34,779 nucleotides of DNA from IMG/VR virus record IMGVR_UViG_3300043449_002321, positions 1 through 34,779 of that record; one strand, given 5' to 3'. The number at the start of each line of letters is the position of its first letter. Position 1 is the first letter of the stretch. A program made the position numbers and the translations under genes. The stretch comes from a virus. The notes beneath the pieces were generated by a model. That model searched no databases. It had not been told where the DNA came from and saw only the letters and a program-made list of their open reading frames with translations. Positions 1 to 34,779 of the stretch are shown in pieces.

Positions 1-483
1 ACTGGACATGGAGATAAGAATCCTTGGATAAAAGCAAGACGGCATTTGATACAATCAATTCCCGGTTGGTGGCGAGATCTTCCGACATTTAAGCTAGGTT
101 GGGACATCTATCATATGGCAGACGCTATGGACTATGAATGCCATGTATTGACAAAAGGCCCATACAAATACGAACAAGCATGGACTGAAAAAGTTCAGTG
201 TATCCGTAAGTGGTTCGGAGAAAAAGTAGATATAGATATCGTAGGCAAAGACAAAAAGCACCGATATGGGCGAGTGCTTGTCGATGATTATCCGCCTTAT
301 GTCTTAGGTTGGCTAGAACACCGACCAAGAGGCTTGGCAATTATGCCTGCACATTCATACAATGAAAATGTGAATCATCCAAATTTGATAAGATATGATG
401 GCTTTAATGCGGAAAGTGTTCAATCTGCTTTACGTGCGGCTAAAACTAGAAATCGAGGCGAACATTGGAAAGATTATCTTTGA
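1..483 (+). CDS. 5'(3')-deoxyribonucleotidase-like HAD protein, C-terminal part (5' end outside window)
   Basis: The reading frame is open from the first base, so the gene begins upstream and only about 160 residues are seen. The visible part resembles the C-terminal half of NT5C-type HAD nucleotidases, which remove phosphate from (deoxy)nucleoside monophosphates. It has a hydrophobic stretch ending in VLTKGP (HAD motif II, Thr), a conserved EKxxxIxxWFG-like segment, a lysine-containing GKDKK (motif III), and LVDDYPP (motif IV acidic pair). The N-terminal DxD nucleophile motif would lie outside the window. It could serve nucleotide-pool recycling during phage replication. An internal TTG at 46 is not the true start. 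Family call fairly good; exact substrate unknown. Confidence 0.65.
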   Translation, partial: TGHGDKNPWIKARRHLIQSIPGWWRDLPTFKLGWDIYHMADAMDYECHVLTKGPYKYEQAWTEKVQCIRKWFGEKVDIDIVGKDKKHRYGRVLVDDYPPYVLGWLEHRPRGLAIMPAHSYNENVNHPNLIRYDGFNAESVQSALRAAKTRNRGEHWKDYL

Positions 484-496
484 AAGAAAGGCATTT

Positions 497-1489
497 ATGC
501 GACTCCCTTTTTTGTTCTATTTTGTAAGTTCTATTTTGATTCTTGGGCTTCTTTCAGGAGCCTCTTATCACACGACTGAATATTTACAGTTTCGTAAACA
601 AGATAAAGAGGTCAACGTAAGTGGAGAGACTCAAGTAACTCCTGACTACGTTTTAGCTTCAGTCTTAATTTTGAATGGAAAAACTCAAGGGTCTGGCACA
701 ATTATATCACAGGGAGAAAAATGGTCTCTATTGTTAACTGCTGCTCACAACTTTACTGGTAAAATTGGTGGTAAATTTTGGGTGTACTATCCTGACGGGA
801 GTTACACAGAAGGGACGCTTATTGCATACGATGAGTCTAAAGATCTTGCTTTAGGTGCTGTAAACAGCAAAACAATTATTTCTCATACCTATATCCCTAC
901 GAAATTCGACCAAAATATGAACAATCTTTTTGGTGTGGGATATGCTGGCACCAAAGGCCCTTATCTAAAAGAACTTGTATACGAAGGCTCGTATTATAAT
1001 GCTCAAAGCAAGTACCGTTGGAGCCTGAATGTCTCAAAAGGCACGTTATGGGATGGAGACAGTGGTGGAGGAGTGTTTATTGACGGGGCTCTAATTGGAG
1101 TCACTAGTCAAAGAAATGCAACTGTACAAATTGGACCTGATGCTTATGCAAAGAAACTGTATGCTATTTCGCACAGCGAAATCTTAGATTTTCTTAAAGA
1201 AAATGCTTTTGACAAAAAGGAATGCGGAGATTATCTCAAGCCACCACCATCAAAGACGAATGACAAAAGACCTCCGCTTTGGAAGCCTAGTCCAAATATC
1301 CCCATTTACATAAAATCTGCTCAAGACAAACAAATTGAAGCTCTACAGAATGAAGTTGCTAGCATCAAAATTCAATTAAATGATTTGATTCAAAGCAAAA
1401 CCTCAATAGAGCCTTCGCCTGTTGAGCGTGAGATTTTAAAAGGCAATGATCTTTTGAAAAAACCATCAGATATTCTGGATAAAGAATAA
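497..1489 (+). CDS. membrane-anchored trypsin-like serine protease
   Basis: 330 residues. The ATG at 497 is preferred over an upstream ATG at 395 because it follows AAAGG six bases upstream and avoids a long overlap with the previous gene. Residues 4-23 form a hydrophobic signal-anchor. Residues about 50-235 show a chymotrypsin/HtrA-like fold with the full triad: His84 in TAAHNF, Asp116 in ESKDLAL, and Ser189 in GDSGGG. No PDZ domain is visible. The C-terminal third is proline-rich, then has a predicted coiled coil (about residues 275-302). The protein is probably exported or membrane-tethered and could act on host envelope or incoming proteins. The active site is seen; the target is unknown. 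Confidence 0.8.
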   Translation: MRLPFLFYFVSSILILGLLSGASYHTTEYLQFRKQDKEVNVSGETQVTPDYVLASVLILNGKTQGSGTIISQGEKWSLLLTAAHNFTGKIGGKFWVYYPDGSYTEGTLIAYDESKDLALGAVNSKTIISHTYIPTKFDQNMNNLFGVGYAGTKGPYLKELVYEGSYYNAQSKYRWSLNVSKGTLWDGDSGGGVFIDGALIGVTSQRNATVQIGPDAYAKKLYAISHSEILDFLKENAFDKKECGDYLKPPPSKTNDKRPPLWKPSPNIPIYIKSAQDKQIEALQNEVASIKIQLNDLIQSKTSIEPSPVEREILKGNDLLKKPSDILDKE

Positions 1490-1531
1490 TATTTGTAGCT
1501 CTCTATCTATCTTTAATGCGAGGAGAGCCCT

Positions 1532-2284
1532 ATGGGAATTATAATAAAAACTGAAGAACAAATTGATGGCATCCGTAAGGCTTGTCAGCTTGCTACTGAC
1601 GCTTTGGAGCATGGCGAGCAGTTCATTAAACCGGGAGTCACTACTGATTTCATTAACCAAGAGATTGAAGCTTACATCCGCAAATACGGAGGCATTCCTG
1701 CTCCTCTTGGTTATCATGGTTACCCAAAGGCTGTTTGTACAAGCCTCAATGAAGTTATTTGTCACGGTATTCCCAAGGCTGAAGATGTGCTTAAAGAAGG
1801 CGACATAATAAAAGTTGACGTATCTACCATTGTTGATGGTTACTACGGCGATACATGCAAAACCTTCCCTGTTGGCACCGTTTCAGAAGATGCTATGCGA
1901 CTATTGTCGGTTGCCAAGGACTGCCTTGACATAGGCATATCCCAAGTAAGACCAGATAATGAATTTGGATTGATTGGCAAATCAATCGCATCATATGCAA
2001 CATCTAGAGGCTATGGAGTTGTGTATCAATTTGTAGGACATGGAGTTGGTCTCAAATTTCATGAAGAACCCCAAGTAAACTACAGTGGCATTCCATATGA
2101 TTCAAGAAAAATGAAACCGGGCATGATATTCACAATTGAGCCTATGATTAATCAAGGATTAGCAGAAGCTGTAATTGACAAAGTCGATAAATGGACGGCA
2201 AGAACTGTTGATGGGAAGTTATCTGCACAATTTGAACACACAGTTTTGGTGACGCCCTATGGAACAGAAGTTCTCACGAGATGA
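1532..2284 (+). CDS. map: methionine aminopeptidase, type I
   Basis: 250 residues, normal length for a bacterial type Ia enzyme, which removes the initiator methionine from nascent proteins. All five metal ligands are recognisable: Asp96 and Asp107 (KVDVSTIVDGYYGDT), His170 (GHGVGL), Glu203 (FTIEPMI) and Glu235 (QFEHTV). The substrate-binding His78 (ICHGIP) is also present. It has a strong ribosome site (GAGGAGAG) before ATG 1532 and lies 42 bases after the protease gene, so the two may be co-transcribed. Map is essential in hosts; a phage copy may speed maturation of phage proteins or replace an inhibited host enzyme (inference). Confidence 0.93.
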   Translation: MGIIIKTEEQIDGIRKACQLATDALEHGEQFIKPGVTTDFINQEIEAYIRKYGGIPAPLGYHGYPKAVCTSLNEVICHGIPKAEDVLKEGDIIKVDVSTIVDGYYGDTCKTFPVGTVSEDAMRLLSVAKDCLDIGISQVRPDNEFGLIGKSIASYATSRGYGVVYQFVGHGVGLKFHEEPQVNYSGIPYDSRKMKPGMIFTIEPMINQGLAEAVIDKVDKWTARTVDGKLSAQFEHTVLVTPYGTEVLTR

Positions 2285-2356
2285 GTATATAATATGCTTA
2301 GTTCCAGAAACATCTCGCTTTAAATATATCTCATTAACTTGATTTAAGTTGAGATC

Positions 2357-2441
2357 AGCGGCAGTAGAGATGCAAAGCTGACCTAAGTTTAATTTAATAC
2401 TGCCGCTTTATGAGACCCTTGGAAAAACATCCAAGGGTCTC
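2357..2441 (+). ncRNA. structured intergenic element (two strong inverted repeats)
   Basis: The 187-base gap between map and the next gene contains a perfect 10-bp inverted repeat (2357-2366 with 2398-2407, 31-base loop) followed by a perfect 12-bp hairpin (2412-2423 with 2430-2441, loop AAAACA). The second hairpin looks like a terminator stem but has no T run after it. A TATAAT box lies at 2288-2293, without a convincing -35. This may be a small RNA, a structured leader of the 2472 gene, or a processing site. A TCAGC/GCTGA pairing (2355-2359 with 2376-2380) competes with the first helix, so alternative folds are possible. Confidence 0.45.
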
Positions 2442-2471
2442 GCCATATATAAAGGAAATAGGTGGTGAATT

Positions 2472-2867
2472 ATGCCTTTCGGTGAAAATGCAAACGTGCC
2501 TTCAACATGGTATAAATATGACTTTCCTTTGACAGAAGTTGAGAACGCACCTGTTCCTTCTAACGCAGATTACAGCCCTCAAAATTGTGCATGGCTTATA
2601 GAATTTTTTGCTGGACTTTGTGGTGTTGACTATTCTAGGGTTATTTTGCGGTATGAAAACAATACGCCGAACAACAAAGAAGATGATATCTATGTATCTC
2701 ATCCGATGGACAAAGAGTATTTTCCAGAGCTTAATGCGAAACTAAATTCCGAAGGTAAAAGTGTTGAACTGGCAATTTATGAATTGAAAGCAAAAGCCTC
2801 TGCAAGATTAAAACTCTTTGAAGAGAATAGCCCGGCTAACATTGAATACTTTCAACCGTTATCTTAA
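2472..2867 (+). CDS. hypothetical protein
   Basis: 131 residues, not recognised. It is preceded by an AGGTGG ribosome site and a 187-base structured gap. Aromatic-rich N-terminal half, acidic overall (many D/E), with a helical lysine/alanine-rich segment near residues 105-120. No signal peptide or membrane segment is seen. Its stop overlaps by four bases the stop of the convergent gene at 2864-3403, which marks a tight tail-to-tail junction with no terminator hairpin visible between them. Confidence 0.7.
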   Translation: MPFGENANVPSTWYKYDFPLTEVENAPVPSNADYSPQNCAWLIEFFAGLCGVDYSRVILRYENNTPNNKEDDIYVSHPMDKEYFPELNAKLNSEGKSVELAIYELKAKASARLKLFEENSPANIEYFQPLS

Positions 2868-3403
2868 AAACCTTCACGTTGCCAATTGATAATTTGATCA
2901 GATTTTACTTGTCTCGAAGTAAAGAATGGCATGGCATTAACTCGCTGAGAAAATCTTTCTCGCCAATTCGGACCAAAGCGGTTAGACATTCTTTCCTCCC
3001 ACATAACACGTTTTTCATCAGTAGTCATGCCCGAATAAGAATCCCTGTCAGGTAATGGACCTGAAATGCCATACAAGACCATTACTTCATCGCTTATTAC
3101 TCCTCGTTGATGAAGTTGATTCATCTTGAGAGATAGCTCAGTTTCTCTATTAGCGTGCCTAGCAACAAACTGCTGTTGTCTTAGTCTTGTTGTGCGATCA
3201 TCAGACCATCTTTTGAACTCGTCAAAAGTTTGACGAGCATCTTCAGTTAGTTCATCTCTGCTGATTCTTCCCAAAATAGCATGGCAAAGAGGAATGTTTT
3301 CTTCATTTTGTATTTTGGCAATGTAACGATCAGCTTCGTCAGCAGGTATGTCAGGATATCTGCTTAGCATAGTCAAAATTGTCGTATCATTTGTAGAACT
3401 CAA
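2864..3403 (-). CDS. hypothetical protein with C-terminal WxxEGF tag
   Basis: 179 residues, helical and charged, not recognised. It starts with TTG at 3403; this is supported by the GGAGG about five bases upstream and by a TTGA overlap with the stop of the preceding minus-strand gene, so the pair is translationally coupled. The N-terminal 100 residues are rich in D, E and R (coiled or helical-bundle character). It ends in NWQREGF, one of five proteins in the window whose last residues follow W-x-x-[E/H]-G-F. No enzymatic motif is visible. Confidence 0.7.
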   Translation of the reverse strand: MSSTNDTTILTMLSRYPDIPADEADRYIAKIQNEENIPLCHAILGRISRDELTEDARQTFDEFKRWSDDRTTRLRQQQFVARHANRETELSLKMNQLHQRGVISDEVMVLYGISGPLPDRDSYSGMTTDEKRVMWEERMSNRFGPNWRERFSQRVNAMPFFTSRQVKSDQIINWQREGF

Positions 3404-3756
3404 AATCCCTCCTGATGCCAGTTTATAGATAGTTCAGAAAGTTGTTTTGACGAAAATTCATATGAAACACATAGACAATGTTCGCCGGGATCTTTTTCCC
3501 AATACAAAATTGGAGTCTTTTCAGTGGGTACAAAATAACCAAATAAAGCCTTGTTTTTGGGCTTTCCTATAGTTGTGAAAGCAATTTCTCTTTCATTTTT
3601 CAAATAAAAAGTTTGAGTCAACTTTGTTCCACTGTATACCATGCCCGTCAAATTTTTAGCAGGGCTATTTTCGCAAGGTTCATAAATTACCTTAAAATAG
3701 CTGTCTAGCTTATCTTTGTGATGTTCGTGTAAAAATTCGTTTAAAATAAGGTCCAT
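3400..3756 (-). CDS. hypothetical protein with C-terminal WxxEGF tag
   Basis: 118 residues, probably beta-rich, not recognised. It is first of a two-gene minus-strand unit: its stop overlaps the TTG start of the next gene, and its last codons (for EGF) at the same time supply that gene's ribosome site. It ends in NWHQEGF. The start at 3756 lacks an obvious ribosome site. Body sequence does not resemble the downstream partner, so the shared C-terminus is unlikely to reflect a recent duplication of the whole gene. Confidence 0.65.
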   Translation of the reverse strand: MDLILNEFLHEHHKDKLDSYFKVIYEPCENSPAKNLTGMVYSGTKLTQTFYLKNEREIAFTTIGKPKNKALFGYFVPTEKTPILYWEKDPGEHCLCVSYEFSSKQLSELSINWHQEGF

Positions 3757-3806
3757 AATGATACATTCCCATACTATTAACCCTTATGCTAACAATTATT
3801 TGAGGA

Positions 3807-4055
3807 ATGTACAAACACATTCATAAAACCATGCTTGAACGAGAAGACTATTACATAGAAAATGGCAAATTTGTGCTTACCGAACAATATCTTAAAAAAA
3901 GAGGGTATTGTTGTAAAAATGGATGTCGTCATTGCCCATACATATCAAAAACAAGCGGTATAAATAAGTTGGAGAATAACAATGGCAACAAACTTAGAAG
4001 CAATGAAGAAAGTCAGCCGACTTGCCTTAATGAAGGAGATAGTCGAAAAAACTAA
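3807..4055 (+). CDS. DUF5522-like small cysteine-rich protein
   Basis: 82 residues. Residues about 10-45 match what I remember of the DUF5522 family: a YYIENG..VLTEQYL lead, then KRGYCCKNGCRHCPY, with a four-cysteine C-C-x4-C-x2-C pattern suggesting a metal site. The family is of unknown function in bacteria. The start is uncertain: ATG 3807 has GAGGA almost touching it; ATG 3831 is an alternative. The last 25 codons overlap the next gene in another frame and are probably not conserved, since family members usually end soon after CPY. Confidence 0.6.
   Translation: MYKHIHKTMLEREDYYIENGKFVLTEQYLKKRGYCCKNGCRHCPYISKTSGINKLENNNGNKLRSNEESQPTCLNEGDSRKN
3959..3966 (+). promoter_or_regulatory. TATAAATA box (possible T4-type late promoter)
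   Basis: TATAAATA lies 15 bases before the ATG of the 3982 gene and is identical to the T4 late promoter core. It sits inside the end of the DUF5522-like frame. In sequence this AT-rich, a few such octamers are expected by chance, so position and the sigma-like gene at 16973-17542 are the only support. Confidence 0.3.
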
Positions 4056-4911
4056 GAGTTGCGGTTTGATCTGGAATCAGATTTCTCCTAGTCAATACTT
4101 AGCTAGATATTTGGATTACGACTTTTTTGTGGCTAGAACCAGCCCTAAGATTTACAATTTTGATGTTTTGAAAGACGGTAAAATGTATAGAAGTTACAAC
4201 TCTTCCACCCAAGAAGGAGTTGATATTTTGTTCAATGAAATTGAATTGTCATATGGAGACAACAACATTGAAAAGTTCAAGAACTTGGGGAATTTCTTAG
4301 GACGACTTGGCAATTGTCACGGCGTGATTACGAATGTGTACACAATTCCAATCCTTGGTTATGGAGTTCTTGGTGGAGGAGATGTCGAAGAGGAACAACT
4401 AAGACCTCTTGGTTCTCCTGCTACACTCACACCAATTTCGCTTACCTTTGGTCCCAGTCCATCTCCTTGGACAGGATCACTATCAGACATTGCGACAAAC
4501 GATGCTGGTGCAACCTATATTCGTCAAGAAATTTCTGGTGAGTTTCCGACTAACTGGGGATATGCATTTTTAGAATTTGACATTAGTCCAGTTATAAATT
4601 TAATACCGCCTTACACCATTAGAATACAAGTGTCACATAAACGAGAAGCAAATAATGGTGTTTATTTAAATTTAGACCTTTTGATAAATGGGGCCATTGT
4701 TTTTAGTAAAGCAGAAGAGGATAGCTATGAAAGCACCACTAGTTTTGTGCTAGAAGATACGGGTTTACAATTAGCGGCGGCAGGTCCGACTTACTTGGAT
4801 TCTGTGATCTTAAGACTATACATGTTTACAAACACGGGAAACCTTGATCCAAGAGCAATTCAAATTGATTATGCGACAGTATCCTTAAATGGATACGAAC
4901 AAATCACTTAA
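3982..4911 (+). CDS. two-domain protein: shared N-terminal domain plus beta-rich (tail/adhesin-like) domain
   Basis: 309 residues; start supported by TTGGAG eight bases upstream. Residues about 12-112 align with nearly all of the protein encoded at 25620-25967: both have E-K-x-K-S-C-G-[ML]-[LI]-W near the start, then P-x-x-Y, and an LF-x-[ED]-I-E segment ending in a conserved C-H pair. The remaining 195 residues are Pro/Gly/Thr/Ser-rich with alternating hydrophobics, typical of a beta-sandwich as in phage fibre, decoration or carbohydrate-binding domains. I infer a virion or adhesin role. A TATAAATA box lies just upstream. Function not recognised by family. Confidence 0.65.
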   Translation: MATNLEAMKKVSRLALMKEIVEKTKSCGLIWNQISPSQYLARYLDYDFFVARTSPKIYNFDVLKDGKMYRSYNSSTQEGVDILFNEIELSYGDNNIEKFKNLGNFLGRLGNCHGVITNVYTIPILGYGVLGGGDVEEEQLRPLGSPATLTPISLTFGPSPSPWTGSLSDIATNDAGATYIRQEISGEFPTNWGYAFLEFDISPVINLIPPYTIRIQVSHKREANNGVYLNLDLLINGAIVFSKAEEDSYESTTSFVLEDTGLQLAAAGPTYLDSVILRLYMFTNTGNLDPRAIQIDYATVSLNGYEQIT

Positions 4912-6019
4912 TTCCCAAAGTGTCGCAGAATAAGTTTCCAGCCTTGATAATCTCGTCGGCTCCCTGCAAACCCTGCAACATCCAGCGATTTTTCTTTGCT
5001 TCAAAAAATTCAATGCCATGCAAGGCACCAAACATCTCGCCAACAATTTTCGCATTAGTGTCAGTATCGCCCCCAGCATTAGCCGTCTCGATGACTGATT
5101 CAAAGCTAGACGGTTTGCGTAAGAACATGGCATAAGAAAACGGCAAAGAATCATAAACGTAGCATGATCCGCCGCCATATTCATCTGCAATAGACTGAAC
5201 ACTTCGATCAGATTTTTCTTGTTTGATCACAGACATTACTAGTTTGGTAATTCTGTCTTTGATTTGATCTTCCGTATCTGTAAGGTGAGATGCATCCCAT
5301 TGTAAGTGTTGGTAATTTTCGTTGCATTTCCAGTCGTAAGCATCGAGCAAACAGTAAGCAAATGAATTTCCCCTAAACCTTTTTGGATCAGTTTGCAGCA
5401 TGTATTGCAAGGCTAAGCAATGCAAAATTCCAGATTCTGCTGCCATCTGAGTTCGATGAGTCATAGCAGCAAAATCAATGACAGATTGGTAAAATCTAAA
5501 ATCTGGAGGCATACAATCATCAATTCTAGATGCGATCAGAGCAGCCAATGGGGCACATTTCATGGGAACCCCATTGCCTGTGCCTCTGGTTGTATTGTCA
5601 GTTTTGCCGCTGTCCCTCCACGAAACACCATCTTTAAGTCGATTGATTGCTTCAACAGTAGTGTATCCCCATCCAGCAATTGACTCTTTCATTGCCTGCA
5701 CATGAGCGTTGGCTATGCCTTCAAGAATCCGATCAAATGATTTCTCAGCTAAAGCAGAGGCGTGCCCTTGAATAATGCCATTCAAGGTGGCCATCGTCAG
5801 TTGAGTGTCATCTGTGGTTGACCCCGCAGGCATATAAGTCTTCTTGGGGTCATCGCAGCATGGATCTGCTGTGAACCACTTATGATTTACAGGATCAAGG
5901 TATTTTTCAACTCTACCAAACGTCTTTGCTATTTGCTCAGGCGTCCATGTTTCAACGGGCATACCAAGAGCATCCCCGACAGCACCGCCGACCAACATCC
6001 CAAGTACTTTGTTTCGCAT
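4904..6019 (-). CDS. ADP-ribosylglycohydrolase (DraG/ARH family)
   Basis: 371 residues. Residues 1-25 carry the family opening (GMLVGGAVGDALGMPVE). A first metal cluster is seen at residues 67-73 (STTDDTQ), a substrate-loop GNGVPMK near 145-152, an HRTQ..ES segment near 190, and the second metal cluster GGDTDTNAKIVG near residue 320. These are the residues that bind two Mg ions in the family, which removes ADP-ribose from proteins or other acceptors. It is a monocistronic minus-strand gene with its own promoter (6050-6079) and converges on the 3982 gene with an 8-base overlap. It may reverse host ADP-ribosylation-based defence or regulate a phage ADP-ribosylation step (inference). Confidence 0.9.
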   Translation of the reverse strand: MRNKVLGMLVGGAVGDALGMPVETWTPEQIAKTFGRVEKYLDPVNHKWFTADPCCDDPKKTYMPAGSTTDDTQLTMATLNGIIQGHASALAEKSFDRILEGIANAHVQAMKESIAGWGYTTVEAINRLKDGVSWRDSGKTDNTTRGTGNGVPMKCAPLAALIASRIDDCMPPDFRFYQSVIDFAAMTHRTQMAAESGILHCLALQYMLQTDPKRFRGNSFAYCLLDAYDWKCNENYQHLQWDASHLTDTEDQIKDRITKLVMSVIKQEKSDRSVQSIADEYGGGSCYVYDSLPFSYAMFLRKPSSFESVIETANAGGDTDTNAKIVGEMFGALHGIEFFEAKKNRWMLQGLQGADEIIKAGNLFCDTLGIK

Positions 6020-6049
6020 GTTTGCTTTCTAATTGAATGAATCCATTAA

Positions 6050-6079
6050 ATTATACTGACTTTAATCGGCTGGATTCAA
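6050..6079 (-). promoter_or_regulatory. sigma70-type promoter for the ADP-ribosylglycohydrolase gene
   Basis: Read on the minus strand: TTGAAT (6079-6074), an 18-base spacer, and a perfect TATAAT (6055-6050), 31 bases before the ATG at 6019. Host-polymerase-type promoter suggests early expression. Confidence 0.6.
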
Positions 6080-6097
6080 GGTAAAATGGCTGCAAAT

Positions 6098-6128
6098 AAA
6101 AAAGGCAGGCCAATCATTTGGCCTGCCT
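6098..6128 (-). terminator. rho-independent terminator after the secreted-protein gene
   Basis: On the minus strand, AGGCAGGCCA and its complement form a stem around ATGAT, followed by a T6 run. It lies 31 bases beyond the stop of the minus-strand gene at 6159-6509 and ends its transcript. Confidence 0.8.
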
Positions 6129-6158
6129 AGAAGAAACTGTTGTGTTGTGAAAAGTCAC

Positions 6159-6509
6159 TTAGCGATAACGGCGGCAACAATACCACATACCGTTACTTCC
6201 TTGGGCATAGCCCACATCGACCGTTGCCATGCCACTTCTAGCGAAACAGCAATTGTTGTAGGCGGCATCAGGCGTAGAGCCACTGCCGCAACCTTCAAAA
6301 CCGCTATTTCCTCCAAAATGACCTACACGATTAAGGCGAGCCATAATGTTGGCAACACCTTGTGCAGTAGATGCTTCGCTGTAAGCAACATTGCTAGAAC
6401 TAGCATTGCTGTAGGTGTTGTAGCTTCCTCTCCTGAACCACGGCTTGGCAAAAGCCGAAGTCGAGAAAAAACAAACAATCAGAGCGGCGAAAACGATCCT
6501 TCTGAACAT
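6159..6509 (-). CDS. small secreted protein resembling a planctomycete family
   Basis: 116 residues starting at ATG 6509, which follows a perfect AGGAGG five bases upstream; an in-frame GTG at 6527 is less likely. Residues 1-20 form a clear signal peptide ending in SAFA. The mature part has a Ser/Tyr-rich linker, then a ~70-residue domain: A-x-x-MAR, V-G-H-F-G-G, F-E-G-x-G, a C-C-F segment, a G-x-A-Q-G segment and a terminal CCRRYR. I remember very similar small exported proteins as common in Planctomycetes. It has its own terminator at 6098-6128. It is probably a gene taken from the host, acting outside the cytoplasm; its role is unknown. Confidence 0.7.
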   Translation of the reverse strand: MFRRIVFAALIVCFFSTSAFAKPWFRRGSYNTYSNASSSNVAYSEASTAQGVANIMARLNRVGHFGGNSGFEGCGSGSTPDAAYNNCCFARSGMATVDVGYAQGSNGMWYCCRRYR

Positions 6510-6588
6510 AACACTCCTCCTAGACACGGAAACAAAAACTGGCCTCGTTCGACCAACCAGAACAATTTACGCCTATTCATGAGGCTGG

Positions 6589-7275
6589 TCAAGTAAGGGG
6601 TGCTGACATATGTACAATTTGATGGAAGGGTATATTTAATCCACGTAAAATAGATAACTTTTTAGTTTGCGTATCTAGTTCAAGAAATAAAAAATCTAGA
6701 TACTCTAAACCCTTATGGTCAGTGGTTTTACGTCCAAAATTCCACTGCTTTAAAGTGCTTACATCAGCTATAGCCAATTGGAGAGAATTTTTATTTGTTT
6801 TTACTGTGGAATATGCTGTTAGTGCCACAGGATCGGTTTTGTTTAGCTTCCAGTATTTTCTTGGCTCATGTAGTTTTGTTCCATATTCATCGCAATCTAG
6901 AAGGTATTCTCCTGTGCTATCATTTGCTTTGGTCTCGAATTCACTTTCGCAAATCTTTTGCTGAAAAACCTGAAGGAGCATGGCCTGTGCTGCAAATTCA
7001 TGTTCAATATGTTTTTGAACTCTAAGCCTTAACTGATGTTCGGTCTGCAAGGCAAGACAAGTGCCAATTAAATGATAATCAATATATTGAATTTCATCGG
7101 CACTATGGCAAACACTAACTGAATTCAAAACCATGCCTATGTTCTTGAAGTCTTCTTCTTGCGGAAAAACAAAAATCTCTCCAGTTTTTGCATCTAGGGG
7201 ATTTTGATCGCCGCTGACAAGTTTTTTATATATTTTCTTAGATTTTTCATCCAATGAAATCATGCTGCACTCCAT
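6589..7275 (-). CDS. hypothetical protein
   Basis: About 228 residues from ATG 7275, which has AAGG eight bases upstream. The frame stays open to a TTG at 7356 that lacks a ribosome site, so the longer form is possible. Mixed alpha/beta, charged. A cysteine/histidine-containing helical middle (near HQLRLRVQKHIEHEF) is the main visible feature. No known catalytic motif is recognised. It lies divergently from the uvsW-like gene and is the neighbour upstream of the secreted-protein gene on the same strand. Confidence 0.6.
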   Translation of the reverse strand: MECSMISLDEKSKKIYKKLVSGDQNPLDAKTGEIFVFPQEEDFKNIGMVLNSVSVCHSADEIQYIDYHLIGTCLALQTEHQLRLRVQKHIEHEFAAQAMLLQVFQQKICESEFETKANDSTGEYLLDCDEYGTKLHEPRKYWKLNKTDPVALTAYSTVKTNKNSLQLAIADVSTLKQWNFGRKTTDHKGLEYLDFLFLELDTQTKKLSILRGLNIPFHQIVHMSAPLT

Positions 7276-7460
7276 TACAGAGCCTTGAGATGGGTCAGAT
7301 CTAGAAAGAGGGAATTTTCTCCTCTTGAGCACGGCTAAATACAAGCCAACGTCCAAGTTTAGGTTCGCAATTTACGATGGTCAATGGTGATGAAAAAGTA
7401 ATTCACAGCTTTCTTTTTCGATCCTCAAGCCATAAAGTTTTTAAGTTCGAAAGGTTTGAT

Positions 7461-7490
7461 TTGCTTAAATACCCTCTCTTATTGTATAAT
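7461..7490 (+). promoter_or_regulatory. sigma70-type promoter for the uvsW-like gene
   Basis: TTGCTT (7461-7466), an 18-base spacer and a perfect TATAAT (7485-7490), 27 bases before the ATG at 7518. It would use unmodified host RNA polymerase. Confidence 0.55.
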
Positions 7491-7517
7491 TACTTTGATA
7501 CTAAAGGGTATTAAATC

Positions 7518-8963
7518 ATGGCTGATACTGTACTTCAAATCGACAATACTAACAGTAGACTCGTTACAACCGATGCTGGCTTGAAACAATTCTTGGCCGA
7601 AAAACTCAGATTTCGACCCAAAAACTACTGGCATAGCCAAGCATACAAGAGAAAGATCTGGGATGGTTGGAAATATTTTTACAACGTAAAGAATGGATTA
7701 TTCCTGACTGGGATTTTGCCGGAAGTTAAGCTTGTATTAAATAAACTCGGCAAAGAGTATTCGGTTATTGATAATCGTGGAAAATTTGATTGGGCACACA
7801 CCAACATTGATCAAAATTTCTTGAAGCCGTGGTGGCCTTCGGGTACTAAGTCTTTTGAACTTCATGATTATCAACCGGACTTAGTAAACCAATGCATAAA
7901 GTATAATCGTGGGATCGTTCAAGCTCCAACAGGTGCAGGAAAAACATTTATTCTCATCAGTTTGCTTAAATGCCTGCCTCCAAAAACCCCTGTTTTATTT
8001 CTCACAAAGAATGCTCAGCTTGTTCATCAAAACTATGAAGAAATGAAACTATGGGGCGTCGAAGATTTGGGTCGCTGGTACGATAAGTACAAAGAACCAA
8101 ATTATGTAATGTGCGTCACCAATCATGTGAACACTTTTGAATCAATACATAAGCTTTTGCCGAAATTCAAAGTATTGATAGTAGACGAAGTTCATGACTG
8201 TATGTCAGATGTTCCTGTTTCGGCTTACAAAAAAATGAAAAGTGCAGTGGTTCGTATCGGCATTAGTGCCACTGCCTTTAAATGGGACAAAAAGAAAATT
8301 GATGACGTTCATAAATGGAATCTGAAAGGTTATTTCGGACCAATTTTCAAAACCACCACTACCGAAAGTGGATCTTTAAAGACTAAAGAATTGCAAGAAA
8401 GAGGCATTCTCTCAAAGAGTGATTGTATCTTTTATCCTGTGAAAAGTCCTGACCTTAAGTATGAGCCTTATCAGGATGCAGTTAAGCTTGGAATTGAACA
8501 AAACTTTCACTTCCATGACATGGTCAAGAAGCTTGCCCTCGAAAAATGTCCGGGCAGAACTTTGATTGTCGTTGAAAGAATTGAACAAGGACAATATTTG
8601 AATCAATTGATTCCCGGCTCACATTTTATCCAAGGCAAGAATAAGCTCAAAGAACGAGAGCCAATTATGGACGCTCTCCGTAAAGGCGAGAAGGCTGTAG
8701 CTATCGTCATGCGTCAAATCATCACTGCCGGTATCAACGTAAAAATTCACGATTTGATCAATGCAGCAGGCGGAGAAGGGGCTCATAATGTCACACAACT
8801 TATCGGTCGTGGACTGCGTACTGCCGAGGATAAAGAACGACTAAGATATCATGACTTTCATTTTTGCAATAATACCTATTTAGAAAAACATTCTGAATGG
8901 CGTATGGAAGTTTTGCGTAAAGAAGGTCATAGCGTAACAGTCAAGGAAGACTTTGATATATAA
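7518..8963 (+). CDS. uvsW: UvsW-like SF2 DNA helicase
   Basis: 481 residues, close to T4 UvsW (about 500). Residues 1-110 resemble the UvsW N-terminal DNA-binding domain (K-I-W-D-G-W-K-Y-F and G-x-L-P). Helicase motifs follow: Q-motif HDYQ near 116-119, Walker A APTGAGKT (136-143), DEVHD (223-227), SAT (250-252) and motif VI QLIGRGLR (427-434). UvsW unwinds R-loops and branched DNA, and in T4 switches origin-dependent to recombination-dependent replication. It works with the RecA/UvsX, SSB and UvsY-like proteins encoded elsewhere in the window. It has its own promoter and is followed six bases later by an HNH nuclease gene. Confidence 0.88.
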   Translation: MADTVLQIDNTNSRLVTTDAGLKQFLAEKLRFRPKNYWHSQAYKRKIWDGWKYFYNVKNGLFLTGILPEVKLVLNKLGKEYSVIDNRGKFDWAHTNIDQNFLKPWWPSGTKSFELHDYQPDLVNQCIKYNRGIVQAPTGAGKTFILISLLKCLPPKTPVLFLTKNAQLVHQNYEEMKLWGVEDLGRWYDKYKEPNYVMCVTNHVNTFESIHKLLPKFKVLIVDEVHDCMSDVPVSAYKKMKSAVVRIGISATAFKWDKKKIDDVHKWNLKGYFGPIFKTTTTESGSLKTKELQERGILSKSDCIFYPVKSPDLKYEPYQDAVKLGIEQNFHFHDMVKKLALEKCPGRTLIVVERIEQGQYLNQLIPGSHFIQGKNKLKEREPIMDALRKGEKAVAIVMRQIITAGINVKIHDLINAAGGEGAHNVTQLIGRGLRTAEDKERLRYHDFHFCNNTYLEKHSEWRMEVLRKEGHSVTVKEDFDI

Positions 8964-8968
8964 GTTGT

Positions 8969-9739
8969 ATGATATTCGAAAACTGTATTATTCAAGCACC
9001 GGATGGCGTAAATCTAAGTCGTTGCGGTCGTAAAAAATTCCGTTGGTATCTCAATAATGGTTTGGCAGATGTTGTATCAGACGATCCGCCTACAATACGT
9101 TTGCGTTTTGAACCTAGCGGCAGGGAAGGTGTGAATGATCCCTATTTGCTGGAAGGTAAGCCAAATATTTGTGTTGTATGTGGCGATGAAAGTCATTTGA
9201 CTCGCCATCACATCATACCGTACTGCTTTATTCGACACATGGCTTTGGAATACAAAGTAGATATCATTAGAGACATATTTCCATTATGCCGCCCCTGTCA
9301 TAATGAGTATGAAAAGTTTTCTTGGGATAAACGAGAGGAGCTTTTGAATCGATTCGACATTTCTATTGAAAACCAAAAAACAAAGAGATCTCAATCTAAA
9401 AGAGCTTCAAGTGCAGCACATACGATAATAAATCACCAAGACAAAATTCCAGAGAATCGCAAAATAGAACTATTCAAAATTATCCATGATTTCTTAGGCA
9501 AAGATCATGTAACAGAACAAGAATTGGTTGATTTACAAGAGTGCTTAAGCAAGCCGAACATTAATATATCCCGTATGGTTGCTGAAAAAGTTCAGGATTA
9601 CAATGAATTTGCCAAAGAGTGGCGAACACATTTTGTAAATACTATGCAGCCTAAATTTATGCCTGAGGCTTGGAAAATTGATAGAAAAACAGAGAATGTA
9701 TGGATATCAAGACATATGCTAAGTCAAAAAGTCAGCTAA
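8969..9739 (+). CDS. HNH endonuclease
   Basis: 256 residues. A compact HNH zinc-finger nuclease module covers residues about 68-112: CVVC, then HHIIPYC, then CRPCHNEY, giving two CxxC pairs around the catalytic HH and final H. The remaining C-terminal half is helical and charged. No ribosome site is obvious before ATG 8969, which lies six bases after uvsW, so translation may be coupled. It could be a free-standing homing nuclease next to a conserved replication gene or a DNA-processing nuclease. I cannot tell which from sequence. Confidence 0.8.
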   Translation: MIFENCIIQAPDGVNLSRCGRKKFRWYLNNGLADVVSDDPPTIRLRFEPSGREGVNDPYLLEGKPNICVVCGDESHLTRHHIIPYCFIRHMALEYKVDIIRDIFPLCRPCHNEYEKFSWDKREELLNRFDISIENQKTKRSQSKRASSAAHTIINHQDKIPENRKIELFKIIHDFLGKDHVTEQELVDLQECLSKPNINISRMVAEKVQDYNEFAKEWRTHFVNTMQPKFMPEAWKIDRKTENVWISRHMLSQKVS

Positions 9740-9748
9740 ATTCCTAAA

Positions 9749-9967
9749 TTAGAAGCCTTCATTTTTCCAAGAAACAGGCTCGATCTTTTCACTGGCCTTT
9801 TTCTTATTATACTCCGTAATTGCTTCTGAAATGGCTTGATTACGCACATATCTTTCTTCTCTACGTCTAAAAAATTCTCTTTTAAGCATTATATTTTTCA
9901 CACAATCTGCAAGGTAAATGCAGACAGTAATCGACACAAAAAACACCACCAAATAAAACATAAGCAC
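9749..9967 (-). CDS. small membrane protein with C-terminal WxxEGF tag
   Basis: 72 residues. One hydrophobic helix (about residues 2-23) is followed by a basic, strongly charged cytoplasmic-type tail, and the protein ends in SWKNEGF. By the positive-inside rule the tail should face the cytoplasm. Its start touches the stop of the kinase/phosphatase gene (shared base 9967), so it is the last gene of the long minus-strand unit. It is the only one of the five tagged proteins with a membrane helix, which would place the tag at the inner membrane surface. Confidence 0.7.
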   Translation of the reverse strand: MLMFYLVVFFVSITVCIYLADCVKNIMLKREFFRRREERYVRNQAISEAITEYNKKKASEKIEPVSWKNEGF

Positions 9968-10944
9968 TACTTAAAAAAATGATCTGGGTGGAAATATTTA
10001 AAACCACATCGCTCAGCGAATGTCTTATCGCTTGTAGCATCCCCAACCATAATACTTTGACTAGGATCAAGTTTATATTTCTCTATCCAGTAAGCACCCA
10101 TGCCGGGTGCTGGTTTGCGACAGTAACAGGACACAGGAGGCACTCTGTGAGGACAATAAAGGTATTCAACTTTGATACCCAATTGCTTAATTGTCTCTTC
10201 AAAACAAGCGATACAATCAGCCTCTGACAAACCTTTTGCTATGGCCGACTGATTTGAAGCCCCAAGAAGCAAATACCCCTGTTTAGAATAAGCCTTCAGA
10301 ATATCCGTTCTGTTTGGTAAGACTTTGACATGTTCAGGTTTTTCTGGCCATTCATTGGGTCCAATACTACGACGTAACGTGTCGTCGAAATCAAGAATCA
10401 AAGCCTTGTTTTTGTATTCTGATGGCCACTTTCTAACAAATGGAACTTCCTCGATGCTCGAAAAGCCTTCGGCAAGGGTTGGTGTTTGTTTCCCTTTGTG
10501 CTTAAGAGTTTTGTCATCACCCTCAAACTTTTTCCTAGCTCCATACAATGCAATAGGAGGAAAAACATTGGGGTCTTTGCTTTTCTTAAGTTCCTCAGGA
10601 CTTAGAATCTTGCCAGTCTTTTGCACCATGCGAAGACAGGCATTGAATTGAGCATCTTCGAAAGATGTTTTGAGCCAAACACACCTGATTGGCACATTTA
10701 ACTCTTTTGCCAAAGCTATTATGGACTCTCGGCTTTCGATTGTAATGTAGGTGTTATCTAATACAATTCTATTTGCCCCAGACTTAAATGCTTGACGGGC
10801 AAGAACTGCCTGCCCGTCTAAAGATCCACCAGTAGTGTCTCGATTTATTCGGTGATATCCTTGAGCGACGAAATCATTAACGAGAGTTGATTTTCCCGCA
10901 GCCAAGTATCCCATCACCAATACGATTTCACTTTCACTATTCAT
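9967..10944 (-). CDS. polynucleotide kinase / HAD phosphatase fusion (Pnkp-like)
   Basis: 325 residues, near T4 Pnkp (301) and in the same order: kinase first, phosphatase second. The kinase P-loop is GYLAAGKST (12-20) with an NRD segment near residue 35. The HAD domain has DFDDT (185-189, nucleophile Asp185 and Asp187), Ser230 in LGASNQS, Lys277 in CRKP and GDATSD (301-306). Between them is a C-x-H...C-x-C zinc loop (Cys264, His266, Cys273, Cys275) typical of GmhB/HisB-type phosphatases rather than T4 Pnkp. Likely role is healing broken DNA or RNA ends (5' phosphorylation, 3' dephosphorylation), but a sugar or small-molecule substrate for the HAD half is possible. Confidence 0.78.
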   Translation of the reverse strand: MNSESEIVLVMGYLAAGKSTLVNDFVAQGYHRINRDTTGGSLDGQAVLARQAFKSGANRIVLDNTYITIESRESIIALAKELNVPIRCVWLKTSFEDAQFNACLRMVQKTGKILSPEELKKSKDPNVFPPIALYGARKKFEGDDKTLKHKGKQTPTLAEGFSSIEEVPFVRKWPSEYKNKALILDFDDTLRRSIGPNEWPEKPEHVKVLPNRTDILKAYSKQGYLLLGASNQSAIAKGLSEADCIACFEETIKQLGIKVEYLYCPHRVPPVSCYCRKPAPGMGAYWIEKYKLDPSQSIMVGDATSDKTFAERCGFKYFHPDHFFK

Positions 10945-10955
10945 TTATCAATATC

Positions 10956-11510
10956 CTAAGCTGTGACTGTCTCGTTCTTCTTCCGACGAACCCTGTGATC
11001 TTCAACCGTTGTCTTTTTGGTCAACAGTCTTGCAAAATGAGTCAAAGATGCTTCAGCAGCTTCTTGCATTCGATTGGCCCGAGGATGGCTTTGCAGGACG
11101 TATTTCTCTTGGTGTTTGATTTTAATCTTACCTTTTTTTGTGCGTCTAGCAATGCATAAAAAAATCAAACCATCTTTCTCTTTAGGGGCATCAGGCCCTA
11201 AATGACCAACAATTCCCAGAGACCAATCAGCTTCAGGCGTTCGACTCAAAATGCCAAGTGCAATTTGTTCAGCGACTTCATGACTCTCTGGAGTAAATTT
11301 ATTGATCACAGATTTTTTCACCCCAAGCCATCTTCGCTTGGAGTCTGCACGATAAACCACAGCAGAACCACATAAGAAATTACTTATACCCGGTATTTTC
11401 CCTAACTGAGACGCCACCATCCCGCAGGTGCAACTTTCTGCCAAAACAAGTTTTTCTGAACGCTCTGATAGTAGACTTGCGACTTCCTGACTGATGCTCT
11501 GCAACGTCAT
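10956..11510 (-). CDS. pncC: CinA C-terminal domain protein, nicotinamide-nucleotide amidase (PncC)
   Basis: 184 residues, stand-alone CinA amidase domain. The signature LAESCTCGM (about 23-31; usual form ESCTGG, here the first Gly is Cys) is followed by PGISNFLCGSAVVY, the KRRWLGV segment and a GIVGHLGPDAP loop where the family has GxAGPxG. The enzyme deamidates nicotinamide mononucleotide to nicotinate mononucleotide in NAD salvage. GGGAG lies six bases before ATG 11510. A basic C-terminal extension (KKTTVEDHRVRRKKNE) follows the domain. The altered GPxG loop leaves activity slightly uncertain. Confidence 0.85.
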   Translation of the reverse strand: MTLQSISQEVASLLSERSEKLVLAESCTCGMVASQLGKIPGISNFLCGSAVVYRADSKRRWLGVKKSVINKFTPESHEVAEQIALGILSRTPEADWSLGIVGHLGPDAPKEKDGLIFLCIARRTKKGKIKIKHQEKYVLQSHPRANRMQEAAEASLTHFARLLTKKTTVEDHRVRRKKNETVTA

Positions 11511-11542
11511 ATTTTTACTCCCGCAAAAAACCCAAAACCAAA

Positions 11543-12001
11543 TTAGGAAGCAAAACCTGAAACAAGCTTTGCTTCAACAATAAATTTTTGACACATTGTC
11601 ATTTTTTCTGATGCAAGTGGATCACGAACTGATACTTCTTCTCGACCGTCAACTTGTTCAACCAACTGTTCATAAACTTGGATTTGTTCAAGCCTGTGTT
11701 TAAGATTTTGATCTACGACCTCAAACTGTGCGAACAAATCTTTGTAAATGAAATGATCTTTTATGCCTTCACTGTGATGGTTTTTAATAATTTCTGTGAT
11801 TGCTTCCATTTGTCGAAGCAGATCTTCCTCAATGCAGATCAATTCATTGTATGAGGTAATAACATGCAATTTGTGGAAAAAATCATTCAACTCAGGTTCA
11901 TGTATGTTCGGCTCTGACTCAGCTTCATGTATACTCGGCTCTGTTTGAATCCCATCATCGCTAGTATGGCCACCTGTTAGTAAATTGTAAAACCAACGCA
12001 T
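11543..12001 (-). CDS. hypothetical acidic coiled-coil protein
   Basis: 152 residues from ATG 12001, chosen because GGAAAGG lies about eight bases upstream; an in-frame TTG at 12052 would add 17 residues but has no ribosome site. Residues about 20-45 contain an imperfect acidic repeat (T-E-P-S-I-H-E, then S-E-P-N-I-H-E, then a third P-E-L unit). The rest is strongly helical with heptad-like spacing, so a coiled coil is likely. No enzyme motif. It lies between cinA and the cpYpsA-like gene in the minus-strand unit. Confidence 0.6.
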   Translation of the reverse strand: MRWFYNLLTGGHTSDDGIQTEPSIHEAESEPNIHEPELNDFFHKLHVITSYNELICIEEDLLRQMEAITEIIKNHHSEGIKDHFIYKDLFAQFEVVDQNLKHRLEQIQVYEQLVEQVDGREEVSVRDPLASEKMTMCQKFIVEAKLVSGFAS

Positions 12002-12093
12002 ATCTGGTGCCTTTCCAAGACAATCTAGTAAATCATAAAATTCTACGACCAAGAAGAAGGTCGGTCTAGAAAAAACTCAACTATCTTTCGACA

Positions 12094-12699
12094 TTAACTA
12101 CGAATCGAGACGCCTACACGACGAAATGTCAAGGTTTCGACCAATTGTCGTTCTGCATGGTAGATAGCAATGTTTGAGTGCTGCGGCAAATTTAGGGCAG
12201 AAATAATGTCTTCATCGGTTAAAATCATCTCAAGGCCAAGTTGAAAGAAACAATCAATCAGGAAATTGTAACTCTTTTGGTAAGCCCCTAAATAAGTCTT
12301 TTCTGAATTGCCAGCAACATTCAAAATTCGAATTTTGTTTTCAGCAATCCAAGCAACAACATCTTTAACTGAAGGAGGGTCAGTCAAATCCACATCTATG
12401 TAGGGTTTCCCATTTTTTCGAATTGCTCGAAGTGTACAAGCTTCACCAGCAGAGCCAAAGTTTCCAGCCAATCTTATAGTTCCGTCACTATCTGCCACGT
12501 TTGCTTCAGTTCGTGGTCCATAATCACAATTAGTATGTTCTTTACAAGAATAAAGCCTTCCCATGTCGGGTCGTAGGCCATCAAGAGTTTTAAAACCTTT
12601 GGGCATCCAGCCACCAGTTTGCAGCCCAAACTTTTTTGCTGCGGCCAACCCGGCTTGATCTGCACCTGTTTGTCCACCAGATATGATCTTGCTTAACAT
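12094..12699 (-). CDS. circularly permuted YpsA-like (SLOG superfamily, 'putative molybdenum carrier') protein
   Basis: 201 residues. Residues 1-145 match the cpYpsA family as I remember it: I-S-G-G-Q-T-G-A-D-Q at residues 6-15, GGWMPKGFKTLDG, P..G..Y, an RTEANV segment, DSDGTIRL, and L-N-V-A-G-N-S-E. SLOG proteins bind nucleotide-derived ligands, and some act in NAD-linked signalling or defence. A C-terminal extension of about 55 residues is outside the core. Its start overlaps the stop of the GNAT gene by seven bases and has GGAGAG upstream. Family confident, function unproven. Confidence 0.75.
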   Translation of the reverse strand: MLSKIISGGQTGADQAGLAAAKKFGLQTGGWMPKGFKTLDGLRPDMGRLYSCKEHTNCDYGPRTEANVADSDGTIRLAGNFGSAGEACTLRAIRKNGKPYIDVDLTDPPSVKDVVAWIAENKIRILNVAGNSEKTYLGAYQKSYNFLIDCFFQLGLEMILTDEDIISALNLPQHSNIAIYHAERQLVETLTFRRVGVSIRS

Positions 12700-13268
12700 A
12701 ACTTATCTCTCCGCAAATCTATCGAGTCTATGCTTGTAATTTCTTTAAATGGAAAATCTTCAACAAGCACCCCAAACACAATGCTATCAAGATACTTTCC
12801 AAGTTTAAAGACAGATTCTCGTTTTATTCCTTCTTGCACATACAAAGAGTGTTTGGCACATTTCATTGATGGATGATTGTCGCATAGAATTTCACAATTC
12901 AGTCTTTTCAAATTTAAAATTTGAAAGCAAATATTTGTCCCGCCACACACAAGCTTCTTTCCTAATTGTTTGCCTCGATATTTTGCATAAAGAGCCCAAC
13001 CAACATCGGCTGTTCTATTCAAATAATCTATGTTCGCCACATAAAACATACCAATGGGCTGAGCATTATCAGGAGCACACGCAATCAATAAGATGTTTTT
13101 TGGCTGTGTTGTGCTTGATTGAAGTCGTTGAAAGAAATTTTGCTGATCGGTTTCATTGAGAAATGAAACGTGGTGAGTCTGAAGCCAACTTTCTTGTTTC
13201 AATGAAAGTAAATCATTCAGATCTTCAGAAAATACTTTTCTAAAAATCAGGTCGTCCACTTGAAACAT
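12693..13268 (-). CDS. GNAT family N-acetyltransferase (PseH-like)
   Basis: 191 residues. It shows the PseH/SpeG-type GNAT pattern: IGMFYVANIDY (71-81), then DVGWALYAKYRGKQLGK (88-104), where RGKQLGK is the acetyl-CoA pyrophosphate loop, followed by helix and a C-D-N-H segment near residues 130-136. Its ATG directly follows the stop of the DegT aminotransferase gene. Aminotransferase plus GNAT is the usual pair for making N-acetylated amino sugars (for example PseC and PseH in pseudaminic acid synthesis), so the substrate is probably the product of its neighbour. Alternative: acylation of a protein or spermidine. Confidence 0.75.
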   Translation of the reverse strand: MFQVDDLIFRKVFSEDLNDLLSLKQESWLQTHHVSFLNETDQQNFFQRLQSSTTQPKNILLIACAPDNAQPIGMFYVANIDYLNRTADVGWALYAKYRGKQLGKKLVCGGTNICFQILNLKRLNCEILCDNHPSMKCAKHSLYVQEGIKRESVFKLGKYLDSIVFGVLVEDFPFKEITSIDSIDLRRDKLC

Positions 13269-14408
13269 TTACCAGCCCTTTTTGATGCAATCGACAATAT
13301 ATTCTCGGTCTTCATTTGTTACCCACCAACCGCACGGGATGCAACACATCCGCTCACATACATAGTCTGTATTTGGCAACATAGATCTAAACTCTTGAAG
13401 GCAAGAATGCTTGTCATTTCTGTCATGCACCCTACTAACTCCAATGCCGTATTCTTTCATTTTTCTCATGAAATCATCTCTACGATCCACAAGTAGGGTG
13501 CAAATCCAGTTTGAAGAATAATCTTCTGGATTTGATTTCATGCAGGTGATACCAGATTGATTCACTAGATGTTCGTTAACTAACCACTCATAGTTTTCGT
13601 GGTGCTTAGCAACGATTTCTTTTATAAACTTCATGTTTGACAAGCCTATACTGGCCGCTATGTCATTCATGTGAAACTTGTAGCCCCACTCAGCTATATT
13701 TTGTTCACATCGAAAATCAGCACTGCTTGTGCGATCTAATCCAAACCAGCGAAGAAGTTTTGCTTGACGATGCGTGGCGTCATTTGGGCAAATCAACAAC
13801 CCTCCATCTCCAGTGGTAAGGTGTTTGATTGCTTGAAAACTAAAGACGCAAAAATTACCGCTGGAACCAATCATGCGACCTCGATATTGAGAGCCAAATG
13901 CATGAGCACAATCTTCAATGATTGGTATCATATGACCGTACATATCGAATGCGTCAGCTTGAATTTTTTTCAACTCATCCAAATTAACCGGTAAGCCACC
14001 CCAATGAACGACCATAATTGCCAAAGTCTTTTCATTGATCTTTTTGCGAACATCATTCAAATCGATATTACAAGTTGCGGGATCAATATCAGCCCACTTA
14101 ATTTTGAGTCCATTTGCTAAAATGGGAAAATTAGTTGCTGTACACGTCAAAGGAGTAGTAATCACTTCGTTTGCAACAGCGGAAGATTTTGTAAATCGTT
14201 TGATTAGATCTAATGCAAGATGAAGCCCTGATGTTGCTGAATTCAGGACATTCACATATGGGGAATTCAAATACGAGATCAGTTGTGATTCAAACTCGTC
14301 TACCTTTGACCCTTGCCCAATATACCCTGATCGTAAAACTTGCTCTAATGGTTTGATGGCGTCATCAGCCATAAAAACCTTAAATAACGGGATGTTTCGA
14401 GTGGTCAT
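13269..14408 (-). CDS. DegT/DnrJ/EryC1 family sugar aminotransferase
   Basis: 379 residues, full length for the family of PLP-dependent nucleotide-sugar aminotransferases. Visible motifs are SGYIGQG (27-33), N-S-A-T-S-G (56-61), EDCAHAFGS (165-173; the Asp pairs with the PLP nitrogen) and the PLP lysine Lys195 in FSFQAIKHLTTGDGG. It has TAGGAG before ATG 14408 and is co-oriented and adjacent to a GNAT acetyltransferase. The pair likely makes an N-acylated amino sugar, perhaps for glycosylating a virion protein, DNA or host surface. No glycosyltransferase is seen in the window. Confidence 0.88.
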   Translation of the reverse strand: MTTRNIPLFKVFMADDAIKPLEQVLRSGYIGQGSKVDEFESQLISYLNSPYVNVLNSATSGLHLALDLIKRFTKSSAVANEVITTPLTCTATNFPILANGLKIKWADIDPATCNIDLNDVRKKINEKTLAIMVVHWGGLPVNLDELKKIQADAFDMYGHMIPIIEDCAHAFGSQYRGRMIGSSGNFCVFSFQAIKHLTTGDGGLLICPNDATHRQAKLLRWFGLDRTSSADFRCEQNIAEWGYKFHMNDIAASIGLSNMKFIKEIVAKHHENYEWLVNEHLVNQSGITCMKSNPEDYSSNWICTLLVDRRDDFMRKMKEYGIGVSRVHDRNDKHSCLQEFRSMLPNTDYVCERMCCIPCGWWVTNEDREYIVDCIKKGW

Positions 14409-14467
14409 AGATTGCTCCTAGACCATTAATATAGCACTTAAATAAAACTATTTCCACAGCAAATATT

Positions 14468-15112
14468 TTAGAACAAGCCCATTTCAGCACCTGCTGGTTT
14501 AGGCGGCATACCAGCGGCTGGATTCATGGCAGTTTGATCAGGTGATGGTGGCTGCTCGCCCATCATTCCAGCCATTGGAGGACCGGGTGGAACTGGAGGT
14601 TGTTGCAGCGGACCTTGATTGTCAGCAGCGGGAGCGTTTGGTCCAGTCAAATCTTGCTTAGGTGGCTGAGATGGAACTTGAGCTTTTACATCATCTTTTT
14701 TAGGAAAATCTGCATCAATAAACTTTTGGAAAGTTTCTTTCCCAAAAAGTTTTTCAAGCAAGTTGCTCACAGTAGTCGAAGCATTAGCTGAATCTTTTGT
14801 ATCCAACCATTTGCGTACATCTTGTATATTCTGTTTGACTTCGGGATTATTAAGTCTTTCGAGCCTTGAAAAGATTTGACCATTTTCAAGTCTTTTTCTA
14901 ACAGCTTGTTTCCCCTTAAATACACTGTTAGGGGATTCAGAGCTTCGTTGATTAAAAGTTATCTTGCTCAAAGATTGCTGAGCAGCATCCTCATCAGAAA
15001 GCCCTCCAATACCAAGAGCCTTAAATGTGTCGCCCCAAATATCTTGAAGATGCCTTTCTTTGTCATCATTTACTGATGCTTCATTTTTAATCCACGTTTT
15101 AAATCTCATCAT
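14468..15112 (-). CDS. proline-rich candidate virion/internal protein
   Basis: 214 residues from ATG 15112 (ATG 15109 equally possible; an in-frame ATG at 15130 is too close to the upstream box). The N-terminus reads MRFKTWIKNEA, similar in style to the T4 capsid-targeting sequence of internal proteins (M-K-T-Y-Q-E-F-I-x-E-A), which the prohead protease removes. Residues 20-135 are helical; the last 75 are Pro/Gln/Met/Ala-rich (PPVPPGPP, PPKPAGAE). There is no ribosome site, but a CATAAATA box lies six bases upstream of the first ATG, so a leaderless late transcript is possible. Assignment is inference. Confidence 0.6.
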   Translation of the reverse strand: MMRFKTWIKNEASVNDDKERHLQDIWGDTFKALGIGGLSDEDAAQQSLSKITFNQRSSESPNSVFKGKQAVRKRLENGQIFSRLERLNNPEVKQNIQDVRKWLDTKDSANASTTVSNLLEKLFGKETFQKFIDADFPKKDDVKAQVPSQPPKQDLTGPNAPAADNQGPLQQPPVPPGPPMAGMMGEQPPSPDQTAMNPAAGMPPKPAGAEMGLF

Positions 15113-15117
15113 GATTG

Positions 15118-15125
15118 TATTTATG
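15118..15125 (-). promoter_or_regulatory. CATAAATA box (possible late promoter)
   Basis: On the minus strand CATAAATA ends six bases before ATG 15112. By T4 late-promoter spacing, transcription would start at about the initiator codon. The box differs by one base from TATAAATA and could be chance in AT-rich DNA. Confidence 0.25.
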
Positions 15126-15165
15126 TACAAACATGTATTTTCTTGCCAGACTTGAGCTTACTAAT

Positions 15166-16095
15166 TTAGGCAGTTAAAGCTTTTCTAATAAGAGCCATTC
15201 TTAAATATAAGCCATTTCTTACCTGTGCCCAAATTTTGTTTTGTCTTTCATTATCAAACATTTCAGGCAATTCTTCTCGTCTTGGACCGGGATTCAAAAC
15301 TATACAGTTTCTATTCATTTGACTCCAAGTAGCTTCATCTAAAACAAATGGCTTGAAATCTTTGTCATCCCAGCGTTCCTTTTGAATGCGATTCGTATAC
15401 AGAACATCGAAACTTGAAAGGCGTTCCATAAATTCAGCCTTGGTAGCAACCCCCTGTATGTTCAATTGTTCACCCTTAATCGCAGGCGAAAAATTTTGCT
15501 CTGTAGAATCGTAAAAAGTAAATTCATTTTTTGATCCACGACCCATAAGCTCAACAAAAGAATGAATCGTTCTGCTTTTAGCCATATCACCAACGATTCC
15601 TATCTTTAAATTATCAACAATTGGATTTGGGGTTCGATAATTACGCCAAATCGTGTAAGCGTCTAACAAAGCTTGGGATGGATGATTCCAAGTACCATCT
15701 CCTGCATTAATTATAGGTCCACGCAAATATCGATTATCTTGATCTAACCATTTTTGTATGGGTTCACTAGATCTGACTACAAGAATTTCCGCATAGGTAG
15801 AAACAACTCTAATAGTATCAGAAATTGTTTCTCCTTTGGATGTTGAAGATGCTTCTGGGCCACTGACTGAGATATACTTCCCTCCCAATCTGAGCATGGC
15901 GGATTCAAATGATAATCTCGTTCTGGTTGAGGGTTCAAAAAATAAGGTTGCTAGGATTTTGCCCTCGCAACCTGAATTCCAATTAGCGTTCAAGCCTTCT
16001 CTTTTTGCTTGATCTACTTGTCTAATGGCATTGGCGTCCTGAAAAATGCTCAAAATCTGAGAATCTGACACATCGTTGCAGGTCAGTAAATCCAT
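15166..16095 (-). CDS. pyrB: aspartate carbamoyltransferase catalytic chain
   Basis: 309 residues, normal length. The enzyme joins carbamoyl phosphate and aspartate, the committed step of pyrimidine synthesis. Visible: FEPSTRTRLSFE (STRTR at 56-60 binds carbamoyl phosphate), the 80s loop SSTSKGE with Lys88, Arg108, NHPSQ (His138, Gln141), GDMAKSR (169-175), TNRIQKERW (234-242) and NPGPRREEL (268-276; the usual HPLPR is NPGPR). The last motif change is the only deviation seen. Good ribosome site (GGAGAG). No regulatory chain (PyrI) is present. It may boost pyrimidine supply for phage DNA. Confidence 0.92.
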   Translation of the reverse strand: MDLLTCNDVSDSQILSIFQDANAIRQVDQAKREGLNANWNSGCEGKILATLFFEPSTRTRLSFESAMLRLGGKYISVSGPEASSTSKGETISDTIRVVSTYAEILVVRSSEPIQKWLDQDNRYLRGPIINAGDGTWNHPSQALLDAYTIWRNYRTPNPIVDNLKIGIVGDMAKSRTIHSFVELMGRGSKNEFTFYDSTEQNFSPAIKGEQLNIQGVATKAEFMERLSSFDVLYTNRIQKERWDDKDFKPFVLDEATWSQMNRNCIVLNPGPRREELPEMFDNERQNKIWAQVRNGLYLRMALIRKALTA

Positions 16096-16137
16096 AATAG
16101 CTCTCCGCAGAAAGTATGTTAATTTCGCAGATTGTAT

Positions 16138-16145
16138 CGTAAATA
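16138..16145 (+). promoter_or_regulatory. CGTAAATA box (possible late promoter)
   Basis: CGTAAATA ends eight bases before ATG 16153, again with no ribosome site between, mirroring the arrangement before the 14468-15112 gene. Weak evidence on its own. Confidence 0.2.
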
Positions 16146-16152
16146 AAACTAT

Positions 16153-16941
16153 ATGAAAAGACTAAGCTTTAAAAACTATTTCGAAGCCACGGATATATTT
16201 GGCTTTGAACCAAAACGTGATCAAGTTTCTATGGGTGATGATACTCTGCTCAGCAAACCTATAAAACAATTCAGTATTGAATATATGATGGACTTGCTTA
16301 GCAAAAAGACCATCGGAGTTTTTGAAGCCCACATGCCTTTCTTGCATGAAATCAGATGGGGCACTCAGCCCGGAGCAATCAAACTAGAGATTGACACTGG
16401 TTATACCTTCTACATCAAAAAACTAGGCATAGATCGCCAAGGATCGCCTCGATGGTTAACAAAACGCATGTTCCAATTAAATCGTCAAGGTTATGGAGGA
16501 ATGGAAGATGTTGTGGCCCAAGAAATTTTTGAACACATTGAAAGATATTCAACACAAAATATAGAGACGCCCAGTAATAAGTATGATGAACTTGATAGTC
16601 TTGTCACTGCAATCTATGACAAAGTTAAACGAATTGGAAAAAATATTTTTTATCCCGAAGGTGTGCGTAAGCTGAGTGATGATGCCTATATCATAAAATT
16701 CGGAGTCCGTGGGCAAGGTCTTGAATCACCCGGTCACACGAGAGTTGAACAAAATCAAACTATGGTTACTTATGATCGTGATGCTGGTACTATTCGTGTC
16801 ACAAACTACAATATAAAATCACCTGTTGGGAAACGGGTCAGTTGGAACATTTATCCAAATGACTTGGATCTGTATTTCTTCCCATCACAAGACAGAGATG
16901 AAATCAGCGAAGCTGTAGCAGTTCATATGAAGTACTATTGA
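16153..16941 (+). CDS. hypothetical protein, candidate internal/structural virion protein
   Basis: 262 residues, not recognised. The N-terminus MKRLSFKNYFEATD resembles capsid-targeting leaders of T4 internal proteins (short basic/aromatic segment followed by E-A). The body is mixed alpha/beta with many aromatic residues; no catalytic motif is visible. No ribosome site precedes the ATG, and a TAAATA box lies just upstream. It ends at a bidirectional terminator shared with the convergent sigma-like gene. The structural role is inference. Confidence 0.6.
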   Translation: MKRLSFKNYFEATDIFGFEPKRDQVSMGDDTLLSKPIKQFSIEYMMDLLSKKTIGVFEAHMPFLHEIRWGTQPGAIKLEIDTGYTFYIKKLGIDRQGSPRWLTKRMFQLNRQGYGGMEDVVAQEIFEHIERYSTQNIETPSNKYDELDSLVTAIYDKVKRIGKNIFYPEGVRKLSDDAYIIKFGVRGQGLESPGHTRVEQNQTMVTYDRDAGTIRVTNYNIKSPVGKRVSWNIYPNDLDLYFFPSQDRDEISEAVAVHMKYY

Positions 16942-16943
16942 AA

Positions 16944-16975
16944 AAAGGCGACGAAAATCGTCGCCTTTGTTTTTA
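16944..16975. terminator. bidirectional rho-independent terminator
   Basis: AAAGGCGACG, loop AAAA, then TCGTCGCCTTT followed by TTTTT on the plus strand, and a T6 run on the minus strand. It sits between the convergent stops at 16941 and 16973 and can end both transcripts. Confidence 0.8.
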
Positions 16976-17542
16976 CTCTGCTGAGGCAAGGTAGTCATAT
17001 TCACTTAAAGAAACCAGTCCGGTACGCCATGACTTCTCTCTTGTGATTTGCTTGCCCAAAGCCTTTTGAGCATTCCAAATGATTTGCTTGCAATAAGTTG
17101 CAAACTTTGCATCTATGTTGAGAGGAGTTGTGATTTCAGGGCGATGTTCTTTAGGCACATGTTTTCTAACAAGCCTTTCTAAAATCACCTCTTGAAAATC
17201 TCCGAATTTTTGTCGATTCGCTCCATGTCGTCTTCGATCAATCCAAAGTTTTTCAAGCTGATTGACAATTGCTTTGATGAACTTATCTTTCACATGAGTA
17301 CGCAGTGCTTCAAAACTTGCTTCGATAAAACACTGACGCTTGTAATACGAACCAGCACGAATAAGGGCAATACGTAGTTCTTGCACATCATCTTCTGGAT
17401 CGTTTGCCATAGCATTTTGAGAATTCTTCTTTTTCAATTGCCAAGCGGCATAATGGCAAAGATTCCCAAACTTGGTGTCAAGCACTCCATACTCTTCAGT
17501 TGTGATTGGATATTTGTTAACTATAGTTTCTAATGTCTGCAT
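16973..17542 (-). CDS. sigma factor-like protein (candidate gp55-type late sigma)
   Basis: 189 residues, similar in length to T4 gp55 (185). Residues about 22-70 look like sigma70 region 2: a helix with CHYAAWQLKKKN, then an acidic DPEDDVQELRIALIRAGSYY segment (compare D-L-x-Q-E-G-x-x-G-L-x-x-A-x-x-x-F/Y of sigma factors), followed by basic helices (LWIDRRRHGANRQKF) that could contact DNA. No region 4 helix-turn-helix is clear, as in gp55. GAGG precedes ATG 17542. If right, it would direct late promoters of the TATAAATA type. Assignment rests on motif resemblance only. Confidence 0.45.
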   Translation of the reverse strand: MQTLETIVNKYPITTEEYGVLDTKFGNLCHYAAWQLKKKNSQNAMANDPEDDVQELRIALIRAGSYYKRQCFIEASFEALRTHVKDKFIKAIVNQLEKLWIDRRRHGANRQKFGDFQEVILERLVRKHVPKEHRPEITTPLNIDAKFATYCKQIIWNAQKALGKQITREKSWRTGLVSLSEYDYLASAE

Positions 17543-17588
17543 ATATTACCTCATATCATTTCATGTTTATGGCATTTTAAAAAGCTTG

Positions 17589-17963
17589 TCAAGCAATTAT
17601 ACTGGGATAGTAATGATCAAATGTAATTTTCAAGAACGCTGTGTCGTTTTCAACTTTAGCTTCTAATAAACTAATATTCGTTAAAATAACAGACTTTATG
17701 AGCTTGCTTTCTTTATAAATCCACATCATACCATCGGCATAAGTTCTATACGAAGATGAGGTGAATGGAATATGTCCTTTTGTGTATTGCAAAAAATAAC
17801 TATCAGTAGATTTTAACAATATGCCGTTATCGTCTGCCGTAACAACATCTACAGAGCAAGTCTTAATCTTTCCTATTAGTTCAAAGACAAATTTACTACT
17901 TCTCTTATGTTTATATTTTTGTATCCAATAATTTTTTCTCAAATCGACCATCAATTTTTCCAT
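17589..17963 (-). CDS. hypothetical protein
   Basis: 124 residues, not recognised. Basic N-terminus (KNYWIQKYKHKRSSK), then predicted beta strands. Its start overlaps the 3' end of the DNA polymerase gene by 13 bases, so translation may be coupled. An internal in-frame ATG at 17951 is an alternative start. It could be a polymerase accessory factor by position only. Confidence 0.6.
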   Translation of the reverse strand: MEKLMVDLRKNYWIQKYKHKRSSKFVFELIGKIKTCSVDVVTADDNGILLKSTDSYFLQYTKGHIPFTSSSYRTYADGMMWIYKESKLIKSVILTNISLLEAKVENDTAFLKITFDHYYPSIIA

Positions 17964-19276
17964 AACACTTTCATTTGATCAAGCTTAGCACCAAACTTGA
18001 TTTCAACTTTCATTTTCAAACCTGTGCAAAGTTTGGATTCCGCTTCGCAAACTCGCTTGACTAGCTTATAAGTTTCATGAGCGGCCTTCACTTGACAAAC
18101 CATGCCAAAGCCGTCGTGTACGCTAAAGGCCAAATAAGCTTTATACTGCTCTTCTAAAGTATTCAATGCGGTAAATAAATCAATTAACTTTTCTTGACAA
18201 ACTGTTGCTGCAACTCCTTGCACTGAAAAGTTTCTTGCCAAGTACGATTCGTTCTCTCCAAATGATCTTGGCCTGCCAAAAAAGTCCACAATTTGACCAG
18301 CCTTTGCCTCGTCTTGTTTGGCCTGCATCCAATCCCAAGCAGTATGGAATTGTTTTTTGATACGATTAATCAATTCAGAAGCGACCTCGGAACTGACTCC
18401 AATATTATGAGCCAGTCCAGAACTTCCACAGCCATACATTACAGGTAAAAACATTTTCTTTGACAACTTACGTTTATTTTCAGTATCGCATTTATCACCA
18501 GTCACAACCTCATAAATCTCATTGTGAAGATCGGCACCCGAGTTAAGGATCTCCAATAATTTTTGATCGTTTGAGAGCCATTGCAAGACTGTTACTTCGC
18601 AGTGTCTAAAGTCTGAACATAAAAATCTTACGCCATAACCACGAGGCTTCAGAGCGGATTTTACGTCTGGCCCCATGTTGTGGGGTAAATAGCTTTTGGA
18701 AAATTTTCGAAGACAATTCATGCGACCGTTGATTTGTCCCTCAATTTCGTAATAGGGAAATTCGGTACGCTTTGTCTCCTCGTTCAGGAGGGGGTAAGTT
18801 TCAATTGCAGGTAGGACTCTCAAGGCGAGAGGTAAATGGATGGATTTGTAAATCGATTGCCAAGATTTATTCTTAACAACCAACTTCACTCTATTTACGG
18901 CCTCAACCAAATTTTGAGGTTGATTTTTCCTGATATTCAAAAAATTCTCAATGATTTTTAAGTCAATGAGGCTGGTAGTTGGCGTAATGAATCTTTTTGA
19001 AATGGAATGAAAATAGGAACATAAAGTCTTAAAATTCCAAGTATAAACTCGATCACATTTTTCTTTGTCAAAGATTGTTGCGTCAAAAATTCCGATCAAA
19101 TGAATAATCTGTTCAGGCGAAACTTCAATTTCAACAATTTGATTTTGTCCGTGGACATGAATGGAAAAAGGAGAAAGAACCGTGAAATCAGGAATTTCAG
19201 GTTCAAACTTAAGATAAACAGCTTTGTTTGTTTCCAACAAATCTGTCAATTGCCACGAAACATCATAAAGATTCAT
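17951..19276 (-). CDS. polA: family A DNA polymerase, small (polymerase plus degenerate exonuclease-like region)
   Basis: 441 residues against about 930 for E. coli Pol I; no 5' nuclease domain. Residues 1-180 weakly resemble the 3'-5' exonuclease fold (VYTWNFKTL, SLIDLKII), but intact catalytic acids are not evident. The palm and fingers are clear: INGRMNC (182-188), motif A SDFRHCEV (221-228, Asp222), motif B R269..K273..L277..Y281, NFSVQGVAA (349-357) and motif C SVHDG (385-389, Asp388). Leu277 occupies the E. coli Phe762 position. The Glu usually following the HD of motif C is Gly. Probably the replicative polymerase; start at ATG 19276 lacks a strong ribosome site. Confidence 0.88.
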   Translation of the reverse strand: MNLYDVSWQLTDLLETNKAVYLKFEPEIPDFTVLSPFSIHVHGQNQIVEIEVSPEQIIHLIGIFDATIFDKEKCDRVYTWNFKTLCSYFHSISKRFITPTTSLIDLKIIENFLNIRKNQPQNLVEAVNRVKLVVKNKSWQSIYKSIHLPLALRVLPAIETYPLLNEETKRTEFPYYEIEGQINGRMNCLRKFSKSYLPHNMGPDVKSALKPRGYGVRFLCSDFRHCEVTVLQWLSNDQKLLEILNSGADLHNEIYEVVTGDKCDTENKRKLSKKMFLPVMYGCGSSGLAHNIGVSSEVASELINRIKKQFHTAWDWMQAKQDEAKAGQIVDFFGRPRSFGENESYLARNFSVQGVAATVCQEKLIDLFTALNTLEEQYKAYLAFSVHDGFGMVCQVKAAHETYKLVKRVCEAESKLCTGLKMKVEIKFGAKLDQMKVLWKN

Positions 19277-19371
19277 AGCACAATTCTACCACAAAACTCA
19301 ATCAAAAGGAAAGAGTAAATTTTATCTTAATTGCTTGTCTAAAACAAGTGCAATACGGGGGCCTTGGTTGT

Positions 19372-19809
19372 GATTATAGTAGGAAAAAATAAAAGCAACT
19401 TTTAAGTTCCTAAAGATTTAGGGCAAAAAGTTGCCAGACCTTTTCCGGGCCAATGGGGCGATCCTAAAAATCACCACACGGCACTACTATGACCGCAATT
19501 CCGGCGGGCAGTTTTACAGCAATTTTCTTGTACTTTCGCTTACTAACCAGTACTCCTGCCTAACCCCCACCCAGTTGCGTATAGCATTTAGGCACTCAAG
19601 GCATTCGGTGGGTTTTAGAGTAGTGGCTTACCTCAGCCCAAGGAGGAAGGCTCAAAGTGTCCGTTAACACTTGCCCGGTTCCGGTAAGACTCACCCGGCT
19701 CCTATGGTTTTTGCCACTGGTTCCCTAGGCAATTGCTTTAGCCTAAAGCTCTCCAGTGAGGGATTTGGTCCCCATCCAAGTAATTTTTCTGTGTCTATTC
19801 ACTATAGTC
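19372..19809 (+). ncRNA. large structured non-coding RNA (~440 nt), class unknown
   Basis: No credible gene fits the 575-base gap. It folds by eye into fully nested helices: closing stem 19372-19380/19801-19809 (9 bp with one U.G); 19395-19403/19426-19434 (9 bp) capped by 19409-19413/19418-19422; long-range 19482-19488/19619-19625 (7 bp) enclosing 19506-19511/19556-19561 with 19530-19534/19549-19553 inside, and 19566-19571/19607-19612; then 19655-19660/19667-19672, 19715-19720/19753-19758 with 19726-19730/19741-19745, and 19760-19763/19769-19772. G.U pairs favour the plus strand. It is richer in G+C than its surroundings. I do not see hallmarks of tmRNA, RNase P or group I/II introns. GOLLD- or ROOL-like phage RNAs are the comparison to test. 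Confidence 0.6.
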
Positions 19810-19851
19810 GATTCTTTCCTTAAAAGCAATATCTTTTAATGGAGTTTCTTA

Positions 19852-20001
19852 ATGAAAAGCTTGCCGTTTAGATTAAGGGTAAAAAATTTTCCTTTAGTTT
19901 TTAGTAGTCTTTTCCGATCATTAAGACTAAGATTTGAAATGGCCCTATTACGGTTACATATCGGGGGCCAAGTCATTGAGGTGAAATTTGGAGAGCCGTA
20001 A
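19852..20001 (+). CDS. small basic protein (49 aa)
   Basis: A 49-codon frame with GGAG about eight bases before ATG 19852. The first half is rich in Arg, Phe, Leu and Ser (possible amphipathic or membrane-associated helix); the second half ends IGGQVIEVKFGEP. It overlaps the next gene by 14 bases and begins 43 bases after the structured RNA, so it may be translated from the same transcript. Not recognised. Support comes from ribosome site and gene packing only. Confidence 0.45.
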   Translation: MKSLPFRLRVKNFPLVFSSLFRSLRLRFEMALLRLHIGGQVIEVKFGEP

Positions 20002-20713
20002 ATTGGGACTAGAAACCATCCTTGAATACAACATGACTGTGGAAGAAGGTGAAGTATTCCATATCGCTCTTGTGTATGAACAAGAGTACAGACGGTTGTT
20101 TGCAGATGAACTGGATGGACAATCGGTAAGGCGAAATTCACTACCCTTAAGGAGTGACCCAAGAAAATCTAGTCTATTCAGATATTGTTGGAAATTACGT
20201 CGTGAAACTCGTGGTTTGCTTGAACAAACTGAGTACAAGAATTATATCCGTGCAAATTTATTCATCATCAAAGCCAACCGAGGTCACGTTGAGCCAAATT
20301 GCGTTACTGGTGATAAGGCATGGATAAGATACAAAGTCTGGAAAAGACGTTACGATCAAAAAATTGCTGAAGTCAGCAGCCAAGCACCGCCGCCATCTGT
20401 AGGAAATACAAGTCCAAAAATCATCGCCGAAATTGATAAGAATCGAAAATTTCTATTTGAAAAATGCGACGGCCAACCAACTTTCGAGAAAATCTTACAT
20501 TTTATTGATCTTGGCGTATTTCGTTTGTGGGTTGCAACAAACAAGATTTCCCCTTATTATCTATCTTTGTCGCCAATCATAGAGAAAACCAAACGCAAAT
20601 CTGAATTATTTTCAGTTTGCACTTCAAGTGAATCTCTGATAAAAGAAAAAATTACTGAGGAAATCAAGGATTATTTCCGACATGAGTATGGATACGAATT
20701 CATTTCCAATTGA
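19988..20713 (+). CDS. hypothetical protein
   Basis: 241 residues if started at TTG 19988, which has GAGGTG just upstream; ATG 20033 is an alternative that gives 226 residues and has no clear ribosome site. Rich in charged and aromatic residues: an Arg-rich stretch (SLFRYCWKLRRETR) and a basic YKVWKRRYDQK segment could bind nucleic acid. No family recognised. It is first of a four-gene plus-strand run (to 22081) and overlaps its successor by 32 bases. Confidence 0.6.
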   Translation: MESRKLGLETILEYNMTVEEGEVFHIALVYEQEYRRLFADELDGQSVRRNSLPLRSDPRKSSLFRYCWKLRRETRGLLEQTEYKNYIRANLFIIKANRGHVEPNCVTGDKAWIRYKVWKRRYDQKIAEVSSQAPPPSVGNTSPKIIAEIDKNRKFLFEKCDGQPTFEKILHFIDLGVFRLWVATNKISPYYLSLSPIIEKTKRKSELFSVCTSSESLIKEKITEEIKDYFRHEYGYEFISN

Positions 20714-21101
20714 TGTCATTGCTACTGGTCATTTTTCTCTTGACAATAAAACTGTTAGAGGAGAGTTTTGGGAAATTCCTAATGATTTTAAGGACACATT
20801 GAAAGATGATCGTGTTAGCAATCTGATTGAACCTTACGCTCTTTATGGTATATTGCGATCTTTCAATATAGAGACACTGGCGGTAATGAATAATTCATTT
20901 ACTAGAAGTGATGATGATTATCTTGTATTGAGCATCAAATTTAGAGGTATGCCCTATGTCACTACTGAAGAGTTTTTTCGCATATCTAATTCAGGTTTTG
21001 AAACATTCTCACATGAATATTCCGTTTTTTTCCCTGATGAGTGCAGTGAAAATCCAGTTTGTATGAAACCAAAATTTTGTTGGTCTCTTGAAGGATTTTA
21101 A
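20682..21101 (+). CDS. hypothetical protein with C-terminal WxxEGF tag
   Basis: 139 residues, acidic, probably beta-rich. Starts inside the 3' end of the previous gene (32-base overlap) with AAGG about 12 bases upstream. Ends CWSLEGF, one of the five tagged C-termini. Several phenylalanines and a SNSGFETF segment are seen, but no catalytic motif. It lies ten bases before the sulfotransferase-like gene, whose ribosome site AAGGAG follows its stop. Confidence 0.65.
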   Translation: MSMDTNSFPIDVIATGHFSLDNKTVRGEFWEIPNDFKDTLKDDRVSNLIEPYALYGILRSFNIETLAVMNNSFTRSDDDYLVLSIKFRGMPYVTTEEFFRISNSGFETFSHEYSVFFPDECSENPVCMKPKFCWSLEGF

Positions 21102-21110
21102 GGAGAAGTC

Positions 21111-21695
21111 ATGACTTGTGTTGTTGTATTGGGTTGCTATCGAAGTGGAACCAGTGCTATCGCAGGGGTATTGCACCATTTAGGTGTCTTTATGGGAGAG
21201 AAATTTGACCCGCCATCTGCAAACAATACATCAGGATATTGGGAAGATATAGATTTCAAATCTTTTCACACAAAGTTCGACGCAGGTGAACTTGATGACA
21301 ATCCTGCTTTAATGAATGAATATGTGGATCTTATCAAACTTAGAGAGAAAGAACACAAACTTTGGGGTCTAAAAGATCCTCTTCTCTGTACAAATCTGTA
21401 TCGATTTATTTCGAATTTGAAAACTGATCATAAACTTATTGTGTGCCATCGTCCTGTTGCAGATATTGCAAAAAGTTTGGCGATTGGATTGAAAGAAGAA
21501 AATCTTAAAAGATTTGAACCATTGGCACAATTTTATGTTGACCAAATGCACCAACAATTGTTGAATTATCGTGGTCAAATTCTCGAAATGGAACACAGAA
21601 ACACACTTGCAAATCCTGAGTTTCATGTTCAAAGAATTGCAAATTTTGTTGGCTTGCCCATCACGCAAGAAGCTTTATTCCATATCGTTAAATAG
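21111..21695 (+). CDS. sulfotransferase-like P-loop protein
   Basis: 194 residues. The N-terminus VVVLGCYRSGTSAIAGVL matches the 5'-phosphosulfate-binding loop of PAPS-dependent sulfotransferases (G-x-x-R-S-G-T-S at 8-15). Further on are GYWED, a WGLKDPLLC segment common in short bacterial and phage members, and CHRPVADIAKSL, corresponding to the 3'-phosphate-binding R...S motif. It should transfer sulfate from PAPS to an unknown acceptor such as a glycan. It is shorter than typical cellular enzymes but all core motifs are present. AAGGAG precedes the ATG. Confidence 0.75.
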   Translation: MTCVVVLGCYRSGTSAIAGVLHHLGVFMGEKFDPPSANNTSGYWEDIDFKSFHTKFDAGELDDNPALMNEYVDLIKLREKEHKLWGLKDPLLCTNLYRFISNLKTDHKLIVCHRPVADIAKSLAIGLKEENLKRFEPLAQFYVDQMHQQLLNYRGQILEMEHRNTLANPEFHVQRIANFVGLPITQEALFHIVK

Positions 21696-21706
21696 ATATT
21701 TTGCTT

Positions 21707-22081
21707 ATGCCTATATCATCAAGATTCGTTAGTATGCCCGTTTCTGTCGTTGCTCCAAAATATGGCTTTTCTTTATATCTGCCACTGTTTACTATTGAAG
21801 ATTACTTTGAGAAGCTAGAACCAACCTCAAGAGTTTATAGCTTAAATTATTCTGATGCTCCTTTTCACTTAAGAATGCTTTATTCTGGAGACAAGACGAT
21901 AAAATTTATGCGAGCTTATACAAGTTGGAGATTGCATGAGTTTTGTAAAACAGATAATTTTCGAATGAGCAGTTCAGACTTTTTTGCAGTTTGTCACGTT
22001 ATTGAAGACAATCGGAGAATCTGTTCAATAAGGCAAAGTGCTCGTGAAAGAGATTTACTTTGGAAAACACACGGATTCTGA
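21707..22081 (+). CDS. hypothetical protein with C-terminal WxxHGF tag
   Basis: 124 residues from ATG 21707 (an in-frame TTG at 21701 is less likely); no strong ribosome site, but only 11 bases after the sulfotransferase stop. Aromatic-rich, with a basic C-terminal part (DNRRICSIRQSARERD). It ends LWKTHGF, the variant form of the tag in which His replaces Glu. The transcript probably ends at the hairpin terminator at 22166-22212. Confidence 0.65.
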   Translation: MPISSRFVSMPVSVVAPKYGFSLYLPLFTIEDYFEKLEPTSRVYSLNYSDAPFHLRMLYSGDKTIKFMRAYTSWRLHEFCKTDNFRMSSSDFFAVCHVIEDNRRICSIRQSARERDLLWKTHGF

Positions 22082-22108
22082 TTGATTGTTAGTTTTCTTT
22101 TGTATAAG
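22082..22108 (+). promoter_or_regulatory. possible promoter for a small RNA
   Basis: TTGATT (22082-22087), a 15-base spacer and TATAAG (22103-22108). The spacer is short for sigma70, so this is tentative; it directly precedes the hairpin cluster at 22113-22212. Confidence 0.35.
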
Positions 22109-22109
22109 A

Positions 22110-22212
22110 TGTAGTGTCATTGTAAGATGACTGGTGGAGTGCGGCGATTGAACAATCGCCCCCTAAAACGGACTCCTGAGAAGTAAATCTCTTAGGAGTC
22201 CGTTTATTTTGA
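22110..22212 (+). ncRNA. small RNA candidate ending in a strong terminator
   Basis: This part of the 314-base gap before the helicase gene carries three consecutive hairpins: GTCAT/ATGAC (22116-22120/22127-22131), GGCGATT-GAAC-AATCGCC (22143-22160) and a terminator stem AAACGGACTCCT/AGGAGTCCGTTT (22166-22177/22194-22205) followed by ATTTT. The last ends the 19.9-22.1 kb genes. The first two hairpins are not needed for termination, which suggests a stable ~100-nt RNA. The remaining 22213-22390 shows only the helicase promoter. Confidence 0.45.
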
Positions 22213-22341
22213 CTACTAAGCTCTCGTTCTGTTCTATAGCCAATTATGAAGTCTCTTTGGCTCTTATGAATTGTGGCAAAAAGCCTTGTTTTTTAAGACT
22301 TTTTTATTGTTAATTTGGACCTAGAAAAACATTTGGGAATG

Positions 22342-22350
22342 TGCTATAAA
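22342..22350 (+). promoter_or_regulatory. extended -10 promoter for the helicase gene
   Basis: TGC followed by TATAAA (22345-22350), an extended -10 form, with no good -35. It lies 44 bases before ATG 22395. Confidence 0.4.
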
Positions 22351-22394
22351 ATATCGCATGATAAGCCTAGGTACAGAACAAAGGAGAATTGAGA

Positions 22395-23981
22395 ATGAGT
22401 GAAGAACAATTTCTTGACGATCCCACCTTGGCCGACCCCGATGCAAATGTTGAGTCCAAGTATCATTGGGACGAAGAATTTCAAAGACACGTTGCCGCCC
22501 TGCTTATATCTGATAGGCAGTTTTTATTGCAATCCATTGATCTGGTGAAGCCAAATTATTTCACCAATAAGGCACATTCAAAGGTTTGTGAAGTAGTATT
22601 CAATTTTTTCAAAAAATACAGAATACTTCCTCGCAAGGATTTTATTGTTGCTGAAATCAAATCGCAGCTAAAAGATAATAAAGCTGTGAGTTATTATTTG
22701 GGCGAAGTCAATGTTCTGTTTGATTATTTTCAGCCCGGATTAGAAGCTCGTGAATATCTCCAAGACAAGATTGTTTTCTTTGCAAAAATTCAAGCTGTAA
22801 AGAAAGCATTTCAAGACTCATTGAAGCTTATCGAGAGAGCACCAGAGTCAGAAGATACATGGTCCAAAGTTTATGATGAAATGCGTACTGCAATGCAGAC
22901 GCAACAAAATTTTGATTTGGGCATGGACTACTTCAAATCTTTGCAAGACCGATATGCTGAAAAGTCAGAAGTAGTAGATTCACAAGATCGTTTCGTATTT
23001 GGGTTACCATCAATCGATGTAGAAATCGGTGGTGGCGGATATAGTCGTGGCGAAATCATATCTGTTGTTGCTGGATCAGGTGTTGGCAAATCTGTGATGC
23101 TGGCCTGTATAACTGCAACCAATCTTTGTCGTGGGAAAAAAGGCGTTTACATAACGCTTGAACTTGCCGAATCTAAAGTAGCAGACCGCATGGATGCTAT
23201 TTTGACGGGCTTGCCTGTTCAAAACTTATTAGATCACAAAAATGACATTTTCAAGAAGCTTGAGAATCTTGATAATGTCGATTTAAATTCTGATATTGGA
23301 CCATTGGTGATTAAGCAATTCCCTGCTGGAACTGCTACAGTAAACACAATTCGTGCCTATATCAGTCAGTTACGATTTCAAGGTTTCGACCCTGATTTCG
23401 TAATCGTTGACTACGTCGGGGAAATGGGGCACCATCCCGATTTAAAGAATCATGAATCGAGAGAAAGGACAGTTCGGGAACTTCGTGGTATGGCGATGGA
23501 AGAAAAGCTTTTCATCGCCACTGCTATGCAACCGAACCGAGATGGCAAGAAAGATGGAAAGGGAGACAAGGGCCGTCTGGATGATGATCATTTAGCTGAT
23601 TCGTTCGGTCAAATACGTCCTCTGGACGGCTGTATTTCCCTAAATCAGAACGATACTGAAAAATTCTTGGGAATTGGTCGTGGCTATGTTATTAAGCAAA
23701 GAGATGGAAAAAGCAGATACCAGATTTACCTATCTTTTGATAAGGAAAGTCTGAGAATTCAGGAAATCCATCAAAACGAATACAGGTTGCGTTTAAATGC
23801 TCACAAAGAGTATGCTTCATCAGAAGTAGAGACTGACATGGTTCGTGACATTGACAAGAACAAGAAGGCGTGGAAGCCAAAGGACGAGAAAGAAGAAGAT
23901 CCTGTGGGTGCTGCAATGGAAGGGGATGGTGGCTGGGATAGCTTCTCCGAGATTTGCAACGAACAAGATGATGAAAAATAA
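22395..23981 (+). CDS. dnaB: replicative DNA helicase (DnaB/gp41 type)
   Basis: 528 residues. Start ATG 22395 follows AAAGGAG; an upstream in-frame TTG is less likely. Residues 25-150 resemble the DnaB N-terminal helical domain (AALLISDRQFL, DLVKPNYF). The RecA-like motor starts near 200: Walker A GSGVGKS (227-233), the ITLELAESKVADR segment, Walker B VIVDYVGEM, and the SFGQIRPLDG region, with an arginine-containing KQRDGKSRYQ near the end. A long acidic tail follows residue 490. It unwinds duplex DNA at the fork ahead of the PolA-type polymerase. It heads a plus-strand operon reaching 25967. No separate primase was recognised in the window. Confidence 0.88.
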   Translation: MSEEQFLDDPTLADPDANVESKYHWDEEFQRHVAALLISDRQFLLQSIDLVKPNYFTNKAHSKVCEVVFNFFKKYRILPRKDFIVAEIKSQLKDNKAVSYYLGEVNVLFDYFQPGLEAREYLQDKIVFFAKIQAVKKAFQDSLKLIERAPESEDTWSKVYDEMRTAMQTQQNFDLGMDYFKSLQDRYAEKSEVVDSQDRFVFGLPSIDVEIGGGGYSRGEIISVVAGSGVGKSVMLACITATNLCRGKKGVYITLELAESKVADRMDAILTGLPVQNLLDHKNDIFKKLENLDNVDLNSDIGPLVIKQFPAGTATVNTIRAYISQLRFQGFDPDFVIVDYVGEMGHHPDLKNHESRERTVRELRGMAMEEKLFIATAMQPNRDGKKDGKGDKGRLDDDHLADSFGQIRPLDGCISLNQNDTEKFLGIGRGYVIKQRDGKSRYQIYLSFDKESLRIQEIHQNEYRLRLNAHKEYASSEVETDMVRDIDKNKKAWKPKDEKEEDPVGAAMEGDGGWDSFSEICNEQDDEK

Positions 23982-24081
23982 TTTCTGTTGTGAACTAGAA
24001 ATTATGTTTTGTCGAACATGAACTATGATTTCAATTAGTGCTGGTTACCGACATGAGTCGGGCAAAGCAAGGTAGGTAAAA

Positions 24082-24636
24082 ATGGCAAAAACAGAAAAAC
24101 TTGAGTTTGATAAGTTCTCAGTCGTTATTGACCCTGAGAATCTTAGATTTGATGAATCGTCGTTAAGCTACTACATTCAGACTGAAGGTGGTTATTACGA
24201 CAATTTCGGCAACTATTTAGCTCTGGCCGAAAGAAACCTTCAAAATAAAGAGAATATGCATGAGCGTCTCTTTTGTGAGCGTTTCGCAGAGGCTAAAGAG
24301 TTGGGTGCAAGCGATAAACTCGCTGAAGCTAAGGCTAAGTGTGATGTTGACGTAGTCGCTTTGAAGGACGATATTGTACAAGCTCGTTTCGTGGTAAATC
24401 GTCTCAAGAACCACATTAAAGCGTGGGACAAAAACCATGACAATGCTCAGAGCATGGGACACATGCTGCGTAAGCAGATGGATCGACTCAATGCTGACAT
24501 TATGGGCTCACATGGATGGCAAGGATCAACTCTTGATCAGGATGTATCAAAAGCAGTTGGGTCGTTCGATGCAAAGCCATCAGAACAAGCATCCTCTGGA
24601 TTTGATAGTGGGTTAGGCATAGAAGGCTTGATCTAA
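24082..24636 (+). CDS. UvsY-like recombination mediator candidate
   Basis: 184 residues, largely helical. Residues about 10-130 resemble T4 UvsY in layout: an opening V-x-I-D-x-x-x-L, a Y-x-x-x-G-x-Y helix, a long charged helix region, and R-L-K-N-H-I-K-A-W near the end (UvsY has a comparable Y-W-G-I-L-L-x-x-x-x-x-A-I-K region). UvsY loads the recombinase onto SSB-covered DNA. Context supports this: adjacent to the helicase and a repair glycosylase in a genome with RecA and gp32-like genes. Sequence resemblance is weak, so another ssDNA-binding accessory or helicase loader is possible. Its stop overlaps the next start (TAATG). Confidence 0.45.
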   Translation: MAKTEKLEFDKFSVVIDPENLRFDESSLSYYIQTEGGYYDNFGNYLALAERNLQNKENMHERLFCERFAEAKELGASDKLAEAKAKCDVDVVALKDDIVQARFVVNRLKNHIKAWDKNHDNAQSMGHMLRKQMDRLNADIMGSHGWQGSTLDQDVSKAVGSFDAKPSEQASSGFDSGLGIEGLI

Positions 24637-25247
24637 TGATTGATCCTGTAATAGTGACCAACTTTCAAAGAAGCTCTTCCGAACTAGAAGAGCTTCTTCT
24701 TTTTTGCATAGCAGTTGCAGGAAAAAATGCTACCAGAACTTCAGTCATGCTAGAGCAACTTTTGGAATATGGTCGGGATTATTGTCAGGGCACACCTTTT
24801 GATATAATCAAAAAATTAAATGAGGTAGCGGATCTGCCTCTTTTAATGAAAAATTTCGGCTTTGGTTGTTACACCCACAAATCCAAGGGATTTATTGAAG
24901 CGGCTTATTCAGGCTTGGATTTGGCCAAATGTACAGCAGAAGATTTGGAAAAGATTCATGGAGTAGGGATGAAAACCTCCAGATACTTCTTACTTCATAG
25001 CAGAAAAAATGCTCGTGTTGCCTGTCTAGATACTCATGTATTGAAATGGCTTGCTAGGCACAGTGGTTTGAAAGTTCCTAAGCAAAGTCCAACCAAAAAC
25101 AAGTATAGAGAATTAGAACAGGTATTTCTGAAGGTGTCTGAAGCCCTACAGATTGATCCTGCTGATCTTGATCTTAAGATCTGGAACATGAGTAGGGGAA
25201 CTGATGAAGAATCATTGGCTAAAAGTTTATCGATCCAAGAACAATAA
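24636..25247 (+). CDS. HhH-GPD DNA glycosylase/AP lyase (EndoIII/OGG-like)
   Basis: 203 residues. The helix-hairpin-helix at residues 105-115 reads KIHGVGMKTSR, with Lys113 at the position of the EndoIII catalytic lysine; the GPD aspartate is Asp132 in ACLDTHV. No 4Fe-4S cysteines follow. The family excises damaged bases, and with the lysine can also cut the strand. It sits in the helicase operon (one-base overlap with the upstream stop), fitting a base-excision or anti-damage role. A specialised role, such as removing modified bases from host DNA, cannot be excluded. Confidence 0.8.
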   Translation: MIDPVIVTNFQRSSSELEELLLFCIAVAGKNATRTSVMLEQLLEYGRDYCQGTPFDIIKKLNEVADLPLLMKNFGFGCYTHKSKGFIEAAYSGLDLAKCTAEDLEKIHGVGMKTSRYFLLHSRKNARVACLDTHVLKWLARHSGLKVPKQSPTKNKYRELEQVFLKVSEALQIDPADLDLKIWNMSRGTDEESLAKSLSIQEQ

Positions 25248-25623
25248 ATTCTATACTGCCGAATTTACAGATAGTGGATTTTTCATTTTGAAGCCCCGAA
25301 AGATTGAGTTAGCAAATTCCCAATCTTTTGATCACGGCCAAATAAGTTCCCAAGGCAAATTGGGGATGTTATTTAAGGGAGCGTTCATTACGACTTATAC
25401 AGATCCCGAGATGATTTCTTTCTTAAGCAGAGTAAAGCAAAGCATGTCTCATTGGCTGTGTAAACTCAAGCAATATAAATTTGGATCGAGTGACACAATA
25501 GTCGAAGAGGTTTATTGTTGTGAATTGAGTAAATTGAGTTTTGATTCGATAGGAGTTGGAAATACAATCCATGACGTAAAAGTTGCTTTCAATTATAGTC
25601 AAATGACTAAATATTCAGTATGA
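25204..25623 (+). CDS. hypothetical protein
   Basis: 139 residues, not recognised. ATG 25204 follows AGGGGA five bases upstream, giving a 44-base overlap with the glycosylase gene; the stop overlaps the next start as ATGA, so three genes are tightly coupled. Beta-rich with basic N-terminus (KVYRSKNNKFYTAEF). No motif visible. Shares the operon with repair genes. Confidence 0.65.
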   Translation: MKNHWLKVYRSKNNKFYTAEFTDSGFFILKPRKIELANSQSFDHGQISSQGKLGMLFKGAFITTYTDPEMISFLSRVKQSMSHWLCKLKQYKFGSSDTIVEEVYCCELSKLSFDSIGVGNTIHDVKVAFNYSQMTKYSV

Positions 25624-25967
25624 CAACAAATAATGAAAACCTAGATTTGATTTATCGTCGAGTTTCGATTCTTGAAATGATCGAGAAGATTAAGAGTTGT
25701 GGTATGTTGTGGCACAAAGTGGCTCCTAACACATATCAATCGACGTATATTGTTGCTGATGATGTTTGGGATTTGAATATAAGCAAAAATTATCACAATG
25801 GTGTTATCACCATAGATTTTAGAAAGAACACTTCATATTTCTATACAATAGATTCTGATGTTGATTCGGGAATCAAGCAACTTTTTGAAGATATTGAAGG
25901 TGATGAAGATTTCCAAAAAGATAGACAGTTGTTGCGAGACGTGAGCGGAATTCCAACCTGTCATTAA
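25620..25967 (+). CDS. small protein paralogous to the N-terminal domain of the 3982 gene product
   Basis: 115 residues. Most of it aligns with residues 12-112 of the protein at 3982-4911: shared E-K-x-K-S-C-G, aromatic W-[HN], P-x-x-Y-x-x-x-Y, an LF-x-[ED]-I-E stretch and a terminal C-H. This establishes a phage-encoded domain family that exists both alone and fused to a beta-rich domain. Function not recognised. The start overlaps the upstream stop (ATGA). The operon ends at the terminator at 26147-26184. Confidence 0.7.
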   Translation: MTTNNENLDLIYRRVSILEMIEKIKSCGMLWHKVAPNTYQSTYIVADDVWDLNISKNYHNGVITIDFRKNTSYFYTIDSDVDSGIKQLFEDIEGDEDFQKDRQLLRDVSGIPTCH

Positions 25968-25996
25968 TCCATTTCTTAGTAAGCATAAATACTATG

Positions 25997-26184
25997 TCGT
26001 TCGTTGTTCTCAATTTTGTGATAAGTTGATACTAACCCTGATGATGTAGCATCTTCAATATTGGGAGAGGAAATAGCTTACAGGGACTTCTGATGATATC
26101 TCGATATGTCAAGAAGTGTGTTAGCCTCAAGGCAATAACAAGCCGAAAGCCGCCTATCGTTGCGTTGACATAGGCGGCTTTTTT
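25997..26184 (+). ncRNA. small RNA candidate with terminal rho-independent terminator
   Basis: The 242-base gap holds no convincing gene but a CATAAATA box (25984-25991), helices CCCTG/CAGGG (26036-26040/26081-26085) and ACTTCT/AGAAGT (26086-26091/26112-26117), then a terminator stem AAGCCGCCTAT/ATAGGCGGCTT (26147-26157/26170-26180) with a T run. Could be a stand-alone RNA or simply the 3' tail of the helicase operon. Confidence 0.35.
26147..26184 (+). terminator. rho-independent terminator
   Basis: Eleven-base-pair stem with 12-base loop followed by TTTT (six T in a row counting the last stem bases); it ends the helicase operon or the small RNA before it. Confidence 0.8.
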
Positions 26185-26209
26185 CATATAATTTGCCAAG
26201 AGGTAAATT

Positions 26210-26635
26210 ATGAATAAAATTATTGACATCGAAGTTTTGCCAAAATCAAAGGCCAAAGAATTCTCTTCTGATAATCCTTGGGCAGCAATATCGGTATCAT
26301 CCGATCCATATCAATTCGCAGACTTGCAAACAGAAAACCGAGCAGGTTTGTTGCAATTGTGTTTTTTAGATAGGAACTTTGAAGATCCTTCAAATTTTAG
26401 TGCTGTTCAAGCAAATCAAATCATTGATTTTGTTTTCTTTACTTTGCCGAAAATAGAAAGTCTTTTGATTCACTGTGAAGCGGGTGTTTCTCGTTCACCG
26501 GCTATTGCTGCTGCTGTGTCTGTGATGCTTTGGGGTGCAAATACAGACAGATTGTATTTCAAAAACTATACACCAAATACATTTGTCTATAACAAGTTAT
26601 TAGAGACTTATCATAGTAGAGTTAACGGTGATTAG
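26210..26635 (+). CDS. protein tyrosine/dual-specificity phosphatase-like
   Basis: 141 residues. The phosphatase signature C-x5-R is intact: HCEAGVSRS at residues 88-96 (Cys89 nucleophile, Arg95). A candidate general acid is Asp54 or Asp59 in LDRNFEDP. Length and layout fit compact DSP/Cdc14-like enzymes of phages and bacteria, which remove phosphate from proteins or other phosphoesters. AGAGG precedes ATG 26210. It converges with a minus-strand unknown, overlapping its end by 14 bases. Substrate unknown. Confidence 0.75.
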   Translation: MNKIIDIEVLPKSKAKEFSSDNPWAAISVSSDPYQFADLQTENRAGLLQLCFLDRNFEDPSNFSAVQANQIIDFVFFTLPKIESLLIHCEAGVSRSPAIAAAVSVMLWGANTDRLYFKNYTPNTFVYNKLLETYHSRVNGD

Positions 26636-26903
26636 CCATAACTGAGGCGATCCAATTATACACTTCTTCTACGTCATCTTTGCTTGTTGCTATATGTTCA
26701 CTTGCCCAATCATGCCCCTCATCGAGCATTTGGTCAATTTTCTTTTTATCCATCGACAAGAGTTTATCTACTTTTTCTTTGATGGTATGTAAGTTTGAGA
26801 AGAACATATAGTGTTTGATGTCGCCTTTACCTCGACCCTCTTCATAAACTTCGTTTTCAGATAGCATACCTGAAAGGTATAGCATTTCATTGACTTTATC
26901 CAT
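26622..26903 (-). CDS. hypothetical acidic protein
   Basis: 93 residues from ATG 26903, preceded by TTGGAG eight bases upstream; an in-frame TTG at 26915 is less likely. Helical, highly charged, with EGRGKGDIKHYMFF and HDWASEH segments. Not recognised. Converges with the phosphatase gene. Confidence 0.65.
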   Translation of the reverse strand: MDKVNEMLYLSGMLSENEVYEEGRGKGDIKHYMFFSNLHTIKEKVDKLLSMDKKKIDQMLDEGHDWASEHIATSKDDVEEVYNWIASVMANHR

Positions 26904-27051
26904 TTTTGACTCCAATTTTTTTGGTACAAATATCTATGATCCTAAATGAAATTTGATTATTGATTCATATATTATGATGAAGGTGTGGACCAGTACGGAC
27001 ACACAGCAACTGTAGCTAATTGTGGCACAGTTTAATAATTTGGAGGTCGAT

Positions 27052-27513
27052 ATGACTAGAGGACTTGTTCCTATGAGAGATGATCTTTTGTTTCCTCTCG
27101 AACAACATTTCAATAAATTCTTTGATGAATTTTTCAACAAAGAATCTTTCAATAGTGTCGGAAAAAATTCTAGTTTTCCGAAAATGAACGCCTACGAAAA
27201 AGACGGCGAATTAGTTCTTACCGTATCTGTTTCAGGTATGACGGCTGATGATTTGAGTGTCGAAGTAAGCCCTGACAATGTGCTTAAACTTCGTGGTCGC
27301 ATGTCGGAACAATATCATTCCCCAGAGGATTCCCGCCAGTATCTGCGTGAATTGAGAACATCGGCATTTGAGCGTAGTCTTCAGTTGCCCGGAAATCTCG
27401 TGGGTGATCCTAAAGCGTCAATTAAAGATGGAATTTTAACTCTGCGTTGGAAGCTTAAAGGTAAAGAGCCTTTAAAGCCGCAGAATAAGCTCATTGCCAT
27501 CACAACTGAATAA
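27052..27513 (+). CDS. small heat-shock protein (Hsp20/alpha-crystallin)
   Basis: 153 residues from ATG 27052, chosen because TTGGAGG precedes it; an in-frame GTG at 27022 is less likely. The alpha-crystallin domain spans about residues 40-135: MNAYEKDGELVLTVSVSGM, R-G-R, FERSLQLPGNL, and the signature D-G-I-L-T-L-R-W. A C-terminal I/L-x-I-type motif (LIAI) is present. ATP-independent holdase that keeps unfolding proteins soluble; phage copies occur in large T4-like genomes. It is followed by a strong terminator (27634-27671), so it is likely a single-gene unit. Confidence 0.88.
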   Translation: MTRGLVPMRDDLLFPLEQHFNKFFDEFFNKESFNSVGKNSSFPKMNAYEKDGELVLTVSVSGMTADDLSVEVSPDNVLKLRGRMSEQYHSPEDSRQYLRELRTSAFERSLQLPGNLVGDPKASIKDGILTLRWKLKGKEPLKPQNKLIAITTE

Positions 27514-27633
27514 TTTTAGTTTGGTACTACTATGTTATTTTAGATGGCAAGTGTTGTTCTGGGTTGTTTAAAACTCGGTGTGACATTGACTGCGGCTACC
27601 GGGACAGGATGTTCCATTTAATCTCCATCTGCT

Positions 27634-27671
27634 GAGCGTCGGGAAAATTTCTTCCCGACGCTCTTTTGTTT
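27634..27671 (+). terminator. rho-independent terminator after hsp20
   Basis: A perfect 12-bp stem GAGCGTCGGGAA/TTCCCGACGCTC (27634-27645/27652-27663) followed by TTTTGTTT. The rest of the gap after hsp20 contains only a weak 25-codon frame at 27544-27621 without ribosome site. Confidence 0.85.
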
Positions 27672-27674
27672 AAT

Positions 27675-28274
27675 ATGGAGATACTATTAGAAAAAGTTCG
27701 TAACGAATTCCAGAATCGTTCAATCTCAACTGATGTCTTATTGCCAAATGTAAAAGTGGTGAATTTGACTTCTAAAGATTCACCGGCATTTAATGATCCA
27801 AAATATTTACCATTTTACTACAGGCTTGGATGTCAGGTAAAAGTCTCTAATGCAATCCAAATTGGATCTAAACTGGGTTTAGTAGGGGCTTCTTTCACTA
27901 AAGGTTGCAAATCATTGGAAGAGTGGATTGTTGTTGAAAATAAAAGCTTGAACCACAGATTTGTTGAATCAAACTTAAAGTTATGTGGGTGCAAGAAAGT
28001 GGTGTTTTTTGACTTTGATTCTGCTAATAATATTTCTCCTGTAAAAATAGACAAAAAAGCTGACATCGCTTTTTTGTCTGAGTGTTTTGATAGTAAACAA
28101 ACTGATATTTACTTAGATTTCTTGTGGAATATCCTGAAGAGTGATAGTTTTTTGGTAGTGGATTATCTTGAGGACACACAGGTATCTGAGAGCTTTCAAA
28201 AGTTTTGTGTCATAAAAAATAGGGAACCGACCTTATTTAAAACACGATATGGAATTGGTGTCTTGCAGAAATAA
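27675..28274 (+). CDS. hypothetical protein, possible methyltransferase fold
   Basis: 199 residues from ATG 27675. It starts three bases after the T run of a terminator and has no ribosome site, so how it is expressed is unclear. The order of predicted elements (IQIGSKLGLVGASF, an acidic ENK, KADIAFLSECFD, then L-K-S-D-S-F-L-V-V-D-Y) resembles class I SAM-dependent methyltransferases with a Gly-rich loop and the xD motif, but the Gly motif is degenerate. Treat as unproven. The end overlaps no conserved gene. Confidence 0.5.
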   Translation: MEILLEKVRNEFQNRSISTDVLLPNVKVVNLTSKDSPAFNDPKYLPFYYRLGCQVKVSNAIQIGSKLGLVGASFTKGCKSLEEWIVVENKSLNHRFVESNLKLCGCKKVVFFDFDSANNISPVKIDKKADIAFLSECFDSKQTDIYLDFLWNILKSDSFLVVDYLEDTQVSESFQKFCVIKNREPTLFKTRYGIGVLQK

Positions 28275-28284
28275 CGAGGCAATC

Positions 28285-29157
28285 ATGGGATTTGAAGTTA
28301 AATACACTTATCACCCAAGAAAAGAAGAGGGTGGTTATGATACAGATCAAAAAGAAGAAAAACTGGTAAAGGTTGGAAAGCCTTTTGATGACACTCCTAT
28401 GGAAAAAGTTGCGGCTGCAATTATGGCTCAACTTGCACGTAGAGACATTTGGGTTGTAGACGTACAAGTCGCTGAATTGGTTCGAAAGGAAATTACTTTT
28501 AAAGAATGCAAGGATGGAAAAGGCATTACACTTAAGGGCAAAAGATATTCATTCAATGAAGCTGCTCAAATGATCGCAGAAGATGTTGTTGAAGAAATGC
28601 CCATAGTTCCACAAGGAATGCAACCACATGAGATGATTGCAATTCAAAAGCAATCGCAAAACATTGATGATTTGTACTCAAATCCCAATAAAGCAGCACC
28701 TGTTCAAAAAACTCCACAAACACCGATTAATCAAAATCGTGTAATTTACAAGGTGATTTTTGATCCTTCAATTCATTATATTCCAGAGGCTAAACGTCTT
28801 GGCTTGCGTTTTACCCAAGATAAGGAATATCCTGTGCATCAAGTAATACAACACCCTACAGGTAAACTTGAAATGCAAAAAATTGCGGTCACTGATGATG
28901 TGGGTCGAGTTGTTACAGTAGATGAGAAATTCTTTACGACATCAGGGACGGGGCTGCTTGCTGACAAGCAGCTAAACTTTTCAGGATCAACAGGACGGCA
29001 AGTTAGAAAGCCCAAACTTGCATTCGAAGACCAAATGGTCATGGACACAACAGATCCGAGAGTGGTTAGTGCGTCGAATCAAGGGTTCCCAGTAGATGAT
29101 GGTTCAATCCCTGATAATTTGATGGCTGTACCTGATATTCGTGCGGGTCGTAGATAA
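28285..29157 (+). CDS. hypothetical protein
   Basis: 290 residues from ATG 28285 (GAGG six bases upstream; an earlier in-frame ATG at 28249 overlaps the previous gene). N-terminal half mixed alpha/beta and lysine-rich; a Pro/Gln linker near residues 135-150; C-terminal half begins VIYKVIFDPS and is followed by VTDDVGRVVTVDEKFFTT and a disordered tail. Not recognised, but it heads the run leading to SSB and RecA, so a replication-linked role is possible. Confidence 0.65.
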   Translation: MGFEVKYTYHPRKEEGGYDTDQKEEKLVKVGKPFDDTPMEKVAAAIMAQLARRDIWVVDVQVAELVRKEITFKECKDGKGITLKGKRYSFNEAAQMIAEDVVEEMPIVPQGMQPHEMIAIQKQSQNIDDLYSNPNKAAPVQKTPQTPINQNRVIYKVIFDPSIHYIPEAKRLGLRFTQDKEYPVHQVIQHPTGKLEMQKIAVTDDVGRVVTVDEKFFTTSGTGLLADKQLNFSGSTGRQVRKPKLAFEDQMVMDTTDPRVVSASNQGFPVDDGSIPDNLMAVPDIRAGRR

Positions 29158-29190
29158 TTTAAGGTCGAAAATTTAAGAAAGGGAAAAACC

Positions 29191-29706
29191 ATGAGTAAAA
29201 TGTCGCCAAGAAAATTAAAGAAGAAAAAAGAACGAGAAAAAGAAGCTCACAAAAAAGTATTGGCTCGCAGAGAAGCACTTCGAGCACCAAAAATTGAAGA
29301 AAACAAGCTTCGTAAAAAAATGAAACGCATTGGCAAATTGCAAAAAGACATGGATGGTTTGAGCCAATGGGCTGATGATGTTTTGCTTAAAATGAATGAC
29401 AAAACATTAAGTCAACTGGAAAGAAACGCTCAAATTCTCAAGGCTTTGGAGGCAGAGCATGAAGCTGATAGAGAAAAGAAACAAAAGTTGAATTTGGATT
29501 TGGAGTCTAAAGGGTTATTTGGATTACAGGACAAATTGAGTTATCTCCACAATGAGTTGGTTGAGCAGCAAAAATCTGCTGGATTTGATTCATTTGAAGA
29601 AGCAGAATTGGTTAAGGCGACAAAACCTCGCAAAGAAGTTGCAGAGGTAACTGTTCTTAAAGCTAGTGATTGCGAAACCACAGAAGTTAGCCCAAGTGAA
29701 GTTTAA
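29191..29706 (+). CDS. hypothetical coiled-coil protein
   Basis: 171 residues, more than half Lys/Glu/Arg/Ala/Leu. Residues 1-60 are very basic (KKKKEREKEAHKK), residues 60-130 form a long predicted coiled coil, and the last 30 are acidic/Val-rich. Good ribosome site (AAAGGG). No family recognised. Between an unknown and the SSB gene; could be a DNA-bound or scaffold-like accessory protein, but low-complexity makes any guess weak. Confidence 0.65.
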   Translation: MSKMSPRKLKKKKEREKEAHKKVLARREALRAPKIEENKLRKKMKRIGKLQKDMDGLSQWADDVLLKMNDKTLSQLERNAQILKALEAEHEADREKKQKLNLDLESKGLFGLQDKLSYLHNELVEQQKSAGFDSFEEAELVKATKPRKEVAEVTVLKASDCETTEVSPSEV

Positions 29707-29733
29707 GAAATTTGAAAATCATCTTAAAGTTCC

Positions 29734-29762
29734 TTGACTCATTCTCCGATAAGTTCTATAAG
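29734..29762 (+). promoter_or_regulatory. strong sigma70 promoter for SSB (and RecA)
   Basis: TTGACT (29734-29739), exactly 17 bases, TATAAG (29757-29762); 74 bases before ATG 29837. The best-formed promoter in the window, as expected for an abundant early SSB. Confidence 0.7.
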
Positions 29763-29836
29763 ATTACATCGTTCACGTTTTAGCCAGACGATGGACTTAC
29801 AAATGTCGAACCTTTAGAAAAGTACGGAGGATTACA

Positions 29837-30886
29837 ATGGCTGAGTTTGGAACACTAAACCTTGAAGAAATGGTGGGCGAAGACGCTCGCCTAAACAACG
29901 AAGGCGGAGCCGGTGCTGGCGGAGGTGGTTTTCTTGACCAATTCGTCCCCATGCCTGAAGTTAAACCGGGTCAAACCGGATCTGTTGCTGTAAGAATACT
30001 TCCCCCTGTCAAAGGCGGAAAGCTCTTTCAGTACAATCGCACACACAAGATCAACGGACGCAGCGTGCATTGCCCTCGTCCGTTGGTGAATGGAAAGTGG
30101 GAACGAAACGTCCCATGTCCGGTTTGCGACTACTACAGCAGTCTGTGGAAGCAAATCGAAAAGATTGAAAAGCAATACGGCAAGGATTGTCCGCAAGCCG
30201 AGGCTCTCAAGGCTGAAGCTCGTGAACTCAAGCCCGTTGAGCGTTACTATTACAACGCCGTTGTTCGTTCAATGGTAGTTGATGGTAAGGAAGTGAAGAA
30301 TGTCGGGCCAAGAATTCTTTCTGTTGGCAAGATTCTTCACACGATGATTATCAAAGCAATTGTGGGTAACGAAGGCGACCCAGATAGCAAGCTTGGCAAC
30401 ATTGCTGACTTGAAGAACGGATATGATTTCATCATCCGTAAGACCGTAACTTTGGGAAGCGAAGGTTATCCAAAGTACGATTCTTCTGGCTTTGCTCGCA
30501 ATCCTTCTCCTGCTGGAAGCCCAGAGGAAGTTGGCAAGTGGGCAGAAAGCCTCCACGATCTTACCAAGCTCCGCAATCCTCGTGATATGCAGTATCTTGA
30601 AAAGGAACTTGCTATTCACCGAGGGCTCATTCCTGATGAGACTGAAGCTATGGACATTGATAGCTTCGATGCAAAGTGGGGCAAGAAGGCTTCTGACGAA
30701 GTTCAACAAATGGCCGAACAGGCAAGCACCAAGACGCAAGTCAGCGTTCCTGATGGTGTCCCTAGCAGCAAGACATCTGCTCCTAAGACGGAGTCTGTGG
30801 CTGCTAAAACCTCTGCTCCTCCAAGCGAGGACTTGTCAATTGAGGATGAAGAATTCCTCAAAGAACTTGAAGGCATGGAAGGCTAA
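29837..30886 (+). CDS. gp32-like single-stranded DNA-binding protein
   Basis: 349 residues (T4 gp32 is 301). After a glycine-rich region (20-32), the core opens VAVRILPPVKGGK. A zinc site like that of gp32 is formed by His70 or His78 with Cys79, then Cys94 and Cys97 (CPVC). Basic and aromatic residues follow (YYYNAVVR, a DFIIRK segment). The last 20 residues are strongly acidic (SIEDEEFLKELEG), the gp32-type tail that contacts other replication proteins. Strong promoter upstream; AGGAGG-like ribosome site; terminator downstream. It coats ssDNA for the helicase, polymerase and RecA. Confidence 0.85.
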   Translation: MAEFGTLNLEEMVGEDARLNNEGGAGAGGGGFLDQFVPMPEVKPGQTGSVAVRILPPVKGGKLFQYNRTHKINGRSVHCPRPLVNGKWERNVPCPVCDYYSSLWKQIEKIEKQYGKDCPQAEALKAEARELKPVERYYYNAVVRSMVVDGKEVKNVGPRILSVGKILHTMIIKAIVGNEGDPDSKLGNIADLKNGYDFIIRKTVTLGSEGYPKYDSSGFARNPSPAGSPEEVGKWAESLHDLTKLRNPRDMQYLEKELAIHRGLIPDETEAMDIDSFDAKWGKKASDEVQQMAEQASTKTQVSVPDGVPSSKTSAPKTESVAAKTSAPPSEDLSIEDEEFLKELEGMEG

Positions 30887-30910
30887 TCAGAAAGCCTAAC
30901 TGCACAACGA

Positions 30911-30940
30911 ATGGGCGGCGGAAACGCCGCCCATTTTTTT
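30911..30940 (+). terminator. rho-independent terminator between SSB and RecA genes
   Basis: ATGGGCGGCG, GAAA tetraloop, CGCCGCCCAT and a seven-T run. GNRA-type loop and GC-rich stem make it strong; partial read-through would give more SSB than RecA. Confidence 0.9.
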
Positions 30941-30970
30941 GGAAACATCTAATACGGAGAAAATACAATT

Positions 30971-32230
30971 ATGGCGAAGAAGAAAACAACTGGTGATGAA
31001 ACAGATTTTGATAGTCTGTTCAGCGAACTTGCGTCTGAGACAGGTGGCGATGTGCTGTCTGATCTTGAAAATGTGAAGTATCGTATCGATACTGGCAATT
31101 TGGCGATTAACTATTCTTGTTCTGGAAAGTGCATACCGGGAGGCATTCCGGGTGGAAGAATTACAGAAGCATTTGGTGGCGAGGCTTCTGGAAAATCTTT
31201 GATTGGAGCTAATTTGCTTGGCTCAATGCAAAGACAAGGTGGATGGGCAGTAATTCTCGACTGTGAAAATGCTACCAACGGCGACTTCATGGAGAAGATT
31301 AGCCATCTTAATCTTAAGCGAGTCTTGCGATACAGCCCACCGACTCTCGAAAGAGCATTTCGTCAGATTCACGTCACCACCAAAAAGATTCGAGAACGTG
31401 AAAAAGAATTGAAGCTTGAATCTAAGCCTATCTTGTTCATTTTTGATAGTTTGACTGTCCCTCCTTGTGAGCGTGAGCTTAAGGAAAATAATCTTCCTCT
31501 CGACTACAGTGTCGCAGATTGGAAGAAAATTGTTGGTCGTCAAGAGCAGCCCGGCGAACGTGCTAAGGTCATTGGCAATGAAATGCGTAAGCTGCAAGCT
31601 ATGGTAAAGGAACAAGATGTGACTGTTTATCTTATCAATCAAACGAGAGATAAGATTGGAGTGATGTATGGTTCTCCAGAAACTACTCCGGGCGGAAATG
31701 CAGTCAAGTTTTACGCTTCGTTGAGAATCAGAACTGCTGCCAAGAAAAAGATTGAGCACAAAAAGCTTGAAAAGTTTAGTGGCATCAATATGCAAGTCAA
31801 GAACATCAAGAATCGTGGGTTTCGACCATTTGTTATCGCAGATGATGTCAAGCTTTACTTTGAAAGCGGCATTGATCCAATTTCTGGTCTGCTCAATTGT
31901 CTTATCGAAGGCGAACGAGTGGAGATGAAGAGCGGCGGGAATTATCTTGTGAAGCCAGATTACTTACCTGAAGGCAGAACTGAGTACAAGTTCAAGGCCA
32001 GCAAAGCTGAGAATCGACTGCCTGCTCAAGTGATCATTGATTGCCCCAAGCTCGTAGATGCAACAAGCTCAGATGAGGTTGAAGAGTATCTTGGTTTTTG
32101 GGCGTCTGGTTTACAAGCTTCAGAAAGCGGAGAGTTCGGCGAAAAGACCGTCGATTTTGACGCTGACGGAAACCCATTTGAGACTGGGGATTATGTTGGC
32201 GATGATTCTTCGGATGAGAGCGAAGAATAA
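30971..32230 (+). CDS. recA: RecA/UvsX-type recombinase
   Basis: 419 residues. Walker A GGEASGKS (69-76), the catalytic Glu99 in ILDCENAT, Walker B LFIFDSL, and the RecA signature VYLINQTRDKIGVMYG...TTPGGNAVKFYAS covering loop L2. This part is closer to cellular RecA than to T4 UvsX in wording, while the length and acidic tail (last 45 residues, many D/E) fit phage recombinases. It catalyses strand exchange and D-loop formation with SSB, the UvsY-like mediator and UvsW. GGAG before ATG; strong terminator after it. Confidence 0.92.
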   Translation: MAKKKTTGDETDFDSLFSELASETGGDVLSDLENVKYRIDTGNLAINYSCSGKCIPGGIPGGRITEAFGGEASGKSLIGANLLGSMQRQGGWAVILDCENATNGDFMEKISHLNLKRVLRYSPPTLERAFRQIHVTTKKIREREKELKLESKPILFIFDSLTVPPCERELKENNLPLDYSVADWKKIVGRQEQPGERAKVIGNEMRKLQAMVKEQDVTVYLINQTRDKIGVMYGSPETTPGGNAVKFYASLRIRTAAKKKIEHKKLEKFSGINMQVKNIKNRGFRPFVIADDVKLYFESGIDPISGLLNCLIEGERVEMKSGGNYLVKPDYLPEGRTEYKFKASKAENRLPAQVIIDCPKLVDATSSDEVEEYLGFWASGLQASESGEFGEKTVDFDADGNPFETGDYVGDDSSDESEE

Positions 32231-32249
32231 TCAGTAGCACATCTAAACG

Positions 32250-32280
32250 AAAAGGCAGATGAAATCATCTGCCTTTTTTT
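32250..32280 (+). terminator. rho-independent terminator after recA
   Basis: AAAGGCAGATG, loop AAAT, CATCTGCC followed by seven Ts. Confidence 0.9.
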
Positions 32281-32299
32281 ATTCATTGAGGAGAGTGTT

Positions 32300-32425
32300 A
32301 TGAAGCTGATTGTGATGATTGGAAGGTTGTTTTATAAGAAGAATCAAGCTAAGACTTTTGGTTTAATATTTCTGCTTTACTTTATGTCTTTACTTTGTGT
32401 GTTGCAGTTTTTTACAAATAAGTAG
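32300..32425 (+). CDS. 41-aa single-pass membrane protein
   Basis: A 41-codon frame with GAGGAG six to seven bases before ATG 32300. Basic N-terminus (GRLFYKKNQAK), then one hydrophobic helix (about residues 20-38) and a short NK end. It ends one base before the stop of the convergent gene. Its size and layout fit phage small membrane proteins. Unknown function. Confidence 0.6.
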   Translation: MKLIVMIGRLFYKKNQAKTFGLIFLLYFMSLLCVLQFFTNK

Positions 32426-32426
32426 G

Positions 32427-32900
32427 CTATTTGGAGACACAACAATATTTACCAGCACCTATCTTTTCAAATGCATAACCTTCTTTCACGAGTTCTTTTT
32501 TAACCACTGATATGTGGTTGCAAAGACAAGCGTCTGTGAGTTCGTTTTTTTGATATTTTTCTTTGATATCTTTCAATGACACGGCTTTACCAGACAGAAA
32601 TTTTTTGCGAATAAAATCACGAATAGCTTTCGCTTCTGTAAGAATAGATTTTCTTTCCTTTTTGCCGTCAGGGTAAATATCCCTGATTTTTTGATAACTT
32701 GGATCTCCTTGATAATTGGGGTCACATAAAGCTACTGTAAGTCCTTTAAGTTCAAGGACTTTAGTTCCCTTCTCAATTTCCACTAATTCAATTTCTGACT
32801 TAAAAGTTTTTGCGTATTCAATAAGAGATTGCAAATTCTTTTCATGGGTGAGAAATTTTCTATTATCTTTTGTTTTGATTAAGAGACATTTTTCTTTCAT
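32427..32900 (-). CDS. hypothetical protein, possible winged-helix C-terminus
   Basis: 157 residues from ATG 32900 (weak GAAGCGAGAA upstream; an in-frame TTG at 32918 is less likely). The N-terminus CLLIKTKDNRKFLTHEKN recalls a small family I associate with Planctomycetes, but I cannot confirm it. The C-terminal 70 residues (ITEAK-like helix, SLKDIKEKY, HISVVKKELVKEGYAFEKIG, K-Y-C-C) look like a winged helix-turn-helix. It diverges from the amidoligase gene with 61 bases between starts. Possibly a DNA-binding regulator. Confidence 0.55.
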   Translation of the reverse strand: MKEKCLLIKTKDNRKFLTHEKNLQSLIEYAKTFKSEIELVEIEKGTKVLELKGLTVALCDPNYQGDPSYQKIRDIYPDGKKERKSILTEAKAIRDFIRKKFLSGKAVSLKDIKEKYQKNELTDACLCNHISVVKKELVKEGYAFEKIGAGKYCCVSK

Positions 32901-32924
32901 GGTCGATTCTCGCTTCAATTAAGA

Positions 32925-32953
32925 TTGACAGGTAGGTCGATTATACATAAGAT
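32925..32953 (+). promoter_or_regulatory. candidate promoter for the amidoligase gene
   Basis: A consensus TTGACA (32925-32930), 17 bases, then TAAGAT (32948-32953), nine bases before ATG 32962, which would leave almost no leader. Confidence 0.4.
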
Positions 32954-32961
32954 TTAAGTTT

Positions 32962-34008
32962 ATGGATAGAGTAATAAATTGTCAAAACTATAGAAGATTT
33001 GGTGTTGAGATTGAGCTTAACACGGCTGATGGCGTGATAAGGAAACTCGACAGAAATAAGGGCGAAACTCCCTTTGGTGCTGATAGAATTGCCCTTCTAA
33101 TACGAAGAACATTAAGAAAACCTGTAGAAATTCAGGGGTGGGATCACAATTACAACAATCAGGACTGGATTGTCAAACCAGATGGGAGTTGTGGTATTGA
33201 AGTTTGTACACCGGTTCTCAAAGGCTATCAAGGTCTCATTGACCTAGTTCAAGTTGTTGAAACATTTCGCAAGGCAGCTATTTCCGCTGATCAAAGATGT
33301 TCTTTGCATGTTCATGTAAATATTGCTGATTTAAATAAGCAAGAACTTGCATCTGTTGTTGCATGGTACATCAAATGTGAGCATGTTTTTATGGATTCTG
33401 TTCCTGCTCAGCGAAAAGTAAATCGTTATTGTCAAATGCTAGGCATGACTGATTTTCTGAATACAGATTTTTCAATGAATCCCGACTTGTTATTGAGTTC
33501 TATTTCCAACGTGAAATACTATTCATTGAATGCTTATCATTTTATGAAGGGTGGAGCTTTCGATCTTTATAATTGTCGAAAGAAAACCATTGAATTTCGC
33601 ATTGGTGAAAATGCAATGTGCCTTGATGGCTTAGCTGTCAAAAATTGGGTTCGATTACTTCTGCATTTCGTTGATATGGTTAGGAATCGACCTATGCCTC
33701 CGAAGTATGAAGAGGGCAATCCTTGGACGGGACTGGTTTGGTTAGAACCTGACGATGTATTCAAGGTTTTAGGATTCGATCAACCTTGTAGCGAAGGAAT
33801 AAATCAAATCAAAAGTTGGTTTATGAAAAGAATTTTTGATAATGGTTACAATACAGGATTGTCTGGTATTTTTTCTAATGAGGGAAGACACTCGGCCAGA
33901 CAAAACTTTTTGAAATTTTTTCTTGACTCTTATGAAAAAAATGATTGTTTTTTAGGGACATCGCAAGCAAGAGAGTGCTTGTTGTACGATAAAAAGTACT
34001 CCAAATAA
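32962..34008 (+). CDS. amidoligase-family enzyme (COOH-NH2 ligase)
   Basis: 348 residues with the Amidoligase_2 pattern, a branch of the glutamine synthetase/GshA fold: FGVEIEL (13-19), DGSCGIEVCTP (74-84), SLHVHVNI (114-121) and EFRIGE (211-216). These acidic and histidine residues bind Mg-ATP. Members join a carboxylate to an amine, making peptide-like bonds on small molecules, peptides or cell-wall components. In other phages they often sit beside gamma-glutamylcyclotransferase-like genes; none is seen here. No strong ribosome site. Substrate unknown. Confidence 0.75.
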   Translation: MDRVINCQNYRRFGVEIELNTADGVIRKLDRNKGETPFGADRIALLIRRTLRKPVEIQGWDHNYNNQDWIVKPDGSCGIEVCTPVLKGYQGLIDLVQVVETFRKAAISADQRCSLHVHVNIADLNKQELASVVAWYIKCEHVFMDSVPAQRKVNRYCQMLGMTDFLNTDFSMNPDLLLSSISNVKYYSLNAYHFMKGGAFDLYNCRKKTIEFRIGENAMCLDGLAVKNWVRLLLHFVDMVRNRPMPPKYEEGNPWTGLVWLEPDDVFKVLGFDQPCSEGINQIKSWFMKRIFDNGYNTGLSGIFSNEGRHSARQNFLKFFLDSYEKNDCFLGTSQARECLLYDKKYSK

Positions 34009-34023
34009 CTCTACATATCAGCG

Positions 34024-34470
34024 ATGAACAGTAAAAATTTAAATCATCATATTAAGGAAATGAAGGGCATGGCAGAAATGCTTGTTCCCTTTACGTTTCC
34101 TCAAGCCAGTATTCTTGATGAGCAGGAGGTGTTGTTATTAAAACAAAGGAACATCACTGTAGATGGTCATGATTTGTTTCTTTGTTACAGTAAAGCAGAT
34201 TACGATCAATATTTTTTGGAATCACTCCAGATACAGTCGTATTACACACCGTTTTTGCCATTTGCTGTAGTTTGTAAGTTAGGACGAGCATTTCTTGGCC
34301 ATAACAATCTTTCTTACGTTGAGTTTATTAAAAATTCAAAGAAGATTTATTGTTGGACTTTAAGGTCGAGAGATGGTCGCTCATTGTTGCCCGACCAGAT
34401 AACGAAATCGGGCAGCTACGAAGGATTTCAATTTAGTATCCTTCAGCCGGGATCTGTCGATTTATTCTGA
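34024..34470 (+). CDS. hypothetical protein
   Basis: 148 residues, starts 15 bases after the amidoligase stop, without a clear ribosome site. Many aromatic residues; a KKIYCWTLRSRDGRSLLP segment. It contains an internal YEGF but does not end in the shared tag. Not recognised; may be co-expressed with the amidoligase. Confidence 0.6.
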   Translation: MNSKNLNHHIKEMKGMAEMLVPFTFPQASILDEQEVLLLKQRNITVDGHDLFLCYSKADYDQYFLESLQIQSYYTPFLPFAVVCKLGRAFLGHNNLSYVEFIKNSKKIYCWTLRSRDGRSLLPDQITKSGSYEGFQFSILQPGSVDLF

Positions 34471-34533
34471 TTTGCCAAGGCAAGAGGATAAATATGATAC
34501 AAGCCTGCTTATTACAAACGAGAGGTAATAACA

Positions 34534-34779
34534 ATGATCGATGCAAAAACACGAAAACTCCAGTATCTTATGATAACCCAGTTGCTTGAACAGGGGTCAG
34601 TTCAATTGATACTTCCAGATGGTGTGAGATTGGATATCGGAATTCTTCAAGAAGACAAGTATGGTAATTTAACGAAGACAGACGATTATTGTTATGTTGT
34701 GGCATCCAGAGACGGAAAAACAGCCATACTTGACTCATATAATCTTGGCTTGCAATATGAAGCGAAAGAAGATACTATT
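34534..34779 (+). CDS. hypothetical protein, 3' end outside window
   Basis: At least 82 residues, open to the window edge. AGAGG eight bases before ATG 34534. Mixed alpha/beta opening (KLQYLMITQLLEQG, LILPDGVRLDIGI) with a D-Y-C-Y-V-V strand. A GATAAATA box is at 34487-34494. Not recognised. Confidence 0.6.
   Translation, partial: MIDAKTRKLQYLMITQLLEQGSVQLILPDGVRLDIGILQEDKYGNLTKTDDYCYVVASRDGKTAILDSYNLGLQYEAKEDTI

Follow-up and report, generated by a model that had tools for sequence, protein, structure and literature searches.

A conserved, pseudoknotted RNA family predicted beside the DNA polymerase gene of large phages

Few non-coding RNAs are both large and intricately folded, and the solved structures of ROOL, GOLLD and OLE have been surprising. 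Assembly into a homo-oligomeric RNA complex characterizes these three. ROOL and GOLLD are often found near phage tRNA islands, and RNAII of ColE1 is a replication pre-primer. ROOL (Rumen-Originating, Ornate, Large) is a large phage-encoded non-coding RNA with pseudoknots, and GOLLD is a large phage-encoded structured RNA; the function of both is unknown (PMC12286853). Here we analyze an IMG/VR fragment of 34,779 bases (hereafter, the window), in which an initial annotation had placed a non-coding RNA, large, structured and ~440 nt long, between a DNA polymerase gene and an operon of unknown function. Homologues and covariation bear out this claim, and the comparison of scale with other large phage RNAs likewise stands.

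The gap under study (19277-19987) is bordered by polA, encoded on the minus strand, and, on the other side, by a plus-strand gene for a protein of 241 aa (Table 1). We found no convincing protein gene in the gap, and its G+C content is 0.47 versus 0.33-0.42 nearby, in agreement with the earlier remark that it exceeds that of the flanks. The 241-aa protein matched no Pfam or PHROG family, and its AlphaFold model (pLDDT 88) had no convincing match in the PDB. Elsewhere, the window carries genes for an ADP-ribosylglycohydrolase (4904-6019), a polynucleotide kinase-phosphatase (9967-10944), a CinA-like protein (10956-11510), a YpsA-like SLOG protein (12094-12699), a carbamoyltransferase (15166-16095), an 8-oxoguanine glycosylase-like protein (24636-25247) and an HSP20 protein (27022-27513).

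Homologues were sought by comparing the two flanking proteins with IMG/VR and reading the gap of each relative. The RNA was found in the identical gap beside PolA in 11 distinct large-phage genomes, namely, the window and ten further loci (L006, L003, L004, L005, L133, L136, L139, L131, L202 and L203); the related contigs include one of 458,813 bases. In all these loci polA lies downstream of the RNA and in the same direction. We claim no link between these phages and the moraphages, a lineage of large aquatic phages (PMC12619734). A covariance model of the 173-nt core, R1, built from seven homologues, matched four further members at the expected place, with E-values that are rough, as are those of R2, because the calibration was short (L202, 2e-19; L139, 2e-12; L203, 1e-11; L131, 7e-7). 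Beyond the 11 loci, there is a diverged pair, L208/L209. L208 scores weakly with the model (16 bits, E 0.07), but its match is located upstream of PolA and has both pseudoknot stems; an M19 peptidase gene is inserted between the match and the 241-aa gene. The RNA and polA are neighbours in each of the 11 loci as well as in L208.

When the entire viral collection was scanned with a pattern, it returned these phages only, plus two matches, L148 and L152, judged from sequence and ORF lists to be due to chance. Two other candidates, L142 and L143, were not matched by R1. When core-motif matches in bacterial genomes were re-scored with R2, most fitted just the hairpin used for their selection; one of these candidates (L105) lies within a long ORF and two (L052 and L127) are chance-like. 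Two side matches of R2, at 27195-27271 of the window and at 24080 of G001, fall inside the HSP20 gene and an ORF, respectively, and were also attributed to chance. In a more distant relative, LR756511 (595 kb), and in L212, PolA adjoins the homologue of the 241-aa protein without the RNA. The place of the RNA in LR756511 is occupied by a 387-aa ORF (L129:3841-5004), and neither R1 nor R2 found the RNA anywhere in that 595-kb record. Elsewhere, a conserved non-coding gap (L206:3996-4447 and the same region of L207) precedes a gene for 172 aa that adjoins the homologue of the 241-aa gene. This gap contains hairpins and a plus-strand promoter (TTGAAA-N17-TATAAC); it was matched by neither R1 nor R2 and is perhaps another structured RNA.

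Folding energies of the window were of little help: on the plus strand, z was -1.1, with 14 of 100 shuffles folding as well, and on the minus strand -2.3. Given the weak plus-strand value, we did not accept such z-scores as proof of a structured RNA, and for the window alone that value would suit a chance fold of a non-coding gap. Covariation refutes this explanation, the probability of which we consider practically nil. Nine core sequences were aligned by hand, an alignment biased towards structure because it was built by seeking complementarity. Of its 274 base-pair cells, 272 are paired; compensatory double changes are seen in 27 of its 31 pairs, and the covariation score is 0.81 versus 0.28 +/- 0.03 in 1000 shuffles. 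The model-made alignments give the same verdict. For R1, the score is 0.573 versus 0.243 (0/500 shuffles; slid controls 0.09-0.15). R2, with 11 minus-strand sequences, has 95.6% of its cells paired and double changes in 14 of 17 pairs, and the score is 0.653 versus 0.279 (0/500 shuffles; slid controls 0.09-0.19), within the statistical limits set by 11 sequences, some of them close kin (L004/L005), and by shuffles that do not preserve relatedness. The covariation exceeds every shuffle and every slid control, and the models match unseen homologues at the same place. Covariation among homologues, the absence of which the initial annotation had named as a refutation, is thus present, and the comparison indicates that the gap encodes an evolutionarily conserved, highly structured RNA, the shape of which is kept while the letters change.

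The core consists of a three-way junction and a pseudoknot domain (Table 1). The pseudoknot is found in 12 of 12 sequences, that is, the nine aligned cores, L202, L203 and L208. The 3' domain is closed by a long-range helix with a duplex energy sum of -91.2 versus a permuted mean of -51.7, and none of 5000 permutations was as good. A 5' hairpin is likely: compensatory versions were read in L006 and L003, and the hairpin formed in the constrained fold. A single nested fold holds all the counted helices except one pseudoknot stem, at -136.8 kcal/mol compared with -142.2 kcal/mol without constraints. The initial annotation had listed at least ten mutually compatible helices; a structured RNA was indeed found, but the three-way junction and the pseudoknot were not among the helices named, and the one containing the pair 19506.19561 clashes with a conserved pseudoknot stem (19558-19563/19588-19593). 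The U-rich tract that follows a hairpin in the 3' part was read in most homologues. This tract and the GGCAAAAACC tract at 19706-19715 are both kept in most homologues, on the minus strand, and could pair or form a U.A-U triple helix.

Table 1. Coordinates, strand and support of the predicted RNA, its helices and adjoining genes in the window, and of RNase P-like RNAs in related contigs.
Feature	Extent	Strand	Support or remark
PolA-type (family A) DNA polymerase	17951-19276	-	PF00476, E 5e-29; homologues
Structured RNA, whole, ~446 nt (also given as ~440 nt)	19350-19795	-	same-gap homologues, promoter position, outermost helices
RNA promoter: -35 TTGCTT (19824-19829), 17-nt spacer, -10 TATAGT (19801-19806)	19801-19829	-	
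241-aa protein gene, conserved, predicted all-helical	19988-20713	+	divergent from RNA
P1 outer helix 19357-19361/19770-19773 (tentative)	19357-19773	-	several homologues by eye; constrained fold; no formal count
5' hairpin 19715-19720/19753-19758, inner stem 19726-19730/19741-19745 (likely)	19715-19758	-	no formal count
Three-way junction, stem 19641-19645/19699-19703	19641-19703	-	R2 covariation
Three-way junction, hairpin 19681-19684/19695-19698	19641-19703	-	R2 covariation
Three-way junction, hairpin 19649-19651/19673-19675 extended by 19655-19659/19668-19672		-	R2 covariation
Pseudoknot domain, closing stem 19547-19555/19618-19626	19547-19626	-	
Knot stems 19558-19563/19588-19593 and 19567-19571/19607-19611	19547-19626	-	fully paired 9/9
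Long-range helix 19368-19382/19484-19498, closing 3' domain	19368-19498	-	duplex energies
Hairpin 19395-19403/19426-19434, then U-rich tract 19384-19394	19384-19434	-	terminator-like, yet inside RNA
RNase P-like RNA	L140:1501-1742	+	RF00010, 67 bits (cut-off 100)
RNase P-like RNA	L141:1501-1757	-	RF00010, 52 bits (cut-off 100)
RNase P-like RNA	L217:1501-1733	-	RF00010, 63 bits (cut-off 100)

The strand of the RNA differs from that initially proposed. In all 11 loci, the minus strand carries a sigma70-type pattern, TTG-N20-TANNNT, between +71 and +139 relative to the end of the core, with 0-2 matches in other 40-nt bins; L202 and L203 were not among the loci in which the pattern was noticed, and both carry it. 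The initial annotation had closed the RNA with a 9-bp helix, 19372-19380/19801-19809. These segments are complementary in the window, but we reject the helix because its 3' arm is the conserved -10 box of the minus-strand promoter; the covarying partner of its 5' arm, part of 19368-19382, is instead 19484-19498 (0/5000 permutations). The location of the -10 box in that arm, together with the promoters at 11/11 loci, indicates that the RNA lies on the minus strand, with a predicted 5' end near 19795 and a predicted 3' end near 19350. Furthermore, in 9 of 9 homologues the z-score of the minus strand is below that of the plus strand (means -2.70 and -1.67, respectively), and in the unpaired part of the core A and G are more frequent on the minus strand than on the other. 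The R2 junction alignment of diverged members on the minus strand holds 8 G.U pairs versus 1 A.C, a count that is supportive only because the model was built for that strand. A plus-strand transcript, which had been argued for on the basis of G.U pairs at 19374.19807 and 19506.19561, is rejected by the promoter, the z-scores, the loop composition and the G.U/A.C counts. Similarly, GATTATAGT...ACTATAGTC was dismissed as a terminal inverted repeat or MITE: it is present in a single copy, and its 3' arm is the -10 box.

These observations also bear on the idea that the locus acts as DNA, for example as an origin or packaging structure, with the strands folding as such and no functional transcript. 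Almost all core pairs in the hand alignment are Watson-Crick, and a skew minimum lies at the locus in several genomes (see below), as a DNA element would permit. Against it stand the promoter, which has a constant orientation at the 5' end of the RNA in 11/11 loci, the excess of G.U over A.C in diverged members (8 to 1) and the strand-biased loop composition, and we consider this explanation very improbable.

Could the RNA act in cis as the leader of the polA mRNA, in the way of a riboswitch or an attenuator, with transcription from the RNA promoter continuing into polA? Its invariable position directly upstream of polA and in the same direction, as well as the hairpin and U-rich tract preceding the gene, are compatible with such a role. 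However, 9 of 11 loci, against 3.0 expected by chance, have a TANNNT box ahead of the polA ATG, at a distance of 6 or 9 nt (exactly 6 nt for seven of them), and no Shine-Dalgarno-like sequence precedes the ATG in these nine. Hence, polA likely has a leaderless promoter of its own, and the RNA would be a separate gene. The polA start looks leaderless in the window (19277-19295) and at the corresponding place in the homologues. Nor is the U-rich tract the usual end of the RNA, because the conserved long-range helix pairs across it; on the evidence of this helix, the functional RNA reaches past the tract. A leader is thus distinctly unlikely as the whole explanation, and the RNA is probably not just that.

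The Rfam search proposed at the outset was run on the window and homologues, and no covariance model, including those of ROOL, GOLLD and OLE, matched at gathering or loose thresholds. The initial statement that the sequence resembles none of these three is upheld as far as Rfam models can tell, and a literature search, which was not exhaustive, found no earlier description of the RNA. By eye, a short look-alike of RNase P (CGGUAAGA...ACCCG) might suggest a very diverged member of a known family, such as RNase P, tmRNA or a group I intron. Yet neither strand of the window or of the homologues matched Rfam, at loose thresholds too, no RNase P model match was found at the RNA locus in either, and neither tRNA nor tmRNA was detected in the window by ARAGORN or Rfam criteria. 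Moreover, two relatives, G002 and G004, carry the RNA plus a separate RNase P-like RNA, the RF00010 matches lying elsewhere in these contigs, so that RNase P is excluded as the identity. We give scarcely any credence to a known family in disguise; by all comparisons made, this is a structured RNA family of large phages that is new to Rfam.

Compact RNAs resembling class A RNase P RNA, 233-257 nt long, occur in three related phage contigs (Table 1); they contain the catalytic-core motifs and lack most of the specificity domain. The distance from the RNA to tRNA genes is ~21 kb or more in G006, ~36 kb in G004 and >80 kb in G001. The tRNA genes at L196 (G006) and L198 (G004) are only of Ser, Leu, Tyr and Phe types.

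To assess a possible link to the replication origin, we analyzed strand asymmetry. In G003, G004, G005 and G017, the cumulative GC skew reaches its minimum within ~1 kb of the RNA; in the window, analyzed at a resolution of 1.5 kb, the minimum is located at the RNA. Because genes diverging from the locus can by themselves produce a skew minimum, fourfold-degenerate sites were compared between would-be leading- and lagging-strand genes, assuming that replication starts at the RNA. The asymmetry was significant in G003, G017 and G013 (0/300 permutations each), with the best switch point at the RNA in G003 and 6-7 kb away in G017 and G013, marginal in G004 (15/300), whereas it fell short of significance in G001, G002, G005 and the window. 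In G001, the best switch point is at 290 kb and the RNA at 76 kb; in G002, the switch is not at the RNA either. As the fourfold-site results vary among contigs, the evidence for an origin is mixed.

Because a GC-skew switch lies at or near the RNA in several genomes, a role in replication is the best mechanism that we can infer; judging from the skew and from the adjacency to polA, work in phage DNA replication is the role that we favour. The reading we prefer, with a probability of roughly 0.4, is that the locus is a stand-alone minus-strand gene for a structured RNA of ~440 nt that would act in phage replication, likely at the origin. Of this reading, comparison shows the fold, in which the pseudoknot domain, the three-way junction and the long-range helix of the 3' domain are conserved, the conserved sigma70-type promoter at the 5' end and the fixed place directly upstream of co-directional PolA. 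Host RNA polymerase would transcribe the RNA, which would take the form of a compact particle, with or without protein, and might act, at an origin that the locus seems to mark, for example as an initiator RNA, a primer RNA or a scaffold. A more specific version, in which such RNAs form an origin-linked class in large phages, 440 nt long, pseudoknotted, with their own promoter at the origin and needed to start or prime replication with PolA, is rather doubtful.

Alternatively, and as a tentative possibility, the RNA could be a stand-alone, trans-acting structural RNA without a role at the origin, forming a ROOL- or GOLLD-like particle, either an RNA-only complex or an RNP, that acts on the machinery of host or phage; conserved order of core genes would by itself explain the place near PolA. 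The same structural evidence and the RNA's own promoter fit this alternative, and large phage RNAs of such scale can form RNA-only complexes (PMC12286853). However, neither the 11 loci nor L208 depart from the place beside polA, and in several genomes the RNA and the skew switch coincide, which purely trans action does not require. Under either reading, the family shows strong covariation, has a defined promoter and keeps to one position, next to the replicative polymerase gene of large phages. If the RNA does act in the initiation of replication, a large phage would thereby have a new means of starting DNA synthesis.

Among known systems, class A RNase P RNA (RF00010) is similar in size, and some of these phage contigs encode an additional, RNase P-like RNA, but the RNA described here has no RF00010 match and a different fold. 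Like ColE1 RNAII, it would be a structured transcript of several hundred nucleotides with its own sigma70 promoter, perhaps near an origin, and a PolA-type gene is adjacent here; no sequence relation is claimed, nor an RNA-DNA hybrid or priming. Nearest in kind are ROOL and GOLLD, from which it is set apart by model match, size and tRNA-island context. GOLLD is likewise a large structured phage-encoded RNA; the present RNA is about half its length, has no Rfam match and is not beside tRNAs. Although it also differs from ROOL in sequence and fold, again without an Rfam match, and adjoins polA rather than tRNAs, it resembles ROOL in being a large, phage-encoded, pseudoknotted RNA.
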